From: Mucilaginibacter sp.
GTDB lineage: Bacteria; Bacteroidota; Bacteroidia; Sphingobacteriales; Sphingobacteriaceae
DNA: 42,832 bases
Reading direction: 5' to 3'
Assembly: GCA_028288285.1 (NCBI GenBank)
Contig: JAQBNZ010000231.1
Coordinates: 1 to 42,832 of the forward strand
Shown: positions 1-42,832 of the stretch, piece after piece
Layout of the letters: every line of letters begins with the position of its first letter
How positions within the stretch are numbered: the first letter of the stretch is position 1
The notes under the pieces: model-generated
Told to the model about the DNA's origin: nothing
The model's database searches: none
What the model saw: only the letters and a program-made list of their open reading frames with translations
Translations under genes and position numbers: made by a program

Positions 1-641
1 TGTTTATCAATAGTGAAACAGAAGAGCAAGTAGCTGAATTTCTGCTGCAAATTAAAGCAATTAAATTACAACCTAATAATCCTTTTACATGGGCATCAGG
101 CTGGAAATCGCCTATATATTGCGATAATCGGGTTACGCTATCCCATCCAACAATCCGTACTTACATCCGTCAACAATTAACCTCAGCTATACAAGAAATG
201 TTTGGTTCTGTTGGTTGTATTGCAGGTGTTGCTACAGCTGGTATACCGCAAGGTGCATTAGTAGCACAGGAATTAGGGCTGCCTTTTATTTATGTACGTG
301 CCAAACCTAAAGAACACGGCACAGGTAATTTAATTGAAGGCGAAATTTCTCCGGGTAAACGTGTTGTGGTAATTGAGGATCTTATATCCACAGGAAAGAG
401 CAGCCTGCAGGCAGTTGATGCTTTACGTGCAGCAGGTTATACTGTTGCCGGCCTGGCCGCTATTTTTAGCTATGGGTTTGATATTGCTACCGAGAATTTT
501 AAAGATGCTAAATGCCCGTTTTTTACATTATCTAACTACAACGCTTTAATAAAATATGCCGAAGAGAAGCAGTATATATCTGCCAGCGATGTAGAAATGC
601 TTAAACAATGGCGCGAACAACCATCAACCTGGGGGCAATAA
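1..641 (+). CDS. pyrE: orotate phosphoribosyltransferase (first base of start codon lies outside the window)
   Basis: Transfers orotate onto PRPP to make orotidine 5'-phosphate in pyrimidine synthesis; cytosolic. The reading frame is open from base 3, and the window begins with 'tg' just before the first full codon, so the ATG probably starts one base outside. The PRPP-binding motif VVVIEDLISTGKSS lies at about bases 363-405 and is the family hallmark. The N-terminal part also fits the family, with the segments FTWASGWKSPIYCDNR and PQGALVAQELGLPFIYVRAKPKEHG split over the protein. The predicted length of about 213 residues is normal for bacterial PyrE. The next gene starts 1 nt after the stop, so the two are probably co-transcribed. 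Identification is firm. Confidence 0.95.
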   Translation, partial: FINSETEEQVAEFLLQIKAIKLQPNNPFTWASGWKSPIYCDNRVTLSHPTIRTYIRQQLTSAIQEMFGSVGCIAGVATAGIPQGALVAQELGLPFIYVRAKPKEHGTGNLIEGEISPGKRVVVIEDLISTGKSSLQAVDALRAAGYTVAGLAAIFSYGFDIATENFKDAKCPFFTLSNYNALIKYAEEKQYISASDVEMLKQWREQPSTWGQ

Positions 642-642
642 A

Positions 643-1038
643 ATGAGTGTTTTTGAAAGTACTGTTACCATTAATAAACCTGTTGAGCAGGTTTACAACT
701 TTTTGGCCGATATGAATAATCACAGGCAGCTAATGCCTGATAAAATAACCGAATGGCAATCAACAGCTAATGAGGCAAGTTTTAATATTGAGAATATAAC
801 CAAGCTTTCTTTAAAAATAAGCGGGCGCATCACAAACCGAGAGATAGTTATCATCCCTGCTGAAAAACCGCCATTTGATATGCAACTTAAATGGGAATTA
901 TCTGCAAGCAATAACACTTCGCAAGCAAAATTCACAATCACGGCAGATCTGAATATGCTTATGAAAATGCTGGCATCCGGCCCGTTGCAAAAACTTGCTA
1001 ACGAAGAAACGCAGAATTTAATTGAGATATTTAAATAA
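643..1038 (+). CDS. SRPBCC (START-like) ligand-binding family protein
   Basis: A 131-residue protein starting MSVFESTVTINKPVEQVYNFLAD, which is the typical first strand and helix of the SRPBCC/polyketide-cyclase-like fold (VxINxPxExVYxFLAD pattern). These helix-grip folds bind hydrophobic ligands or coenzymes, but nothing in the sequence names a ligand. No signal peptide or membrane segment is seen, so it is probably cytosolic. It begins one base after the pyrE stop, so translation is probably coupled, and it is probably an accessory gene of the same transcript. The link to pyrimidine synthesis is positional only. The fold call is good; the function is unknown. Confidence 0.8.
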   Translation: MSVFESTVTINKPVEQVYNFLADMNNHRQLMPDKITEWQSTANEASFNIENITKLSLKISGRITNREIVIIPAEKPPFDMQLKWELSASNNTSQAKFTITADLNMLMKMLASGPLQKLANEETQNLIEIFK

Positions 1039-1327
1039 ATGAATTTTTATTGATTTATAATTAAAAGTCTTTATTAACTTTTACATCATATACCATAATT
1101 AATGCATTTATTACGAACAGGCAAATTACAATAGTGATTATCATGTCTACTGGGGGTTAGGATGATTTGTTTATATTATTAATTGATTGTTAAGAACACT
1201 TAAAAACTCTACTCCAGAGCTATATTCCTGTACTTATACGTATGGTAAAGTATTTTGTTACGTTTTATTTAAAAAAAAATGTAATAATTACACATCAGTT
1301 AATGTAGTGTAAATTTCTCTCATGAAA

Positions 1328-1353
1328 ATGAAAGGGGTAATTACCCCTTTCAT
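1328..1353. terminator. perfect 26-nt palindrome, probable terminator after the pyrE operon
   Basis: Two 13-nt arms (ATGAAAGGGGTAA and its exact complement) meet without a spacer. It lies in a 365-bp AT-rich gap between two plus-strand genes and is followed by AT-rich DNA without a clean T run. The rest of the gap (1039-1327) shows no gene. It could terminate the upstream transcript or be a protein-binding palindrome just upstream of the next promoter. Confidence 0.5.
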
Positions 1354-1376
1354 TTAATTAAATTAAGTATTTACTG

Positions 1377-1384
1377 TATTTTTG
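1377..1384 (+). promoter_or_regulatory. probable -7 box of the ABC-F gene
   Basis: TATTTTTG matches the Bacteroidota -7 consensus TAnnTTTG exactly and lies 20 bp before the ATG at 1404, which would leave a short leader. No clear TTTG -33 element is seen at the usual distance. Confidence 0.45.
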
Positions 1385-1403
1385 CACAAATTATAAGTGC
1401 AGC

Positions 1404-3032
1404 ATGATTACGGTATCTAATTTATCCCTACGTTACGGAAAACGAACTTTATTTGAAGATGTTAACCTAAAATTTAGCCAGGGTAACTGCTATGGCATTA
1501 TTGGGGCAAACGGCGCAGGGAAATCAACATTTTTAAAAATACTATCAGGTGAGATTGATCCGTCCAGCGGTTCGGTAAGTTTTACCCCTGGCGAACGAAT
1601 GGCTGTTTTAAGCCAAAACCACTATGCTTTTGATGACTTTACTGTACTTGAAACAGTAATGATGGGATACAAAGAAATGTATGCCGTTATGAAAGAAAAG
1701 GATGCTATTTATTTAAAAGAAGATTTTACAGATGCCGATGGTGAACGTGCAGGTGAATTGGAAAACCTTTTTGCCGAAATGGATGGTTGGAATGCCGAAA
1801 GTAATGCAGCTACCCTACTAAGTAATTTGGGTATAAAGGAAGAATTTCATTATAAATTAGTTAAGGATCTTGATAACACTCAAAAAGTACGTGTTTTATT
1901 AGCTCAGGCTTTGTTTGGTAAGCCCGACATTTTGTTACTGGATGAGCCTACCAATGACCTGGACATACACACTGTTACCTGGCTGGAAGATTTTCTGGCA
2001 TCATATGAAGCTATTGTACTGGTAGTATCGCACGACAGGCACTTTTTAGATACTGTTTGTACCCACGTAGTGGATATCGATTTTGCTAAAATGACTATTT
2101 ACACCGGTAACTATACATTCTGGTATGAATCAAGCCAGTTGGCTTTAAAACAACGCTCAGATCAGAACAAGAAGACGGAAGACCGTGTGAAAGAATTACA
2201 GGAATTTATCCGTCGCTTTAGTGCCAATGCATCTAAATCAAAACAAGCAACCAGTCGTAAAAAAGCGCTTGATAAAATTAATTTGGATGAGATACAACCA
2301 TCAAACCGTAAATACCCTGGAATTATATTCAATAACCAAGGCCGCGAAATTGGCGACCAGGTATTGCAAACCGAAAAATTGGGCAAAAGTCTTAACGGCG
2401 AAATACTTTTTGCTAACGTAAGCTTTATGCTAAATAAAGGCGATAAGGTTGCTGTTCTATCACAAAACAGTTTGGCTACATCGGCCTTTTATGATATTTT
2501 AACCGGACGCGATGAAGACTACCAGGGCAGTTTTAAATGGGGTGTTACTGTAAACGCAGCAGATATTCCTATTGATAATGCCGAATATTTTAAAGGCAAG
2601 GATATGAACCTGATAGACTGGTTACGTGAGTACTCAACCGGCGATAAGGACGACCAATTCATACGTGGCTTTTTAGGCAGGATGCTTTTCAGCGGCGAGG
2701 AAGTGTTAAAGAAAAGCAATGTATTAAGCGGTGGCGAAAAAATGCGCTGCATGTTTAGCCGCATGATGCTGCAATCGGCCAATCTTTTAATGCTTGATGA
2801 GCCAACCAACCACCTTGACCTGGAATCAATTACAGCATTAAATAATGGCATGAAAGACTTTAGAGGAAATATCATCTTCACCTCACGAGATCATGAACTG
2901 GTTGAAACTGTTGCAAACCGCATTATTGAAATAACCCCTGCAGGTGTAATTGACAAGCTAATGACCTATGATGAGTATATAAATAGCGATGTGGTACAAA
3001 AACAGCGCGAAGAAATGTATGCTATGGCGTAA
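1404..3032 (+). CDS. ABC-F family ATPase, YbiT-like, with one degenerate ATP site
   Basis: Soluble protein with two ABC domains and no membrane segments, 542 residues, the usual size of the YbiT branch of ABC-F ribosome-associated ATPases. NBD1 has an intact Walker A (GANGAGKST, 34-42), Walker B with ILLLDEPTNDLD (176-187) and switch SHD (209-211), but its signature position reads DLDNTQ (155-160) instead of LSGGQ. The linker holds the RFSANASKSKQATSR segment (271-285) typical of this branch. NBD2 has a good signature LSGGE (441-445) and LLMLDEPTNHLD (461-472), but its Walker A is replaced by LSQNSLATS (352-360) and the switch reads TSRDHE. Known family role: binding the ribosomal E site to modulate translation or resist antibiotics. 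Which of these applies here cannot be told. Confidence 0.92.
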   Translation: MITVSNLSLRYGKRTLFEDVNLKFSQGNCYGIIGANGAGKSTFLKILSGEIDPSSGSVSFTPGERMAVLSQNHYAFDDFTVLETVMMGYKEMYAVMKEKDAIYLKEDFTDADGERAGELENLFAEMDGWNAESNAATLLSNLGIKEEFHYKLVKDLDNTQKVRVLLAQALFGKPDILLLDEPTNDLDIHTVTWLEDFLASYEAIVLVVSHDRHFLDTVCTHVVDIDFAKMTIYTGNYTFWYESSQLALKQRSDQNKKTEDRVKELQEFIRRFSANASKSKQATSRKKALDKINLDEIQPSNRKYPGIIFNNQGREIGDQVLQTEKLGKSLNGEILFANVSFMLNKGDKVAVLSQNSLATSAFYDILTGRDEDYQGSFKWGVTVNAADIPIDNAEYFKGKDMNLIDWLREYSTGDKDDQFIRGFLGRMLFSGEEVLKKSNVLSGGEKMRCMFSRMMLQSANLLMLDEPTNHLDLESITALNNGMKDFRGNIIFTSRDHELVETVANRIIEITPAGVIDKLMTYDEYINSDVVQKQREEMYAMA

Positions 3033-3061
3033 CTAATAGAATATTACAAACATATTTATAT

Positions 3062-3088
3062 AAACGCCGGATTTAATGTCTGGCGTTT
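3062..3088 (+). terminator. intrinsic terminator after the ABC-F gene
   Basis: A 10-bp stem (AAACGCCGGA with TCTGGCGTTT, one G-T pair) around a 7-nt loop, followed by a T-rich stretch, 30 nt after the stop codon. The same AAACGCC/GGCGTTT stem type recurs at 9161 and 25409. Confidence 0.75.
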
Positions 3089-3229
3089 CTGTTTAATAGA
3101 AAACAAATAATGGGATGAGTAAGCCCATCAGCATACACGTGGTACGCCTAAGTTTACCCGCTGTCATTTTACTAAATGACAGGTGAAAGTATTTTATTAA
3201 AACGTATTTTGTCAATAAAAAACACACTT

Positions 3230-4252
3230 ATGGAAGTTGGGATTGACAGTTTTGCTGCCACATATAAAGGCACCGGACCAAATATTACTGATGCGGAGGC
3301 CATGGGACAGTTGCTTGACCGCATTGAACAAGCTGACCGTGCGGGCCTTGATATATTTGGCATTGGCGAACATCATCGTAAAGAGTTTTTAGACTCAGCC
3401 CCTGCTATAATACTGGCTGCGGCTGCGGCACGAACAAAACAAATACGCCTTACAAGTGCAGTAACTGTTTTAAGCGCTGCCGACCCTGTAAGGGTCTTCC
3501 AAAACGCCGCCACGCTTGACCTTATCTCTAATGGCCGTGCCGAAATGGTAGTTGGCCGTGGATCCTTTACCGAGTCCTTCCCTCTGTTTGGGTTTAATTT
3601 ACATGATTACGACCAGCTTTTTTCTGAGAAACTGGAACTGTTATTAAAGCTATTAGATAATGAGCATGTACACTGGACTGGCAAGTTCAGACCCGCTTTA
3701 ACCGGGCAAGGAATATATCCAAGACCTGTTCAAAGCCCATTGCCGGTATGGCTGGGTGTGGGTGGTACGCCAGAATCATTTGTGCGTGCCGGTGTGCTTG
3801 GCTTGCCCTTAATGGTAGCCATTATTGGTGGCGAAACACACCGTTTCCGTCCTCTGATTGATTTGTACAAAGAGGCCGGGAAAAGAGCCGGCCATGCACC
3901 CGGGAAACTTAAAGTAGGTTTGCATTCGCTTGGTTATGTGGCAGAAACCACAGAACAGGCCGTTGAAGAGTATTATCCCGGCTATGCAGAAACTTTCACA
4001 AAAATTGGCCGCGAACGAGGATGGCCACCAGTGACACGCCCAGCATTTGATGCGGTAGCCGGCCCAAAAGGCGCAATCATAATTGGAGGGCCAAAAGAAG
4101 TAGCAGCCAAAATAATTCGACATAGTGAGGCATTGGGCGGTATCTCCCGGGTTACATTTCAAATGGATAATGCCAACCTGCCACATGAAAAATTATTGAA
4201 GGCTATAGAGTTGTTAGGCAAGAAAGTGAAGCCGTTAGTGAATGGAGTGTAA
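3230..4252 (+). CDS. LLM-class (luciferase-like) flavin-dependent oxidoreductase
   Basis: A 340-residue protein of the bacterial luciferase-like monooxygenase fold (TIM barrel using F420 or FMN). Family marks are the N-terminal strand MEVGIDSFAAT, the GIGEHHRKEF segment, the ITSAVTVLSAADPVRVFQ-like strand, ELVVGRGSF-type GRGSFTESF, and PVWLGVGGTPESF near the middle. I start it at the ATG at 3230 because the family's first strand begins there; an in-frame ATG at 3176 would add 18 residues that do not resemble the family. No signal peptide is present. The substrate cannot be inferred. It is separated from both neighbours by more than 200 bp and so is probably transcribed alone. Confidence 0.88.
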   Translation: MEVGIDSFAATYKGTGPNITDAEAMGQLLDRIEQADRAGLDIFGIGEHHRKEFLDSAPAIILAAAAARTKQIRLTSAVTVLSAADPVRVFQNAATLDLISNGRAEMVVGRGSFTESFPLFGFNLHDYDQLFSEKLELLLKLLDNEHVHWTGKFRPALTGQGIYPRPVQSPLPVWLGVGGTPESFVRAGVLGLPLMVAIIGGETHRFRPLIDLYKEAGKRAGHAPGKLKVGLHSLGYVAETTEQAVEEYYPGYAETFTKIGRERGWPPVTRPAFDAVAGPKGAIIIGGPKEVAAKIIRHSEALGGISRVTFQMDNANLPHEKLLKAIELLGKKVKPLVNGV

Positions 4253-4605
4253 AAAGTTAATAGTGTAGGTGAAGACGTTCTGTCATGCTACCGGAAGTGA
4301 TTTAATGGCTTTTAAAAATTAAATTAATTTTTTGAATTACAAATATCCAAGAACACACTTGAATGTTTGCTTTTTTACTTAATAATCACTTTGTTTAGTG
4401 TATATATTACAATATAAATGTGTATTAATTGTAATACAGGTATTTTTAAATAGTAAAAAAATAAGCAATATCATTTTAACCAATAGTTAATTTTTGCATT
4501 TTAAATGTCAGTATATTTAAATGAAACTCTTAATGTGTGTATTTAACAACCTAAAGTTGTACACCTTTAAAATGGGTTTCAATTTGTATAAATGTGGTTT
4601 CATTT
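4253..4605. other. AT-rich intergenic region, no gene seen
   Basis: About 350 bp of very AT-rich DNA between the flavin oxidoreductase and the helix-turn-helix gene. It holds a short dyad (ACAAC / GTTGT around 4548-4562) and two copies of GGTTTCA(A)TTT near 4576 and 4597, the second overlapping the possible start of the next gene. These could be operator half-sites for that small DNA-binding protein; otherwise I see nothing. Confidence 0.4.
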
Positions 4606-4992
4606 ATGAAGCTTATGAACACTCATCAAGGACAAATAGTAGAATACATAGTACGAAAAAATGGATATAACATCAGTAGTTTAGCGAAAGATTTGGATGT
4701 AAACCGGAGATCTATGTACAATTGGTTCAATCAAAAAGAACTAAAATCGGATGTAATTCGCCGTATTGGACACATTATCAGGCATGACTTTTCTAAAGAG
4801 TTCCCATCTTTATTTACCAGTGAAGATTTTAAAGGTATATATGCATTACGATCTTCTATGTCACCTTCAATAGTTAATTATGATAAAATTGAGGCTAATG
4901 ATCATTGGAAAGGCAAATATTTAAATTTGCTTGAAAGATATAATATTGAATTATCAAACAAAGCAAAAAGACTTACTTCAAACCAGTTGTAG
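4606..4992 (+). CDS. small helix-turn-helix protein with C-terminal helix
   Basis: A protein of about 128 residues. The N-terminal half (NGYNISSLAKDLDVNRRSMYNWF) has the helix-turn-helix pattern of XRE/resolvase-like domains: two short helices with a recognition helix rich in R, S and W. The C-terminal 25 residues (KYLNLLERYNIEL) look like an amphipathic helix, probably for dimerisation. I start at the ATG at 4606; ATG 4615 and GTG 4594 are also possible. It is the last chromosomal gene before the tRNA-Lys attachment site, so it is probably not part of the island. The target is unknown. Confidence 0.7.
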   Translation: MKLMNTHQGQIVEYIVRKNGYNISSLAKDLDVNRRSMYNWFNQKELKSDVIRRIGHIIRHDFSKEFPSLFTSEDFKGIYALRSSMSPSIVNYDKIEANDHWKGKYLNLLERYNIELSNKAKRLTSNQL

Positions 4993-5044
4993 TTCTTCAA
5001 ATAATAGTAGCCCTGATTTAAAAAGATTAATTGTGTGAGAAACT

Positions 5045-5083
5045 AATCAAGTATTTACAAATCCTATTCGTAAATACTTGATT
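5045..5083 (-). terminator. terminator hairpin of the tRNA-Lys gene
   Basis: A perfect 14-bp inverted repeat (AATCAAGTATTTAC with its complement) around an 11-nt loop. On the minus strand it starts 6 nt beyond the tRNA 3' end. There is no long T tract, but its position fits transcription termination of the tRNA. Confidence 0.65.
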
Positions 5084-5089
5084 GTTAAG

Positions 5090-5162
5090 TGACCTGGGAG
5101 AGGCTCGAACTCTCGACCCACTGATTAAGAGTCAGTTGCTCTACCAGCTGAGCTACCAAGTC
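5090..5162 (-). tRNA. tRNA-Lys (anticodon CTT), island attachment site
   Basis: On the minus strand a full cloverleaf can be drawn. The acceptor stem is GACTTGG with CCAGGTC, the D stem GCTC/GAGC, the anticodon stem ACTGA/TCAGT with loop CTCTTAA (anticodon CTT, reading AAG Lys), and the T arm GAGAG-TTCGAGC-CTCTC. The discriminator is A and CCA is not encoded. The 5' half and upstream flank of this tRNA are repeated at 24810-24902, so the gene was used as an integration site and rebuilt by the element. Confidence 0.95.
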
Positions 5163-5213
5163 AATTGTTTTTGTGGGATGGCAAAGAAACGAAAATTATT
5201 TGAAGTGTAAAAG
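5112..5213. repeat. left attachment site (attL) in tRNA-Lys
   Basis: Bases 5120-5213 match 24810-24902 with about five differences. They cover the tRNA from the anticodon stem to its 5' end and about 50 bp upstream of it. The 8-mer CTCGACCC at 5112-5119 also recurs at 24775-24782, but there a 27-nt hairpin separates it from the rest. Confidence 0.85.
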
Positions 5214-5326
5214 GCTTTTTATAGTCAATTTGGATGTTTTGTGCCTTATTTGCTACTTAACCTATCTAACTCATTTAAAAGCACCCCTTGCATTCCCTAC
5301 CCTCTTTTATACCACGTAAATTCTAA

Positions 5327-5346
5327 TTTGCAAACTGTTTGCAAAC
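5327..5346. repeat. left-end pair of TTTGCAAAC sites (putative integrase arm sites)
   Basis: TTTGCAAAC occurs at 5327-5335 and 5338-5346, an 11-bp period, about 200 bp inside the left end. The identical 9-mer occurs three times with the same period at the right end (24700-24732). The remainder of 5214-5447 holds no credible gene. Confidence 0.7.
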
Positions 5347-5447
5347 AATCTAACCTTGTAAATAAATTAATGAACTGTTTAGCTAATGTAAGCTATCTGA
5401 TTGATTGTATCAATCGACTTTAACTTGTGTTTTCCATAACTGTTTTT

Positions 5448-5573
5448 ATTTTAAGTGAATGAATGATTATGATGCCCATACAGGTTTATGGATTGATTAA
5501 ATGCAAGGAGGAACGGAATAAATGAAGGTTGTGGTTAGGGTTGTGTTTATGCCGGAAATTCCTTGCCTTGCAT
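5448..5573. other. structured non-coding element, copy A (relic ArdC-type leader)
   Basis: Outer stem ATGCAAGG+AGGAA (5501-5513) pairs with TTCCT+CCTTGCAT (5559-5573, 2-nt bulge). Inner stem GGaATAAA (5515-5522) pairs with TTTATgCC (5546-5553). Copy B at 8580-8727 has the same inner stem, a different outer stem that still pairs, and the same flank (TTTTAAGTGAATG) next to the ardC start. On the minus strand copy A leads to an ATG followed after four codons by a stop (near 5430), as if the gene it served was lost. Confidence 0.5.
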
Positions 5574-5623
5574 CAATCCTCACGCCTAACTTTGCTGAAT
5601 AATCATTCTCACTCTCTTCTCTC

Positions 5624-5681
5624 TTAATTCAGAATAATAGTAATTTCTTACTTTATAGAGGTAGTTAAAATCTTGAATTGA
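5624..5681 (+). repeat. 58-nt terminal-palindrome repeat, copy 1
   Basis: Begins TTAATTCAGAA and ends TCTTGAATTGA, with a central TTTATAGAGGTAG. Exactly 58 nt, like copies at 5773, 19962 and 20041. The ends are nearly complementary to each other (AATTCA / TGAATT), so each unit can fold as a hairpin. Copies 1 and 2 form a 149-nt tandem period, and their downstream tails are also alike (ATTCTA..TTAG, TTTAAAAGGTA). Confidence 0.65.
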
Positions 5682-5772
5682 TATATTCTATTTAGGATAG
5701 AGTTGTTGGTGCAATGCTTTCTTTATTTTTTAAAAGGTAAACTTCGAAATGAGAGTTCAAATGACAATTTGG

Positions 5773-5830
5773 TCAATTCAGAAATATTGAAATATTAGGC
5801 TTTATAGCAGTGGTATAAATCTTGAATTGA
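5773..5830 (+). repeat. 58-nt terminal-palindrome repeat, copy 2
   Basis: Begins TCAATTCAGAAATATT and ends ATCTTGAATTGA; the central TTTATAG sits at the same offset as in copy 1. Same orientation as copy 1. Confidence 0.65.
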
Positions 5831-5900
5831 AGTGGTGTAATTCTATGTTTAGAATGGAGTTTGGATAGAGGTTAAGAACAAAGTTTCCCTAATTCTTTAA

Positions 5901-5945
5901 AAGGTACTGCGCTTGGATATTGATTATAATTGCGAATTGTACCTT
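5901..5945. other. hairpin AAGGTAC...GTACCTT
   Basis: Seven-base arms at 5901-5907 and 5939-5945 with a 31-nt AT-rich loop, just beyond the 3' end of the AbiH remnant. Possible terminator for the minus strand; no T run of note. Confidence 0.35.
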
Positions 5946-5961
5946 ATAAAAAATAGTTTCA

Positions 5962-6216
5962 TTAGGCGATATCATGCTGTGGCATGGGGACAGAACCTCG
6001 TTTAGATCTGATTTTCTTCCTCATCAACCCCTTATCAGTAAAGTGCCGTGCAATCTCATGTTTGAGACTGACGAAATTGTTTACATTGTTATGTTCATGG
6101 TAAAATATTTTTATAGACCTAGACTTTTCATGCTCGGGGATCATTTGGAGCATAGTTCTATCTGATAACCCGCAGCTATGGCCTAAAACAAAGAGTTGGT
6201 AATATTCCTGACTCAT
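5962..6216 (-). pseudogene. C-terminal remnant of an AbiH-family abortive infection protein
   Basis: The 84-residue frame MSQEYYQLFVLGHSCGLSD... carries the GHSCGLSDRTML motif. As I recall, AbiH-family phage-defence proteins have this motif near their C-terminus, followed by a basic ISIKIFYH-like strand and an IARHF segment; both are seen here (RSIKIFYHEH, HEIARHF). Full AbiH proteins are several times longer. Here the frame is closed by a stop a few codons upstream, right at the 3' end of the NHL lipoprotein gene (5 nt away), so the N-terminal part has been lost. It is probably not functional. The motif match is from memory and should be tested by profile search. Confidence 0.6.
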
Positions 6217-6220
6217 TTCT

Positions 6221-7507
6221 TCAAATCATAACTATTTTGCGTATAACATTGTTGACCTGATCAGTAACGAAAATAGTTCCTGCTTTACTAATAGCCAAAC
6301 AGGTGGGTACATTAAACAACGCGACAGATCCGGCCCCGTCTTTATATCCCCCGGTTGCGGTTGCTGTACCGGCAATCGTAGTTACCCTGGTGTGTGCCGC
6401 ATCAATCATGCGCACCATATGATTGCCCGAATCGGTAAAATAAAGGTTTCCTGCCGCATCAAATTTAATGTCATTTGGATTGCCCAGCTTAGCTGATGCT
6501 AATGGGCCATCGTCGTGTGCGTTTCCATTAATGCTTCCCGGTTGGCTAAATCCAACAATAGTAGTTACGTGCCGATCGGCACCCGCAACTCTGATCTTGT
6601 TATTGTTAAAATCGGCAATGTATAATAAACCTGCGGCATCAAATTCAATCCCCGTATTGTTAGAGAAAGATCCAAGGAAAACATCAGTGTCGCCATATCC
6701 GCCCGTGCCGACAAAATTACTTGCTACGCCGGCAGGCGTTACTACCTGGACCTGGTTAGACTTTGATAACGAAATATACATGTTATTTGATTTATCGAAC
6801 GCTATTCCCGCAGCGCCGCCAGATCCTCTATAGTATGTGGTAACTATGCCACTCATTGTGATCTTTCTCACAACGCCGCCATTCTCTACAGCATAAATAT
6901 TTCCATCGGCGCCAATTTTCATAGCCATTATGTATTCGAATGGAGGAGTACCAGACGGGGCATCTCTTAAAGTTACCAACGTTGTCACAACGCTATCCGG
7001 AGATATTTTACGAACACGCGAGATTCCGTCACCTGCATCAGAAACATATAAATTATCATTGGCATCAACTACAATAGCAATAGGGTAAGTGAAAGCCGCT
7101 TTTTTGCTGGTACCATCTGCATATCCTTTTATACCGCTGCCCGCATATGTGGTTACAAGGGGAGTTAAAGTATAGGTAAAAATAGGCCCTGTTACAGTGG
7201 CTCCGTTAACCGATACAGATACATTACCGGTTCCTGCACCCACAGGTACCTTTACTATTAATTTATCCGTACTTGCCGATATAACTTCTGCAGGTTTACC
7301 GTTAAATGTAACGTGGTCATCGATTTGGTTTGAACTAAAGCCTGTTCCAGTTATGGTAACAACAACGCCAAAACCGCCTTTACTAACATCTATATTAAGG
7401 TTCGCTAAGGGACTTTGCGTAGCGCTTTTCTTACAAGAATTTAGTAGCGCAAATAATAATAGTGACAACGCAAAAAGCGGATAGATTTTTCTAAAACGAG
7501 TGATCAT
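6221..7507 (-). CDS. lipoprotein with IPT/TIG domain and NHL-repeat beta-propeller
   Basis: A 428-residue exported protein. Residues 1-25 form a lipoprotein signal (hydrophobic LFALSLLLFALLNSC, lipidation Cys25). Residues 33-112 match an IPT/TIG immunoglobulin-like domain (GGFGVVVTITGTGFS, VTFNGKPAEVISAS, LIVKVPVGAGTGNVSV). From about 115 onward come NHL-type propeller blades, each with a [I/L]YVSD.. or LYIADFNNNKIR-type strand (YVSDAGDG, YIADFNNNKIR, YFTDSGNHMVRMI, FVTDQVNNVIRKI). Such proteins are common surface or periplasmic binding proteins in Bacteroidota. The partner is unknown. It lies inside the island as cargo. Function is a guess beyond binding. Confidence 0.85.
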   Translation of the reverse strand: MITRFRKIYPLFALSLLLFALLNSCKKSATQSPLANLNIDVSKGGFGVVVTITGTGFSSNQIDDHVTFNGKPAEVISASTDKLIVKVPVGAGTGNVSVSVNGATVTGPIFTYTLTPLVTTYAGSGIKGYADGTSKKAAFTYPIAIVVDANDNLYVSDAGDGISRVRKISPDSVVTTLVTLRDAPSGTPPFEYIMAMKIGADGNIYAVENGGVVRKITMSGIVTTYYRGSGGAAGIAFDKSNNMYISLSKSNQVQVVTPAGVASNFVGTGGYGDTDVFLGSFSNNTGIEFDAAGLLYIADFNNNKIRVAGADRHVTTIVGFSQPGSINGNAHDDGPLASAKLGNPNDIKFDAAGNLYFTDSGNHMVRMIDAAHTRVTTIAGTATATGGYKDGAGSVALFNVPTCLAISKAGTIFVTDQVNNVIRKIVMI

Positions 7508-7617
7508 GTAAAGTTTTTTTTAAATATACAAACTTTAAACATTCATCGTTGTGCCAAAACATCAAGCTTTATCCCAGGTTACGGTTTGACATAAATTTTT
7601 ACATCAGATTTGATATA

Positions 7618-7635
7618 AAAGCCCCGAAGGGCTTT
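7618..7635 (-). terminator. intrinsic terminator of the ardC-like gene
   Basis: Stem AAAGCCC/GGGCTTT; on the minus strand the loop is TTCG (a stable tetraloop) and TTTATAT follows. It lies 5 nt after the stop at 7640. Confidence 0.8.
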
Positions 7636-7639
7636 AAGT

Positions 7640-8569
7640 TTATGCAGTTTCATAAGTCACTTGCATGATGTAATCAGTTGCTCTATGCGCCTGTGCAGCA
7701 GCTTTAATAATTAACGTTTTATCATTTTTCAGAGCCTTAAGCCAGCTTTCAATGTAGGCTGCACTGTTGTCGATAGTTGCTTGGCCAATGCCGGTTATGG
7801 CACTTAAAAATGCTGCTGTCATTTCCGCGGTAAGCTCTTCTTTAGCATAGGTAGCAGTGCCAAAGCCATCCGAAGCTAAAAGCTCTTTACGATTCAATCT
7901 GCTTTCATGGCCTGTACTATGTGCCAGTTCATGAAATAGTGTACTATAATACCCTTCGTTAGATTTGCATCGTTTTAAGCTTGGTACGACAACAGTATCA
8001 GTAGTTGGCTGATAGTATGCGCTGGTGCCATTCTTGCGGATAACTGGCTTATTTGGCATGTCTATAATGATGTTTTCGCAAGCTTCTATTATCTCTGTTT
8101 CGGTTCGCAATTCTGCTTCGAAGCAAGGGAATTCAATTCCTTCTGTTTGAGCTATATTAAAAACAGTGTAGGTTTTAGGAACCATAATGATTCTTGGTTT
8201 TGCTGATTCATCGGCTGGTTGTAAAGTAGCCTCGTCTGATTGCTTATTTAAGTCAATTTGTGCCCAATAGATAATTCTTATTCCTTTCTCGCCTTTCTTA
8301 ATTGAGCCTTTAAGTTGGCTAGCTTGTTTGTAAGTAATGTAGTAAGGTATCGCATAGCCTTTGATCATTGAATGAAAGTTAAGAAGGAATAGGTTCCAGC
8401 CCCGGTAATTAACATTAGTAGTTATGTTCTTTGGTAGGCCAACCTGGTTCCAGGGACATTGCCAAATGATTGTGCCCTCTTCTAGTGCTTTGATAACTGC
8501 ATCTGTTACCTCTTGATAGGTGTCGACGAATGTGTTTTGTGGTACGGTTGGTTGTGTTGTAGTTGCCAT
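7640..8569 (-). CDS. ArdC-like antirestriction protein (ssDNA-binding plus zincin metallopeptidase-like domain)
   Basis: A 309-residue cytosolic protein with the two-part layout of ArdC proteins of plasmids and integrative elements. The N-terminal ssDNA-binding domain (DUF1738-like) has VTDAVIKALEEGTIIWQCPW (18-37), NYRGWNLFLL (54-63) and KKGEKGIRIIYW (91-102). The C-terminal zincin-like domain has the zinc motif HELAH (213-217) followed by STGHESRLNR. ArdC proteins protect incoming DNA from restriction after transfer. Its presence fits an element that moves as single-stranded DNA, although no relaxase is seen here. Regulation may involve the structured leader at 8580-8727. Confidence 0.87.
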   Translation of the reverse strand: MATTTQPTVPQNTFVDTYQEVTDAVIKALEEGTIIWQCPWNQVGLPKNITTNVNYRGWNLFLLNFHSMIKGYAIPYYITYKQASQLKGSIKKGEKGIRIIYWAQIDLNKQSDEATLQPADESAKPRIIMVPKTYTVFNIAQTEGIEFPCFEAELRTETEIIEACENIIIDMPNKPVIRKNGTSAYYQPTTDTVVVPSLKRCKSNEGYYSTLFHELAHSTGHESRLNRKELLASDGFGTATYAKEELTAEMTAAFLSAITGIGQATIDNSAAYIESWLKALKNDKTLIIKAAAQAHRATDYIMQVTYETA

Positions 8570-8579
8570 AATCTTTTAA

Positions 8580-8727
8580 GATTTTAAGTGAATGGATAAA
8601 TGATTAATTATGGCAGCCCTACAGCCTGTAAGACGCAATTAGGTCAAGGTGGAGAGCAATAAACTTTCAGGAACATGGAATAAATAGATAGAGAAGTGGC
8701 AACGTGGGTTTATGCCGTGAAAGCTCT
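8580..8727. other. structured non-coding element, copy B (leader of ardC)
   Basis: Inner stem GGaATAAA (8677-8684) with TTTATgCC (8709-8716); outer stem CTTTCA (8664-8669) with TGAAAG (8718-8723), extended by AGAG/CTCT. It shares TTTTAAGTGAATG, the GGAAC..GGAATAAAT block and GTTTATGCCG with copy A, but the outer stem differs and is compensated. On the minus strand it lies directly before the ardC ATG. Confidence 0.5.
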
Positions 8728-8848
8728 AAAGTTTTTGATACTACCTTGTGTTGTGGCAGCATGAGGGTTAAGGGTACCGTTTGCGGATTAACTGGCTAAT
8801 TTTGCTTGCCAGTATTGATTATATTATATGTGTGGTGGGTGATTTTGT

Positions 8849-8910
8849 AGCCGCACATTTCTTTTACACTTCATACTTTCTTATATGTATAAGAATTAAA
8901 ATGTGCGGCT
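8849..8910. other. nested long stem-loop in a 680-bp gene-free region
   Basis: A 12-bp perfect outer stem (AGCCGCACATTT, 8849-8860, with 8899-8910) encloses an 8-bp inner stem (TTCTTATA, 8878-8885, with 8888-8895). A smaller hairpin (ACTGGC/GCCAGT, about 8789-8812) lies beside it. The region 8728-9250 has no convincing gene; the frame at 9013-9264 is rejected below. It might be an origin of transfer or replication, or an RNA. Confidence 0.4.
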
Positions 8911-9160
8911 TGTAGCTAATCTGTATTTACCCTATTTTCTAAGAGGCACATTCGACATAATGTTATAAGCCACTTCGAAGCTGACCTTTAAAAGAATTAG
9001 TTTGATGCAGCGTTACTTAAGGATTCGAATATTCTCCTTTTGAAATTGCTCGAAATTCTCCTTTATAAACTTTTGAAAGCTAGAACTATCGATATGAGAT
9101 GCAAATTGAGCAATAAAGCTACAGCCAAAGATGAAGAAGGATACTAAAGAAGTAAACGAG

Positions 9161-9190
9161 AACGCCAAGCTGAGTCTGAAGCCTGGCGTT
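9161..9190 (-). terminator. terminator-like hairpin downstream of the coiled-coil gene
   Basis: AACGCCA / TGGCGTT arms with an extra GC/GC pair across one mismatch, 60 nt after the stop at 9251. Same stem type as the terminators at 3062 and 25409. Confidence 0.55.
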
Positions 9191-9250
9191 TTGTATTTAA
9201 TGGAGTTTCCAAAAACAGGAAAGCCGTTTAGGACATGACCAACCAATTTC

Positions 9251-10210
9251 CTACTCAATAACAAGCACTTTCTTAATTTTTAGTTTATTGGCGAATTCAG
9301 CTTTTAACGGCCCTGTGACTCTCGACCACATAAACTGCTTATTTTTTGAATATTCATATTTAAAGAAAATCGGTTCCACTTGACTCACACCTGTGGTTTT
9401 ATCTCTATAATATATAAGCAGATAGTAAACCGTTAAATTACTGTTCAAGCAAGCTTGGTATATATTTATTGGAGACGTCGACAAAAAGCTCGTGCGTGGA
9501 ACTAAATCTAAATTCGAGGTGTTTGATGTTACACTTAGGCATAATTCTTTTGGATTATAAAATGCAAGAATTGTGCTATCAACATGCGCAGATCTAATTC
9601 CACTATTGGAAAAATTGAATCTTATACTTGACTTTACCATATTAATTGAAGTAACGCTTACACTATCAATATTGAAAATTGGCCTCTGTTCATATTGCTG
9701 CTGCTTATACTGATCCTGCGATTGAAAAAATTGAGCCTCAGCTGTTTTCGCTTGAATTTCTATTGCTTTTAGCTGCCCTTTATTTACTGTGTATTGTTGT
9801 TTATTAAAACCAACTTGTAACCTATAACGTAATTCTTGACTTCTTTCTTGCTGCCCTTGTTTAATCGTATCCTTAATAAATCTCTCATTAGTAATCCTAT
9901 CTTTTATCGAGGAGGCGATTAAATCTTCAGAATGGAGTTGTTTAGAGTATTGAAACTGTTGTTGAGCTAAAATAAGTTGAGCTTTCGCTTGAATTAGTTG
10001 CTCAACAGCATTTTTATTCTGAGTGTCAGTTTTATTCAATGCACTTAGAGAGAAATAAATAGTCACTATAAGAGCGACAAGTGTTAAAATGCTCGAAATA
10101 ACGTTACTGTAAAAGTTGAAAACATCTGGTTTAGTTTCAATTTGTTGATGAAAGTCTCTTATGTGATTTCTTCTAATTCGCGCGTTTTGATGATCGCTTT
10201 CATTGTTCAT
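9251..10210 (-). CDS. membrane-anchored coiled-coil protein, function unknown
   Basis: 319 residues, not recognised. A basic N-terminus (residues 1-35) precedes one membrane segment (VISSILTLVALIVTIYFSL, 37-55). Residues 60-185 are rich in Q, K and E and likely form a long coiled coil (LIQAKAQLILAQQQFQ, then IKQGQQERSQELRYRLQ). The C-terminal 130 residues look like a beta-rich domain (RPIFNIDSVSVTS, SIRFNFSNSGIRSA). The topology suggests that the coiled coil and the beta domain sit on the same side of the membrane. It lies alone between ardC and the zinc-ribbon gene, with its own operator-like palindrome and terminator. A role in defence or in surface sensing is possible but not shown. Confidence 0.65.
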   Translation of the reverse strand: MNNESDHQNARIRRNHIRDFHQQIETKPDVFNFYSNVISSILTLVALIVTIYFSLSALNKTDTQNKNAVEQLIQAKAQLILAQQQFQYSKQLHSEDLIASSIKDRITNERFIKDTIKQGQQERSQELRYRLQVGFNKQQYTVNKGQLKAIEIQAKTAEAQFFQSQDQYKQQQYEQRPIFNIDSVSVTSINMVKSSIRFNFSNSGIRSAHVDSTILAFYNPKELCLSVTSNTSNLDLVPRTSFLSTSPINIYQACLNSNLTVYYLLIYYRDKTTGVSQVEPIFFKYEYSKNKQFMWSRVTGPLKAEFANKLKIKKVLVIE

Positions 10211-10228
10211 GTTTCTGATTTAGGTTTT

Positions 10229-10260
10229 CAAATTTAGCGATAATAATGACACGTCATTAT
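10229..10260 (-). promoter_or_regulatory. promoter and operator-like palindrome of the coiled-coil gene
   Basis: On the minus strand TAAATTTG (10229-10236) matches TAnnTTTG and lies about 18 nt before the ATG. Just upstream is ATAATGAC-AC-GTCATTAT (10243-10260), 8-bp arms, in the -15 to -33 zone, where a repressor would block transcription. Confidence 0.45.
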
Positions 10261-10288
10261 ACGGGTTTAATCAAGAGATGGTTAATAA

Positions 10289-10319
10289 TAAACGCCAGGC
10301 TGATTAAGCGTAGCGTTTA
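10289..10319 (-). terminator. possible terminator hairpin
   Basis: TAAACGC / GCGTTTA arms with a 17-nt interior, in the otherwise gene-free 10261-10525, downstream of the zinc-ribbon gene on the minus strand. Apart from this, I see nothing in that stretch. Confidence 0.4.
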
Positions 10320-10525
10320 AAGTTATTTTATAATTACAAATCTTTATAAGTTGGCCAAGCTCATTGATCAATGAATCATCTTTATCGGTGGTGCATAGTT
10401 TAGGGCAACTTTATAGGAAGATGGGTAGTTCGCATCTCTTTTACCTTAAAGTCTTTCTTAACTATATCACTTAAAAATTCACGATGTTTGATGGTGCATC
10501 GTATGCATGTCAAAGCATGAATAAT

Positions 10526-10657
10526 CTATTTTTGCTCTTTCGGTTTCGGGAGACCGTGAAAAGGCCATTTATGTTCACAATCCGGGCACGTATATTGCAC
10601 GCCATCAAAATAAGCACTTTCATTATCACAAACTGGACAAGTAACTGTATCTTCCAT
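10526..10657 (-). CDS. 43-residue zinc-ribbon protein (PhnA N-terminal-like)
   Basis: A short frame starting MEDTVTCPVCDNESAYFDG with a second knuckle YTCPDCEHKWPF. The two CPxC pairs, 17 residues apart and with a Tyr-Phe-Asp core, match the small zinc ribbon found at the N-terminus of PhnA-type proteins, here as a free-standing protein. It ends KPKEQK. No membrane segment or signal is seen. It lies upstream of the coiled-coil gene and about 190 bp downstream of the DUF2971 gene, all on the minus strand. The Cys pattern makes it a convincing gene despite its size; the function is unknown (nucleic-acid or protein binding is plausible). Confidence 0.7.
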   Translation of the reverse strand: MEDTVTCPVCDNESAYFDGVQYTCPDCEHKWPFHGLPKPKEQK

Positions 10658-10848
10658 AATTAGTAGAGTTTAGCCTTCTAAAATAAGGATTTTAATAACT
10701 ATGTATATAAACTAATTAAAATAATCTACCTTGAACACCATTGATAGGTTGTGCTGCTCTAACAGGTTCAAATCGTGTAGTAAACGCAGGTTTCGAATTG
10801 TTACCTTTTAAATCATGTAGGCAGATGTAGCTTTGGTCATGTTATCTT

Positions 10849-11634
10849 CTACAATACTAACAAAGGTTTAAGTCGGAATGCTATTTTAAAGCTATTAGGC
10901 AAGGTGTAAGCCTCCCAGTATTCAACATTTTTATAACCAGATGTCTCTACAGTATTTATTATAGACAACATATCTTCTTGGTTCGTTTTGCAACCGAATA
11001 TAATACATCTTAGAGCTTCTCTTTTATAGGGTATTGCACCTTGTCTTATATCAATTAATCTATACTCATCTTCATATTCCCAAGCCTTTGATTTGGTGGT
11101 AAGTAATATCATAGCAGCATTGGTTTGGTTGTCAAAGTAATTTCTCGGTATGAATTCATCTGTGTATCGCACTTTGGCAACCATGAACGATTCCACATCG
11201 CAATGTGTATCAAAGACCAAGCATACTCCCCGATGATGTTGTGCGTAGTGTGACCACATCAATGTGCTCTCATGGTTTGTAGTGAAACAACAAATACCCT
11301 GAGAGTCTAATATAGAATCGACGCTATTGATGTAAGCTTCATAAACCATGTTTGGTTCTTCTAATATAAAATTAGTAACCAAGTCTAAGTCTTCCCCCGG
11401 CAAGAGAGTTCGCTTGGCATATTCAATCAATTGCTCATTTGATGCGTCAAATGTTAAAAGGTGTTTATAGCAATCATAAGGGTCATTAAATGATGTCCTA
11501 CTAGAATGCCAAAAGTACCCACCACGCAAGCTTTCATGAAGATACTTATCGATTCGATGATATTTAGATAACTGTGTAGGTAGCCCCTTTGGAAGGAACT
11601 CCCTCTTCATCGTTTCTATTTCAAACCTGTTCAT
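10849..11634 (-). CDS. DUF2971 family protein, last gene of the SIR2-like set
   Basis: 261 residues, cytosolic. It shows the three conserved blocks of DUF2971: an N-terminal FWHSSRTSFNDPYDC (41-55, the 'lw.s....fNDPfE' type block), LMWSHYAQHHRGVCLVFD (125-142, the 'lWahYa..h.GvclgF' block) and KSKAWEYEDEYRLI (181-194, the 'K...W.yE.EyRl' block). The family has no firm biochemical role; its charged conserved residues suggest an enzyme. It starts 62 nt after the stop of the SIR2-like gene in the same direction, so the two are probably one transcript. A Met at residue 9 is an alternative start. The family call is good; the role in defence is inferred from the partner genes. Confidence 0.8.
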   Translation of the reverse strand: MNRFEIETMKREFLPKGLPTQLSKYHRIDKYLHESLRGGYFWHSSRTSFNDPYDCYKHLLTFDASNEQLIEYAKRTLLPGEDLDLVTNFILEEPNMVYEAYINSVDSILDSQGICCFTTNHESTLMWSHYAQHHRGVCLVFDTHCDVESFMVAKVRYTDEFIPRNYFDNQTNAAMILLTTKSKAWEYEDEYRLIDIRQGAIPYKREALRCIIFGCKTNQEDMLSIINTVETSGYKNVEYWEAYTLPNSFKIAFRLKPLLVL

Positions 11635-11696
11635 TTACGATAATGTTTAATTAAATTAGATGAAATGTTAAGAGATCGATCTTATGTATTTCGCTA

Positions 11697-12734
11697 CTAA
11701 GATCTCTTCCATTTTTCCTCTGCATCTATCAGCGGTTTATGCCAGGCCCACAAATCTTCGAGGGTTTTAAAATCATTTGGAACCGGATTAGATGCGCTTA
11801 ATGCTTCATCAATAGTCATAGGGTGATTATGTTGATGGTAACTTTCAAAAGTTCTCCTGGGATTGCTTGCTAAAGAGGACCGGAAATAATCGTTTACGTA
11901 ATCATAATGATGTGTATTAATAAAAGTGTTCCAGCTACGCTTAACCTCCTGCTCATTTCTTACATCAATCATTTCCATTTGCTCCATAACTCTATCATCA
12001 CTCGTTCCCCAAGCATCATTGAGCAACATCATTGCTTCTTGGTCAGTCTTAGGAGCGCCATACCCAAATATCGTGAACCTTGCAACTGACTTATCACTAA
12101 GAAAGCTTTTAGTCATATCCCATTGGCTTCTGATAAACTCATCATTGTTGTAGTTTTTCTTCGTTACGGGATATAATAGTTTGGTTGGAACGAATGTGTT
12201 GTAAGTTTTCTTGGATATCATGCCAGCTGGCCCACACCTTTTATCTTCATCATCGTAGCCAATTGCAACGTTGCCATGAAGAAATGCGATATATGGCATG
12301 TCACCAACATGATGATTCCTTGTCCAAGCCTGATACAAAAATGGATCCCAATTGAATGTAGCGATTAAGTCCCTTGGCCTTAAAGACAGAACCAAATAGT
12401 CATAAATTGTAGGACTTGGCGGTAACTCCATATCAGCGAAGTAATCACGAACCCTCATTTCCAATTCCAAAATTAAACTTGATGAGGGATTGTCTTCGTG
12501 TAAGAGACTATAGAAAGTTTCAAAGTTATCCGCTCTTAATTTACTAGGAGCCGCTTCCAGTAAGTCTCTTAAGCCGACAACATCGATAAAGTTATCCATT
12601 GATGGAAGCTTTTTGCCTTTGGGTTCTGAGTTATAAATAGTAGAGGCTATACTTGCACCAGCACCCAGAATAACCACATGTCCGCCACCGCCATAAACGA
12701 TATTTATTCTATCTTTTATACTAAGTCCCGCCAT
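11697..12734 (-). CDS. SIR2-like NAD-binding domain protein (candidate defence effector)
   Basis: 345 residues, cytosolic. SIR2-type motifs appear in order: HVVILGAGAS (19-28, the GAGxS NAD-binding loop after a beta strand), ATFNWDPFL (125-133, matching the T-x-N-x-D block), FLHGNV (151-156, the catalytic LHG histidine) and FTIFGYGAPKTD (220-231, the late 'GYS..D' nucleotide loop). The C-terminal 110 residues are charged and alpha-helical, without a recognised domain. SIR2-like proteins act as NAD-degrading effectors in Thoeris, DSR and short-Argonaute phage defence; that is known of relatives, not shown here. It follows the DUF2321 gene by 20 nt and precedes the DUF2971 gene by 62 nt. The domain is smaller and more divergent than sirtuins, so deacylase activity is unlikely. 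Confidence 0.75.
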   Translation of the reverse strand: MAGLSIKDRINIVYGGGGHVVILGAGASIASTIYNSEPKGKKLPSMDNFIDVVGLRDLLEAAPSKLRADNFETFYSLLHEDNPSSSLILELEMRVRDYFADMELPPSPTIYDYLVLSLRPRDLIATFNWDPFLYQAWTRNHHVGDMPYIAFLHGNVAIGYDDEDKRCGPAGMISKKTYNTFVPTKLLYPVTKKNYNNDEFIRSQWDMTKSFLSDKSVARFTIFGYGAPKTDQEAMMLLNDAWGTSDDRVMEQMEMIDVRNEQEVKRSWNTFINTHHYDYVNDYFRSSLASNPRRTFESYHQHNHPMTIDEALSASNPVPNDFKTLEDLWAWHKPLIDAEEKWKRS

Positions 12735-12754
12735 CAGTTAACACATTGATATAT

Positions 12755-13243
12755 TTAACCCCAAATAGCTTTCTTAGCTGTTTCACTAACCACATCTATC
12801 AAAACCTCTTTCAAACCTGCGGCAACTTCTTTACCTGCTTTTGCTACAACCTGCTTGAATCTAAGTACACCTACACTAGTTTTAGGCGTATCAATTACTA
12901 TATCATTTATTGCACTGATCAGATTATTTTTCTCGTCAGAATTTAAATTTTCTGAAAGCTCAATTAGCTGTTTAGCCGCTTCCTGTCGGCTTTCAGTCCA
13001 AGGATATTGTTGTCCACATTTGTGGCAATATTTAGGTATCCGATATCTTTTAGGATCTCCAATGACTCGACCTAACATAAAAGGATAACCTTCAATAGGT
13101 TCAGAGCATTTTTTGCAGTTATTAATTGTTTTTGCACCACATTCCCTACAATAGTCTTTAACTTGTATTGGATATATAGTCATGGCTCCATTTATCAAGT
13201 GCCCGTTTACACACACTTGTGCTGTATCATAATTATATTGCAT
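12755..13243 (-). CDS. DUF2321-like zinc-finger protein, first gene of the SIR2-like set
   Basis: 162 residues. The N-terminal half matches DUF2321: YDTAQVCVNGHLIN (5-18), then DYCRECG (about 31-37), NCKKCSEPIEGYP (about 42-54) and PKYCHKCGQQYPWTE (about 70-84), giving several Cys pairs for two or more zinc ribbons. The C-terminal half (residues 90-162) is a helical tail with a Gly/Ala-rich amphipathic stretch (KAGKEVAAGLKEVLIDVV), which could touch membranes or a partner. The 20-nt gap to the SIR2-like gene points to one operon. A sensor or adaptor role is an inference from position and zinc fingers. Directly upstream lies a 500-nt structured non-coding block. Confidence 0.75.
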   Translation of the reverse strand: MQYNYDTAQVCVNGHLINGAMTIYPIQVKDYCRECGAKTINNCKKCSEPIEGYPFMLGRVIGDPKRYRIPKYCHKCGQQYPWTESRQEAAKQLIELSENLNSDEKNNLISAINDIVIDTPKTSVGVLRFKQVVAKAGKEVAAGLKEVLIDVVSETAKKAIWG

Positions 13244-13260
13244 CTCCTAAAGATAATGAT

Positions 13261-13790
13261 ATCTTATTTATCTACAAATAGGTTCGCGAACCGACCTGCG
13301 AACAGAGCAAAACGTCTGTGAAGGGAGAGCCGATAGGCGGCTGCACAGAATGCTTCACAAAGGCTTGGCGCTGCATTTGAACATATAAGACAAGTGCTGA
13401 AAAGGCTAGCATCAAATGCTGTGAAAAGACTGAAGCGTTTTGCGAGACGCAGGTGAGCCAAACAAGATGAACATATAGACTTTTATATTTTGAGTGATAG
13501 AGATAAGCGATAGCGTGCTGTAGAGGGAAATGTATAAAAGGATAGCGAGAGTGAATGTGATGAAGCGACTCTGCGAAAATCAAACAGTATGACAAGCCAG
13601 TTGTAAACTGGTTAAGCGTTAATGTGCTTTGAAAAAGCTTATTGATGCTTAACGAAGCTTGGCGTAATGTTATGATGAGGTTGAGAGCGAAGAACTCCAA
13701 TCTTCCTGGTGTTGAAAAGGCCCGGAGCGGAAAGAACAGATTTCACCATTCCCTCTTAAACAACTCCTGAGAGAATGGTTAAATATGGTT
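13261..13790 (+). ncRNA. candidate large structured non-coding RNA
   Basis: About 500 nt without a credible protein. GC and purine content on the plus strand are clearly higher than in flanking genes. Hairpins include GGTTCGCGAACC (13281-13292), ACAGA/TCTGT, GCATTTGA (13373-13380) with TCAAATGC (13412-13419), GCGT/ACGC, CCAGTT-gta-AACTGG (about 13598-13612), the long interrupted stem 13612-13652 (TTAAGC+GTTAAT+GCTT with AAGC+ATTGAT+GCTTAA) and ACCATTC..CTC (13745-13755) with GAG..GAATGGT (13769-13779). A/G-rich loops favour the plus strand as the RNA. It could instead be the leader of the minus-strand defence set. No known RNA family is recognised. Confidence 0.45.
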
Positions 13791-13842
13791 CTGTTTGCAA
13801 ACTGAGCTTGTGCGTGTTGTACTTTTTTGACTTGATAAGATG

Positions 13843-14376
13843 TTACGGAGTTTCAAAAATATTTTTGCATTCCATCGCAACTTTTAAGTTGATGTCTTTA
13901 GGAACGGGTACTAATAGTGAATCAGGATACCGTGCCTTTAATTTCATAATTACGCAATCACAAAACTTGTTGGTCTTAGCATTAGGATATTTATTTTGAA
14001 AAACAGCAAGGTAGTCCTCTCGAAAAGTTTTTTCAATTAAAGGAGTCCATATTGTATAATAAGGTTTAATTTCAGCATTACCTGTGCCATATTCTTTCAA
14101 TGCATATTCTCGACCAATTTTAATATTCAAAGCATGAAGACTATCCTTCGAAACCGAATTCAAACCATTTGGCAATTCTTTTTTAAGTTGGGTTATAGTG
14201 AATTCAGTATATTTAGCTCGCTTTACGTCATCTGGCATTGAAGGTTTTGAAGTGGAGTCAAGGTAATTGTAGAGACCTTGTTCGTAATTCTTAGTCCAAA
14301 CTTTTGATTTAGATTGTCCGTTGCATGCAGACATAAAAAAGGACATAAACAAAAACCCTAAACATAACTTATTCAT
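13843..14376 (-). CDS. lipoprotein, function unknown
   Basis: 177 residues. The signal MNKLCLGFLFMSFFMSAC has a lipobox ending at Cys18, followed by NGQSKSK, so it is a lipoprotein. The mature part is mostly helical with a late conserved-looking segment NKFCDCVIMKLKARYPDSL and a further Cys in MECK near the C-terminus; a CxC pair and a third Cys could form disulfides or bind a metal. I do not recognise the family. It is the first of a run of secreted or small unknown genes (13843-16903) on the minus strand in the island. Confidence 0.7.
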   Translation of the reverse strand: MNKLCLGFLFMSFFMSACNGQSKSKVWTKNYEQGLYNYLDSTSKPSMPDDVKRAKYTEFTITQLKKELPNGLNSVSKDSLHALNIKIGREYALKEYGTGNAEIKPYYTIWTPLIEKTFREDYLAVFQNKYPNAKTNKFCDCVIMKLKARYPDSLLVPVPKDINLKVAMECKNIFETP

Positions 14377-14473
14377 GTTTACATTATATGAATCAAATAT
14401 ATGGGTTTATTATATGTTTTGAGTAATCTTAGTATTCATAACGCATTAAGCAATCTGGTTTCTTTAAATTTAC

Positions 14474-14950
14474 TTAGCCAATCATCTCAAAAACATTCTG
14501 TGATGGATTGTGAGATATAATAAAATCTTTACCGTCCCAAACAGCCATGCAATTTTCTAATCGATAGGTATCTCCTTGGTTCCATCTACCCCCAACAATG
14601 TCTTCAATTAAATCTTCAATAAACACTGTTTCATTGACCTCTAAATCTTTTGGGATAAGGTAAGCAGCGAATGGCGATTCAAAATGATGTGGGTAATAGC
14701 TCGTAAAATTTATCACTGTTTTAGTTGGAGATTGTTCATCGTCGCCTAAGATACTGTATCCCTTGGCTCTAAAGTCATGGATGACACTTACCTTTCCTGT
14801 TACTTTATCCTGTAGGACAGCGTATTTGCTTTTGATTTCAGGTGATGGTATAACAGGTTTGACCAACGGCCAAAAGCCTTGCAGTACAGCATCGTTAATC
14901 GCTTTTTCCGACCTTGCCGTAGCGATAATTCTTAAGTTTTGATCATTCAT
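14474..14950 (-). CDS. hypothetical protein, translationally coupled to the CxxC protein
   Basis: 158 residues, no signal peptide or membrane segment. It begins with MNDQNLRIIATARSEKAIND; residues 40-60 (KYAVLQDKVTGKVSVIHDFR) read as a beta hairpin, and the C-terminal part is acidic (VFIEDLIEDIVGG). The start overlaps the stop of the preceding 90-residue gene by 8 nt, so the two products are probably made together and may bind each other. I do not recognise the family. Confidence 0.6.
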   Translation of the reverse strand: MNDQNLRIIATARSEKAINDAVLQGFWPLVKPVIPSPEIKSKYAVLQDKVTGKVSVIHDFRAKGYSILGDDEQSPTKTVINFTSYYPHHFESPFAAYLIPKDLEVNETVFIEDLIEDIVGGRWNQGDTYRLENCMAVWDGKDFIISHNPSQNVFEMIG

Positions 14951-15215
14951 TGTGGGTATAGGTGATGGTTAGGTTTTGTTGGTTCAGATCGATTTTAAGG
15001 CATGTGTGAATATCATTTTTTATAAGGGCACTTAGTTGTTCATCGCTCAACAGCGATGTGTCATAAACAGTCTTGTTACATTGATTGCACATCTTACCTT
15101 TTAAAAAATTAGTTGGTTGTAGTTCTTCCCATTGCTTTGCCAAAGGACAATGCAGTTTCTTTAAGAACATGCCGCTATTTGTGTAAAGTTCCTTTGTGAT
15201 CGGGTTGTATTTCAT
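14943..15215 (-). CDS. small CxxC-domain protein
   Basis: 90 residues with HCPLAKQWEELQPT (about 22-35), then KMCNQCNKTVYDTSLLSDEQ (about 41-60) and NDIHTCLKID (about 67-76). The order HCP..W..L.P, CxxC-[K/Q]-x-V-x-D-x-[T/S], then a helix and a final TCxK matches a small Cys-containing domain that is widespread in Bacteroidota and possibly binds metal. The function is not known. It overlaps the next gene by 8 nt. The domain resemblance is from memory. Confidence 0.6.
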   Translation of the reverse strand: MKYNPITKELYTNSGMFLKKLHCPLAKQWEELQPTNFLKGKMCNQCNKTVYDTSLLSDEQLSALIKNDIHTCLKIDLNQQNLTITYTHNE

Positions 15216-15227
15216 AGTTGTATAAAT

Positions 15228-15252
15228 AGAGCCTACCGTATAAGCAGGCTCT
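15228..15252 (-). terminator. terminator hairpin after the mini membrane protein
   Basis: AGAGCCT / AGGCTCT arms, 11-nt loop, then ATTTATAC on the minus strand; 19 nt after the stop at 15271 and just before the CxxC gene. Confidence 0.6.
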
Positions 15253-15270
15253 TTAATTAAACGAATTTTA

Positions 15271-15354
15271 CTATTTAAGCCATTTTAAGACTGTTCTAAC
15301 AACTAATATAAAAACGACAATACTGACAATTGTGCCAAGGACGGCTTCAAACAT
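15271..15354 (-). CDS. 27-residue single-span membrane protein
   Basis: A short frame, MFEAVLGTIVSIVVFILVV followed by RTVLKWLK and a stop. It is one hydrophobic helix with a positively charged C-terminal tail, the layout of small membrane regulators or type I-like toxins. A terminator follows 19 nt later, which supports transcription. The two-part nature (long run of V/I/L, then RTxxKWxK) is unlikely to arise in non-coding DNA, but at this size it remains uncertain. Confidence 0.45.
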   Translation of the reverse strand: MFEAVLGTIVSIVVFILVVRTVLKWLK

Positions 15355-15386
15355 GATTATAAGGTTTAAGTGTAAATTGATGTTAA

Positions 15387-16211
15387 TTAATAAGCTTCAG
15401 TTATTTCAGCAGTGACAAGAACCATTGTTCTTGCATCAGCTTGTGCACATATTGATTTTATGCTGTTCCCTGGTTTAATTGCCAATTTTAAATCATTTCG
15501 AACAGCAGATGAGCAGTTGTCCGGATAGAATTGAACAATTATTTCTTCGCCATCTGTTTCTTTTACTTTCATAACTCCGTTATCTACATCGGCTGCTGTA
15601 ATAGTACCATCAACTATAAATTGATTTTTATTAAATGAGTTTCTATCGTCTGCCAATGGATAAAGCATTTGAGTACTAAAGCCATATACTTTAGTGGTGG
15701 CCGGTGTAATTTCCTGCCTCCTGGGAACTATAGGTGGTGACATACTGTCAAATTTAACTGAATTCATCTTTGCGCTATCTGATAGAAAGCTTGGAGAGTT
15801 GTCCCGGCTTTTTAAAATGAATTTCTGGTATAGTAAATGTAAAGTACCACCGTTCTTGTGCCAGTATTCCCGGTCTTCAAACTTATTAAGTTCATCAATA
15901 TTAATATCTCCAATGTAATCTGAAGCTGAATTTGTTTTACCATACTCATCCTTTGAAGTGGATTCGAGATAGACTTTGCAAATGCCTTTTTTATCTTTCA
16001 ATAGGTTATATACCTTCTCATCGAGTTTCTCAAAGTCGCCGTTGAATTTATTAATCTCAGTAGTGCCATAACTCCAGGTGAATTTTGAGATTGTCAAATT
16101 GTATGGATTTTGTCCCGTTAATTCTAAATGGGGCTTGTCATAGTCTTTTATGTAGCTGCATCCTGTTATTAAAAACATGATGCTTATTATTAAGCTGTAA
16201 AAATATTTCAT
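15387..16211 (-). CDS. lipoprotein, function unknown
   Basis: About 274 residues. I start at the ATG at 16211 because MKYFYSLIISIMFLITGCSY is a clean lipoprotein signal (lipobox ITGC); an earlier in-frame ATG at 16304 would bury that signal behind 31 polar residues. The mature protein has no recognised domain. The C-terminal third (VDGTITAADVDNGVMKVKE, then IIVQFYPDNC) reads as a small beta-barrel, and the last residues MVLVTAEITEAY as a final strand. It is probably a periplasmic or outer-membrane anchored cargo protein. Confidence 0.7.
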   Translation of the reverse strand: MKYFYSLIISIMFLITGCSYIKDYDKPHLELTGQNPYNLTISKFTWSYGTTEINKFNGDFEKLDEKVYNLLKDKKGICKVYLESTSKDEYGKTNSASDYIGDINIDELNKFEDREYWHKNGGTLHLLYQKFILKSRDNSPSFLSDSAKMNSVKFDSMSPPIVPRRQEITPATTKVYGFSTQMLYPLADDRNSFNKNQFIVDGTITAADVDNGVMKVKETDGEEIIVQFYPDNCSSAVRNDLKLAIKPGNSIKSICAQADARTMVLVTAEITEAY

Positions 16212-16345
16212 GATGTTTGGTTGAAGAGCCATACGATTGTAGGACCCCGATTGTTTATTCGTCAATTCGCTTAACCTTCCTTCTAAGTAATCTTTGTAAA
16301 CCATAGGTATAGATGGCCTGTTACTTAAAACCTTTTTGATTAAGG

Positions 16346-16903
16346 TTATTCTTTGGTTATTACAATCTTGTATAAAATGACAGGCTTGCCATTAAGCTTA
16401 AAACCTCCTTTGTAAGCTCCAAACCAAGAATAGATAAAAGTTATCCCTTTAAGATAATATTTTGTATCTGTTCCTTTAAGTTCATTGTTCGACTTTGATA
16501 TTAATTGACCTATACGGGCAATCTGTGTCAAACTTGCCTTGTAAGTTGCTACGTTGGGAGTGTAAAATTCTAACGTCGGCAAAATACTATTACCACTGGC
16601 GTTATAAGTGGTAGTGATGAACGCTTCCACTTGCTCATTAAGTTTATAATTCCATGTAAACCACATATTGTCGTCTGAAACCAATTTGCTTTCATCGCTG
16701 ATAATGGGCCAGTTATTATCGATAGATTGCAAATAGTCATTGATTGTCAGCGTTGTGGCAGCAGATAGTTGCGGTCGCGGTCTTGCTAATGCATTTGCCA
16801 TTAAATTATAAACCGTAAGCAATTGCTTATTATTGAGATTTTGGGCGTAGCCAAACTGTACTGCAATAATAAAGCAGCTTAATGAATAGATTTTTTTTAA
16901 CAT
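16346..16903 (-). CDS. secreted protein, function unknown
   Basis: 185 residues with a type I signal (MLKKIYSLSCFIIAVQFGYA, cut after YAQ). The mature part has no recognised domain. Aromatic-rich stretches (NMWFTWNYKL, about 78-87, and ITFIYSWFGAYKGGFKL near the C-terminus) suggest a small beta-rich fold. It is divergent from the XRE gene at 17043, sharing a 139-bp intergenic region with a symmetrical operator-like site, so the regulator may also control this gene. Confidence 0.65.
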   Translation of the reverse strand: MLKKIYSLSCFIIAVQFGYAQNLNNKQLLTVYNLMANALARPRPQLSAATTLTINDYLQSIDNNWPIISDESKLVSDDNMWFTWNYKLNEQVEAFITTTYNASGNSILPTLEFYTPNVATYKASLTQIARIGQLISKSNNELKGTDTKYYLKGITFIYSWFGAYKGGFKLNGKPVILYKIVITKE

Positions 16904-16988
16904 TGGACGTTGTGTTAAGGCACCGAGTGTCCCAATCGGTAGGTTGTTAAAGATTGTAGCGGACTTACTACAATGCTAAAGTAATAAA

Positions 16989-17008
16989 TACTTAGCTATA
17001 ACTAAGTA
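16989..17008. promoter_or_regulatory. operator-like palindrome between divergent genes
   Basis: TACTTAG-CTATAA-CTAAGTA, perfect 7-bp arms with a 6-bp spacer, 35 nt before the XRE gene and 86 nt before the divergent secreted-protein gene. It is the kind of dyad bound by an autoregulating XRE dimer. Confidence 0.5.
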
Positions 17009-17042
17009 AGATATAAGCTTTGTTTTTATTCTTTCGTTGTTG

Positions 17043-17285
17043 ATGGCAGCGAATCTCAAATCGGATATTGAAGCTTATGTAATCAATAAGGTTAAAGAGA
17101 AAAGGGAGGCTTTAAATCTGTCTCAATCCGAGCTTGCTGCTGAGCTAAATGTATCCAACGGTTTTATCGGCCAGGTTGAAAGCTCAAAGTACCCAGCTAA
17201 GTACAATCTTAACCATTTGAATAAGTTGGCTATTATTTTCAAGTGTTCCGTTAAGGATTTTATACCAGATACTCCTTTAAAGTAG
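17043..17285 (+). CDS. XRE-family transcription regulator
   Basis: An 80-residue helix-turn-helix protein: VKEKREALNLSQSELAAELN then VSNGFIGQVESSKYPAKYNL, the full HTH_3/XRE pattern (LSQSELA turn, SNGFIGQVE recognition helix). I start at the ATG at 17043; two TTG codons lie in frame just before. It is the only credible plus-strand gene in the island, and it is divergent from a secreted-protein gene. It probably binds the palindrome at 16989-17008 and represses itself. Known role of the family: repression in mobile elements and toxin-antitoxin systems. Confidence 0.85.
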   Translation: MAANLKSDIEAYVINKVKEKREALNLSQSELAAELNVSNGFIGQVESSKYPAKYNLNHLNKLAIIFKCSVKDFIPDTPLK

Positions 17286-17302
17286 GAGCGTAAACTCCTA
17301 CT
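17281..17302. terminator. bidirectional terminator between convergent genes
   Basis: AGTAGGAG / CTCCTACT, 8-bp arms with a 6-nt loop, overlapping the stop of the XRE gene and 3 nt from the stop of the convergent gene at 17306. T runs are weak on both sides. Confidence 0.55.
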
Positions 17303-17305
17303 GGA

Positions 17306-17806
17306 TTAAGCGACTGCTTGCATTTGTTTTCGCTTAGCTGCCTGTGGCTTATAAGTAATGACTTTAATTGGATAATTGATCGGACTGCTCTCTACTGCTT
17401 CAAATAACTCTGAGCATGCGGTCGTGATATAAGCAGAGTAAATGCAATCCTCGATATTAACTTCGGTTTGTTCCTTAGCAGTGTATCTATGCAGCATCCG
17501 CATGAATTTGGCTGTTAATGGTGTGTATTCATTCCTTTCGCTAAACTGCTCAAAGCCAAATTGGATACAGTAACGGTCGCCATCATCATCAGTATGCAAA
17601 GCCAGGTATATGACTGGTGATATTAACTGATGCTCTTTCATGTTGGCATAAAAGGTCTTTTCCGATAAGTGAATGGTACAGCGTAGGTCATGCCTTTCAA
17701 TGGTGGCAAGTAGGTTTTGAGTTGCTTTGAGGATTTTAGAATAGGCTGCTTTAACTGCTTTATTATAAGTTACAATTCGTGGGTCATTGATAGTTCTTTG
17801 TTTCAT
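17306..17806 (-). CDS. hypothetical island protein
   Basis: About 166 residues starting MKQRTINDPRIVTYNKA (ATG at 17806; an upstream in-frame ATG at 17878 would add 24 residues of poor quality). No signal or membrane segment. A beta-rich middle (SPVIYLALHTDDDGDRY, about 70-86) and a basic tail (KPQAAKRKQMQAVA) suggest a small nucleic-acid-associated protein, but I do not recognise it. Similar small genes of unknown role cluster at 17306-19586. Confidence 0.55.
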   Translation of the reverse strand: MKQRTINDPRIVTYNKAVKAAYSKILKATQNLLATIERHDLRCTIHLSEKTFYANMKEHQLISPVIYLALHTDDDGDRYCIQFGFEQFSERNEYTPLTAKFMRMLHRYTAKEQTEVNIEDCIYSAYITTACSELFEAVESSPINYPIKVITYKPQAAKRKQMQAVA

Positions 17807-17918
17807 GATGTATTGGGTTAAGTGGTTAATGAGTTTGTGAATTGACTGTAAATGAAAAATGCCTGGTCGACAGACCAAGCATTTGTAATGTTGTTGTGTG
17901 CTGCTTAATCGCAGGACC

Positions 17919-18398
17919 TTATAAAAAATATATGAACTGCGGTTTTTGATAGGCCAATACTGCTTTGTAGAACGCTGTTAAGCTTGGTTCTTTCCTTACC
18001 TCGGTAACATAAAGACTAATATTGAAGTGCCGGAACAGTTCTCTTATTTCTTGCTCGAAAGGGCAGTTATAGAATTGGTATTCGATATTAATGTTGTAAA
18101 CGAAGTCACATTCAATGTTCCACCAAAATGTGGAAGTAAGGAAGCTGTAAATGGTAAATGGGTTCTCGTTGTCATGCTTAAAATCTCTTTCATAGCATAT
18201 TTCACCTGAGTTGTGATATAGTTCCTTTACTTTGCCAAGCACCAATTCATATTGACTGATCTTGGTATCAACGAAAGCTTTCATTTGATTAGGGTGTGAA
18301 TGCTTTGTAACGCTCTTCCAGCGCTTTGAGATAGGTCTTATTCGCGAGTAGGTATTGGTCGAATTTGGTATTTCATTGATTTCTGAGATCTCTTTCAT
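17919..18398 (-). CDS. hypothetical island protein
   Basis: 159 residues, no signal or membrane helix. The first 40 residues are Ser/Asn/Lys-rich and probably flexible; the rest is aromatic-rich (FTIYSFLTSTFWWNIECDFVYNI, here split as FTIYSFLTS and FWWNIECDF) and ends QKPQFIYFL. Not recognised. It lies about 110 nt before the next minus-strand gene and may share its transcript. Confidence 0.5.
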   Translation of the reverse strand: MKEISEINEIPNSTNTYSRIRPISKRWKSVTKHSHPNQMKAFVDTKISQYELVLGKVKELYHNSGEICYERDFKHDNENPFTIYSFLTSTFWWNIECDFVYNINIEYQFYNCPFEQEIRELFRHFNISLYVTEVRKEPSLTAFYKAVLAYQKPQFIYFL

Positions 18399-18816
18399 GG
18401 GTTTAAGTGGTTTTTAGATGGTCGTTGTTCGATAAGATTTTGAAAAGTTGACGTTGCAAATGATGCTGTTGGGCAGCAATCTTAGTTAGGTTGCAATACG
18501 AATTGGCGTTTCTTCCGTTAGGAAGAATAAATATGCATTCAAGACAGGCATTCTGCTTGAATACTACAGTATATATCGCTTTTTCTTCATAAACAGGGTC
18601 AGGGGCTACTTGGGAACTCTTGGCTTGCTTAAACCACTCTCAAAAAAAATTATGTATTAAAAATTTCGATTAAGAACTATTAAAGGGTGGGTACAATCAG
18701 ACAGATCGTTATTTAGCTTAATGTAGTCTAAAACTGGCAACGCCAAAGGTTTATAATCAGCGCCAACCTTATTTTTTAAAGTTAGGCTTCGAGATCATTG
18801 CGTTAGGACAGTGTTA
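18399..18816. other. hairpin-containing intergenic region
   Basis: 418 bp without a credible gene. It holds TTCTTCC-gtta-GGAAGAA (18510-18527), and ATTCAAG (18537-18543) with CTTGAAT (18556-18562), extended by an inner CAG/CTG. The region lies upstream of the 17919-18398 gene on the minus strand and could be a structured leader. Confidence 0.4.
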
Positions 18817-19113
18817 TTAAGCAATCAATGGCCTGGTAACCTTCTGCAGTTTCAGTATAAAATCAATCTGCCTTTCTAAATGCCCTGTTAAGCTTTCCCA
18901 TTCAGAAAACCGTTCTCTGCCGAGCAATATTTGATTGGTTTCAGTATTCCAAAACCCATTATCCGGTGTTAATTTTGGTGATTCAGCAATTTGTATGCTA
19001 ATTACCTGTTGGCTCAGTTTATCATAAAAAGAAATGGTATGTTTTGATGCCACAGGTATTAATCTATAATTTACACAAAAGTAATGTTTTGGCTTTGCTA
19101 GTAAACACTTCAA
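18817..19113 (-). CDS. hypothetical island protein
   Basis: 98 residues, no signal or membrane segment. The first half reads as beta strands (YFCVNYRLIPVASKHTISFYD), and the C-terminal half ends in a helix (GHLERQIDFILKLQKV). Not recognised. It is preceded by a 100-bp sequence (19125-19224) that has a diverged duplicate at 19852-19953, so the leader DNA is shared with another position in the island. Confidence 0.5.
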   Translation of the reverse strand: MKCLLAKPKHYFCVNYRLIPVASKHTISFYDKLSQQVISIQIAESPKLTPDNGFWNTETNQILLGRERFSEWESLTGHLERQIDFILKLQKVTRPLIA

Positions 19114-19124
19114 ATGTAAATTGC

Positions 19125-19224
19125 CCTTGACCTCGAATAGTACCTTTTAAATGAAAGTGTAATATAGCTTTAAACGTAGCAATGGAAACGTCGTTAAACA
19201 AAAAAAGCCACCAATTAGGTAGCT
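19125..19224. repeat. duplicated terminator-plus-leader sequence, copy 1
   Basis: Shares with 19852-19953 the order CCTT.ACCTCGAATA, CTTTTAAATGAA, a CTTTAAA/CTTTCAAAC block, CGT/CATTAAACA and a closing hairpin. The hairpin here is AGCTACC/GGTGGCT on the minus strand, followed by TTTTTTTG, and it would terminate the 19230-19586 gene; the rest would be the leader of the 18817-19113 gene. Confidence 0.6.
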
Positions 19225-19229
19225 AAATA

Positions 19230-19586
19230 TTAACAAGGAAGTGTCTTGATTAAATGCTGTGAAATTCGGCCAGTTATTTCATGTACCAGAACTGCATTTT
19301 CAGGCTTTTGCCCATACATTAATAGTAAAATTAAAGAATTTATCACTGAAACCACCTGTTTGACTGGACAATCTGTTTCGTCAAAGCTGTCTGTGGTAAG
19401 TTCTCTCAAGTAATAAATATCTTGATTATCACTAGGAGATAACAATGTAGTTATAGGTTCGATGATACCAATAAGTACATCATATAAATCTATCTTCGAA
19501 AATACAGCTTCCGAAGCGCGGGTCAATCTAGTTGTAAGTTTTGTTGTTAAAAACAACTGTGCATTTGTAAGTGTTTCTGTGTTCAT
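19230..19586 (-). CDS. hypothetical island protein
   Basis: 118 residues, mostly helical, acidic in the middle (TTDSFDETDCPV). A hydrophobic stretch VVSVINSLILLLMYG (about 78-92) could be a buried helix rather than a membrane span. No family recognised. A good terminator lies 6 nt after the stop, and an unusual 15-bp stem-loop (19645-19708) lies about 60 nt upstream of the ATG. Confidence 0.5.
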   Translation of the reverse strand: MNTETLTNAQLFLTTKLTTRLTRASEAVFSKIDLYDVLIGIIEPITTLLSPSDNQDIYYLRELTTDSFDETDCPVKQVVSVINSLILLLMYGQKPENAVLVHEITGRISQHLIKTLPC

Positions 19587-19644
19587 TATTATCGTATTGT
19601 TTCATGTTTACATTATATATCTGAGGTGGGGAACGATCTGCAAA

Positions 19645-19708
19645 AAACAACTGAAAGACGTAACAAAAAAGAATAAATTAAATGTAATAATCTGTCTTTC
19701 AGCTGTTT
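19645..19708 (-). promoter_or_regulatory. long stem-loop in the leader of the 19230-19586 gene
   Basis: Arms AAACAACTGAAAGAC (19645-19659) and GTCTTTCAGCTGTTT (19694-19708). The single mismatch becomes a G-U pair when read from the minus strand, which is the strand of the downstream gene. The loop is 34 nt and very AT-rich. Confidence 0.45.
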
Positions 19709-19851
19709 ATTAACATAAAGATACGAAAATGATCTAACTTTAACAAGCTAAATAAATTTTCATTTATAGCTCAAATTACTTGCATATTACAAACAGCAGT
19801 CCACCTATTTTTTAAAAGTTACCTTTCGACTTGCTAGCTAATGCTATTTAT

Positions 19852-19953
19852 CCTTAACCTCGAATAATGATCTTTTAAATGAATAATTAACACTTGCTTT
19901 CAAACACAGCAACCAAAACATCATTAAACAACAAAGGCTACCAATCGGTAGCC
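19852..19953. repeat. duplicated terminator-plus-leader sequence, copy 2
   Basis: See copy 1 at 19125. Its hairpin GGCTACC-aatc-GGTAGCC (19936-19953), followed on the minus strand by TTTGTTGTTT, is a good terminator for the helicase-like gene. The stretch 19709-19851 has no other visible feature. Confidence 0.6.
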
Positions 19954-19961
19954 TTGTTTTT

Positions 19962-20019
19962 TCAATTCAGAAATCTACTAACCCTTATAAAGTAGAAAAA
20001 TTGATAAATTATGAATTGA
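19962..20019 (-). repeat. 58-nt terminal-palindrome repeat, copy 3
   Basis: Begins TCAATTCAGAAAT and ends ATGAATTGA on the plus strand. Read on the minus strand, ACTTTATAAGGGT falls at the same offset as ACTTTATAGAGGT in copy 1. Orientation is opposite to copies 1 and 2. Confidence 0.6.
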
Positions 20020-20040
20020 TAGATAGATTGATTGATCTTC

Positions 20041-20098
20041 CAATTCAGAAAATAAGCTACCTCTATATAACTTAAAAATTAACATTTTCTGAATTAGA
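20041..20098 (-). repeat. 58-nt terminal-palindrome repeat, copy 4
   Basis: Exactly 58 nt. On the minus strand it begins CTAATTCAGAAAAT, contains TATAGAGGTAG at the same offset as copy 1, and ends TTCTGAATTGG. It overlaps the stop of the helicase-like gene and supplies its last eight codons. A short (GATA)2(GATT)2 tract separates it from copy 3. Confidence 0.6.
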
Positions 20099-21898
20099 AA
20101 AGAGTCGCTCTCTAAGCTTATAAACATTTTTTTTAAGTTCAGTTGATCGATCACCGGCAAAGAATAAAAGAATATCATTTGTTACAAGCTTGCGCTTAGT
20201 GTTAGCGTTTGAATATGCTTTCTTTATTAAGATTCTTAATTCAGATTGAATATGTGTGTGGTTGCCTTTTATGATACTGTATATAAATGGTGCCATGCGC
20301 TTAAGCTCTCTTTTTTCCTTAACGTCATCAATCGCTTTACGAATAGCAGAAATAACATAATTGGTATTTTCGAGAGTAATTTCATCAAGGTAATCAACGC
20401 CTTCAGCTATTATTGGATATTTCGCTCTTAACTTAGATAAAATATGTGTTGGTTTAAATAGTATTAAGTGTGCATGAGATTTGATTTTATAATTGTACAA
20501 CATCGCTGCTGCTAGCCGAAACTTTTCCTTTTGCGTTAGACTCTTGTGCAAACCAAACAAATCTTTATCACCGGCATCAAAAATATCTTCTTGATGCGTA
20601 ACAACAAAATGCTTACTACGTTCAGAATATGCCTGCTTTAATAGCTGAGGAGCCTTATAATACTCCTTAACCCGTTCTTCATGAATAAAATTGTCGACCA
20701 TAGCGGTATTGAGTTCTCTATCAATATAAAATGAATGTGCTTTAGATTCGGTCATGGCTTTGTAATAGGCGTCCTTACGCCCTATGTTCGAAGCATTATC
20801 ATGAGCTTTAACAAAATCGTTATAAGCCTCAAATAACCCTTCAAGATAAAACATCGCTTCTGTAGGAGTTTTAGTAACTAAATCGGGATTATAGTTAGTT
20901 ATATGGGTTAAGCTGTTGATGCCATTTCTAAATCGCCCTGGAATTTGAATTACCTCTGTTTTAGGGTCAAGGATACTGTGGTCTGCAAATAAAATATCTG
21001 AAACTAATATTATGTCGGGTTTATAATCTAATTTAATGTCAATTGCTGAGAAGTATCTACTCGTAAAGAAATTATAACTTTTCATTTTGTGAACGGTAAA
21101 ATCGTCTGTTACTCTTTCAAATGGAATGTCCTTATCGAGTAACTTTAACACGCTATTTTCTGCACAGAATACCATGTACTTTGATTTTAAGCCTAAGCCT
21201 TTAATCACTGCATTTATGCCTTTTGTAGAATTGAAGAAGATTGCAACATGGTTACTATTAAGTTCTTCTAACTTCAATTTTAGCGATTCAATGACGTTGT
21301 TGGTGCTAACCAAAGTTATTGGTTTGCTATAGTCGTATTGAGGCTCTATCACATAATTTTTAAACTCTTTGAAACGTGGATCGCTGAAAGGAAGTGTGGT
21401 AGCTGAAACCATTCCTTTTCTATTAAATTTAAAAAAATGATTAAGTGGTGCAGCAATTGCGCCTCTATAAGATACATCACTGATAATTCTTTCTGATTCA
21501 TCTATCAGCATGTAAAAGTTTTTGTACAATTCAGATATGTCACTAAAAGCTTTAATAACCTTGTCATTAAAGCCTTCAGGAGTGGTTATTATCTTTTTGT
21601 GTTTTACATTAGAAAGTAGATAGGCTTTGATCTTTGCTATAGTTATGCCCTTGTAAACACCAAGAACTAATTGGCCTGGGAATTTTTCATTATGTTCATC
21701 AACCTTTGCTTTAACTACAGGCATATTAGGAAGGGTCATCACGAGATGACTTAAGAAAAAGCGTATAGCGAATGTGCTAATGCCTATTCCAGTTATTGTT
21801 TTGTCATATTGGCTGTCAGTATCTAATCCCGAACTTTTAAATGGTTCTATATCGCTGAGGTAAGTGTCCTTGGGAAGTTTAATTGGTATTGGTTCCAT
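20072..21898 (-). CDS. SF2-helicase-like protein lacking the Walker A lysine
   Basis: 608 residues, cytosolic. Helicase-like motifs appear in order: TITGIGISTF (34-43) at the Walker A place, MLIDESER (130-137) as DExx box, VSATTLPF (164-171) as motif III, and VIQIPGRFRNG (316-326) as motif VI. The Walker A has the G-x-G-x-[ST] shape but no lysine, so ATP binding may be altered; from memory, related proteins of Bacteroidota phages and elements show similar GxGxT motifs. The C-terminal 250 residues are helical and of unknown function. It is probably a replication or maintenance protein of the island, as it lies with the integrase-proximal genes. It follows the 22003-22392 gene after a strong terminator. 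Confidence 0.6.
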   Translation of the reverse strand: MEPIPIKLPKDTYLSDIEPFKSSGLDTDSQYDKTITGIGISTFAIRFFLSHLVMTLPNMPVVKAKVDEHNEKFPGQLVLGVYKGITIAKIKAYLLSNVKHKKIITTPEGFNDKVIKAFSDISELYKNFYMLIDESERIISDVSYRGAIAAPLNHFFKFNRKGMVSATTLPFSDPRFKEFKNYVIEPQYDYSKPITLVSTNNVIESLKLKLEELNSNHVAIFFNSTKGINAVIKGLGLKSKYMVFCAENSVLKLLDKDIPFERVTDDFTVHKMKSYNFFTSRYFSAIDIKLDYKPDIILVSDILFADHSILDPKTEVIQIPGRFRNGINSLTHITNYNPDLVTKTPTEAMFYLEGLFEAYNDFVKAHDNASNIGRKDAYYKAMTESKAHSFYIDRELNTAMVDNFIHEERVKEYYKAPQLLKQAYSERSKHFVVTHQEDIFDAGDKDLFGLHKSLTQKEKFRLAAAMLYNYKIKSHAHLILFKPTHILSKLRAKYPIIAEGVDYLDEITLENTNYVISAIRKAIDDVKEKRELKRMAPFIYSIIKGNHTHIQSELRILIKKAYSNANTKRKLVTNDILLFFAGDRSTELKKNVYKLRERLFSNSENVNF

Positions 21899-21965
21899 AA
21901 TGGTATAGTTATCTTATGCCACCTTAAATGGCATCTCTTATTATTCAATAATGAGTTAATAAAAA

Positions 21966-21991
21966 ACCCGACAACTGATACGTTGTCGGGT
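21966..21991 (-). terminator. strong intrinsic terminator of the 22003-22392 gene
   Basis: Ten-base-pair stem (ACCCGACAAC with GTTGTCGGGT), 6-nt loop, then TTTTTT on the minus strand; 11 nt after the stop. Confidence 0.85.
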
Positions 21992-22002
21992 CATGATTTG
22001 TG

Positions 22003-22392
22003 TTACACTTTTTCTGCTTCTGCTACAAGATCTTCAAGTGTGAAGTCGGTAACAAAATCACCATTATGAAAATCATCAATAAATTGTTTCAAATTGCCAA
22101 TTAAGACAACCTTTGCGCCATTAGTGCCTTGAGCTGCATTAAACGGCACGTATTGATAAGCCACGCCACCCTTATCGTATCTTTTGCGTCGGGTGTTGTT
22201 GAATGTGCCTTTCAATTTTACAAAGTCGATAAAAGCCTCCATGTCTTCTACATCACTTGGGCGGCTGTCATCAACAAACCGAATGATTTCTGCTTTTGTA
22301 ACATAGCCCTTTTCGTAGAACCCTGGAGCCATCAGGGTAGGTCGGTTGTCCACGACTGATTGTTGACTTCTTCTCTTAGATATTATACTCAT
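22003..22392 (-). CDS. hypothetical island core protein
   Basis: 129 residues. The N-terminus is basic and Ser/Gln-rich (SKRRSQQSVVD). A motif-like stretch YVTKAEIIRFVDDSRPSD (about 30-47) could be a short helix-turn-helix or an interaction helix, and FNNTRRKRYDKGG (64-76) is basic. The C-terminus is acidic (DFTLEDLVAEAEKV). Not recognised. Its place between the integrase block and the helicase-like gene suggests a role in excision or replication of the element, but that is positional only. Confidence 0.55.
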   Translation of the reverse strand: MSIISKRRSQQSVVDNRPTLMAPGFYEKGYVTKAEIIRFVDDSRPSDVEDMEAFIDFVKLKGTFNNTRRKRYDKGGVAYQYVPFNAAQGTNGAKVVLIGNLKQFIDDFHNGDFVTDFTLEDLVAEAEKV

Positions 22393-22459
22393 GTTAAATG
22401 ATTTACTACTAAACTTAATTGTTTAGAGTCATCAAATCTGAGCATATCGTGAATTTTGG

Positions 22460-22828
22460 TCAAAAACCTTTAACAGAGAAAGAATATCGGTTTTGGTTCC
22501 TATTGGTTTTCAACTTCTTAGTGAATTTTATCAAAGCATTTCTTAAGTAATCCTCTTGTTGGTAGTCATTGTAGGCAAATGTCTTGTCTTTGAAGGGCTC
22601 ATAATCTAACAAGCCGCAAACTTCATATAAAAATGTTAATTGCTTATCACTAAAGTTCTCGTTTTTGTTTTTACTTGTTACCGTTTCTCCTTTTAAATAA
22701 GGTAATAGGTTCAAACAAAACTCTAAAGGTAACTGTATTTTCAACTGGCGCATTAATACCTCTTCGTCTATGGTTTTTTCACAAGCTGTTAATGCCAAGC
22801 GATCAACATCGACATCTTTACCTTTCAT
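22460..22828 (-). CDS. C-terminal part of a gene split at an A8 run
   Basis: 122 residues from the first internal Met, but the frame is open without a stop from about 22950 (KVIIQDQGLSN..., FIDLGIDFLSSLM...), about 40 codons further upstream. It joins the frame of the 22894-23310 gene by a -1 shift at the run of eight A (minus strand) at 22944-22951. Together they would give a protein of about 283 residues. Contains LTACEKTIDEEVLMRQL and a basic end (KLKTNRNQNRYSFSVKGF). Not recognised. It is either a programmed frameshift product, a homopolymer-indel pseudogene or a sequencing error. Confidence 0.55.
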   Translation of the reverse strand: MKGKDVDVDRLALTACEKTIDEEVLMRQLKIQLPLEFCLNLLPYLKGETVTSKNKNENFSDKQLTFLYEVCGLLDYEPFKDKTFAYNDYQQEDYLRNALIKFTKKLKTNRNQNRYSFSVKGF

Positions 22829-22893
22829 TAAAGAAGAAAGAAAATCAATCCCTAAATCTATAAACGGGACCGTACTCGGGTTGAAATGATATT

Positions 22894-23310
22894 TTAGATT
22901 TGTCGTGACGATGTTAGAGAGTCCTTGGTCTTGGATAATAACCTTTTTTTTGCCTTTTCTAACTTGAAGTTAATTAAAATGGTTGTATCAGCATCATGTA
23001 AAGCTAAATACAGCTTTGAAAAAGCCATTCGTAAATCAGCCTTCTTGTTTTCACTTAACAAGTAACTGAATCTGTTTCGATAATCAAGATCAAATATGAT
23101 TATTAAGTACAGTAAATCATTATAATTCTTCAAAAGGTCATGATTGGCTACAAGTTTTTCAAGTCGTTCGGCTATCATAGATATCCTTTCATCACCTACA
23201 AGATCAGTTAATTTTTGGGGAATACCATTTCTCCATAAATAATACATCTTACCAGGTGGCTTACCGAAGTTGTAATAGTTAGATATGCGTTTGAAGTTTG
23301 GTTTAAACAT
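22894..23310 (-). CDS. N-terminal part of a gene split at an A8 run
   Basis: 138 residues, starting MFKPNFKRISNYYNFGKPPGKMYYLWRNG, mostly helical (MIAERLEKLVANHDLL). The frame runs through GCA AAA AAA AGG at 22944-22954 and then ends after DSLTSSRQI. A -1 shift on the A run continues into the 22460-22828 frame without interruption. It follows the integrase gene on the same strand after a terminator hairpin, and so is part of the element's core block. Function unknown. Confidence 0.6.
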   Translation of the reverse strand: MFKPNFKRISNYYNFGKPPGKMYYLWRNGIPQKLTDLVGDERISMIAERLEKLVANHDLLKNYNDLLYLIIIFDLDYRNRFSYLLSENKKADLRMAFSKLYLALHDADTTILINFKLEKAKKRLLSKTKDSLTSSRQI

Positions 23311-23326
23311 TTGGTAAATTTAATGA

Positions 23327-23353
23327 AAGCAGGACAGTTTACCCATCCTGCTT
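23327..23353 (-). terminator. terminator hairpin after the integrase
   Basis: AAGCAGGA / TCCTGCTT, 8-bp arms, 11-nt loop, followed by TTCATT on the minus strand; 10 nt after the integrase stop. Confidence 0.6.
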
Positions 23354-23363
23354 AATTATGATC

Positions 23364-24677
23364 TTATACTGCTATCAGTAACGCTCTAAATGATCTTTTA
23401 AAAAAGACTTCGGTTTTCAAGATATACTTATAAGGATACTTAATTTGTAACTTACAAGGGATAATACTCACCACTACCCTATCGTTCATTGCATCAATTA
23501 GATTCTGTTCAAAGTCATCAAGATAGATGTTAGTTATTTTATTCCCGTACTCATGACCCAACGCTTCCGCAATCATCTCATTTGAATAACCTAATTTTTT
23601 AGCAATAGTAGCCCACGTATGCCTTATTACATATGAGGTTACGTTATTAGTTAACTCACAACTGCCAGCAATGCGGTTTAGATACTTGTTAGTTGTTTTA
23701 ATCCACTGCCTAGTAATCTTCTTAACTTCGATACTGTCCTCCACAATGTTATCTGGCAAGATTGGAAGTAAATATCGACCGCCTGTTGCCTTATAGATAT
23801 TAAAAACCTCTCTCGCTACAGGATGAAGCTTAATTGTATAAAGCTTTTGGGTTTTCCTTCGCCTATAAACAATGTAGCCATCTTTGAGGTTAGAGGCTTT
23901 AAGATAGGCCATATCTGTAAACGACATTCCACGAAGTGCAAAGCTTAAGAAGAAGTAGTTTGCCGCATGCCATTCCTGAGTGTTAACTTTCTTTGGATAT
24001 TGATAAAGTTTAATTAGTTCCTCAATTTTAATGGCGCGTTTAGCGGTCTTCTCTGTTTTGATTGGGATATCGTGGAAAGGATAAAGATCTCTTGGTACTA
24101 ACTTTGCCTTGATAGCCTTGTTGTAAAGTGCTCGGATACTTCGAAAGTAATTTCCAACACTATTCTTCTTTAAACCTTGCTCAAGCAATTTATTCTTAAA
24201 TCCATCCAAAAATGTATAGTCAATATCGGCAAAGGATAAGCTTAGGTTACCACTATATTCTACTACCCTATTGACAGCTGTTTGATAAACCAATGCACCA
24301 CCGGATCGCTTTACTGTTATCATATTGTCAATTACGCTTTGGCTATATTCTTTAAAAGTTATTAACTTTTTGACGACAACGGGCTTTGGATTTACCATTG
24401 CTTTAAGTTCATCAAATGAGAATGAGTTATTAACTTCTAATGAGATAATGGCTTTTTGAATGAGAGTATAGTAAGTAGCGATTTTGTGGTTTAACCCCGA
24501 CCAATTAGCATTTGCTTTTGAAACTTGAAGTAGATTCTTGTTCCAATGCTCGGGTAGTAAAAACACTCCAGTTTGAAATGCTAAAACCTTACGGTTATAA
24601 GTTACTCTAACTACTAATGGAAATGTACCATCTTGTTTTGCTCTTCTTTCATCTAGAGCTAATTTGTAAGAAACCAT
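23364..24677 (-). CDS. tyrosine site-specific integrase of the island
   Basis: 437 residues with the usual three-part layout: an N-terminal arm-binding domain (YKLALDERRAKQDGTFPLVVRVTYNRK, here residues 4-30), a SAM-like core-binding domain (about 105-200) and the catalytic domain. Catalytic residues read R249 (FALRGMSFTDMAYL), K275 (RRRKTQK), Y349-x-x-R352 (TSYVIRHTWA, where many relatives have His-x-x-Arg), H375 (ALGHEYG) and nucleophile Y385 (TNIYLDDF). About 40 residues of unusual basic and hydrophobic sequence follow the normal C-terminus. It starts 133 nt from the right tRNA repeat. Three TTTGCAAAC sites lie just upstream and may give autoregulation. It inserts the element into tRNA-Lys. 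Confidence 0.92.
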   Translation of the reverse strand: MVSYKLALDERRAKQDGTFPLVVRVTYNRKVLAFQTGVFLLPEHWNKNLLQVSKANANWSGLNHKIATYYTLIQKAIISLEVNNSFSFDELKAMVNPKPVVVKKLITFKEYSQSVIDNMITVKRSGGALVYQTAVNRVVEYSGNLSLSFADIDYTFLDGFKNKLLEQGLKKNSVGNYFRSIRALYNKAIKAKLVPRDLYPFHDIPIKTEKTAKRAIKIEELIKLYQYPKKVNTQEWHAANYFFLSFALRGMSFTDMAYLKASNLKDGYIVYRRRKTQKLYTIKLHPVAREVFNIYKATGGRYLLPILPDNIVEDSIEVKKITRQWIKTTNKYLNRIAGSCELTNNVTSYVIRHTWATIAKKLGYSNEMIAEALGHEYGNKITNIYLDDFEQNLIDAMNDRVVVSIIPCKLQIKYPYKYILKTEVFFKRSFRALLIAV

Positions 24678-24699
24678 AATGTGATGATTATGGCTAGAT

Positions 24700-24732
24700 C
24701 ATTTGCAAACCATTTGCAAACCATTTGCAAAC
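24700..24732. repeat. three tandem CATTTGCAAAC sites at the right end (putative integrase arm sites)
   Basis: Three perfect 11-bp tandem repeats 23 nt upstream of the integrase ATG and about 80 bp from the tRNA repeat. The core TTTGCAAAC is identical to the left-end pair at 5327-5346 and repeats once per helical turn. Confidence 0.7.
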
Positions 24733-24774
24733 AAAGAAGAATTTTGTTTAGTATAACGAAGAAGATATCATAGC

Positions 24775-24902
24775 CTCGACCCTTTTGGGCGTGCTAACGC
24801 CCAAATTTAACTGATTAAGAGTCAGTTGCTCTACCAACTGAGCTACCAAGTCATTTATTTTGTGGGATGGCAAAGAAACGAAAATTATTTGAAGTGCAAA
24901 AG
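24775..24902. repeat. right attachment site (attR) with interrupted tRNA-Lys fragment
   Basis: 24810-24902 duplicates the tRNA-Lys 5' half, from the anticodon stem, plus about 50 bp upstream flank. Before it, CTCGACCC (24775-24782) matches the next tRNA segment, but a 27-nt insertion (24783-24809) holding a 9-bp hairpin (TTTGGGCGT/ACGCCCAAA) separates the two. The tRNA 3' end is missing, so this copy is not a functional tRNA. 24903-25070 beyond it has no visible gene. Confidence 0.8.
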
Positions 24903-25070
24903 TCCTCTTTTAGCTTATTTTACTGTTTCAACAAGTCTGACTGGTTCAATTCATCTTAAATAATATTAAGAAATCCGAAGACTGGAGCAGTACGTTTTAA
25001 AGAACAAGACAGCAAGCCCTTTACGTAGAAATACCTGTTTTTAAAATCACGTATAAGTACTTAATCCAAT

Positions 25071-25109
25071 ATTAGGTAATTAGCCTAAGTTAGCTCTTAC
25101 CTAATTTTT
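25071..25109 (+). promoter_or_regulatory. terminator-like hairpin in the leader of the DUF3892 gene
   Basis: ATTAGGTAA (25071-25079) pairs with TTACCTAAT (25097-25105), with an inner AGC/GCT pair, and TTTTT follows at once. It ends only 4 nt before the ATG at 25114. No plus-strand gene lies upstream for it to terminate, so attenuation is possible. Confidence 0.45.
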
Positions 25110-25113
25110 AACT

Positions 25114-25398
25114 ATGCCAAGTTACCAAGTAATATGTATTACTAAACCTAATGCAAACAGTTCACACGAGCATATTACCCATATTGGGTTTTTCTCTTCT
25201 CCTGTGCATCCAACACAAATTATAACAGTAGAGGAGGCAATTAAACGTATTGATGCTAATTCATTAGAATTTTATGTAAGCACTCCTTCCGTAACTACAT
25301 TCATCAAAGTAGAAAGGCCAATTGGAAAAAAAGCTTATATAAGAACAGTTCCAGATCATACTGAAAAAGACAACCTGCTTAATTTATCACAATGTTAA
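25114..25398 (+). CDS. DUF3892 family protein
   Basis: 94 residues. The family pattern is visible: a first strand YQVICITKPN, then HEHITHIGFF (the 'I..iGg' block), ITVEEAIKRIDAN (the 'eaI..Ie.G' helix), EFYVSTPSVTTFIKVERP (the 'Y.v......V.v' strands) and KKAYIRTVPDHTEKDNLLNLSQC (split: KKAYIRTVPDH and DNLLNLSQC), the 'YlkT.aD....dNLL.LP.C' ending with the terminal Cys. The function of the family is not known. It is the first chromosomal gene beyond the island and has its own terminator. Confidence 0.8.
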   Translation: MPSYQVICITKPNANSSHEHITHIGFFSSPVHPTQIITVEEAIKRIDANSLEFYVSTPSVTTFIKVERPIGKKAYIRTVPDHTEKDNLLNLSQC

Positions 25399-25408
25399 TG
25401 TAAAATTA

Positions 25409-25434
25409 AAACGCCAGGCTATTGCCCGGCGTTT
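25409..25434 (+). terminator. intrinsic terminator of the DUF3892 gene
   Basis: AAACGCC+GGC with GCC+GGCGTTT, one mismatch, followed by ATAAAAG; 10 nt after the stop. It may also serve the convergent gene at 25474. Confidence 0.7.
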
Positions 25435-25473
25435 ATAAAAGTTGGTATAATACCTAATACTATGGTTATAATA

Positions 25474-26562
25474 TTAATTAGAAGCTGACATAAACGTTTT
25501 AGACAAAGTTTTATTTACCCAGGTTGTATATTGGGTTGTCCACTTTATAATGCCGTAAGTTCTTTCGTTACCACTTTTATAGGGCTCATCAAATAATTGA
25601 TAAACTATAGCCACTTTAACTTGTGGATTAGCTTTACATTTCGCAATAAACTTAGTAACAAATGCATTTTGATCACTCTCATTTGTTGTACTGGTAGTTT
25701 TATATCTATAATTGAATTCAGTAAACCAAATAGGTTTATTTGGAAATAAACTAGCCAGTTTAACAGTTATATCCGGAATATTATATGGAGATTTTGCAGC
25801 GGGTGCTTCCATATCAGAATACCAATTATAGCCTACAACATCAAACTTCACTCCATACCAGTCACACATTCTTAAAAAGCCATAGTGTAACCAACCGGCC
25901 GAAATCATAGTTTTTGCACCGGGATCTTTTGCTTTAATACCTTCATCCATGCCTTTTAAGTAAGCGGCAACTACATTAAATTTGGCACGGTTATAATCAT
26001 TTTGGCTTTGCCCGCTTTGGTCAGCGTACAATAAAGGTAAATCCAGATCATTCCCAAGGTTGTAATAGGTAAAGTACTTTCCGTATTTAGCTGCAAAGTT
26101 ACCACCTAATGTTTTACCTAATTGATAAGATTCTGCCTGTGATTTTGAATAATCAAGTGTGCGCAGATAAAGCATAGGCAAAATATTCACACCGCCATTA
26201 GTAGCAGCTGCCTGTAAGGCTTCTAATAAATTTGATGAAGATGCGCTACCGTCAGATTTAGTTTGAACATTTAACCTGTACCATTTCATTCCTCTATCCT
26301 TTAACATTTGAATTTGTTTTGTAGGACTTGTTGCCAGGTAAGGAGCATCACCCATGTGTCCATTAATGCCCAACATTAAACCAGATCCAGTCATACTAGA
26401 GGATGGTGAGGTAGTGGCCAGTAATAAATTTGTTGATTCACCTGGGGTAGTCATCACTGTGGATTCCGGTTGAGGACTATCTTGCTTTGAACAAGAGGAA
26501 AAGGTTGTTGTGCCGATTACACTCATGAGTATCACCGACCTTTTAAGGTAGTTTTTTTGCAT
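25474..26562 (-). CDS. glycoside-hydrolase-like TIM-barrel lipoprotein (GH39/GH53-like)
   Basis: 362 residues. The lipoprotein signal ends TTTFSSCSKQ (Cys24), followed by a Ser/Thr/Pro-rich linker. The barrel begins LMLGINGHMGD (62-72), the typical first strand of clan GH-A enzymes (G.N.H). MKWYRLNVQ (92-100) is the 'k..R.d' strand, YYNLGNDLDL (166-175) lies where the acid/base 'N-E' pair is expected, and KPIWFTEFNYR (276-286) gives a good nucleophile Glu (E282). The acid/base position here reads N-D (171-172), which is unusual and may mean altered or lost catalysis. Likely a surface-exposed glycan-processing or binding protein. No neighbours in the same transcript. Confidence 0.7.
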   Translation of the reverse strand: MQKNYLKRSVILMSVIGTTTFSSCSKQDSPQPESTVMTTPGESTNLLLATTSPSSSMTGSGLMLGINGHMGDAPYLATSPTKQIQMLKDRGMKWYRLNVQTKSDGSASSSNLLEALQAAATNGGVNILPMLYLRTLDYSKSQAESYQLGKTLGGNFAAKYGKYFTYYNLGNDLDLPLLYADQSGQSQNDYNRAKFNVVAAYLKGMDEGIKAKDPGAKTMISAGWLHYGFLRMCDWYGVKFDVVGYNWYSDMEAPAAKSPYNIPDITVKLASLFPNKPIWFTEFNYRYKTTSTTNESDQNAFVTKFIAKCKANPQVKVAIVYQLFDEPYKSGNERTYGIIKWTTQYTTWVNKTLSKTFMSASN

Positions 26563-26835
26563 AATTTCAATTAATAGTTGCCATACTAACGACCACTATA
26601 GCAAAAATGTTGCATAGGACGGTAATAAAAAATCAAATTAATTAAAATTATTGCCTTAAAAATGGTTTTTATTGCAAAAAAGAATGCTTTTTTTTAAAAA
26701 TGTTTTAATAATTAAATTCCTCAAAACAAATAACTTAGAATTGCGTATTGATATAATTGTTTAAGTTGTTTTTTTAGATGGGAAGTTTAGAATATTACTT
26801 GAATATTTTAAACTAACTTGTAAGAAGGCTTTTAA

Positions 26836-29046
26836 TTATCTCACCTCATCAATTTTCAGCACAACACTTGTTCTGCCTGAATGTACCTGCGGGTTAAAGC
26901 CTATCTTCATCAGAAAATCACCACTGTAGGTTTTGCTTCCATCAATATTTGTTTTGCTGCCAGGATACAGGTTAATTTCTTTTACCCGATAATTCTTAGC
27001 AGCATCTAAGCCTTTTAAGGGTATTGGCACTCTGCTTTTTTCGTCATAACGGTTATTAACGAGGTAATTGAACATAATACCAGCCGACTTAGCCTCATCA
27101 ATGTACATCACCGAGGCCACACTCCCCTCCCGCGGATTAGCTAAGCGGTATTGGTTGCCTTGCCATATAATTTGCTTAAATGAGTTATAGTTTTTTATAG
27201 CATCCTGGCAAAATTGAAGGTCGATACTACTTAGCTTGCTCACCACAATATCAAAGCCCAGTTTGCCCATCATAGCTACGTCTGTACGATACTTGATGGG
27301 TTGTTTACCCCAATCAGTAACATGGTTTGAACTGGTTATGGCCGGGTAAAAATACGAGTATTCCCACTGCATAAAAATGCGTTCCAATGGATCGGTATTA
27401 TCACTTGGCCAAAACTCGGTAAAGTATTGCAAAGCTGCATAGTCTACCCTACCGCCACCACCCGAACATAGCATCATGGGTACAGTTGGGTATTTGGCCC
27501 TTATACGCTCAAGCACCTTGTATAAACCACGCACATACTCCACATAAAACTGAGATTGACTTTTCCCTAAATGAGTCGAATAAGCATTATAAATCACCGC
27601 GTTACAATCCCATTTGATATAAGCAAGTGTCGGATTCTTAGTAAACAAATTATCAATAATACCATATACAAAGTCCTGAACCTTAGGATTGCTTAGGTCA
27701 AGTACCAGTTGGTTGCGGAAATAATATTCCTCGCGCTTGGGTTGTTTAATTACCCAGTCGGGGTGTTTTTCGTATAATTCGCTTTTAGGGCTAACCATTT
27801 CGGGCTCCACCCATATACCAAATTTCACCTCATTTTGCTGCGCTTCCTTTACCAGCGATGCTACTCCATTGGGTAACTTTTGCTTGTTTTCTTCCCAATC
27901 GCCCAGGCCGGTATGGTCGCTGTTGCGTGGATATTTATTGGCAAACCAGCCATCATCAAGTAAAAAAAGGTCTACTCCCAGCTTCTTGGTATCTTTTAGC
28001 AATTCGGCAAGCTTGCTTTCATTAAAATCAAAATACGTTGATTCCCAATTATTTAATAAAGTTAACCTTGAGCCTTTACCATCTAATACCTTATAATTCC
28101 GCGCCCAGCTTTGCAATTTCCTACTGGCATCTCCCTTACCGTGAGTGCTAAAGGTGTACCAAAAAGCAGGTGTTGCAAACTCCACATTTGGTTTTAGCTC
28201 ATAAGGAGAAGCATAGTTATTAATGCCCGATATAATCCGCAAGTTATCTTGCGGATCAAGCTCCAGATCCGTGCGAAAGTTACCGCTCCACTCCAATCCA
28301 CCATACAATACGCTGCCTTCGTCCTCGGTCGCCGGCTTATCCAACGATATCATAAATACCGATGGTTGGAACAGATTGGCACGTGTACCCAGCTTAGTAT
28401 CAAGCGTTTTAATGCCATGAGTGAGCCTGCTTTCTTCGGGTTGCATCTCTTTGGCCCAATCTCCGTGGTATTGTGTTAACCAAAAATCTTTAGCCTGTAT
28501 GTGCAGGTTAGCGGAGGCGAATTTCTGCAGAGTAACATCTCCTTTTTCCTGATGCTTAATAACGCTCCATTGCTCTACCACATCATTTTTGTAATATGCT
28601 TTGTAATAAAGAGTTACTTCAAAATTATATACCACATCCTTTAATAGAATGCTTAGTAACGATACATCATCGCTGATCTTTTTAATATCATGACTTACAT
28701 ATTTCAAATCGAGTGAGTTGTTGCCATCGGTATGGGTAACTGAAATTGCAGGCTCAACCAAATTACGCGAACCGGCTGGAGTATAAGCCGAATTTAACAA
28801 GCCTGTGTAATCTTCTGCTTGTTTATATGTACCTGGTATCTGGCTGTATTCCTGTTGGTTATTTAACTTTTTACCAAAATAAATAATATTCAGATCCTTG
28901 TTTTTGGCTACCTGTAAAACCATAGCATTGTTGCTGGTTTCTACAGGAATAACTGTTTGTGCCTTTAAATTTACAGAACTTGTTAAAATGCTTGCAGCGC
29001 ATAGTACAGCTAATTTGTACCCGGGTATATTTATCTTCATAGTCAA
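26836..29046 (-). CDS. secreted GH36 alpha-galactosidase
   Basis: 736 residues with a signal peptide (AVLCAASILTSSVNLKAQ, cut near residue 30). An N-terminal beta-sandwich is followed by a TIM barrel with FLLDDGWFA (361-369), FGIWVEPEMVSP (409-420), AYIKWDCN (475-482; nucleophile D480) and FWPSDNTDPLER (545-556; acid/base D549), then a short beta C-domain. These are the GH36 hallmarks. Most relatives read KWDMNR; here KWDCNAVIYN. The enzyme removes terminal alpha-1,6-galactose from raffinose-type sugars or galactomannan, probably in the periplasm. ATG 29040 (MKIN) is an equally good start. It is divergent from the SNF2 gene. Confidence 0.9.
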   Translation of the reverse strand: MTMKINIPGYKLAVLCAASILTSSVNLKAQTVIPVETSNNAMVLQVAKNKDLNIIYFGKKLNNQQEYSQIPGTYKQAEDYTGLLNSAYTPAGSRNLVEPAISVTHTDGNNSLDLKYVSHDIKKISDDVSLLSILLKDVVYNFEVTLYYKAYYKNDVVEQWSVIKHQEKGDVTLQKFASANLHIQAKDFWLTQYHGDWAKEMQPEESRLTHGIKTLDTKLGTRANLFQPSVFMISLDKPATEDEGSVLYGGLEWSGNFRTDLELDPQDNLRIISGINNYASPYELKPNVEFATPAFWYTFSTHGKGDASRKLQSWARNYKVLDGKGSRLTLLNNWESTYFDFNESKLAELLKDTKKLGVDLFLLDDGWFANKYPRNSDHTGLGDWEENKQKLPNGVASLVKEAQQNEVKFGIWVEPEMVSPKSELYEKHPDWVIKQPKREEYYFRNQLVLDLSNPKVQDFVYGIIDNLFTKNPTLAYIKWDCNAVIYNAYSTHLGKSQSQFYVEYVRGLYKVLERIRAKYPTVPMMLCSGGGGRVDYAALQYFTEFWPSDNTDPLERIFMQWEYSYFYPAITSSNHVTDWGKQPIKYRTDVAMMGKLGFDIVVSKLSSIDLQFCQDAIKNYNSFKQIIWQGNQYRLANPREGSVASVMYIDEAKSAGIMFNYLVNNRYDEKSRVPIPLKGLDAAKNYRVKEINLYPGSKTNIDGSKTYSGDFLMKIGFNPQVHSGRTSVVLKIDEVR

Positions 29047-29197
29047 TAAAGTTTATGGTGATGACTTGTATAGCGGTAATTGGTTATCCCCCAAATATGC
29101 GCAAATTCAGCTAAAAAAGATACGGATTTATGCAAAATACAGGCAGATTTTGCATTATTGTGCGGATATTAGCGGCCATCAGCAGTAGCATATTTTA

Positions 29198-32100
29198 GTG
29201 AGTAACGAAACCGGCAATCTTTCAAACCATACTTTTATTTTAAAGGATTTTTCTTTCGAAAATATTACCGAGGTCACCGTTGCGCAACATGCTTCTGTAG
29301 GGATCTATTTTGATGCCACATCTTACCAGTACATTACTCCCCGTTTTTTAGAACTCAACCAGGGAACGTTTACACATGAGTACGGCAACATAAATTTCCC
29401 GAAGGTTATTGTAGTGCAACATGGCAACCAGTTGATGCTTTCCTGCAGTTGCAATGCTATGCCCGGCAAGCTATGCGAGCACGAGGCGCTGGTACTTGCG
29501 GCTATTGTAAAACGGGATGACCTTAGCATCTTTTTTAACGCGAAGCTCCGTCACCAAAAATTAAAAAAAGCAGCGCTGGATTACGGACTGGAAAACGAGC
29601 CCGATCTCGATGGCTTCTTTAACATTGCGTTCGATAATAAAAAGACAACTATCACTTCCGCATTGCCTTCGCTTATACCGGTTACCAAAGAAAGCCTGTT
29701 TGATCTTAACCAATTGGTTGCCCCTGCCGCATTAGTTCCTTTTAATCAACAGGTTGGCGATGCCGACAAGGTAACCTGTGTAGTTTTAAAACAGCACAAG
29801 TACTACAAATACCTGTTTATTGATCTATATTCGGCACAAACTACTAAGGATGGTAAAATAAAAAATCCGTTAACCTCTCTAAACCCGCTGGATATGATAT
29901 GGGGAACGGACGATCATCAGCAGTTAAAGTTTTATACCGGCATAAATAAATTCCAAAACCATTTAAACTCCAAACGTTCCGAGGCTGACTTGACAGCTTT
30001 ACGGGCTATAATTAAAAACCCACTCGGTTATAGGTTTTATTACCATAACAGTGAAGTGTCTGAAAACATTACTGCGAATTCTGTTGTGCCGGTTAAAGTA
30101 AGTCTGCTCCCTCCTGCTATCAGCTTGGCGGTAAACACACAGGGGCAATTCTATGAGCTGGCAGGCAATATAAAAATAGGTAACATAAACTATGCTTTAA
30201 AGGATTTAAGTATCAGGTTTACCTACTTTGTTTTACTAAACGACACATTGTACCTGGCAGATAACCTGCAAACTTTGGGCCTGATTAACATTTTAAGAAA
30301 ACGGCCGGATAATTTGCTCATCCATCAATCTAAATTTAAGGAGTTTAAAACGCAGCTATTAACGCAGTTGGAGGATAAGATAAGTGTTGATTATAAGCAC
30401 ATTAAACCCGCTACTCCTGCGCAACTACAACAACAGGGCTTTGCTGCCGAAACGGAAAAGATAATTTATCTGTCGGATTTTGGGAGTCATATAATGATCA
30501 TCCCCGTAATGCGTTATGGCGAAACAGAGATTTCCGTTCGAACCAAAAGGCAAATTTACAGCATCGACAAAAAAGGAAAAGAATTTTTAGTGCAACGTAA
30601 TGACGACGCTGAACTGGAATTTACAGCTTTACTGGTAAAACAACACGCTCATTTTTTAGAACAACTGGAAGACGACCTGCACTACTTTTATCTGCACAAA
30701 AGGCATTTTTTAAATGAAGACTGGTTTTTAGATGTATTTGACGAATGGCAGCGTAACGACATAACTATACTGGGCTTTAACGAGTTGGAGGGGAACAAGC
30801 TTAACCCAAATAAAGTTAAGATAACTATAAGGGTACTAAGCGGCATAAACTGGTTCAACTCGGATATTAATATACGTTATGGGCGTAAAAAAGCGGCCTT
30901 AAAGCAGGTATATAAAGCAGTGCGCAATAAGAGCAAATATGTTCAGTTAGATGATGGCACTTTAGGCATTTTACCTGCCGATTGGATTGAAAAATTTACC
31001 AAATATTTCAACTCCGGCGAGATTGTGGATGACAGTATTTTGCGCACGCCAAAAACCAACTATGCCACCATTGAAGAATTGTATGATGATGAGGTGCTGG
31101 ATGAGGAAGTAAAGAGAGAGATTGGCAGCTATCGCGAGAAGTTCGCTAATTTTGAGTCGGTTAAAGATGTTGCCATACCGGCAAACCTGAAAGCTACCCT
31201 ACGCCCTTACCAGCAGAAAGGTTTAAACTGGCTTAACTTTTTAGATGATTTTAACTTTGGCGGCTGCCTGGCAGATGATATGGGCCTGGGTAAAACTATG
31301 CAAATCATCGCTTTTATATTATCGCAACGTAATAAGGTTGCACATAACACAAACCTGTTAGTGGTGCCTACTTCGCTTATTTTTAACTGGCAGCAAGAGG
31401 TACAAAAGTTTGCGCCATCCATCAAAATACATACTATTTATGGTGCCGACCGGATAAAAAGCACTGATGGTTTTGATGGGTATGAGATAATCCTTACCTC
31501 ATACGGTACACTGCTTGCTGATATCAATTTTATAAAAGCATACCATTTCAATTACGTTTTTTTGGATGAGTCGCAGAACATTAAAAACCCCGATTCACAA
31601 CGATATAAGTCGGTACGGCTATTAAAATCGCGCAACAAAATTGTAATAACCGGCACCCCTGTTGAGAATAACACTTTCGACCTCTATGGCCAACTTTCTT
31701 TTGCCTGCCCGGGCTTGCTTGGAACACGGCAATACTTCAGGGATATTTACTCGGTACCCATTGATAAATTTAAGAGCAACAAGCGTGCGGTTGAATTGCA
31801 AAACAAGATAAAACCGTTTATCCTGAGGCGAACCAAACAACAGGTTGCAGCAGAATTGCCCGATAAAACTGAAATGATTTTATACTGCGAAATGCAGGAA
31901 CAGCAGCGCCATATTTATAATGCTTATGAAAAGGAGTTCCGTGAATATATATCGGCCACAACAGATGATGAGTTGAAAAAAACGCCAATGAATGTATTGA
32001 AAGGATTAACCAAGTTAAGGCAGATCTGCAACTCGCCGTTACTATTGGCAGGCGAAAAGCCACCCGGCAGCGAATCGGCTAAAATTGATATGCTGATTGA

Positions 32101-32578
32101 GCAGATAGAAGGTAAATCGCCACAGCATAAGATCCTTATCTTTTCACAATTTGTGTCAATGCTTGAACTCATCAAAAAGGAATTGGTTGTCAAAAAAATA
32201 GATTATTGCATACTTACGGGCAGCAGTCGAAATCGTGAGACTATTGTAAATGAGTTTCAAAATAATGCTTCGATCAGGGTTTTTCTTATCAGCATGAAAG
32301 CGGGTGGCACCGGCTTAAATTTAACCGAGGCAGATTATGTTTACATTGTTGACCCATGGTGGAACCCGGCTGTTGAGAACCAGGCTATTGACCGCTCGCA
32401 TCGCATTGGGCAAAATAAAAATGTGGTAGCTGTAAGGTTGATCTGCCCGGATACGGTTGAAGAAAAAATTATGCTGATGCAGGATTCTAAAAAAGAACTG
32501 GTAAATAACCTTATCAAAACAGACGCATCGTTCTTGCAATCCCTTTCAAAAGGCGATCTGTTAAATATGCTTAGATAG
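29198..32578 (+). CDS. SNF2-family helicase with N-terminal SWIM zinc finger
   Basis: 1126 residues, GTG start at 29198 (the next in-frame ATG would remove family sequence). N-terminal SWIM zinc finger: SCSC (82-85) and LCEH (92-95), the CxC...CxH pattern. The middle (150-640) is a long, poorly conserved region. The SNF2 ATPase follows: LADDMGLGKTMQ (about 690-701), FLDESQNIKNP (about 788-798), ITGTPVENN (about 812-820), then the second RecA domain with ILIFSQFVSM, SMKAGGTGLNLT and VDPWWNPAVENQAIDRSHRIGQ (given here in parts: DPWWNPAVENQAID, RSHRIGQ). This is the bacterial HepA/RapA-like SNF2 branch, which translocates on double-stranded DNA and can remodel transcription or repair complexes. 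Its target is unknown. Confidence 0.92.
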   Translation: MSNETGNLSNHTFILKDFSFENITEVTVAQHASVGIYFDATSYQYITPRFLELNQGTFTHEYGNINFPKVIVVQHGNQLMLSCSCNAMPGKLCEHEALVLAAIVKRDDLSIFFNAKLRHQKLKKAALDYGLENEPDLDGFFNIAFDNKKTTITSALPSLIPVTKESLFDLNQLVAPAALVPFNQQVGDADKVTCVVLKQHKYYKYLFIDLYSAQTTKDGKIKNPLTSLNPLDMIWGTDDHQQLKFYTGINKFQNHLNSKRSEADLTALRAIIKNPLGYRFYYHNSEVSENITANSVVPVKVSLLPPAISLAVNTQGQFYELAGNIKIGNINYALKDLSIRFTYFVLLNDTLYLADNLQTLGLINILRKRPDNLLIHQSKFKEFKTQLLTQLEDKISVDYKHIKPATPAQLQQQGFAAETEKIIYLSDFGSHIMIIPVMRYGETEISVRTKRQIYSIDKKGKEFLVQRNDDAELEFTALLVKQHAHFLEQLEDDLHYFYLHKRHFLNEDWFLDVFDEWQRNDITILGFNELEGNKLNPNKVKITIRVLSGINWFNSDINIRYGRKKAALKQVYKAVRNKSKYVQLDDGTLGILPADWIEKFTKYFNSGEIVDDSILRTPKTNYATIEELYDDEVLDEEVKREIGSYREKFANFESVKDVAIPANLKATLRPYQQKGLNWLNFLDDFNFGGCLADDMGLGKTMQIIAFILSQRNKVAHNTNLLVVPTSLIFNWQQEVQKFAPSIKIHTIYGADRIKSTDGFDGYEIILTSYGTLLADINFIKAYHFNYVFLDESQNIKNPDSQRYKSVRLLKSRNKIVITGTPVENNTFDLYGQLSFACPGLLGTRQYFRDIYSVPIDKFKSNKRAVELQNKIKPFILRRTKQQVAAELPDKTEMILYCEMQEQQRHIYNAYEKEFREYISATTDDELKKTPMNVLKGLTKLRQICNSPLLLAGEKPPGSESAKIDMLIEQIEGKSPQHKILIFSQFVSMLELIKKELVVKKIDYCILTGSSRNRETIVNEFQNNASIRVFLISMKAGGTGLNLTEADYVYIVDPWWNPAVENQAIDRSHRIGQNKNVVAVRLICPDTVEEKIMLMQDSKKELVNNLIKTDASFLQSLSKGDLLNMLR

Positions 32579-32591
32579 CAAGTAATAATTC

Positions 32592-32848
32592 GCAGCCGCT
32601 CGGCTCCAGCCGAGTGGCAACTATTAAGGCCTCTGGCCGCTTCTCAAATAATATTACTTACATACTGCGGCGAGACGCCGCTTAATAACCGTCACTTGGC
32701 AAGAGCCAAGCGACAAAAGAACATGCAGCCATTCGGCTCCTGCCGAGTGGCAACTATTATAAGGCCTCAGGCCGCTTCTCAAATAATGTTTATATCCGGC
32801 GGTGGGACGCCGCCTAATAATCGTCACTCGACTGGAGATGAGCGACAA
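32592..32848. repeat. two tandem 125-nt units of clustered hairpins
   Basis: Unit 1 (32592-32716) and unit 2 (32725-32848), 8 nt apart. Each begins GCAGCC, ends GCGACAA and holds four small hairpins: CTCGGCT/AGCCGAG (CGGCT/GCCGA in unit 2), GGCC...GGCC, GGCG/CGCC and GTC.CTT(C)GGC.../..GAC. The units differ at many positions but most stems stay paired. GC-rich in an AT-rich gap between the SNF2 and histidine-kinase genes; REP-like. The rest of 32579-32959 shows no gene. Confidence 0.65.
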
Positions 32849-32959
32849 GAGATAGTATTTTAGTAGAAACTTAATCAAATTGTACAGTTGATTATATATA
32901 TTTGACATTAAAACACTCTTTATTATTGTTTAACTGATGTATTCAATTGTCTCCTATTA

Positions 32960-33280
32960 ATGAAGACTAAACAGCCCTGGTATGCTGTGCTGTTAATATT
33001 GCTTTGCAGTATTACAGTTTTCGGTTCTCCATCCTATAATACAATCCAGCCTGTTGCCAAAAATGGCATTATAGACCTTCGTAAACAATCTTTTATTGAT
33101 GAAATTGAGCTGAGTGGCCAATGGAATTTTTACTGGCAGCAATTAATAGATCCGCAAAAAGCCACTACTACAAAAGCCGAACTGATTAATTTTCCTTCCT
33201 TATGGAACAATCATATAACAAATGGAAAAAAGTTACCGGCCTTTGGTTATGCGTCTTATATTGACTGTATTGCTGCCTAA
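32960..33280 (+). pseudogene. N-terminal fragment of the frameshifted hybrid histidine kinase
   Basis: 106 residues: a signal peptide (AVLLILLCSITVFGSPS) and the start of a 7TMR-DISM-type extracellular sensor domain (IELSGQWNFYWQQLIDP, then FPSLWNNH). The frame reads on through GKKLPAFGYASY and then stops after IDCIAA. The natural continuation (LTVLLPKNAEPLRI) lies in another frame and belongs to the 33222-35321 gene. The break is at about 33257-33262. Unless it is a sequencing error, the exported sensor domain is cut off from the kinase. Confidence 0.75.
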
Positions 33281-35321
33281 GAACGCTGAACCGTTACGGA
33301 TTGCCATGCCAGATTTGTATTCATCCTATCGGCTATTCTTAAACGGCAAACAAGTGGCCGAAAATGGCATAGTAAGTACAAACGAAAAAGGATTTGTTCC
33401 TTATTGGGGATACAGGGCTTTTAACGTTCCTGAAGGTACAGATACAATGAACCTAATTTTACAGATCTCGAATTTTGTACACAGTAAAGGCGGAATTAGA
33501 AAGCCCCTGATTATTCAGCAAAAAGATATAATGATTTTGAACAGGCGGCAAGGCGAGGCTGTGGATTTGCTGCTTACCGGTTGCTTGTTTATGGGTGGCT
33601 TGTTTTTTTTAGGCCTTTACCTGTTTGGTGACCGCGATAAAGCAATTTTGCTTTTTTCCTTGTATTCAATAGTATATTGTTACCGCATCATTGGTACAGA
33701 TAACTATGTGCTGCATACCATACTGCCTGATATTAGCTGGTATATTACCGTTAGGTTAGAGTATATAACCTTATTTATGGGCATTGGTTTGTTTGGATGG
33801 TATACTCGTTACCTGTGTCCGGATGATGTGAACAAATGGATTATAAGAGTAATCTGTTCCGTATGTTTACTATTTACCCTTATGTCATTATTGCTGCCTC
33901 CATTTTATTTTACGCAGCTTATTAATCCTTTTTTAGTTATTACAATATACTGTTTGTTTTATATCCCATATGTATACCTCATCGCTTATAGAAAAAAGCG
34001 GCCTGGCTCTGTATACGCATTATTCAGTTCCATCGCATTGATGTGCGTATTTGCTATATCGTTATTCCATTACTGGGGTTTTATCCCACAACTGCAATTT
34101 TTAAGTTTTGCAGGTTATGTAAGTTTTTTCTTTTTACAATCGCTGGTATTATCACACCGGGTATCATTTGTTTTAAGAAAAGCACGTGAACAGGCAGAAC
34201 AAGGCCTTATTGCTAAAAGTGAGTTTTTAAGTACCATGAGCCATGAAATACGCACACCACTTAACTCTGTTATCGGCATGAGTCATTTGCTGTTAAAGAA
34301 CAACCCGCGTAAAGATCAGTTAGAGCAGTTGGGTATAATGATATTTTCGGCCAATAACTTATTGGGAATTGTAAACGACATTTTAGATTATAACAAAATT
34401 GAAGCTGGCATGATCACTTTTGAGCAGGTTGAAACCGATATAGGCGGTATAGCACGCAATGTGGTTAACAGTTTGCGAAGTTCTGCAGAGGATAAAGACA
34501 TTGGCTTAAAACTAACCGTTGACGCTGATCTGAAAAACAAAGTACTGGGCGACCCTATCCGGATATCACAGGTGATGACTAACCTGGTGCATAATGCTAT
34601 TAAGTTCACCCAAAAAGGAGCGGTAGAGGTTGATATAAGCATTAAAGAGCAAACTGAAAAAAACATAATGCTCAGCATAAAAGTGAGCGATACAGGCATT
34701 GGCATATCAAAAGCCAATCAGGAGCTTATATTTGAGCGTTTTACCCAGGCAGATTCTTCCACTTCGCGTAGTTTTGGCGGTACGGGTTTAGGTTTGTCAA
34801 TTAGCAAACGGATCTTAGAACTGCAAAACTCTACCCTGCATTTAATAAGTGAGGAAGGCAAAGGATCTACCTTTTATTTTAACCAAACCTTTGAAAAAAG
34901 CACTAAATTACGTGATCAGGAGAACAAGCAGATCAGCGCTCAGGATGAAGGCAAACCTTTTACCGGTATAAATATTTTACTTGTTGAAGATAACCCGATA
35001 AATGTAATGGTGGCCCAAACTTTTCTGCAACGCTGGGGAGCCAATATTGATGTAGCGGTAAACGGATTGGAAGCTATAAACAAGCTCGATATTACAAGGC
35101 ATCATTTAATACTAATGGACCTGCACATGCCGGTTATGGATGGCTATGAGGCCACCAGAACTATGCGCGCAAACGGGGTAACTATTCCAATAGTTGCCCT
35201 TACCGCTAATCTGCCTAAAGAAATTGAAGAACAGGTAAAGCAAACCGGTATAAATGACATTGTGGTAAAACCCTTTTTACCTGATGAGTTATACCAGAAA
35301 GTGCTGCACCATATTAGCTAA
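33222..35321 (+). CDS. hybrid sensor histidine kinase/response regulator (frameshifted near its N-terminus)
   Basis: 699 residues in this frame; the first 13 or so are not native. Residues 13-100 complete a beta-sandwich sensor domain (YSSYRLFLNGKQVAENG). Residues 115-325 hold seven likely membrane helices (7TMR-DISM type). Next comes HisKA with FLSTMSHEIRTPLN (about 335-348; His in SHEI), a HATPase with VHNAIKFTQKG, VSDTGIGIS and GGTGLGLSISKRI, and a C-terminal receiver with ILLVEDNPIN (about 586-595), LILMDLHMPVMDG (Asp near 632) and VVKPF. It signals from an exported carbohydrate-type ligand domain to a phosphorelay. The frame break means a complete protein is made only if the ribosome shifts or the sequence is wrong. 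Confidence 0.85.
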   Translation: MEKSYRPLVMRLILTVLLPKNAEPLRIAMPDLYSSYRLFLNGKQVAENGIVSTNEKGFVPYWGYRAFNVPEGTDTMNLILQISNFVHSKGGIRKPLIIQQKDIMILNRRQGEAVDLLLTGCLFMGGLFFLGLYLFGDRDKAILLFSLYSIVYCYRIIGTDNYVLHTILPDISWYITVRLEYITLFMGIGLFGWYTRYLCPDDVNKWIIRVICSVCLLFTLMSLLLPPFYFTQLINPFLVITIYCLFYIPYVYLIAYRKKRPGSVYALFSSIALMCVFAISLFHYWGFIPQLQFLSFAGYVSFFFLQSLVLSHRVSFVLRKAREQAEQGLIAKSEFLSTMSHEIRTPLNSVIGMSHLLLKNNPRKDQLEQLGIMIFSANNLLGIVNDILDYNKIEAGMITFEQVETDIGGIARNVVNSLRSSAEDKDIGLKLTVDADLKNKVLGDPIRISQVMTNLVHNAIKFTQKGAVEVDISIKEQTEKNIMLSIKVSDTGIGISKANQELIFERFTQADSSTSRSFGGTGLGLSISKRILELQNSTLHLISEEGKGSTFYFNQTFEKSTKLRDQENKQISAQDEGKPFTGINILLVEDNPINVMVAQTFLQRWGANIDVAVNGLEAINKLDITRHHLILMDLHMPVMDGYEATRTMRANGVTIPIVALTANLPKEIEEQVKQTGINDIVVKPFLPDELYQKVLHHIS

Positions 35322-35384
35322 AGCTAATTTCATACAACCATTTGCTGGTGGTATTGTTAGTAATACCAAATTAGCATTTATTTT

Positions 35385-36440
35385 ATGAAAGATATAGCCA
35401 GGCGTTTTCCACAAAATCCATTATTATCACCAAAAGATTTAACTGCAACAAACCAGGGCCTGCATATTGCCTGTTTGTTAAATCCGGGAGTATTTAAGTT
35501 TGAAGGTAAAACGTGGTTGCTGGTTAGGGTTGCCGAAAGGCCGCAGCAATCAGAAATACATGTATCTTTTCCTATACTTACCGTTACCGGCGAAACTGAG
35601 ATAATGGAAATAGCATTGAACGATGCCGACCTTATCGCGACTGATGCCCGTGTGGTAAGATACAAGGGTGTGGATTACCTTACTACACTTTCTCACCTGC
35701 GTTTGCTTTGTAGCGATGATGGCATAGAATTTTACGAGCCCGAAGGTTATTCAAAATTATTTGGCTCGGGCGGGTTGCAAACTTTTGGCATCGAAGATTG
35801 CCGGGTTACTTTTTTAGAAAACAAATTCTATTTAACATTCACTGCTGTATCTGATAGCGGTGTAGGTGTTGGCATGCGTACCACAACCAATTGGAAAACC
35901 TTTGAATCGCAGGGAATGATATTACCGCCTCACAACAAGGATGTAGCCATATTTGAAGAAAAAATAAATGGACTTTATTATATGCTGCACCGCCCAAGCA
36001 GTGTAGATATTGGCGGCAATTACATTTGGCTGGCCGAATCACCTGATGGCCTGCATTGGGGTAACCACAAATGTATAGTTAAAACCCGCGAAGGTAATTG
36101 GGATAGCGGCCGTGTTGGCGCTGGTGCGGCACCAATAAAAACAGAAAAGGGTTGGCTGGAAATTTATCATGGTGCTACTAAAGAGCACCGCTACTGCCTG
36201 GGGGCATTTTTACTCGATCTTAATGATCCATCAAAAGTAATTGCCCGTACCGAATACCCTATTATGGAACCTACTGAACCTTACGAGGTAAGCGGTTTTT
36301 TTGGCCATGTAGTATTTACCAATGGGCATATTGTTGAAGCCGATGGCGATACCATAACCATGTATTACGGTGCTGCCGATGAGTTTGTATGCGGGGCACA
36401 TCTGTCTATAAAAGAAATATTTGCGGCTTTGGGAATATAG
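35385..36440 (+). CDS. GH130 family beta-mannoside phosphorylase/mannosidase-like enzyme
   Basis: 351 residues, no signal peptide, so cytosolic. A five-bladed propeller with family marks: NPGVFKFEGKTWLLVRVAER (given as NPGVFKFEGK, LLVRVAER), FGIEDCRVT (about 134-142; Asp is the catalytic acid in the 'GxEDPR' motif, here with Cys for Pro), DKDVAIF-type NKDVAIFEEK, GAGAAPIKTEKGWLEIYHGA (parts GAGAAPI, WLEIYHGA) and a final MYYGAADEFVCGA. GH130 enzymes cleave beta-mannosides, usually by phosphorolysis. Which linkage is cut cannot be read. It lies between a histidine kinase and an unknown barrel protein, followed by a transporter. Confidence 0.87.
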   Translation: MKDIARRFPQNPLLSPKDLTATNQGLHIACLLNPGVFKFEGKTWLLVRVAERPQQSEIHVSFPILTVTGETEIMEIALNDADLIATDARVVRYKGVDYLTTLSHLRLLCSDDGIEFYEPEGYSKLFGSGGLQTFGIEDCRVTFLENKFYLTFTAVSDSGVGVGMRTTTNWKTFESQGMILPPHNKDVAIFEEKINGLYYMLHRPSSVDIGGNYIWLAESPDGLHWGNHKCIVKTREGNWDSGRVGAGAAPIKTEKGWLEIYHGATKEHRYCLGAFLLDLNDPSKVIARTEYPIMEPTEPYEVSGFFGHVVFTNGHIVEADGDTITMYYGAADEFVCGAHLSIKEIFAALGI

Positions 36441-36539
36441 ATAAATTTAAGTATTAGGATAATTTATTTCATTAATAAAACAATATCAAGCAATCAATAG
36501 TTTATTCAATCAACGTTTAACCTTTACTAATCGCTTGTT

Positions 36540-38744
36540 ATGAATGGATTATCTCCCTGGGCAGTTGCTGCTGCAAATACCTTTTCTGATACCGATGCAT
36601 CGGTTATTTATACTAAAACATGCGGAGTTTACACCTTTAATATTTATTGTATAGATGATTCCTTTTGGATTTTAGCTGAATGGCCTAAAGGTGGTAAAAT
36701 AGCTTTTCGCGCTGCTTATTCACCAGGTGGTGAATTTGAGATAAAAGATAAAAGCGAAAAAGATAACCAGATAACATTTCAGTTAAATTCAATTATTGGC
36801 ACTACATCTGTCACTATTCAGTTCCCTGGAGGTGAGGAAAACACTTTACGTTACACCACCACATTAAAACCCAACACAGACCTTTTAATACCTTTTTGGC
36901 CAAGGGACATTGTTATTCCCGGCAAAAATGGCAAACCCGAAAATACCGCTGGTGAAATAAAGGTGAACCAGGTAGGCACACGATCTGGCATGATGTACTT
37001 TAGCATGACCCGGCCAAAGGCAGGCTCTGTTTTATACCTGCAGAATCTTACCGCTCTCGCTGATTATAACCAACAAACCGAGACTTCGGCCGGTGATACC
37101 GTGGGTGGCCAATGGCCAGAAATGGGCTTTGCCCTTCCTCCTGCAATTAATATACCATTAAAAGCAGACAAAGAAGTTGTTATTTCTGATGCTATAGTCG
37201 TTTTTAATGAAGAGGTACCTGATGAAGAAGCCGGGATGATTGAACAATACTTAAACATGCTAGCACAAGCCTATATGCTATTGCCTAAGCCGGATACAAA
37301 TTACCATATCTGGCCCGATATTTTAGAAAAAGGCTTGCATGACCTAATTGAAAGCCCGGGGTGCTGGTCGCAGGTTAAAGGGCACTCCTACTTTAACGCC
37401 TATGTAAGTGATTACACTACCCCACCAGAAATTATGGTACAACTTGCCGTGCTGCTGCCATTAGAGGATTATTCGGACTGGGCTGGCAAGAAGGTAGATA
37501 TAATGCGAAGCATTAAGGAAGGATTGCCTAATTTTTATAATAAAAAATTAGGCACCATTATGCGCTGGCTACCTGCCGCTGAAGATACTCTACAGGGCGA
37601 AGAAGAACAAAAGAAACCATTGGTAATGGATTCATGGTATTTGCATCATCCGCTATTAAACCTTTCGCGGTTAGCTTTAAAAGGTGAGGCTGCAAAACAG
37701 CTATTTCTTGATTCACTGGAGTATGCTATAAAAGTCGCCCATCATTTTGATTACCAGTGGCCTGTTTTTTATAAAATGGATACGCTTGAAGTGCTCAAAG
37801 CAGAAACTAATCCCGGCAAAGGCGGCGAAAAGGACGTACCCGGACTTTATGCCCATGTTATGCTGCAGGCTTATGAGCTTACCGGTAAAAAACGTTACTT
37901 AAATGAAGCAGAAACAGCCGCCAAAAAGCTGCAGGGCTTAGGGTTTGATGTGTTTTACCAGGCTAACAACACCGTATTTTCTGCAGGTGCGTTACTTCGG
38001 CTATACAAAATCACCAATGATAAACTATACCTTGACCTAAGCTATATGTGCTTAGCAAGCATGTTTAAAAACGTACGGCTTTGGGACTGCAATTACGGTT
38101 ACGGTAAAAATTTTCCCTCATTTTTTTGCCTGTTCCCGCTAAATGATGCGCCTTATACGGCTGTTTATGAAGAACAGGAAGTATTTTGTGCCATACATGA
38201 CTATTTAAGGCACGCCCAAGGTGTGGATATATTACCATCAATCTCTCTTTTATTAGCAGAATATGTAAAATACCTGGTAAATAGGGCCGTATATTATTAT
38301 CCTACCATGCTGCCAAAAGAGATGCTATCTGAAGAAGTTAAAGTGGGCGAATTGGACGCCAAACTTTGGATAGCTCTTGAAGATATGCATGATGGCTGGG
38401 AACAAAGCGGCCAGGTGGGGCAAGAGGTTTACGGTGCAGGCAATGCATTTGGTATTTTGCCACGCCATTATTTACGTGTGCCCGATGAGCATTTTATGGT
38501 ATTTGTTGATTATCCAACTACATCATTTACCTACAGAAAGGGTGCACCAATATCATTTAGTACTTTGGGTGATAACCGGCTTAAAACCCGCATGATGATT
38601 GTAGAAATGGATGGCCACAAACTACCAAAGTTTACCGTTACCGTTGATAAAGATAAAGAGGCGCTTAAAGGTGAATTAACCAAAGATGGCAACATGCAAT
38701 ACATTGTTAACGGCAATCAGAAGATCCATATTAGTTGGAAATAA
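36540..38744 (+). CDS. large cytosolic protein, probable (alpha/alpha) barrel glycan enzyme of unknown type
   Basis: 734 residues, no signal peptide or membrane segment. Residues 1-210 look like a beta-sandwich domain (FNIYCIDDSFWILAEW, TTLKPNTDLLIPFWP). Residues 240-600 consist of repeated helical hairpins (VPGLYAHVMLQAYELTGKK, AGALLRLYKITNDKLYLD, VFCAIHDYLRHA) as in (alpha/alpha)6 glycoside hydrolases and lyases. The last 100 are beta-rich (FMVFVDYPTTSFTYR, FTVTVDKDKEALKG). No catalytic motif is recognised. It lies 99 nt after the GH130 gene on the same strand, so a joint role in cytosolic glycan breakdown is likely. It may be a new or poorly described glycoside hydrolase family. Confidence 0.6.
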   Translation: MNGLSPWAVAAANTFSDTDASVIYTKTCGVYTFNIYCIDDSFWILAEWPKGGKIAFRAAYSPGGEFEIKDKSEKDNQITFQLNSIIGTTSVTIQFPGGEENTLRYTTTLKPNTDLLIPFWPRDIVIPGKNGKPENTAGEIKVNQVGTRSGMMYFSMTRPKAGSVLYLQNLTALADYNQQTETSAGDTVGGQWPEMGFALPPAINIPLKADKEVVISDAIVVFNEEVPDEEAGMIEQYLNMLAQAYMLLPKPDTNYHIWPDILEKGLHDLIESPGCWSQVKGHSYFNAYVSDYTTPPEIMVQLAVLLPLEDYSDWAGKKVDIMRSIKEGLPNFYNKKLGTIMRWLPAAEDTLQGEEEQKKPLVMDSWYLHHPLLNLSRLALKGEAAKQLFLDSLEYAIKVAHHFDYQWPVFYKMDTLEVLKAETNPGKGGEKDVPGLYAHVMLQAYELTGKKRYLNEAETAAKKLQGLGFDVFYQANNTVFSAGALLRLYKITNDKLYLDLSYMCLASMFKNVRLWDCNYGYGKNFPSFFCLFPLNDAPYTAVYEEQEVFCAIHDYLRHAQGVDILPSISLLLAEYVKYLVNRAVYYYPTMLPKEMLSEEVKVGELDAKLWIALEDMHDGWEQSGQVGQEVYGAGNAFGILPRHYLRVPDEHFMVFVDYPTTSFTYRKGAPISFSTLGDNRLKTRMMIVEMDGHKLPKFTVTVDKDKEALKGELTKDGNMQYIVNGNQKIHISWK

Positions 38745-38844
38745 CAAGCTTTACTTGCTGCTTATTGCTTTTTAACATCGCGGGTTAGCCTTGTAAGATG
38801 GTGGCATGCTGGGTAAAAATATCGCATAAGCTACACTTACTTTA

Positions 38845-38875
38845 TGTGAACAGGCTTTTTTAAGGCCTGTTCACA
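38845..38875 (+). terminator. strong hairpin terminator after the barrel-protein gene
   Basis: Perfect 11-bp stem (TGTGAACAGGC with its complement) around a 9-nt T-rich loop, about 100 nt after the stop. No T run follows, but no other candidate exists in 38745-39002. Confidence 0.6.
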
Positions 38876-39002
38876 TTACCAAAACTGACTATAATTCAAT
38901 AAAAAACCATATTAAATTTCTTAATAGTTAATTGTGAATAATAATAACAAATAACTTATTGCAAGTTAATTGAGAAACTTATACTTGATTAAACAGAAAG
39001 TT

Positions 39003-39010
39003 TAACTTTG
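39003..39010 (+). promoter_or_regulatory. probable -7 box of the MFS gene
   Basis: TAACTTTG matches TAnnTTTG, 29 bp before the ATG at 39040. A CTTG at 38984-38987 could be the -33 element, with a 15-bp gap, slightly short. Confidence 0.5.
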
Positions 39011-39039
39011 CGGCAATTCATAAAACTTATCCACTATAT

Positions 39040-40233
39040 ATGGTAAAAACCGACCACCCTATTTATAATCTTCAGTTCGGTTTGGTTTGCCTCAGTTCTT
39101 TGTTATTCTCGGCCAGTTTTAATATGCTGATACCTGAATTGCCTGCCTATTTAAGCAGCATTGGTGGTGCTGAATACAAAGGATTGATCATCGCTTTATT
39201 TACGCTCACAGCTGGTATCTCCCGCCCTTTTAGTGGCAGGCTTACAGATACACTTGGCAGGGTGCCCGTAATGGCGGTTGGTTCAATAGTCTGTTTTGTA
39301 TGCGGATTTTTATATCCTGTTTTGGGTACCGTTTCCGGATTTCTTTTTTTGAGGCTGATACATGGTTTTTCAACAGGCTTCAAACCCACCGCAACTGCCG
39401 CCTACGTGGCTGATATTGTTCCCAGAGAACGCTGGGGCGAAGCACTGGGTTTTCATGGTTTATGTTTTAGTACAGGTTTAGCCATTGGCCCGGCTATTGG
39501 CAGTACTATTAAACTGGCGTTTTCATTAAATGCACTTTTTTATACTTCTTCGTTGTTCGCGCTAATGTCTATTGTGATATTAATGAACATGAAAGAGACA
39601 CTCAATATAAAACACCGCTTTAGTTTATCTATTCTAAAAATATCCAGAAGGGATATTATAGCATTGGAAGTGCTGCCCGCAGCTGTAGTTACCTTTTTAT
39701 CTTACATTGCTTATGGCGCTATCCTAACCTTAATTCCTGATTGGGGCGAACACCTGGGCATAATCAATAAAGGTTTATTCTTTATGGTATTCACAGTAGC
39801 ATCCTTAATCATCCGTTTTGTATCCGGTAAGGCATCAGATAAATATGGGCGTATCCACGTTATCAATACCGGACTTATTTTATTAGTAACATCCTTACTA
39901 ATTGTTGGCTATGCTGATACTTTTGCCGGCTTAATGCTGGGTGCAGCGGTATACGGTGTAGCTACGGGCATCCTCTCTCCTGCTTTAAATGCATGGACTG
40001 TTGATATGAGCCATCCTGAATATCGCGGCAAGGCAATGGCTACCATGTACATCGCTTTAGAAGCAGGTATAGGTGTTGGGGCCTTATTCTCAGGCTGGTA
40101 CTACCAGGATGTAATAGCGAGGATCCCTTTAATTATGTATGTATCTGCCGGTATTACGGTTATTGCATTGGCATATATGGCATTCCGGCCAAAGGTAAGT
40201 GACGAGCAGAAGGCGGAGGTTTTAGTTGATTAG
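39040..40233 (+). CDS. MFS transporter
   Basis: 397 residues with about 12 membrane helices. Motif A of the major facilitator superfamily is clear after helix 2 (RPFSGRLTDTLGRVPVM, about 62-78) and partly repeated after helix 8 (SGKASDKYGRIHV). The first helix region reads LQFGLVCLSSLLFSASF. Substrate is not evident; the neighbours (GH130, barrel protein) suggest a sugar or disaccharide, but drug efflux is also possible for this branch. It has its own promoter-like box and ends 10 nt before the convergent gene, leaving no room for a separate terminator. Confidence 0.85.
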   Translation: MVKTDHPIYNLQFGLVCLSSLLFSASFNMLIPELPAYLSSIGGAEYKGLIIALFTLTAGISRPFSGRLTDTLGRVPVMAVGSIVCFVCGFLYPVLGTVSGFLFLRLIHGFSTGFKPTATAAYVADIVPRERWGEALGFHGLCFSTGLAIGPAIGSTIKLAFSLNALFYTSSLFALMSIVILMNMKETLNIKHRFSLSILKISRRDIIALEVLPAAVVTFLSYIAYGAILTLIPDWGEHLGIINKGLFFMVFTVASLIIRFVSGKASDKYGRIHVINTGLILLVTSLLIVGYADTFAGLMLGAAVYGVATGILSPALNAWTVDMSHPEYRGKAMATMYIALEAGIGVGALFSGWYYQDVIARIPLIMYVSAGITVIALAYMAFRPKVSDEQKAEVLVD

Positions 40234-40243
40234 TTTTCTGTAT

Positions 40244-40930
40244 TCAATCAATTAAACCTTTATCAACCTGTTCCATAGTATAAACTTTATAGGTTAGGCC
40301 CAGGCGTTTTGCATTTTCTTCAACAGTTTGGTCAAAACCTGCTTCTTTTCGCCTTTTATTGACATTTTTCGCATTCATTATTGGCCATATAAAAAACGTA
40401 AGCTCGTTTTTACCGGTTTGTTTGTTAATTACATTCATCCCCCATGCCTGGGAGTCCCATATTTGCTCTTTTTTATTATGCATTAAGGAGCGGTCTTTCA
40501 TCATGGCATAAAGCCTGAAAGGGAGTTCCTTTTTATTAGCAGCCTGCTCAACTAATGGTAAGTACTTGTCTATCTTTGTGGAATGCTGAATGATATAAAA
40601 AACGGCCTCATTGGTTGGTTCACCTACAACTGACTTGCCCGGATAACCATACTGCCTGATGATCTCCTCTACCCTTTTAGTATTTGATGAATCTGCATCG
40701 GTTTGCAGCTTCATCAAATAATTTCTCAGATTGCCTTTATTAATATGATATAACTTTGTTAAGGAATCAACCTTATTACTATCTAACTTAATGGATACCA
40801 GTTCACGGTTTTTTTGATCAAGCACATACATGCTATCCAATTCGTGCTTTAATGTATTATTGATTTTCACCTGTGCCTTAACAGCAATAATGGTAAAAGA
40901 CAAAAGCAATATAACACAAAATTTTTTCAT
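40244..40930 (-). CDS. DUF6624-like exported protein
   Basis: 228 residues with a type I signal (CVILLLSFTIIAVKAQ). The helical first half (LDSMYVLDQKNRELVS) contains the D..DQ..R block, followed by the late YGYPGKSVVGE stretch and QHSTKIDKYLPLVEQAA, the pattern I associate with DUF6624 proteins of Bacteroidota (YGwPt.slvG, QHa....q...lp.l..A). The C-terminal part ends with VNKRRKEAGFDQTVEENAKRLG (parts KRRKEAGFDQTVEE). The function of the family is unknown. It lies 24 nt downstream of bioB on the same strand, so it may be read from the same transcript. Confidence 0.7.
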   Translation of the reverse strand: MKKFCVILLLSFTIIAVKAQVKINNTLKHELDSMYVLDQKNRELVSIKLDSNKVDSLTKLYHINKGNLRNYLMKLQTDADSSNTKRVEEIIRQYGYPGKSVVGEPTNEAVFYIIQHSTKIDKYLPLVEQAANKKELPFRLYAMMKDRSLMHNKKEQIWDSQAWGMNVINKQTGKNELTFFIWPIMNAKNVNKRRKEAGFDQTVEENAKRLGLTYKVYTMEQVDKGLID

Positions 40931-40954
40931 AAATACCGTGAACTTTCTTACCTT

Positions 40955-41971
40955 CTATATAACTTCGTTAATACTCATTTCTCTTAACTCTTTAGGCTCG
41001 TTTGGCCTACCGTTTTTGAATGCCTTGCGTGGGGTTAGGCCAAGCAATTCAAACATGGCCATATCCTCATCAAAAGATGGGTTTGGCGTGGTCAGTAGTT
41101 TTTCGCCGGCAAATATGGAGTTAGCACCTGCCATAAAGCAAAAAGCTTGCTCAAGGGTACTCATTTCGGTACGACCGGCTGATAACCTCACCACCGTTTT
41201 AGGCATAATGATACGGGTGGTAGCTATCATCCTTACCATATCCCAAACAGATACGCGCGGCTGATCTGCCAAAGGAGTACCTTTTACCGGTACCAACGCA
41301 TTAATAGGAACCGATTCAGGATGTGCAGGCAGGTTTGATAATGTTTTAAGCATAGATATACGGTCGGCAACGGTTTCGCCTAAACCAATTATACCACCGC
41401 TGCATACGCTGATCTTGGCTTTACGCACGTGCTCAAGCGTTTGTAAACGATCATCATAAGTACGGGTGGTGATAATACGTTTATAATCGTCTTCAGAGGT
41501 ATCTAAATTATGGTTGTAAGCGTACAGGCCTGCATCAGCTAAACGTTGCGCCTGCTGCTCAGTAAGCATACCCAGCGTGCAGCACACTTCCATATCCATA
41601 GCGTTAACGGCCTTCACCATATCAATTACCTTGTCAAAATCGCGGTTATCACGTACCTCGCGCCATGCAGCACCCATGCAAAGCCTTGAAGCGCCACCAT
41701 CTTTAGCCCTTTGGGCAACAGCTACAACTTCTTCTTTAGGCATAATGGCATGCACATCAACCCCGGTGTTATAACGTGCCGCCTGCGGACAATAAGCGCA
41801 ATCCTCAGGGCAACCGCCTGTTTTTATCGAGATCAATGAACTGATCTGTACTTCTGAATAATCTTTATTTTCACGATGGATGCTGGCCGCCCTATAAACC
41901 AGGTCAAGCAATGGTGAATGGTATATTTCTGCTATTTGTTCGTGGGTCCAGTCGTATCTTACTTCTGTCAT
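40955..41971 (-). CDS. bioB: biotin synthase
   Basis: 338 residues, radical-SAM enzyme that inserts sulfur into dethiobiotin, the last step of biotin synthesis; cytosolic. It has the radical-SAM cluster motif [15 protein letters not shown] (52-66; C54, C58, C61), [10 protein letters not shown] and the family strands [21 protein letters not shown] and SGGIIGLGE. The family's Arg ligand for the second cluster lies in the VRLSAGR segment. Length and start ([13 protein letters not shown]) are normal. No other bio gene is in the window. A repeat array lies about 40 nt upstream of its start. Confidence 0.95.
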
Positions 41972-42013
41972 TAGTTTAAGTTTTATATCTACTAATTAGT
42001 TTTTGTTAACCTT

Positions 42014-42185
42014 GCGTAAACACGCTAAGATGCAAAGATTCAAAGATTATTTACATTTCCATTATTTCTATTCGGTTTTCGCGCAAAGACGCTAAGACGC
42101 AAAGCATTAAAGATTATTTACTATTCTTTATTTCAATTCAGTTTTCGCGCAAAGACGCTAAGCATTAAAGATTATTTACTATTCT
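42014..42185. repeat. three tandem units of about 66 nt with GCAAAGACGCTAAG core
   Basis: Cores begin at 42014 (degenerate), 42081 and 42147, each followed by AAAGATTATTTAC. The third unit runs into the 3' end of the GxxExxY gene, whose last codons are repeated in the earlier units. An inverted core lies at 42544-42572. Confidence 0.75.
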
Positions 42186-42542
42186 TGTTATACCGGTTTT
42201 AATTAACGGTTCATTAAAATTAATTAAAAGCCCCAGTTTGCAGCCTGATAATTTCAGATAGGTTAAAACCTGTTTTGAATGTACAGGTGCTACCTCGGCA
42301 ACTGATTTTAGTTCGACAACAACCTTATTTTCTACTATCAAATCGGCCCGAAAACCAATATCCATTTTAATCTCTTTCCATGATACCGCAATACCTTTTT
42401 GCTTTTCAACTTTAAGATCTTTACTTAATAATTCAAAATACATTATTTCCTCATAAACAGACTCTAAAAGGCCAGGCCCAAGTTTAGAATGAATCTCAAA
42501 CGCTGTATTTACAATTATTTTAGAAAGTTCATTCTCATCCAT
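42165..42542 (-). CDS. GxxExxY protein (PD-(D/E)xK-like)
   Basis: 125 residues with the name-giving motif GPGLLESVYE (about 22-31) and the nuclease-like core GFRADLIVENKVVVELKS (about 63-80), which fits a PD-(D/E)xK arrangement (D...ELK). The end is LINFNEPLIKTGITRIVNNL (parts LINFNEPLIK, RIVNNL). Function is unproven. It is flanked by related short repeats in opposite orientation, and its last six or seven codons lie within the repeat unit, a pattern I remember for this gene family in other genomes. It probably behaves as a small mobile or repeat-associated unit. Confidence 0.88.
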   Translation of the reverse strand: MDENELSKIIVNTAFEIHSKLGPGLLESVYEEIMYFELLSKDLKVEKQKGIAVSWKEIKMDIGFRADLIVENKVVVELKSVAEVAPVHSKQVLTYLKLSGCKLGLLINFNEPLIKTGITRIVNNL

Positions 42543-42543
42543 A

Positions 42544-42572
42544 TTCTTTGCGTCTTAGCGTCTTTGCGAGAA
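42544..42572. repeat. inverted copy of the GCAAAGACGCTAAG repeat
   Basis: Reads TTTGCGTCTTAGCGTCTTTG on the plus strand, the reverse complement of the cores at 42081 and 42147, directly upstream of the GxxExxY start. It may contain the promoter of that gene. Confidence 0.75.
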
Positions 42573-42593
42573 ACTAATTCTAAAATATCAAAT

Positions 42594-42832
42594 TTATAAT
42601 AAAAAGCTTGATGCAAGCCAAAGCGGCAATAAAAAGCCTATGCAATCTGTAAAGGTGGTTATGATAATGGATGATGCCACTGCCGGGTCAACACCTACCC
42701 TTTTTAATATCAGTGGGATAGATGCACCCGTTAAACCGGCCACGATCAAATTACCCGTCATGGCTAAAAATAACACCGCACCCAATTTAAGATCGGCATC
42801 ATAAAACAGGGCTATCAGTAATACTATTAAAC
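42594..42832 (-). CDS. mgtE: magnesium transporter MgtE, C-terminal part (N-terminus outside the window)
   Basis: The frame is open to the window's right edge; about 79 residues are visible. FLAMTGNLIVAGLTGASIP, LKRVGVDPAVASS and TTFTDCIGFLL match the last transmembrane part of MgtE Mg2+ channels, where the Asp after TTFT/TVTD is a known Mg2+-site residue. The stop at 42594 is normal for the family. It exports nothing; it imports Mg2+ across the inner membrane. The identification rests on the C-terminal third only, and the N-terminal and CBS domains are out of sight. Confidence 0.85.
   Translation of the reverse strand, partial: LIVLLIALFYDADLKLGAVLFLAMTGNLIVAGLTGASIPLILKRVGVDPAVASSIIITTFTDCIGFLLPLWLASSFLL

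Follow-up and report, generated by a model that had tools for sequence, protein, structure and literature searches.

Positions 13286–13799 of the plus strand hold one copy of a large RNA family that, as judged by comparative sequence analysis, is real and unrecognised, and is tied to a family of genomic islands whose backbone is itself mostly unrecognised. The window is the whole stretch of DNA analysed, 42,832 nt of Mucilaginibacter sp. contig JAQBNZ010000231.1. With moderate confidence, we read the block as a large structured plus-strand non-coding RNA gene of tRNA-integrated islands, serving the life cycle of the island in trans. The RNA would contribute to the upkeep of the island, its transfer or its competition with other elements, and would probably work as a ribonucleoprotein or an RNA assembly rather than for any one cargo gene. 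Its 5' end would be the edge where cargo joins, in which case recombination next to or inside the RNA would shape the islands.

13286–13799, plus strand: large structured RNA, whole conserved unit of 514 nt (blastn homologues, sharp 5' homology limit, covariation in three parts)

Extent, composition and folding of the RNA

Copies of the family are approximately 510–600 nt long. Comparison of loci showed a sharp onset of homology at 13286 and an end near 13799. A sequence-only reading of this DNA had outlined a non-coding block at 13261–13790; a conserved unit was indeed found there, but its limits shift to 13286–13799, with 13261–13285 lying on the cargo side and carrying no conservation. The same reading had described the block as richer in GC than its neighbours and purine-rich on the plus strand, and both features were borne out. 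In 200-base windows, G+C is 0.405–0.44 in the block versus 0.32–0.36 just outside, a contrast that is local, as the genes at 11.7–12.8 kb reach 0.42. GC skew of up to +0.39 and AT skew of up to +0.28 within the block account for the purine richness.

Folding of the block was compared with dinucleotide-preserving shuffles (n = 100). The plus strand gave −159.9 kcal/mol (z −3.8), with no shuffle as good, and the minus strand gave z −1.7, with 5 of 100 shuffles as good. The skewed composition would suit an ordinary intergenic sequence that folds by chance or by composition, but the plus-strand z value was obtained against controls preserving dinucleotides, matches occur in 14 genera, and covariation far above slid controls (below) refutes this explanation, to which we give practically no credence.

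Covariation in three parts of the RNA

Homologous copies were aligned over three parts of the unit, which contain the following elements.

13286–13462, plus strand: 5' domain (alignment A1, model R1)
13296–13300/13448–13452, 13307–13314/13436–13443, 13353–13356/13432–13435, 13361–13367/13425–13431 and 13373–13380/13412–13419, plus strand: helices counted in the 5' domain
13315–13323/13341–13349, with inner 13329–13331/13336–13338, plus strand: hairpin counted in the 5' domain
13286–13292 with 13452–13458: further closing helix of the 5' domain, with tandem G-A (by eye only)
13286–13362, plus strand: module 'A', the first 77 nt, elsewhere also alone at cargo boundaries with 43–76 nt kept (profile search, solo copies)
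13586–13671, plus strand: three-way-junction domain, comprising outer stem, short hairpin and long hairpin (alignment A4, model R2)
13597–13611: short hairpin of the three-way junction (by eye, outside the pair count)
13611–13653: long hairpin of the three-way junction
13733–13798, plus strand: 3'-terminal hairpin with conserved loop (alignment A3)

Alignment A1 spans 13295–13459 in 39 copies, 6 truncated rows having been left out of 45 (window included), and its structure was drawn by hand. Pairing was found in 90.2% of cells, with two-sided change and pairing kept in 31 of 44 pairs. Its covariation of 0.432 compares with at most 0.103 when partners were slid and a shuffled average of 0.147; none of 500 shuffles was as high. 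The count of further pair types was reached by 20 of 500 shuffles, so it is less telling. As many as five pair types occur at a single position of helix 13307–13314/13436–13443, which is 89.6% paired and has compensatory changes in seven of its eight pairs.

For the other two parts, 30 full-length copies were kept and 15 of the 45 left out; both structures were predicted by RNAalifold from the very alignments in which they were then counted, which favours them somewhat. A4 comprises the 14 of 29 located junction segments that are shorter than 105 nt; 94.8% of cells are paired, 12 of 18 pairs show two-sided change, and covariation is 0.480 (at most 0.126 with partners slid; 0 of 500 shuffles as high), while further pair types do not beat the control (88 of 500 shuffles as high). 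A3 comprises the 26 of the 30 copies with a recognisable loop; 91.0% of cells are paired and covariation is 0.533 (at most 0.134 with partners slid; 0 of 500 shuffles as high), with two-sided change in 10 of 13 pairs, a count that does not beat its control (46 of 500 shuffles as high). The loop of this hairpin reads UAAGCAAC in most copies and UAAACAAC in the window. A 3'-terminal hairpin of this kind was also found in 11 of 20 copies in other genera versus 18 of 400 control stretches, with L202 doubtful.

Three stems had been picked out by the sequence-only reading, and each was recovered with covariation in homologues. Stem 13373–13380/13412–13419 is helix 8 of A1, with three of eight pairs changed on both sides and four on one side. 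Stem 13612–13652 is the long hairpin of the three-way junction, in which two of two outer and five of seven inner pairs had changed on both sides in A4 (the nine pairs counted there). Stem 13745–13779 falls within the 3'-terminal hairpin of A3 and shows compensatory changes.

The covariation tests cover the parts on either side of the middle part, 13463–13585, which differs between subtypes. A possible contact between the terminal loop and a GUUGC motif in this middle part, looked at by eye, was set aside, as the partner is absent from the copy in the window. The remaining 15 of the 29 junction segments are longer than 105 nt, and by eye approximately 10 of these (L036, L046, L047, L052, L055, L058, L060, L062, L069 and L072) have a recurring inserted hairpin of the type GCACATTTTT...AAAAATGTGC where the short hairpin would be; it may be a mobile or modular insert nested there.

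Strand, coding potential and transcription signals

The plus strand is favoured by fold energy, G-U pairs and GNRA loops. It folds better in all 30 full copies (mean −184.4 versus −153.0 for the minus strand); G-U cells number 49 versus 29 A-C cells, 12 of the latter at two pairs judged misregistered; and GNRA tetraloops account for 13 of 73 on the plus strand and 2 of 76 on the minus strand of the 30 full copies. This orientation is opposite to that of most island genes.

The frames crossing the block had been said to lack protein character, and this was confirmed. Of 150 insertions and deletions counted against the copy in the window, 11 have lengths divisible by three. In 30 copies, the longest run without a stop codon over the interval has a median of 80 aa, compared with a median of 71 in shuffles (95% at 112); 4 of 30 copies exceed 112 aa, and only the window and L067 are open throughout. 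The minus strand is therefore open to a slightly greater extent than in shuffles, but this openness is not maintained among the copies. From these comparisons, the block is not protein-coding and is probably a non-coding RNA gene on the plus strand.

Across 49 non-redundant loci, the 60 nt that precede the RNA contain no conserved promoter box; only a weak pyrimidine preference was seen at −5 to −1. Within 13150–13950, a scan that does not cover Bacteroidetes promoters gave three sigma-70-like sites versus 1.8 in shuffles, and no terminator-like site was detected.

Comparison with known RNAs

At gathering score, Rfam matched only tRNAs in the window. Relaxing the threshold to E up to 10 for 13000–14000 gave four chance-level matches to other families, and 15 homologous loci searched at E up to 1 gave one tRNA. 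The earlier suggestion of a new RNA therefore stands, with no Rfam family matching and covariation present. Only a handful of bacterial RNA classes of such size and intricacy are known, and a description of an RNA of this kind was not found in open-licence PubMed Central papers.

Size, compact nested fold, sharp ends and mobile context would be in keeping with an undescribed kind of ribozyme or self-splicing intron, but Rfam gave no match, group I and group II intron core domains included (window, 13000–14000 and the 15 homologous loci). Splicing would restore no reading frame, since the block sits between genes, and no reverse transcriptase or homing endonuclease family was found among the window proteins scanned. 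We regard this origin as highly improbable.

The RNA has the marks of a large ornate non-coding RNA of a mobile element, being longer than 400 nt, with many covarying helices and no protein product, in an element with att repeats, an integrase and duplicated tRNAs. GOLLD, ROOL, OLE and HEARO have Rfam models, and none of these covariance models matched the window or the homologous loci. PMC12286853 describes GOLLD and ROOL as forming RNA-only cages; PMC7567579 places them in many phage genomes, frequently near tRNAs, and calls their role unknown. The RNA described here resembles them in its length of several hundred nt, its many conserved helices, its home in a mobile element and its lack of a protein product. 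Unlike them, it lies in integrated islands beside a cargo slot, almost always in one bacterial family, also occurs as reduced 5'-only copies, and has no match to their covariance models. Pedo-repair RNA (RF01715) is given for Pedobacter in PMC2864571, and copies of the present RNA likewise occur in two species of that genus; RF01715 had no match in the Pedobacter loci L183 and L185 (Rfam at gathering score, the model's presence being assumed).

Distribution of the RNA

A blastn search with the block covered 199 genomes from 67 genera, sampled around the host and including it; the 35 genomes with a match all belong to the genus of the host. Beyond the window, the host genome contains two short matches, namely a 59-nt remnant and a further copy (C176, recognised by a later model).

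A covariance model of the 5' part (R1, cut-off E up to 0.01) reached further. It matched 64 of 149 sampled genomes of the genus and 127 of 399 genomes of the host's bacterial family, in 14 of 25 genera. In the order sample, 89 of 250 genomes matched, every genome listed being of the same family, and in the phylum sample 6 of 296, of which five were of that family and one was a weak partial match. For searches of more than 40 genomes, stricter filters were used, by which weak matches are lost. Phage and plasmid records gave no match to the RNA. A pattern scan of IMG/VR gave one contig (L182), judged from its unrelated ORFs alone to be a chance match. Almost all matches fall in one bacterial family, presumably Sphingobacteriaceae in view of the Pedobacter matches described below.

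A second model (R2), of the three-way junction alone, was built from copies found through the 5' part and gave 55 matches in 42 of the 149 genus genomes. Of these, 52 lie 96–247 nt downstream of an R1 match on the same strand, and the three without a 5' part are all weak (26–31.5 bits). Copies with only the 3' part could be missed, because the initial set of homologues was collected with the 5' part.

A family of tRNA-integrated islands

The RNA of the window lies in an island of approximately 19.7 kb, bounded by att repeats, a tRNA and an integrase.

5120–5207, no strand: left direct repeat (att; 88-column repeat, 95%), overlapping the intact tRNA-Lys 5090–5162
17306–17878, minus strand: F1, island core protein of approximately 165–190 aa, start probably 17806
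17919–18398, minus strand: F2, island core protein, whose profile merges with that of F1
20072–21898, minus strand: HEL, SF2-helicase-like island core protein (alignment A2; motifs)
23364–24677, minus strand: tyrosine integrase of the island (Pfam PF17293, PF13102, PF00589)
24810–24896, no strand: right direct repeat (att), with tRNA fragment 24777–24852 (repeat; Rfam tRNA, 37.1 bits)

Smaller islands between duplicated tRNAs were seen at L187 (9.1 kb, tRNA-Asn) and L219 (10.4 kb, tRNA-His). HEL, found in 37 of 149 genus genomes, has the motifs TGIGATT, LLDEC, SAT and QxxGRFR, read from alignment A2, by which it is SF2-helicase-like. HEL, F1 and F2 match no Pfam family and no significant PHROG, and among the island backbone proteins scanned only the integrase and an HTH protein have a Pfam or PHROG family. 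When solved structures were searched with a HEL profile, the four matches had E 0.11–0.74 and are not meaningful; structure predictions were poor (mean pLDDT 49.8 for HEL and 49.0 for F1) and were not used for searching.

The RNA is a usual part of this island family, together with the integrase, HEL and F1/F2. For 39 of 45 HEL matches (which include pieces of one gene), the RNA lies on the opposite strand at a distance of 2–10 kb, on the side where it was expected, and it is present in 33 of 37 genomes with HEL versus 31 of 112 without. For four of the six HEL matches lacking the RNA, the contig ends within 4.1 kb; G076 and G099, with 7 and 12 kb of flank beside HEL, lacked the RNA at full sensitivity. 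Seen from the RNA, 52 copies (including two tandem pairs sharing a right flank, L204 and L211) have at least 7 kb to the right, where F1/F2 occurs in 38, HEL in 37, either in 42 and neither in 10. The F1/F2 family is on the opposite strand to the RNA at each of these 38 RNA copies. The RNA is positioned between this backbone and the exchangeable cargo.

HEL seems to reach further than the RNA. Relatives of HEL and of the integrase occur in three IMG/VR contigs (L243, 9959–11782; L244, 10010–11746; L245, 3159–4418), in which no match to the RNA was found. Within the island of the window, an ArdC-type anti-restriction protein is encoded at 7640–8569 (Pfam ArdcN, MPTase-PolyVal), and TTTGCAAAC-type repeats lie near both island ends (24700–24730 and 5326–5348), possibly as arm sites of the integrase.

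The island family is compact and has few other conserved genes, and its other backbone proteins are unrecognised by the libraries used. As the RNA is common, with many diverged copies, in a compact island and in named Pedobacter strains, its function would be testable by simple deletion.

Cargo at the 5' end of the RNA

Three cargo genes precede the RNA in the window.

10849–11634, minus strand: DUF2971 protein, PADLOC candidate defence PDC-S31 (Pfam PF11185; PADLOC 1.9e-43)
11697–12734, minus strand: SIR2-like protein, labelled so by the earlier reader (no Pfam or PADLOC match)
12755–13243, minus strand: DUF2321 protein, nearest to the RNA 5' end, divergent, with its start 43 nt away (Pfam PF10083, E 5.6e-56)

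In 68 of 80 copies, the first ORF past the 5' end runs divergently from the RNA; in 11 it shares the RNA's strand, and one copy has no such ORF. In the 68 copies, cargo ORFs start a median of 88 nt past the 5' end (starts were forced to fall outside the RNA), and the sequence between RNA and cargo is unrelated except where loci have the same cargo. The 68 nearest cargo proteins are diverse, no Pfam family being present in more than three (TIR_2) among the 25 of 51 families listed, which also include N6 methylase, DpnII-MboI, AbiJ, RadC, ParA-like proteins and AAA ATPases. PADLOC matches include ThsB, PtuA, GajA and AbiLi with two members each, among 25 of 219 families. Some cargo recurs: among the first 40 loci, 10 have a cluster of secreted VGIGTT-type proteins and six have an Rhs-like cluster. 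Since no defence match was obtained for many of the cargo genes, 'defence slot' describes a tendency. P4-like satellites and other islands have a fixed backbone with a variable defence slot. The islands described here differ from such cargo hotspots in that the backbone is mostly unmatched in Pfam and PHROG and the slot is edged by a large RNA. Marking a slot for defence and other exchangeable genes, the RNA can serve as a probe for new anti-phage systems.

The block had been introduced as directly upstream of a SIR2-like gene set. It does adjoin that set here, but the RNA is not specific to it. SIR2-like relatives were found at 62 loci in genome contigs, and among 18 genomes reached through these loci only three were R1-positive, so the SIR2-like gene is not tied to the RNA. 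The three are Pedobacter namyangjuensis, P. westerhofensis (two copies) and, more weakly, Flavisolibacter nicotianae (49.9 bits). At one P. westerhofensis locus (L122, 866–6044), a SIR2-like relative and the 5' part of the RNA (866–1022) share a stretch of approximately 5 kb, where a weak second RNA match is found at 3599–3744 (17.9 bits).

A second proposal of the earlier reading, that the block is a leader or regulatory region of the minus-strand cargo operon whose structure controls cargo expression, draws on its place directly upstream of the cargo start and on the nearest left ORF pointing away from the RNA in most copies. This did not hold up, and we consider it very unlikely: the plus strand is favoured whereas the cargo is on the minus strand, the non-conserved stretch between RNA and cargo could accommodate a promoter belonging to the cargo, the cargo differs between islands, and it also adjoins copies cut to 43–76 nt. 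In the window, this stretch contains TTTG-N19-TATCTTTA, which fits the Bacteroidetes promoter consensus.

The role in the island life cycle, which we favour, follows from the RNA being kept with the backbone across changing cargo, and from 5'-only copies occurring in stacked cargo arrays and at places without a visible backbone.

Shortened copies and recombination at the 5' end

Among 62 unique copies in loci of the genus, 39 are full (at least 90% of length) and 23 are shortened; this count covers copies of the genus with at least 900 nt on their right side, those from other genera (L183–L202) being set aside, and de-duplication removed one solo copy (L062, 4666). By profile, 11 of the 23 shortened copies stop within the first 45–76 nt, and the other 12 at 38–87% of length. 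The ORF next to 11 solo modules was read: five modules lie within 18 nt of its stop codon, four at 66–131 nt, one at 358 nt, and one has a plus-strand ORF next. Truncated copies at L040, L049, L056 and L063 have no HEL relative in the 5 kb to the right.

Several of these features would suit a DNA-level recombination site that adds cargo, like integron attI/attC, with single-stranded DNA forming the fold. Homology breaks off abruptly at the 5' end, the 11 shortest copies end after the first hairpin (a clustering that forms the main support), five of the solo modules sit close to a neighbouring stop codon, and reduced copies in arrays lie on the cargo side in the same orientation. A structured segment at what we infer to be the growing edge of a cargo array is also the likeness to attI/attC. 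On the other hand, the excess of G-U over A-C and the GNRA loops point to RNA, and helix 13307–13314/13436–13443 joins module 'A' to the rest while staying paired with compensatory changes, which means that for the most part both halves are inherited as one. Module 'A' has a single match in the window, hence no second site at the far end of its cargo, and the only Pfam recombinase among its scanned proteins is the tRNA-site integrase. Unlike attI/attC, the RNA is approximately 500 nt with a plus-strand RNA signature and no repeated site past the window's cargo; in place of a site at the end of every cassette, as in an integron array, solo modules were found only at some loci. Taken together, a purely DNA-level site appears unlikely.

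A further reading, in which the RNA or an RNA–protein assembly guides or gates recombination at its own 5' boundary and defence cargo is captured beside the first 70 nt of the RNA gene, is speculative and decidedly doubtful. If true, the RNA would be the working centre of a new kind of mobile island, an RNA-assisted cargo-capture platform, with the solo 5' modules as scars.

Returning to the RNA as an island component acting in trans, we read the short copies as remnants of cargo stacking or of backbone loss. Copies that keep the 5' end beside cargo and have lost the rest argue against a cis leader and for an island role. Reduced copies in arrays likewise exclude a cis leader but, with a full RNA nearby, leave room for action on cargo in trans. 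Arrays of this kind, in which genes separate two or three RNA copies or 5' modules that all point the same way, were seen at L203 (10508–12204, on its reverse strand) and L204 (7864–9470).
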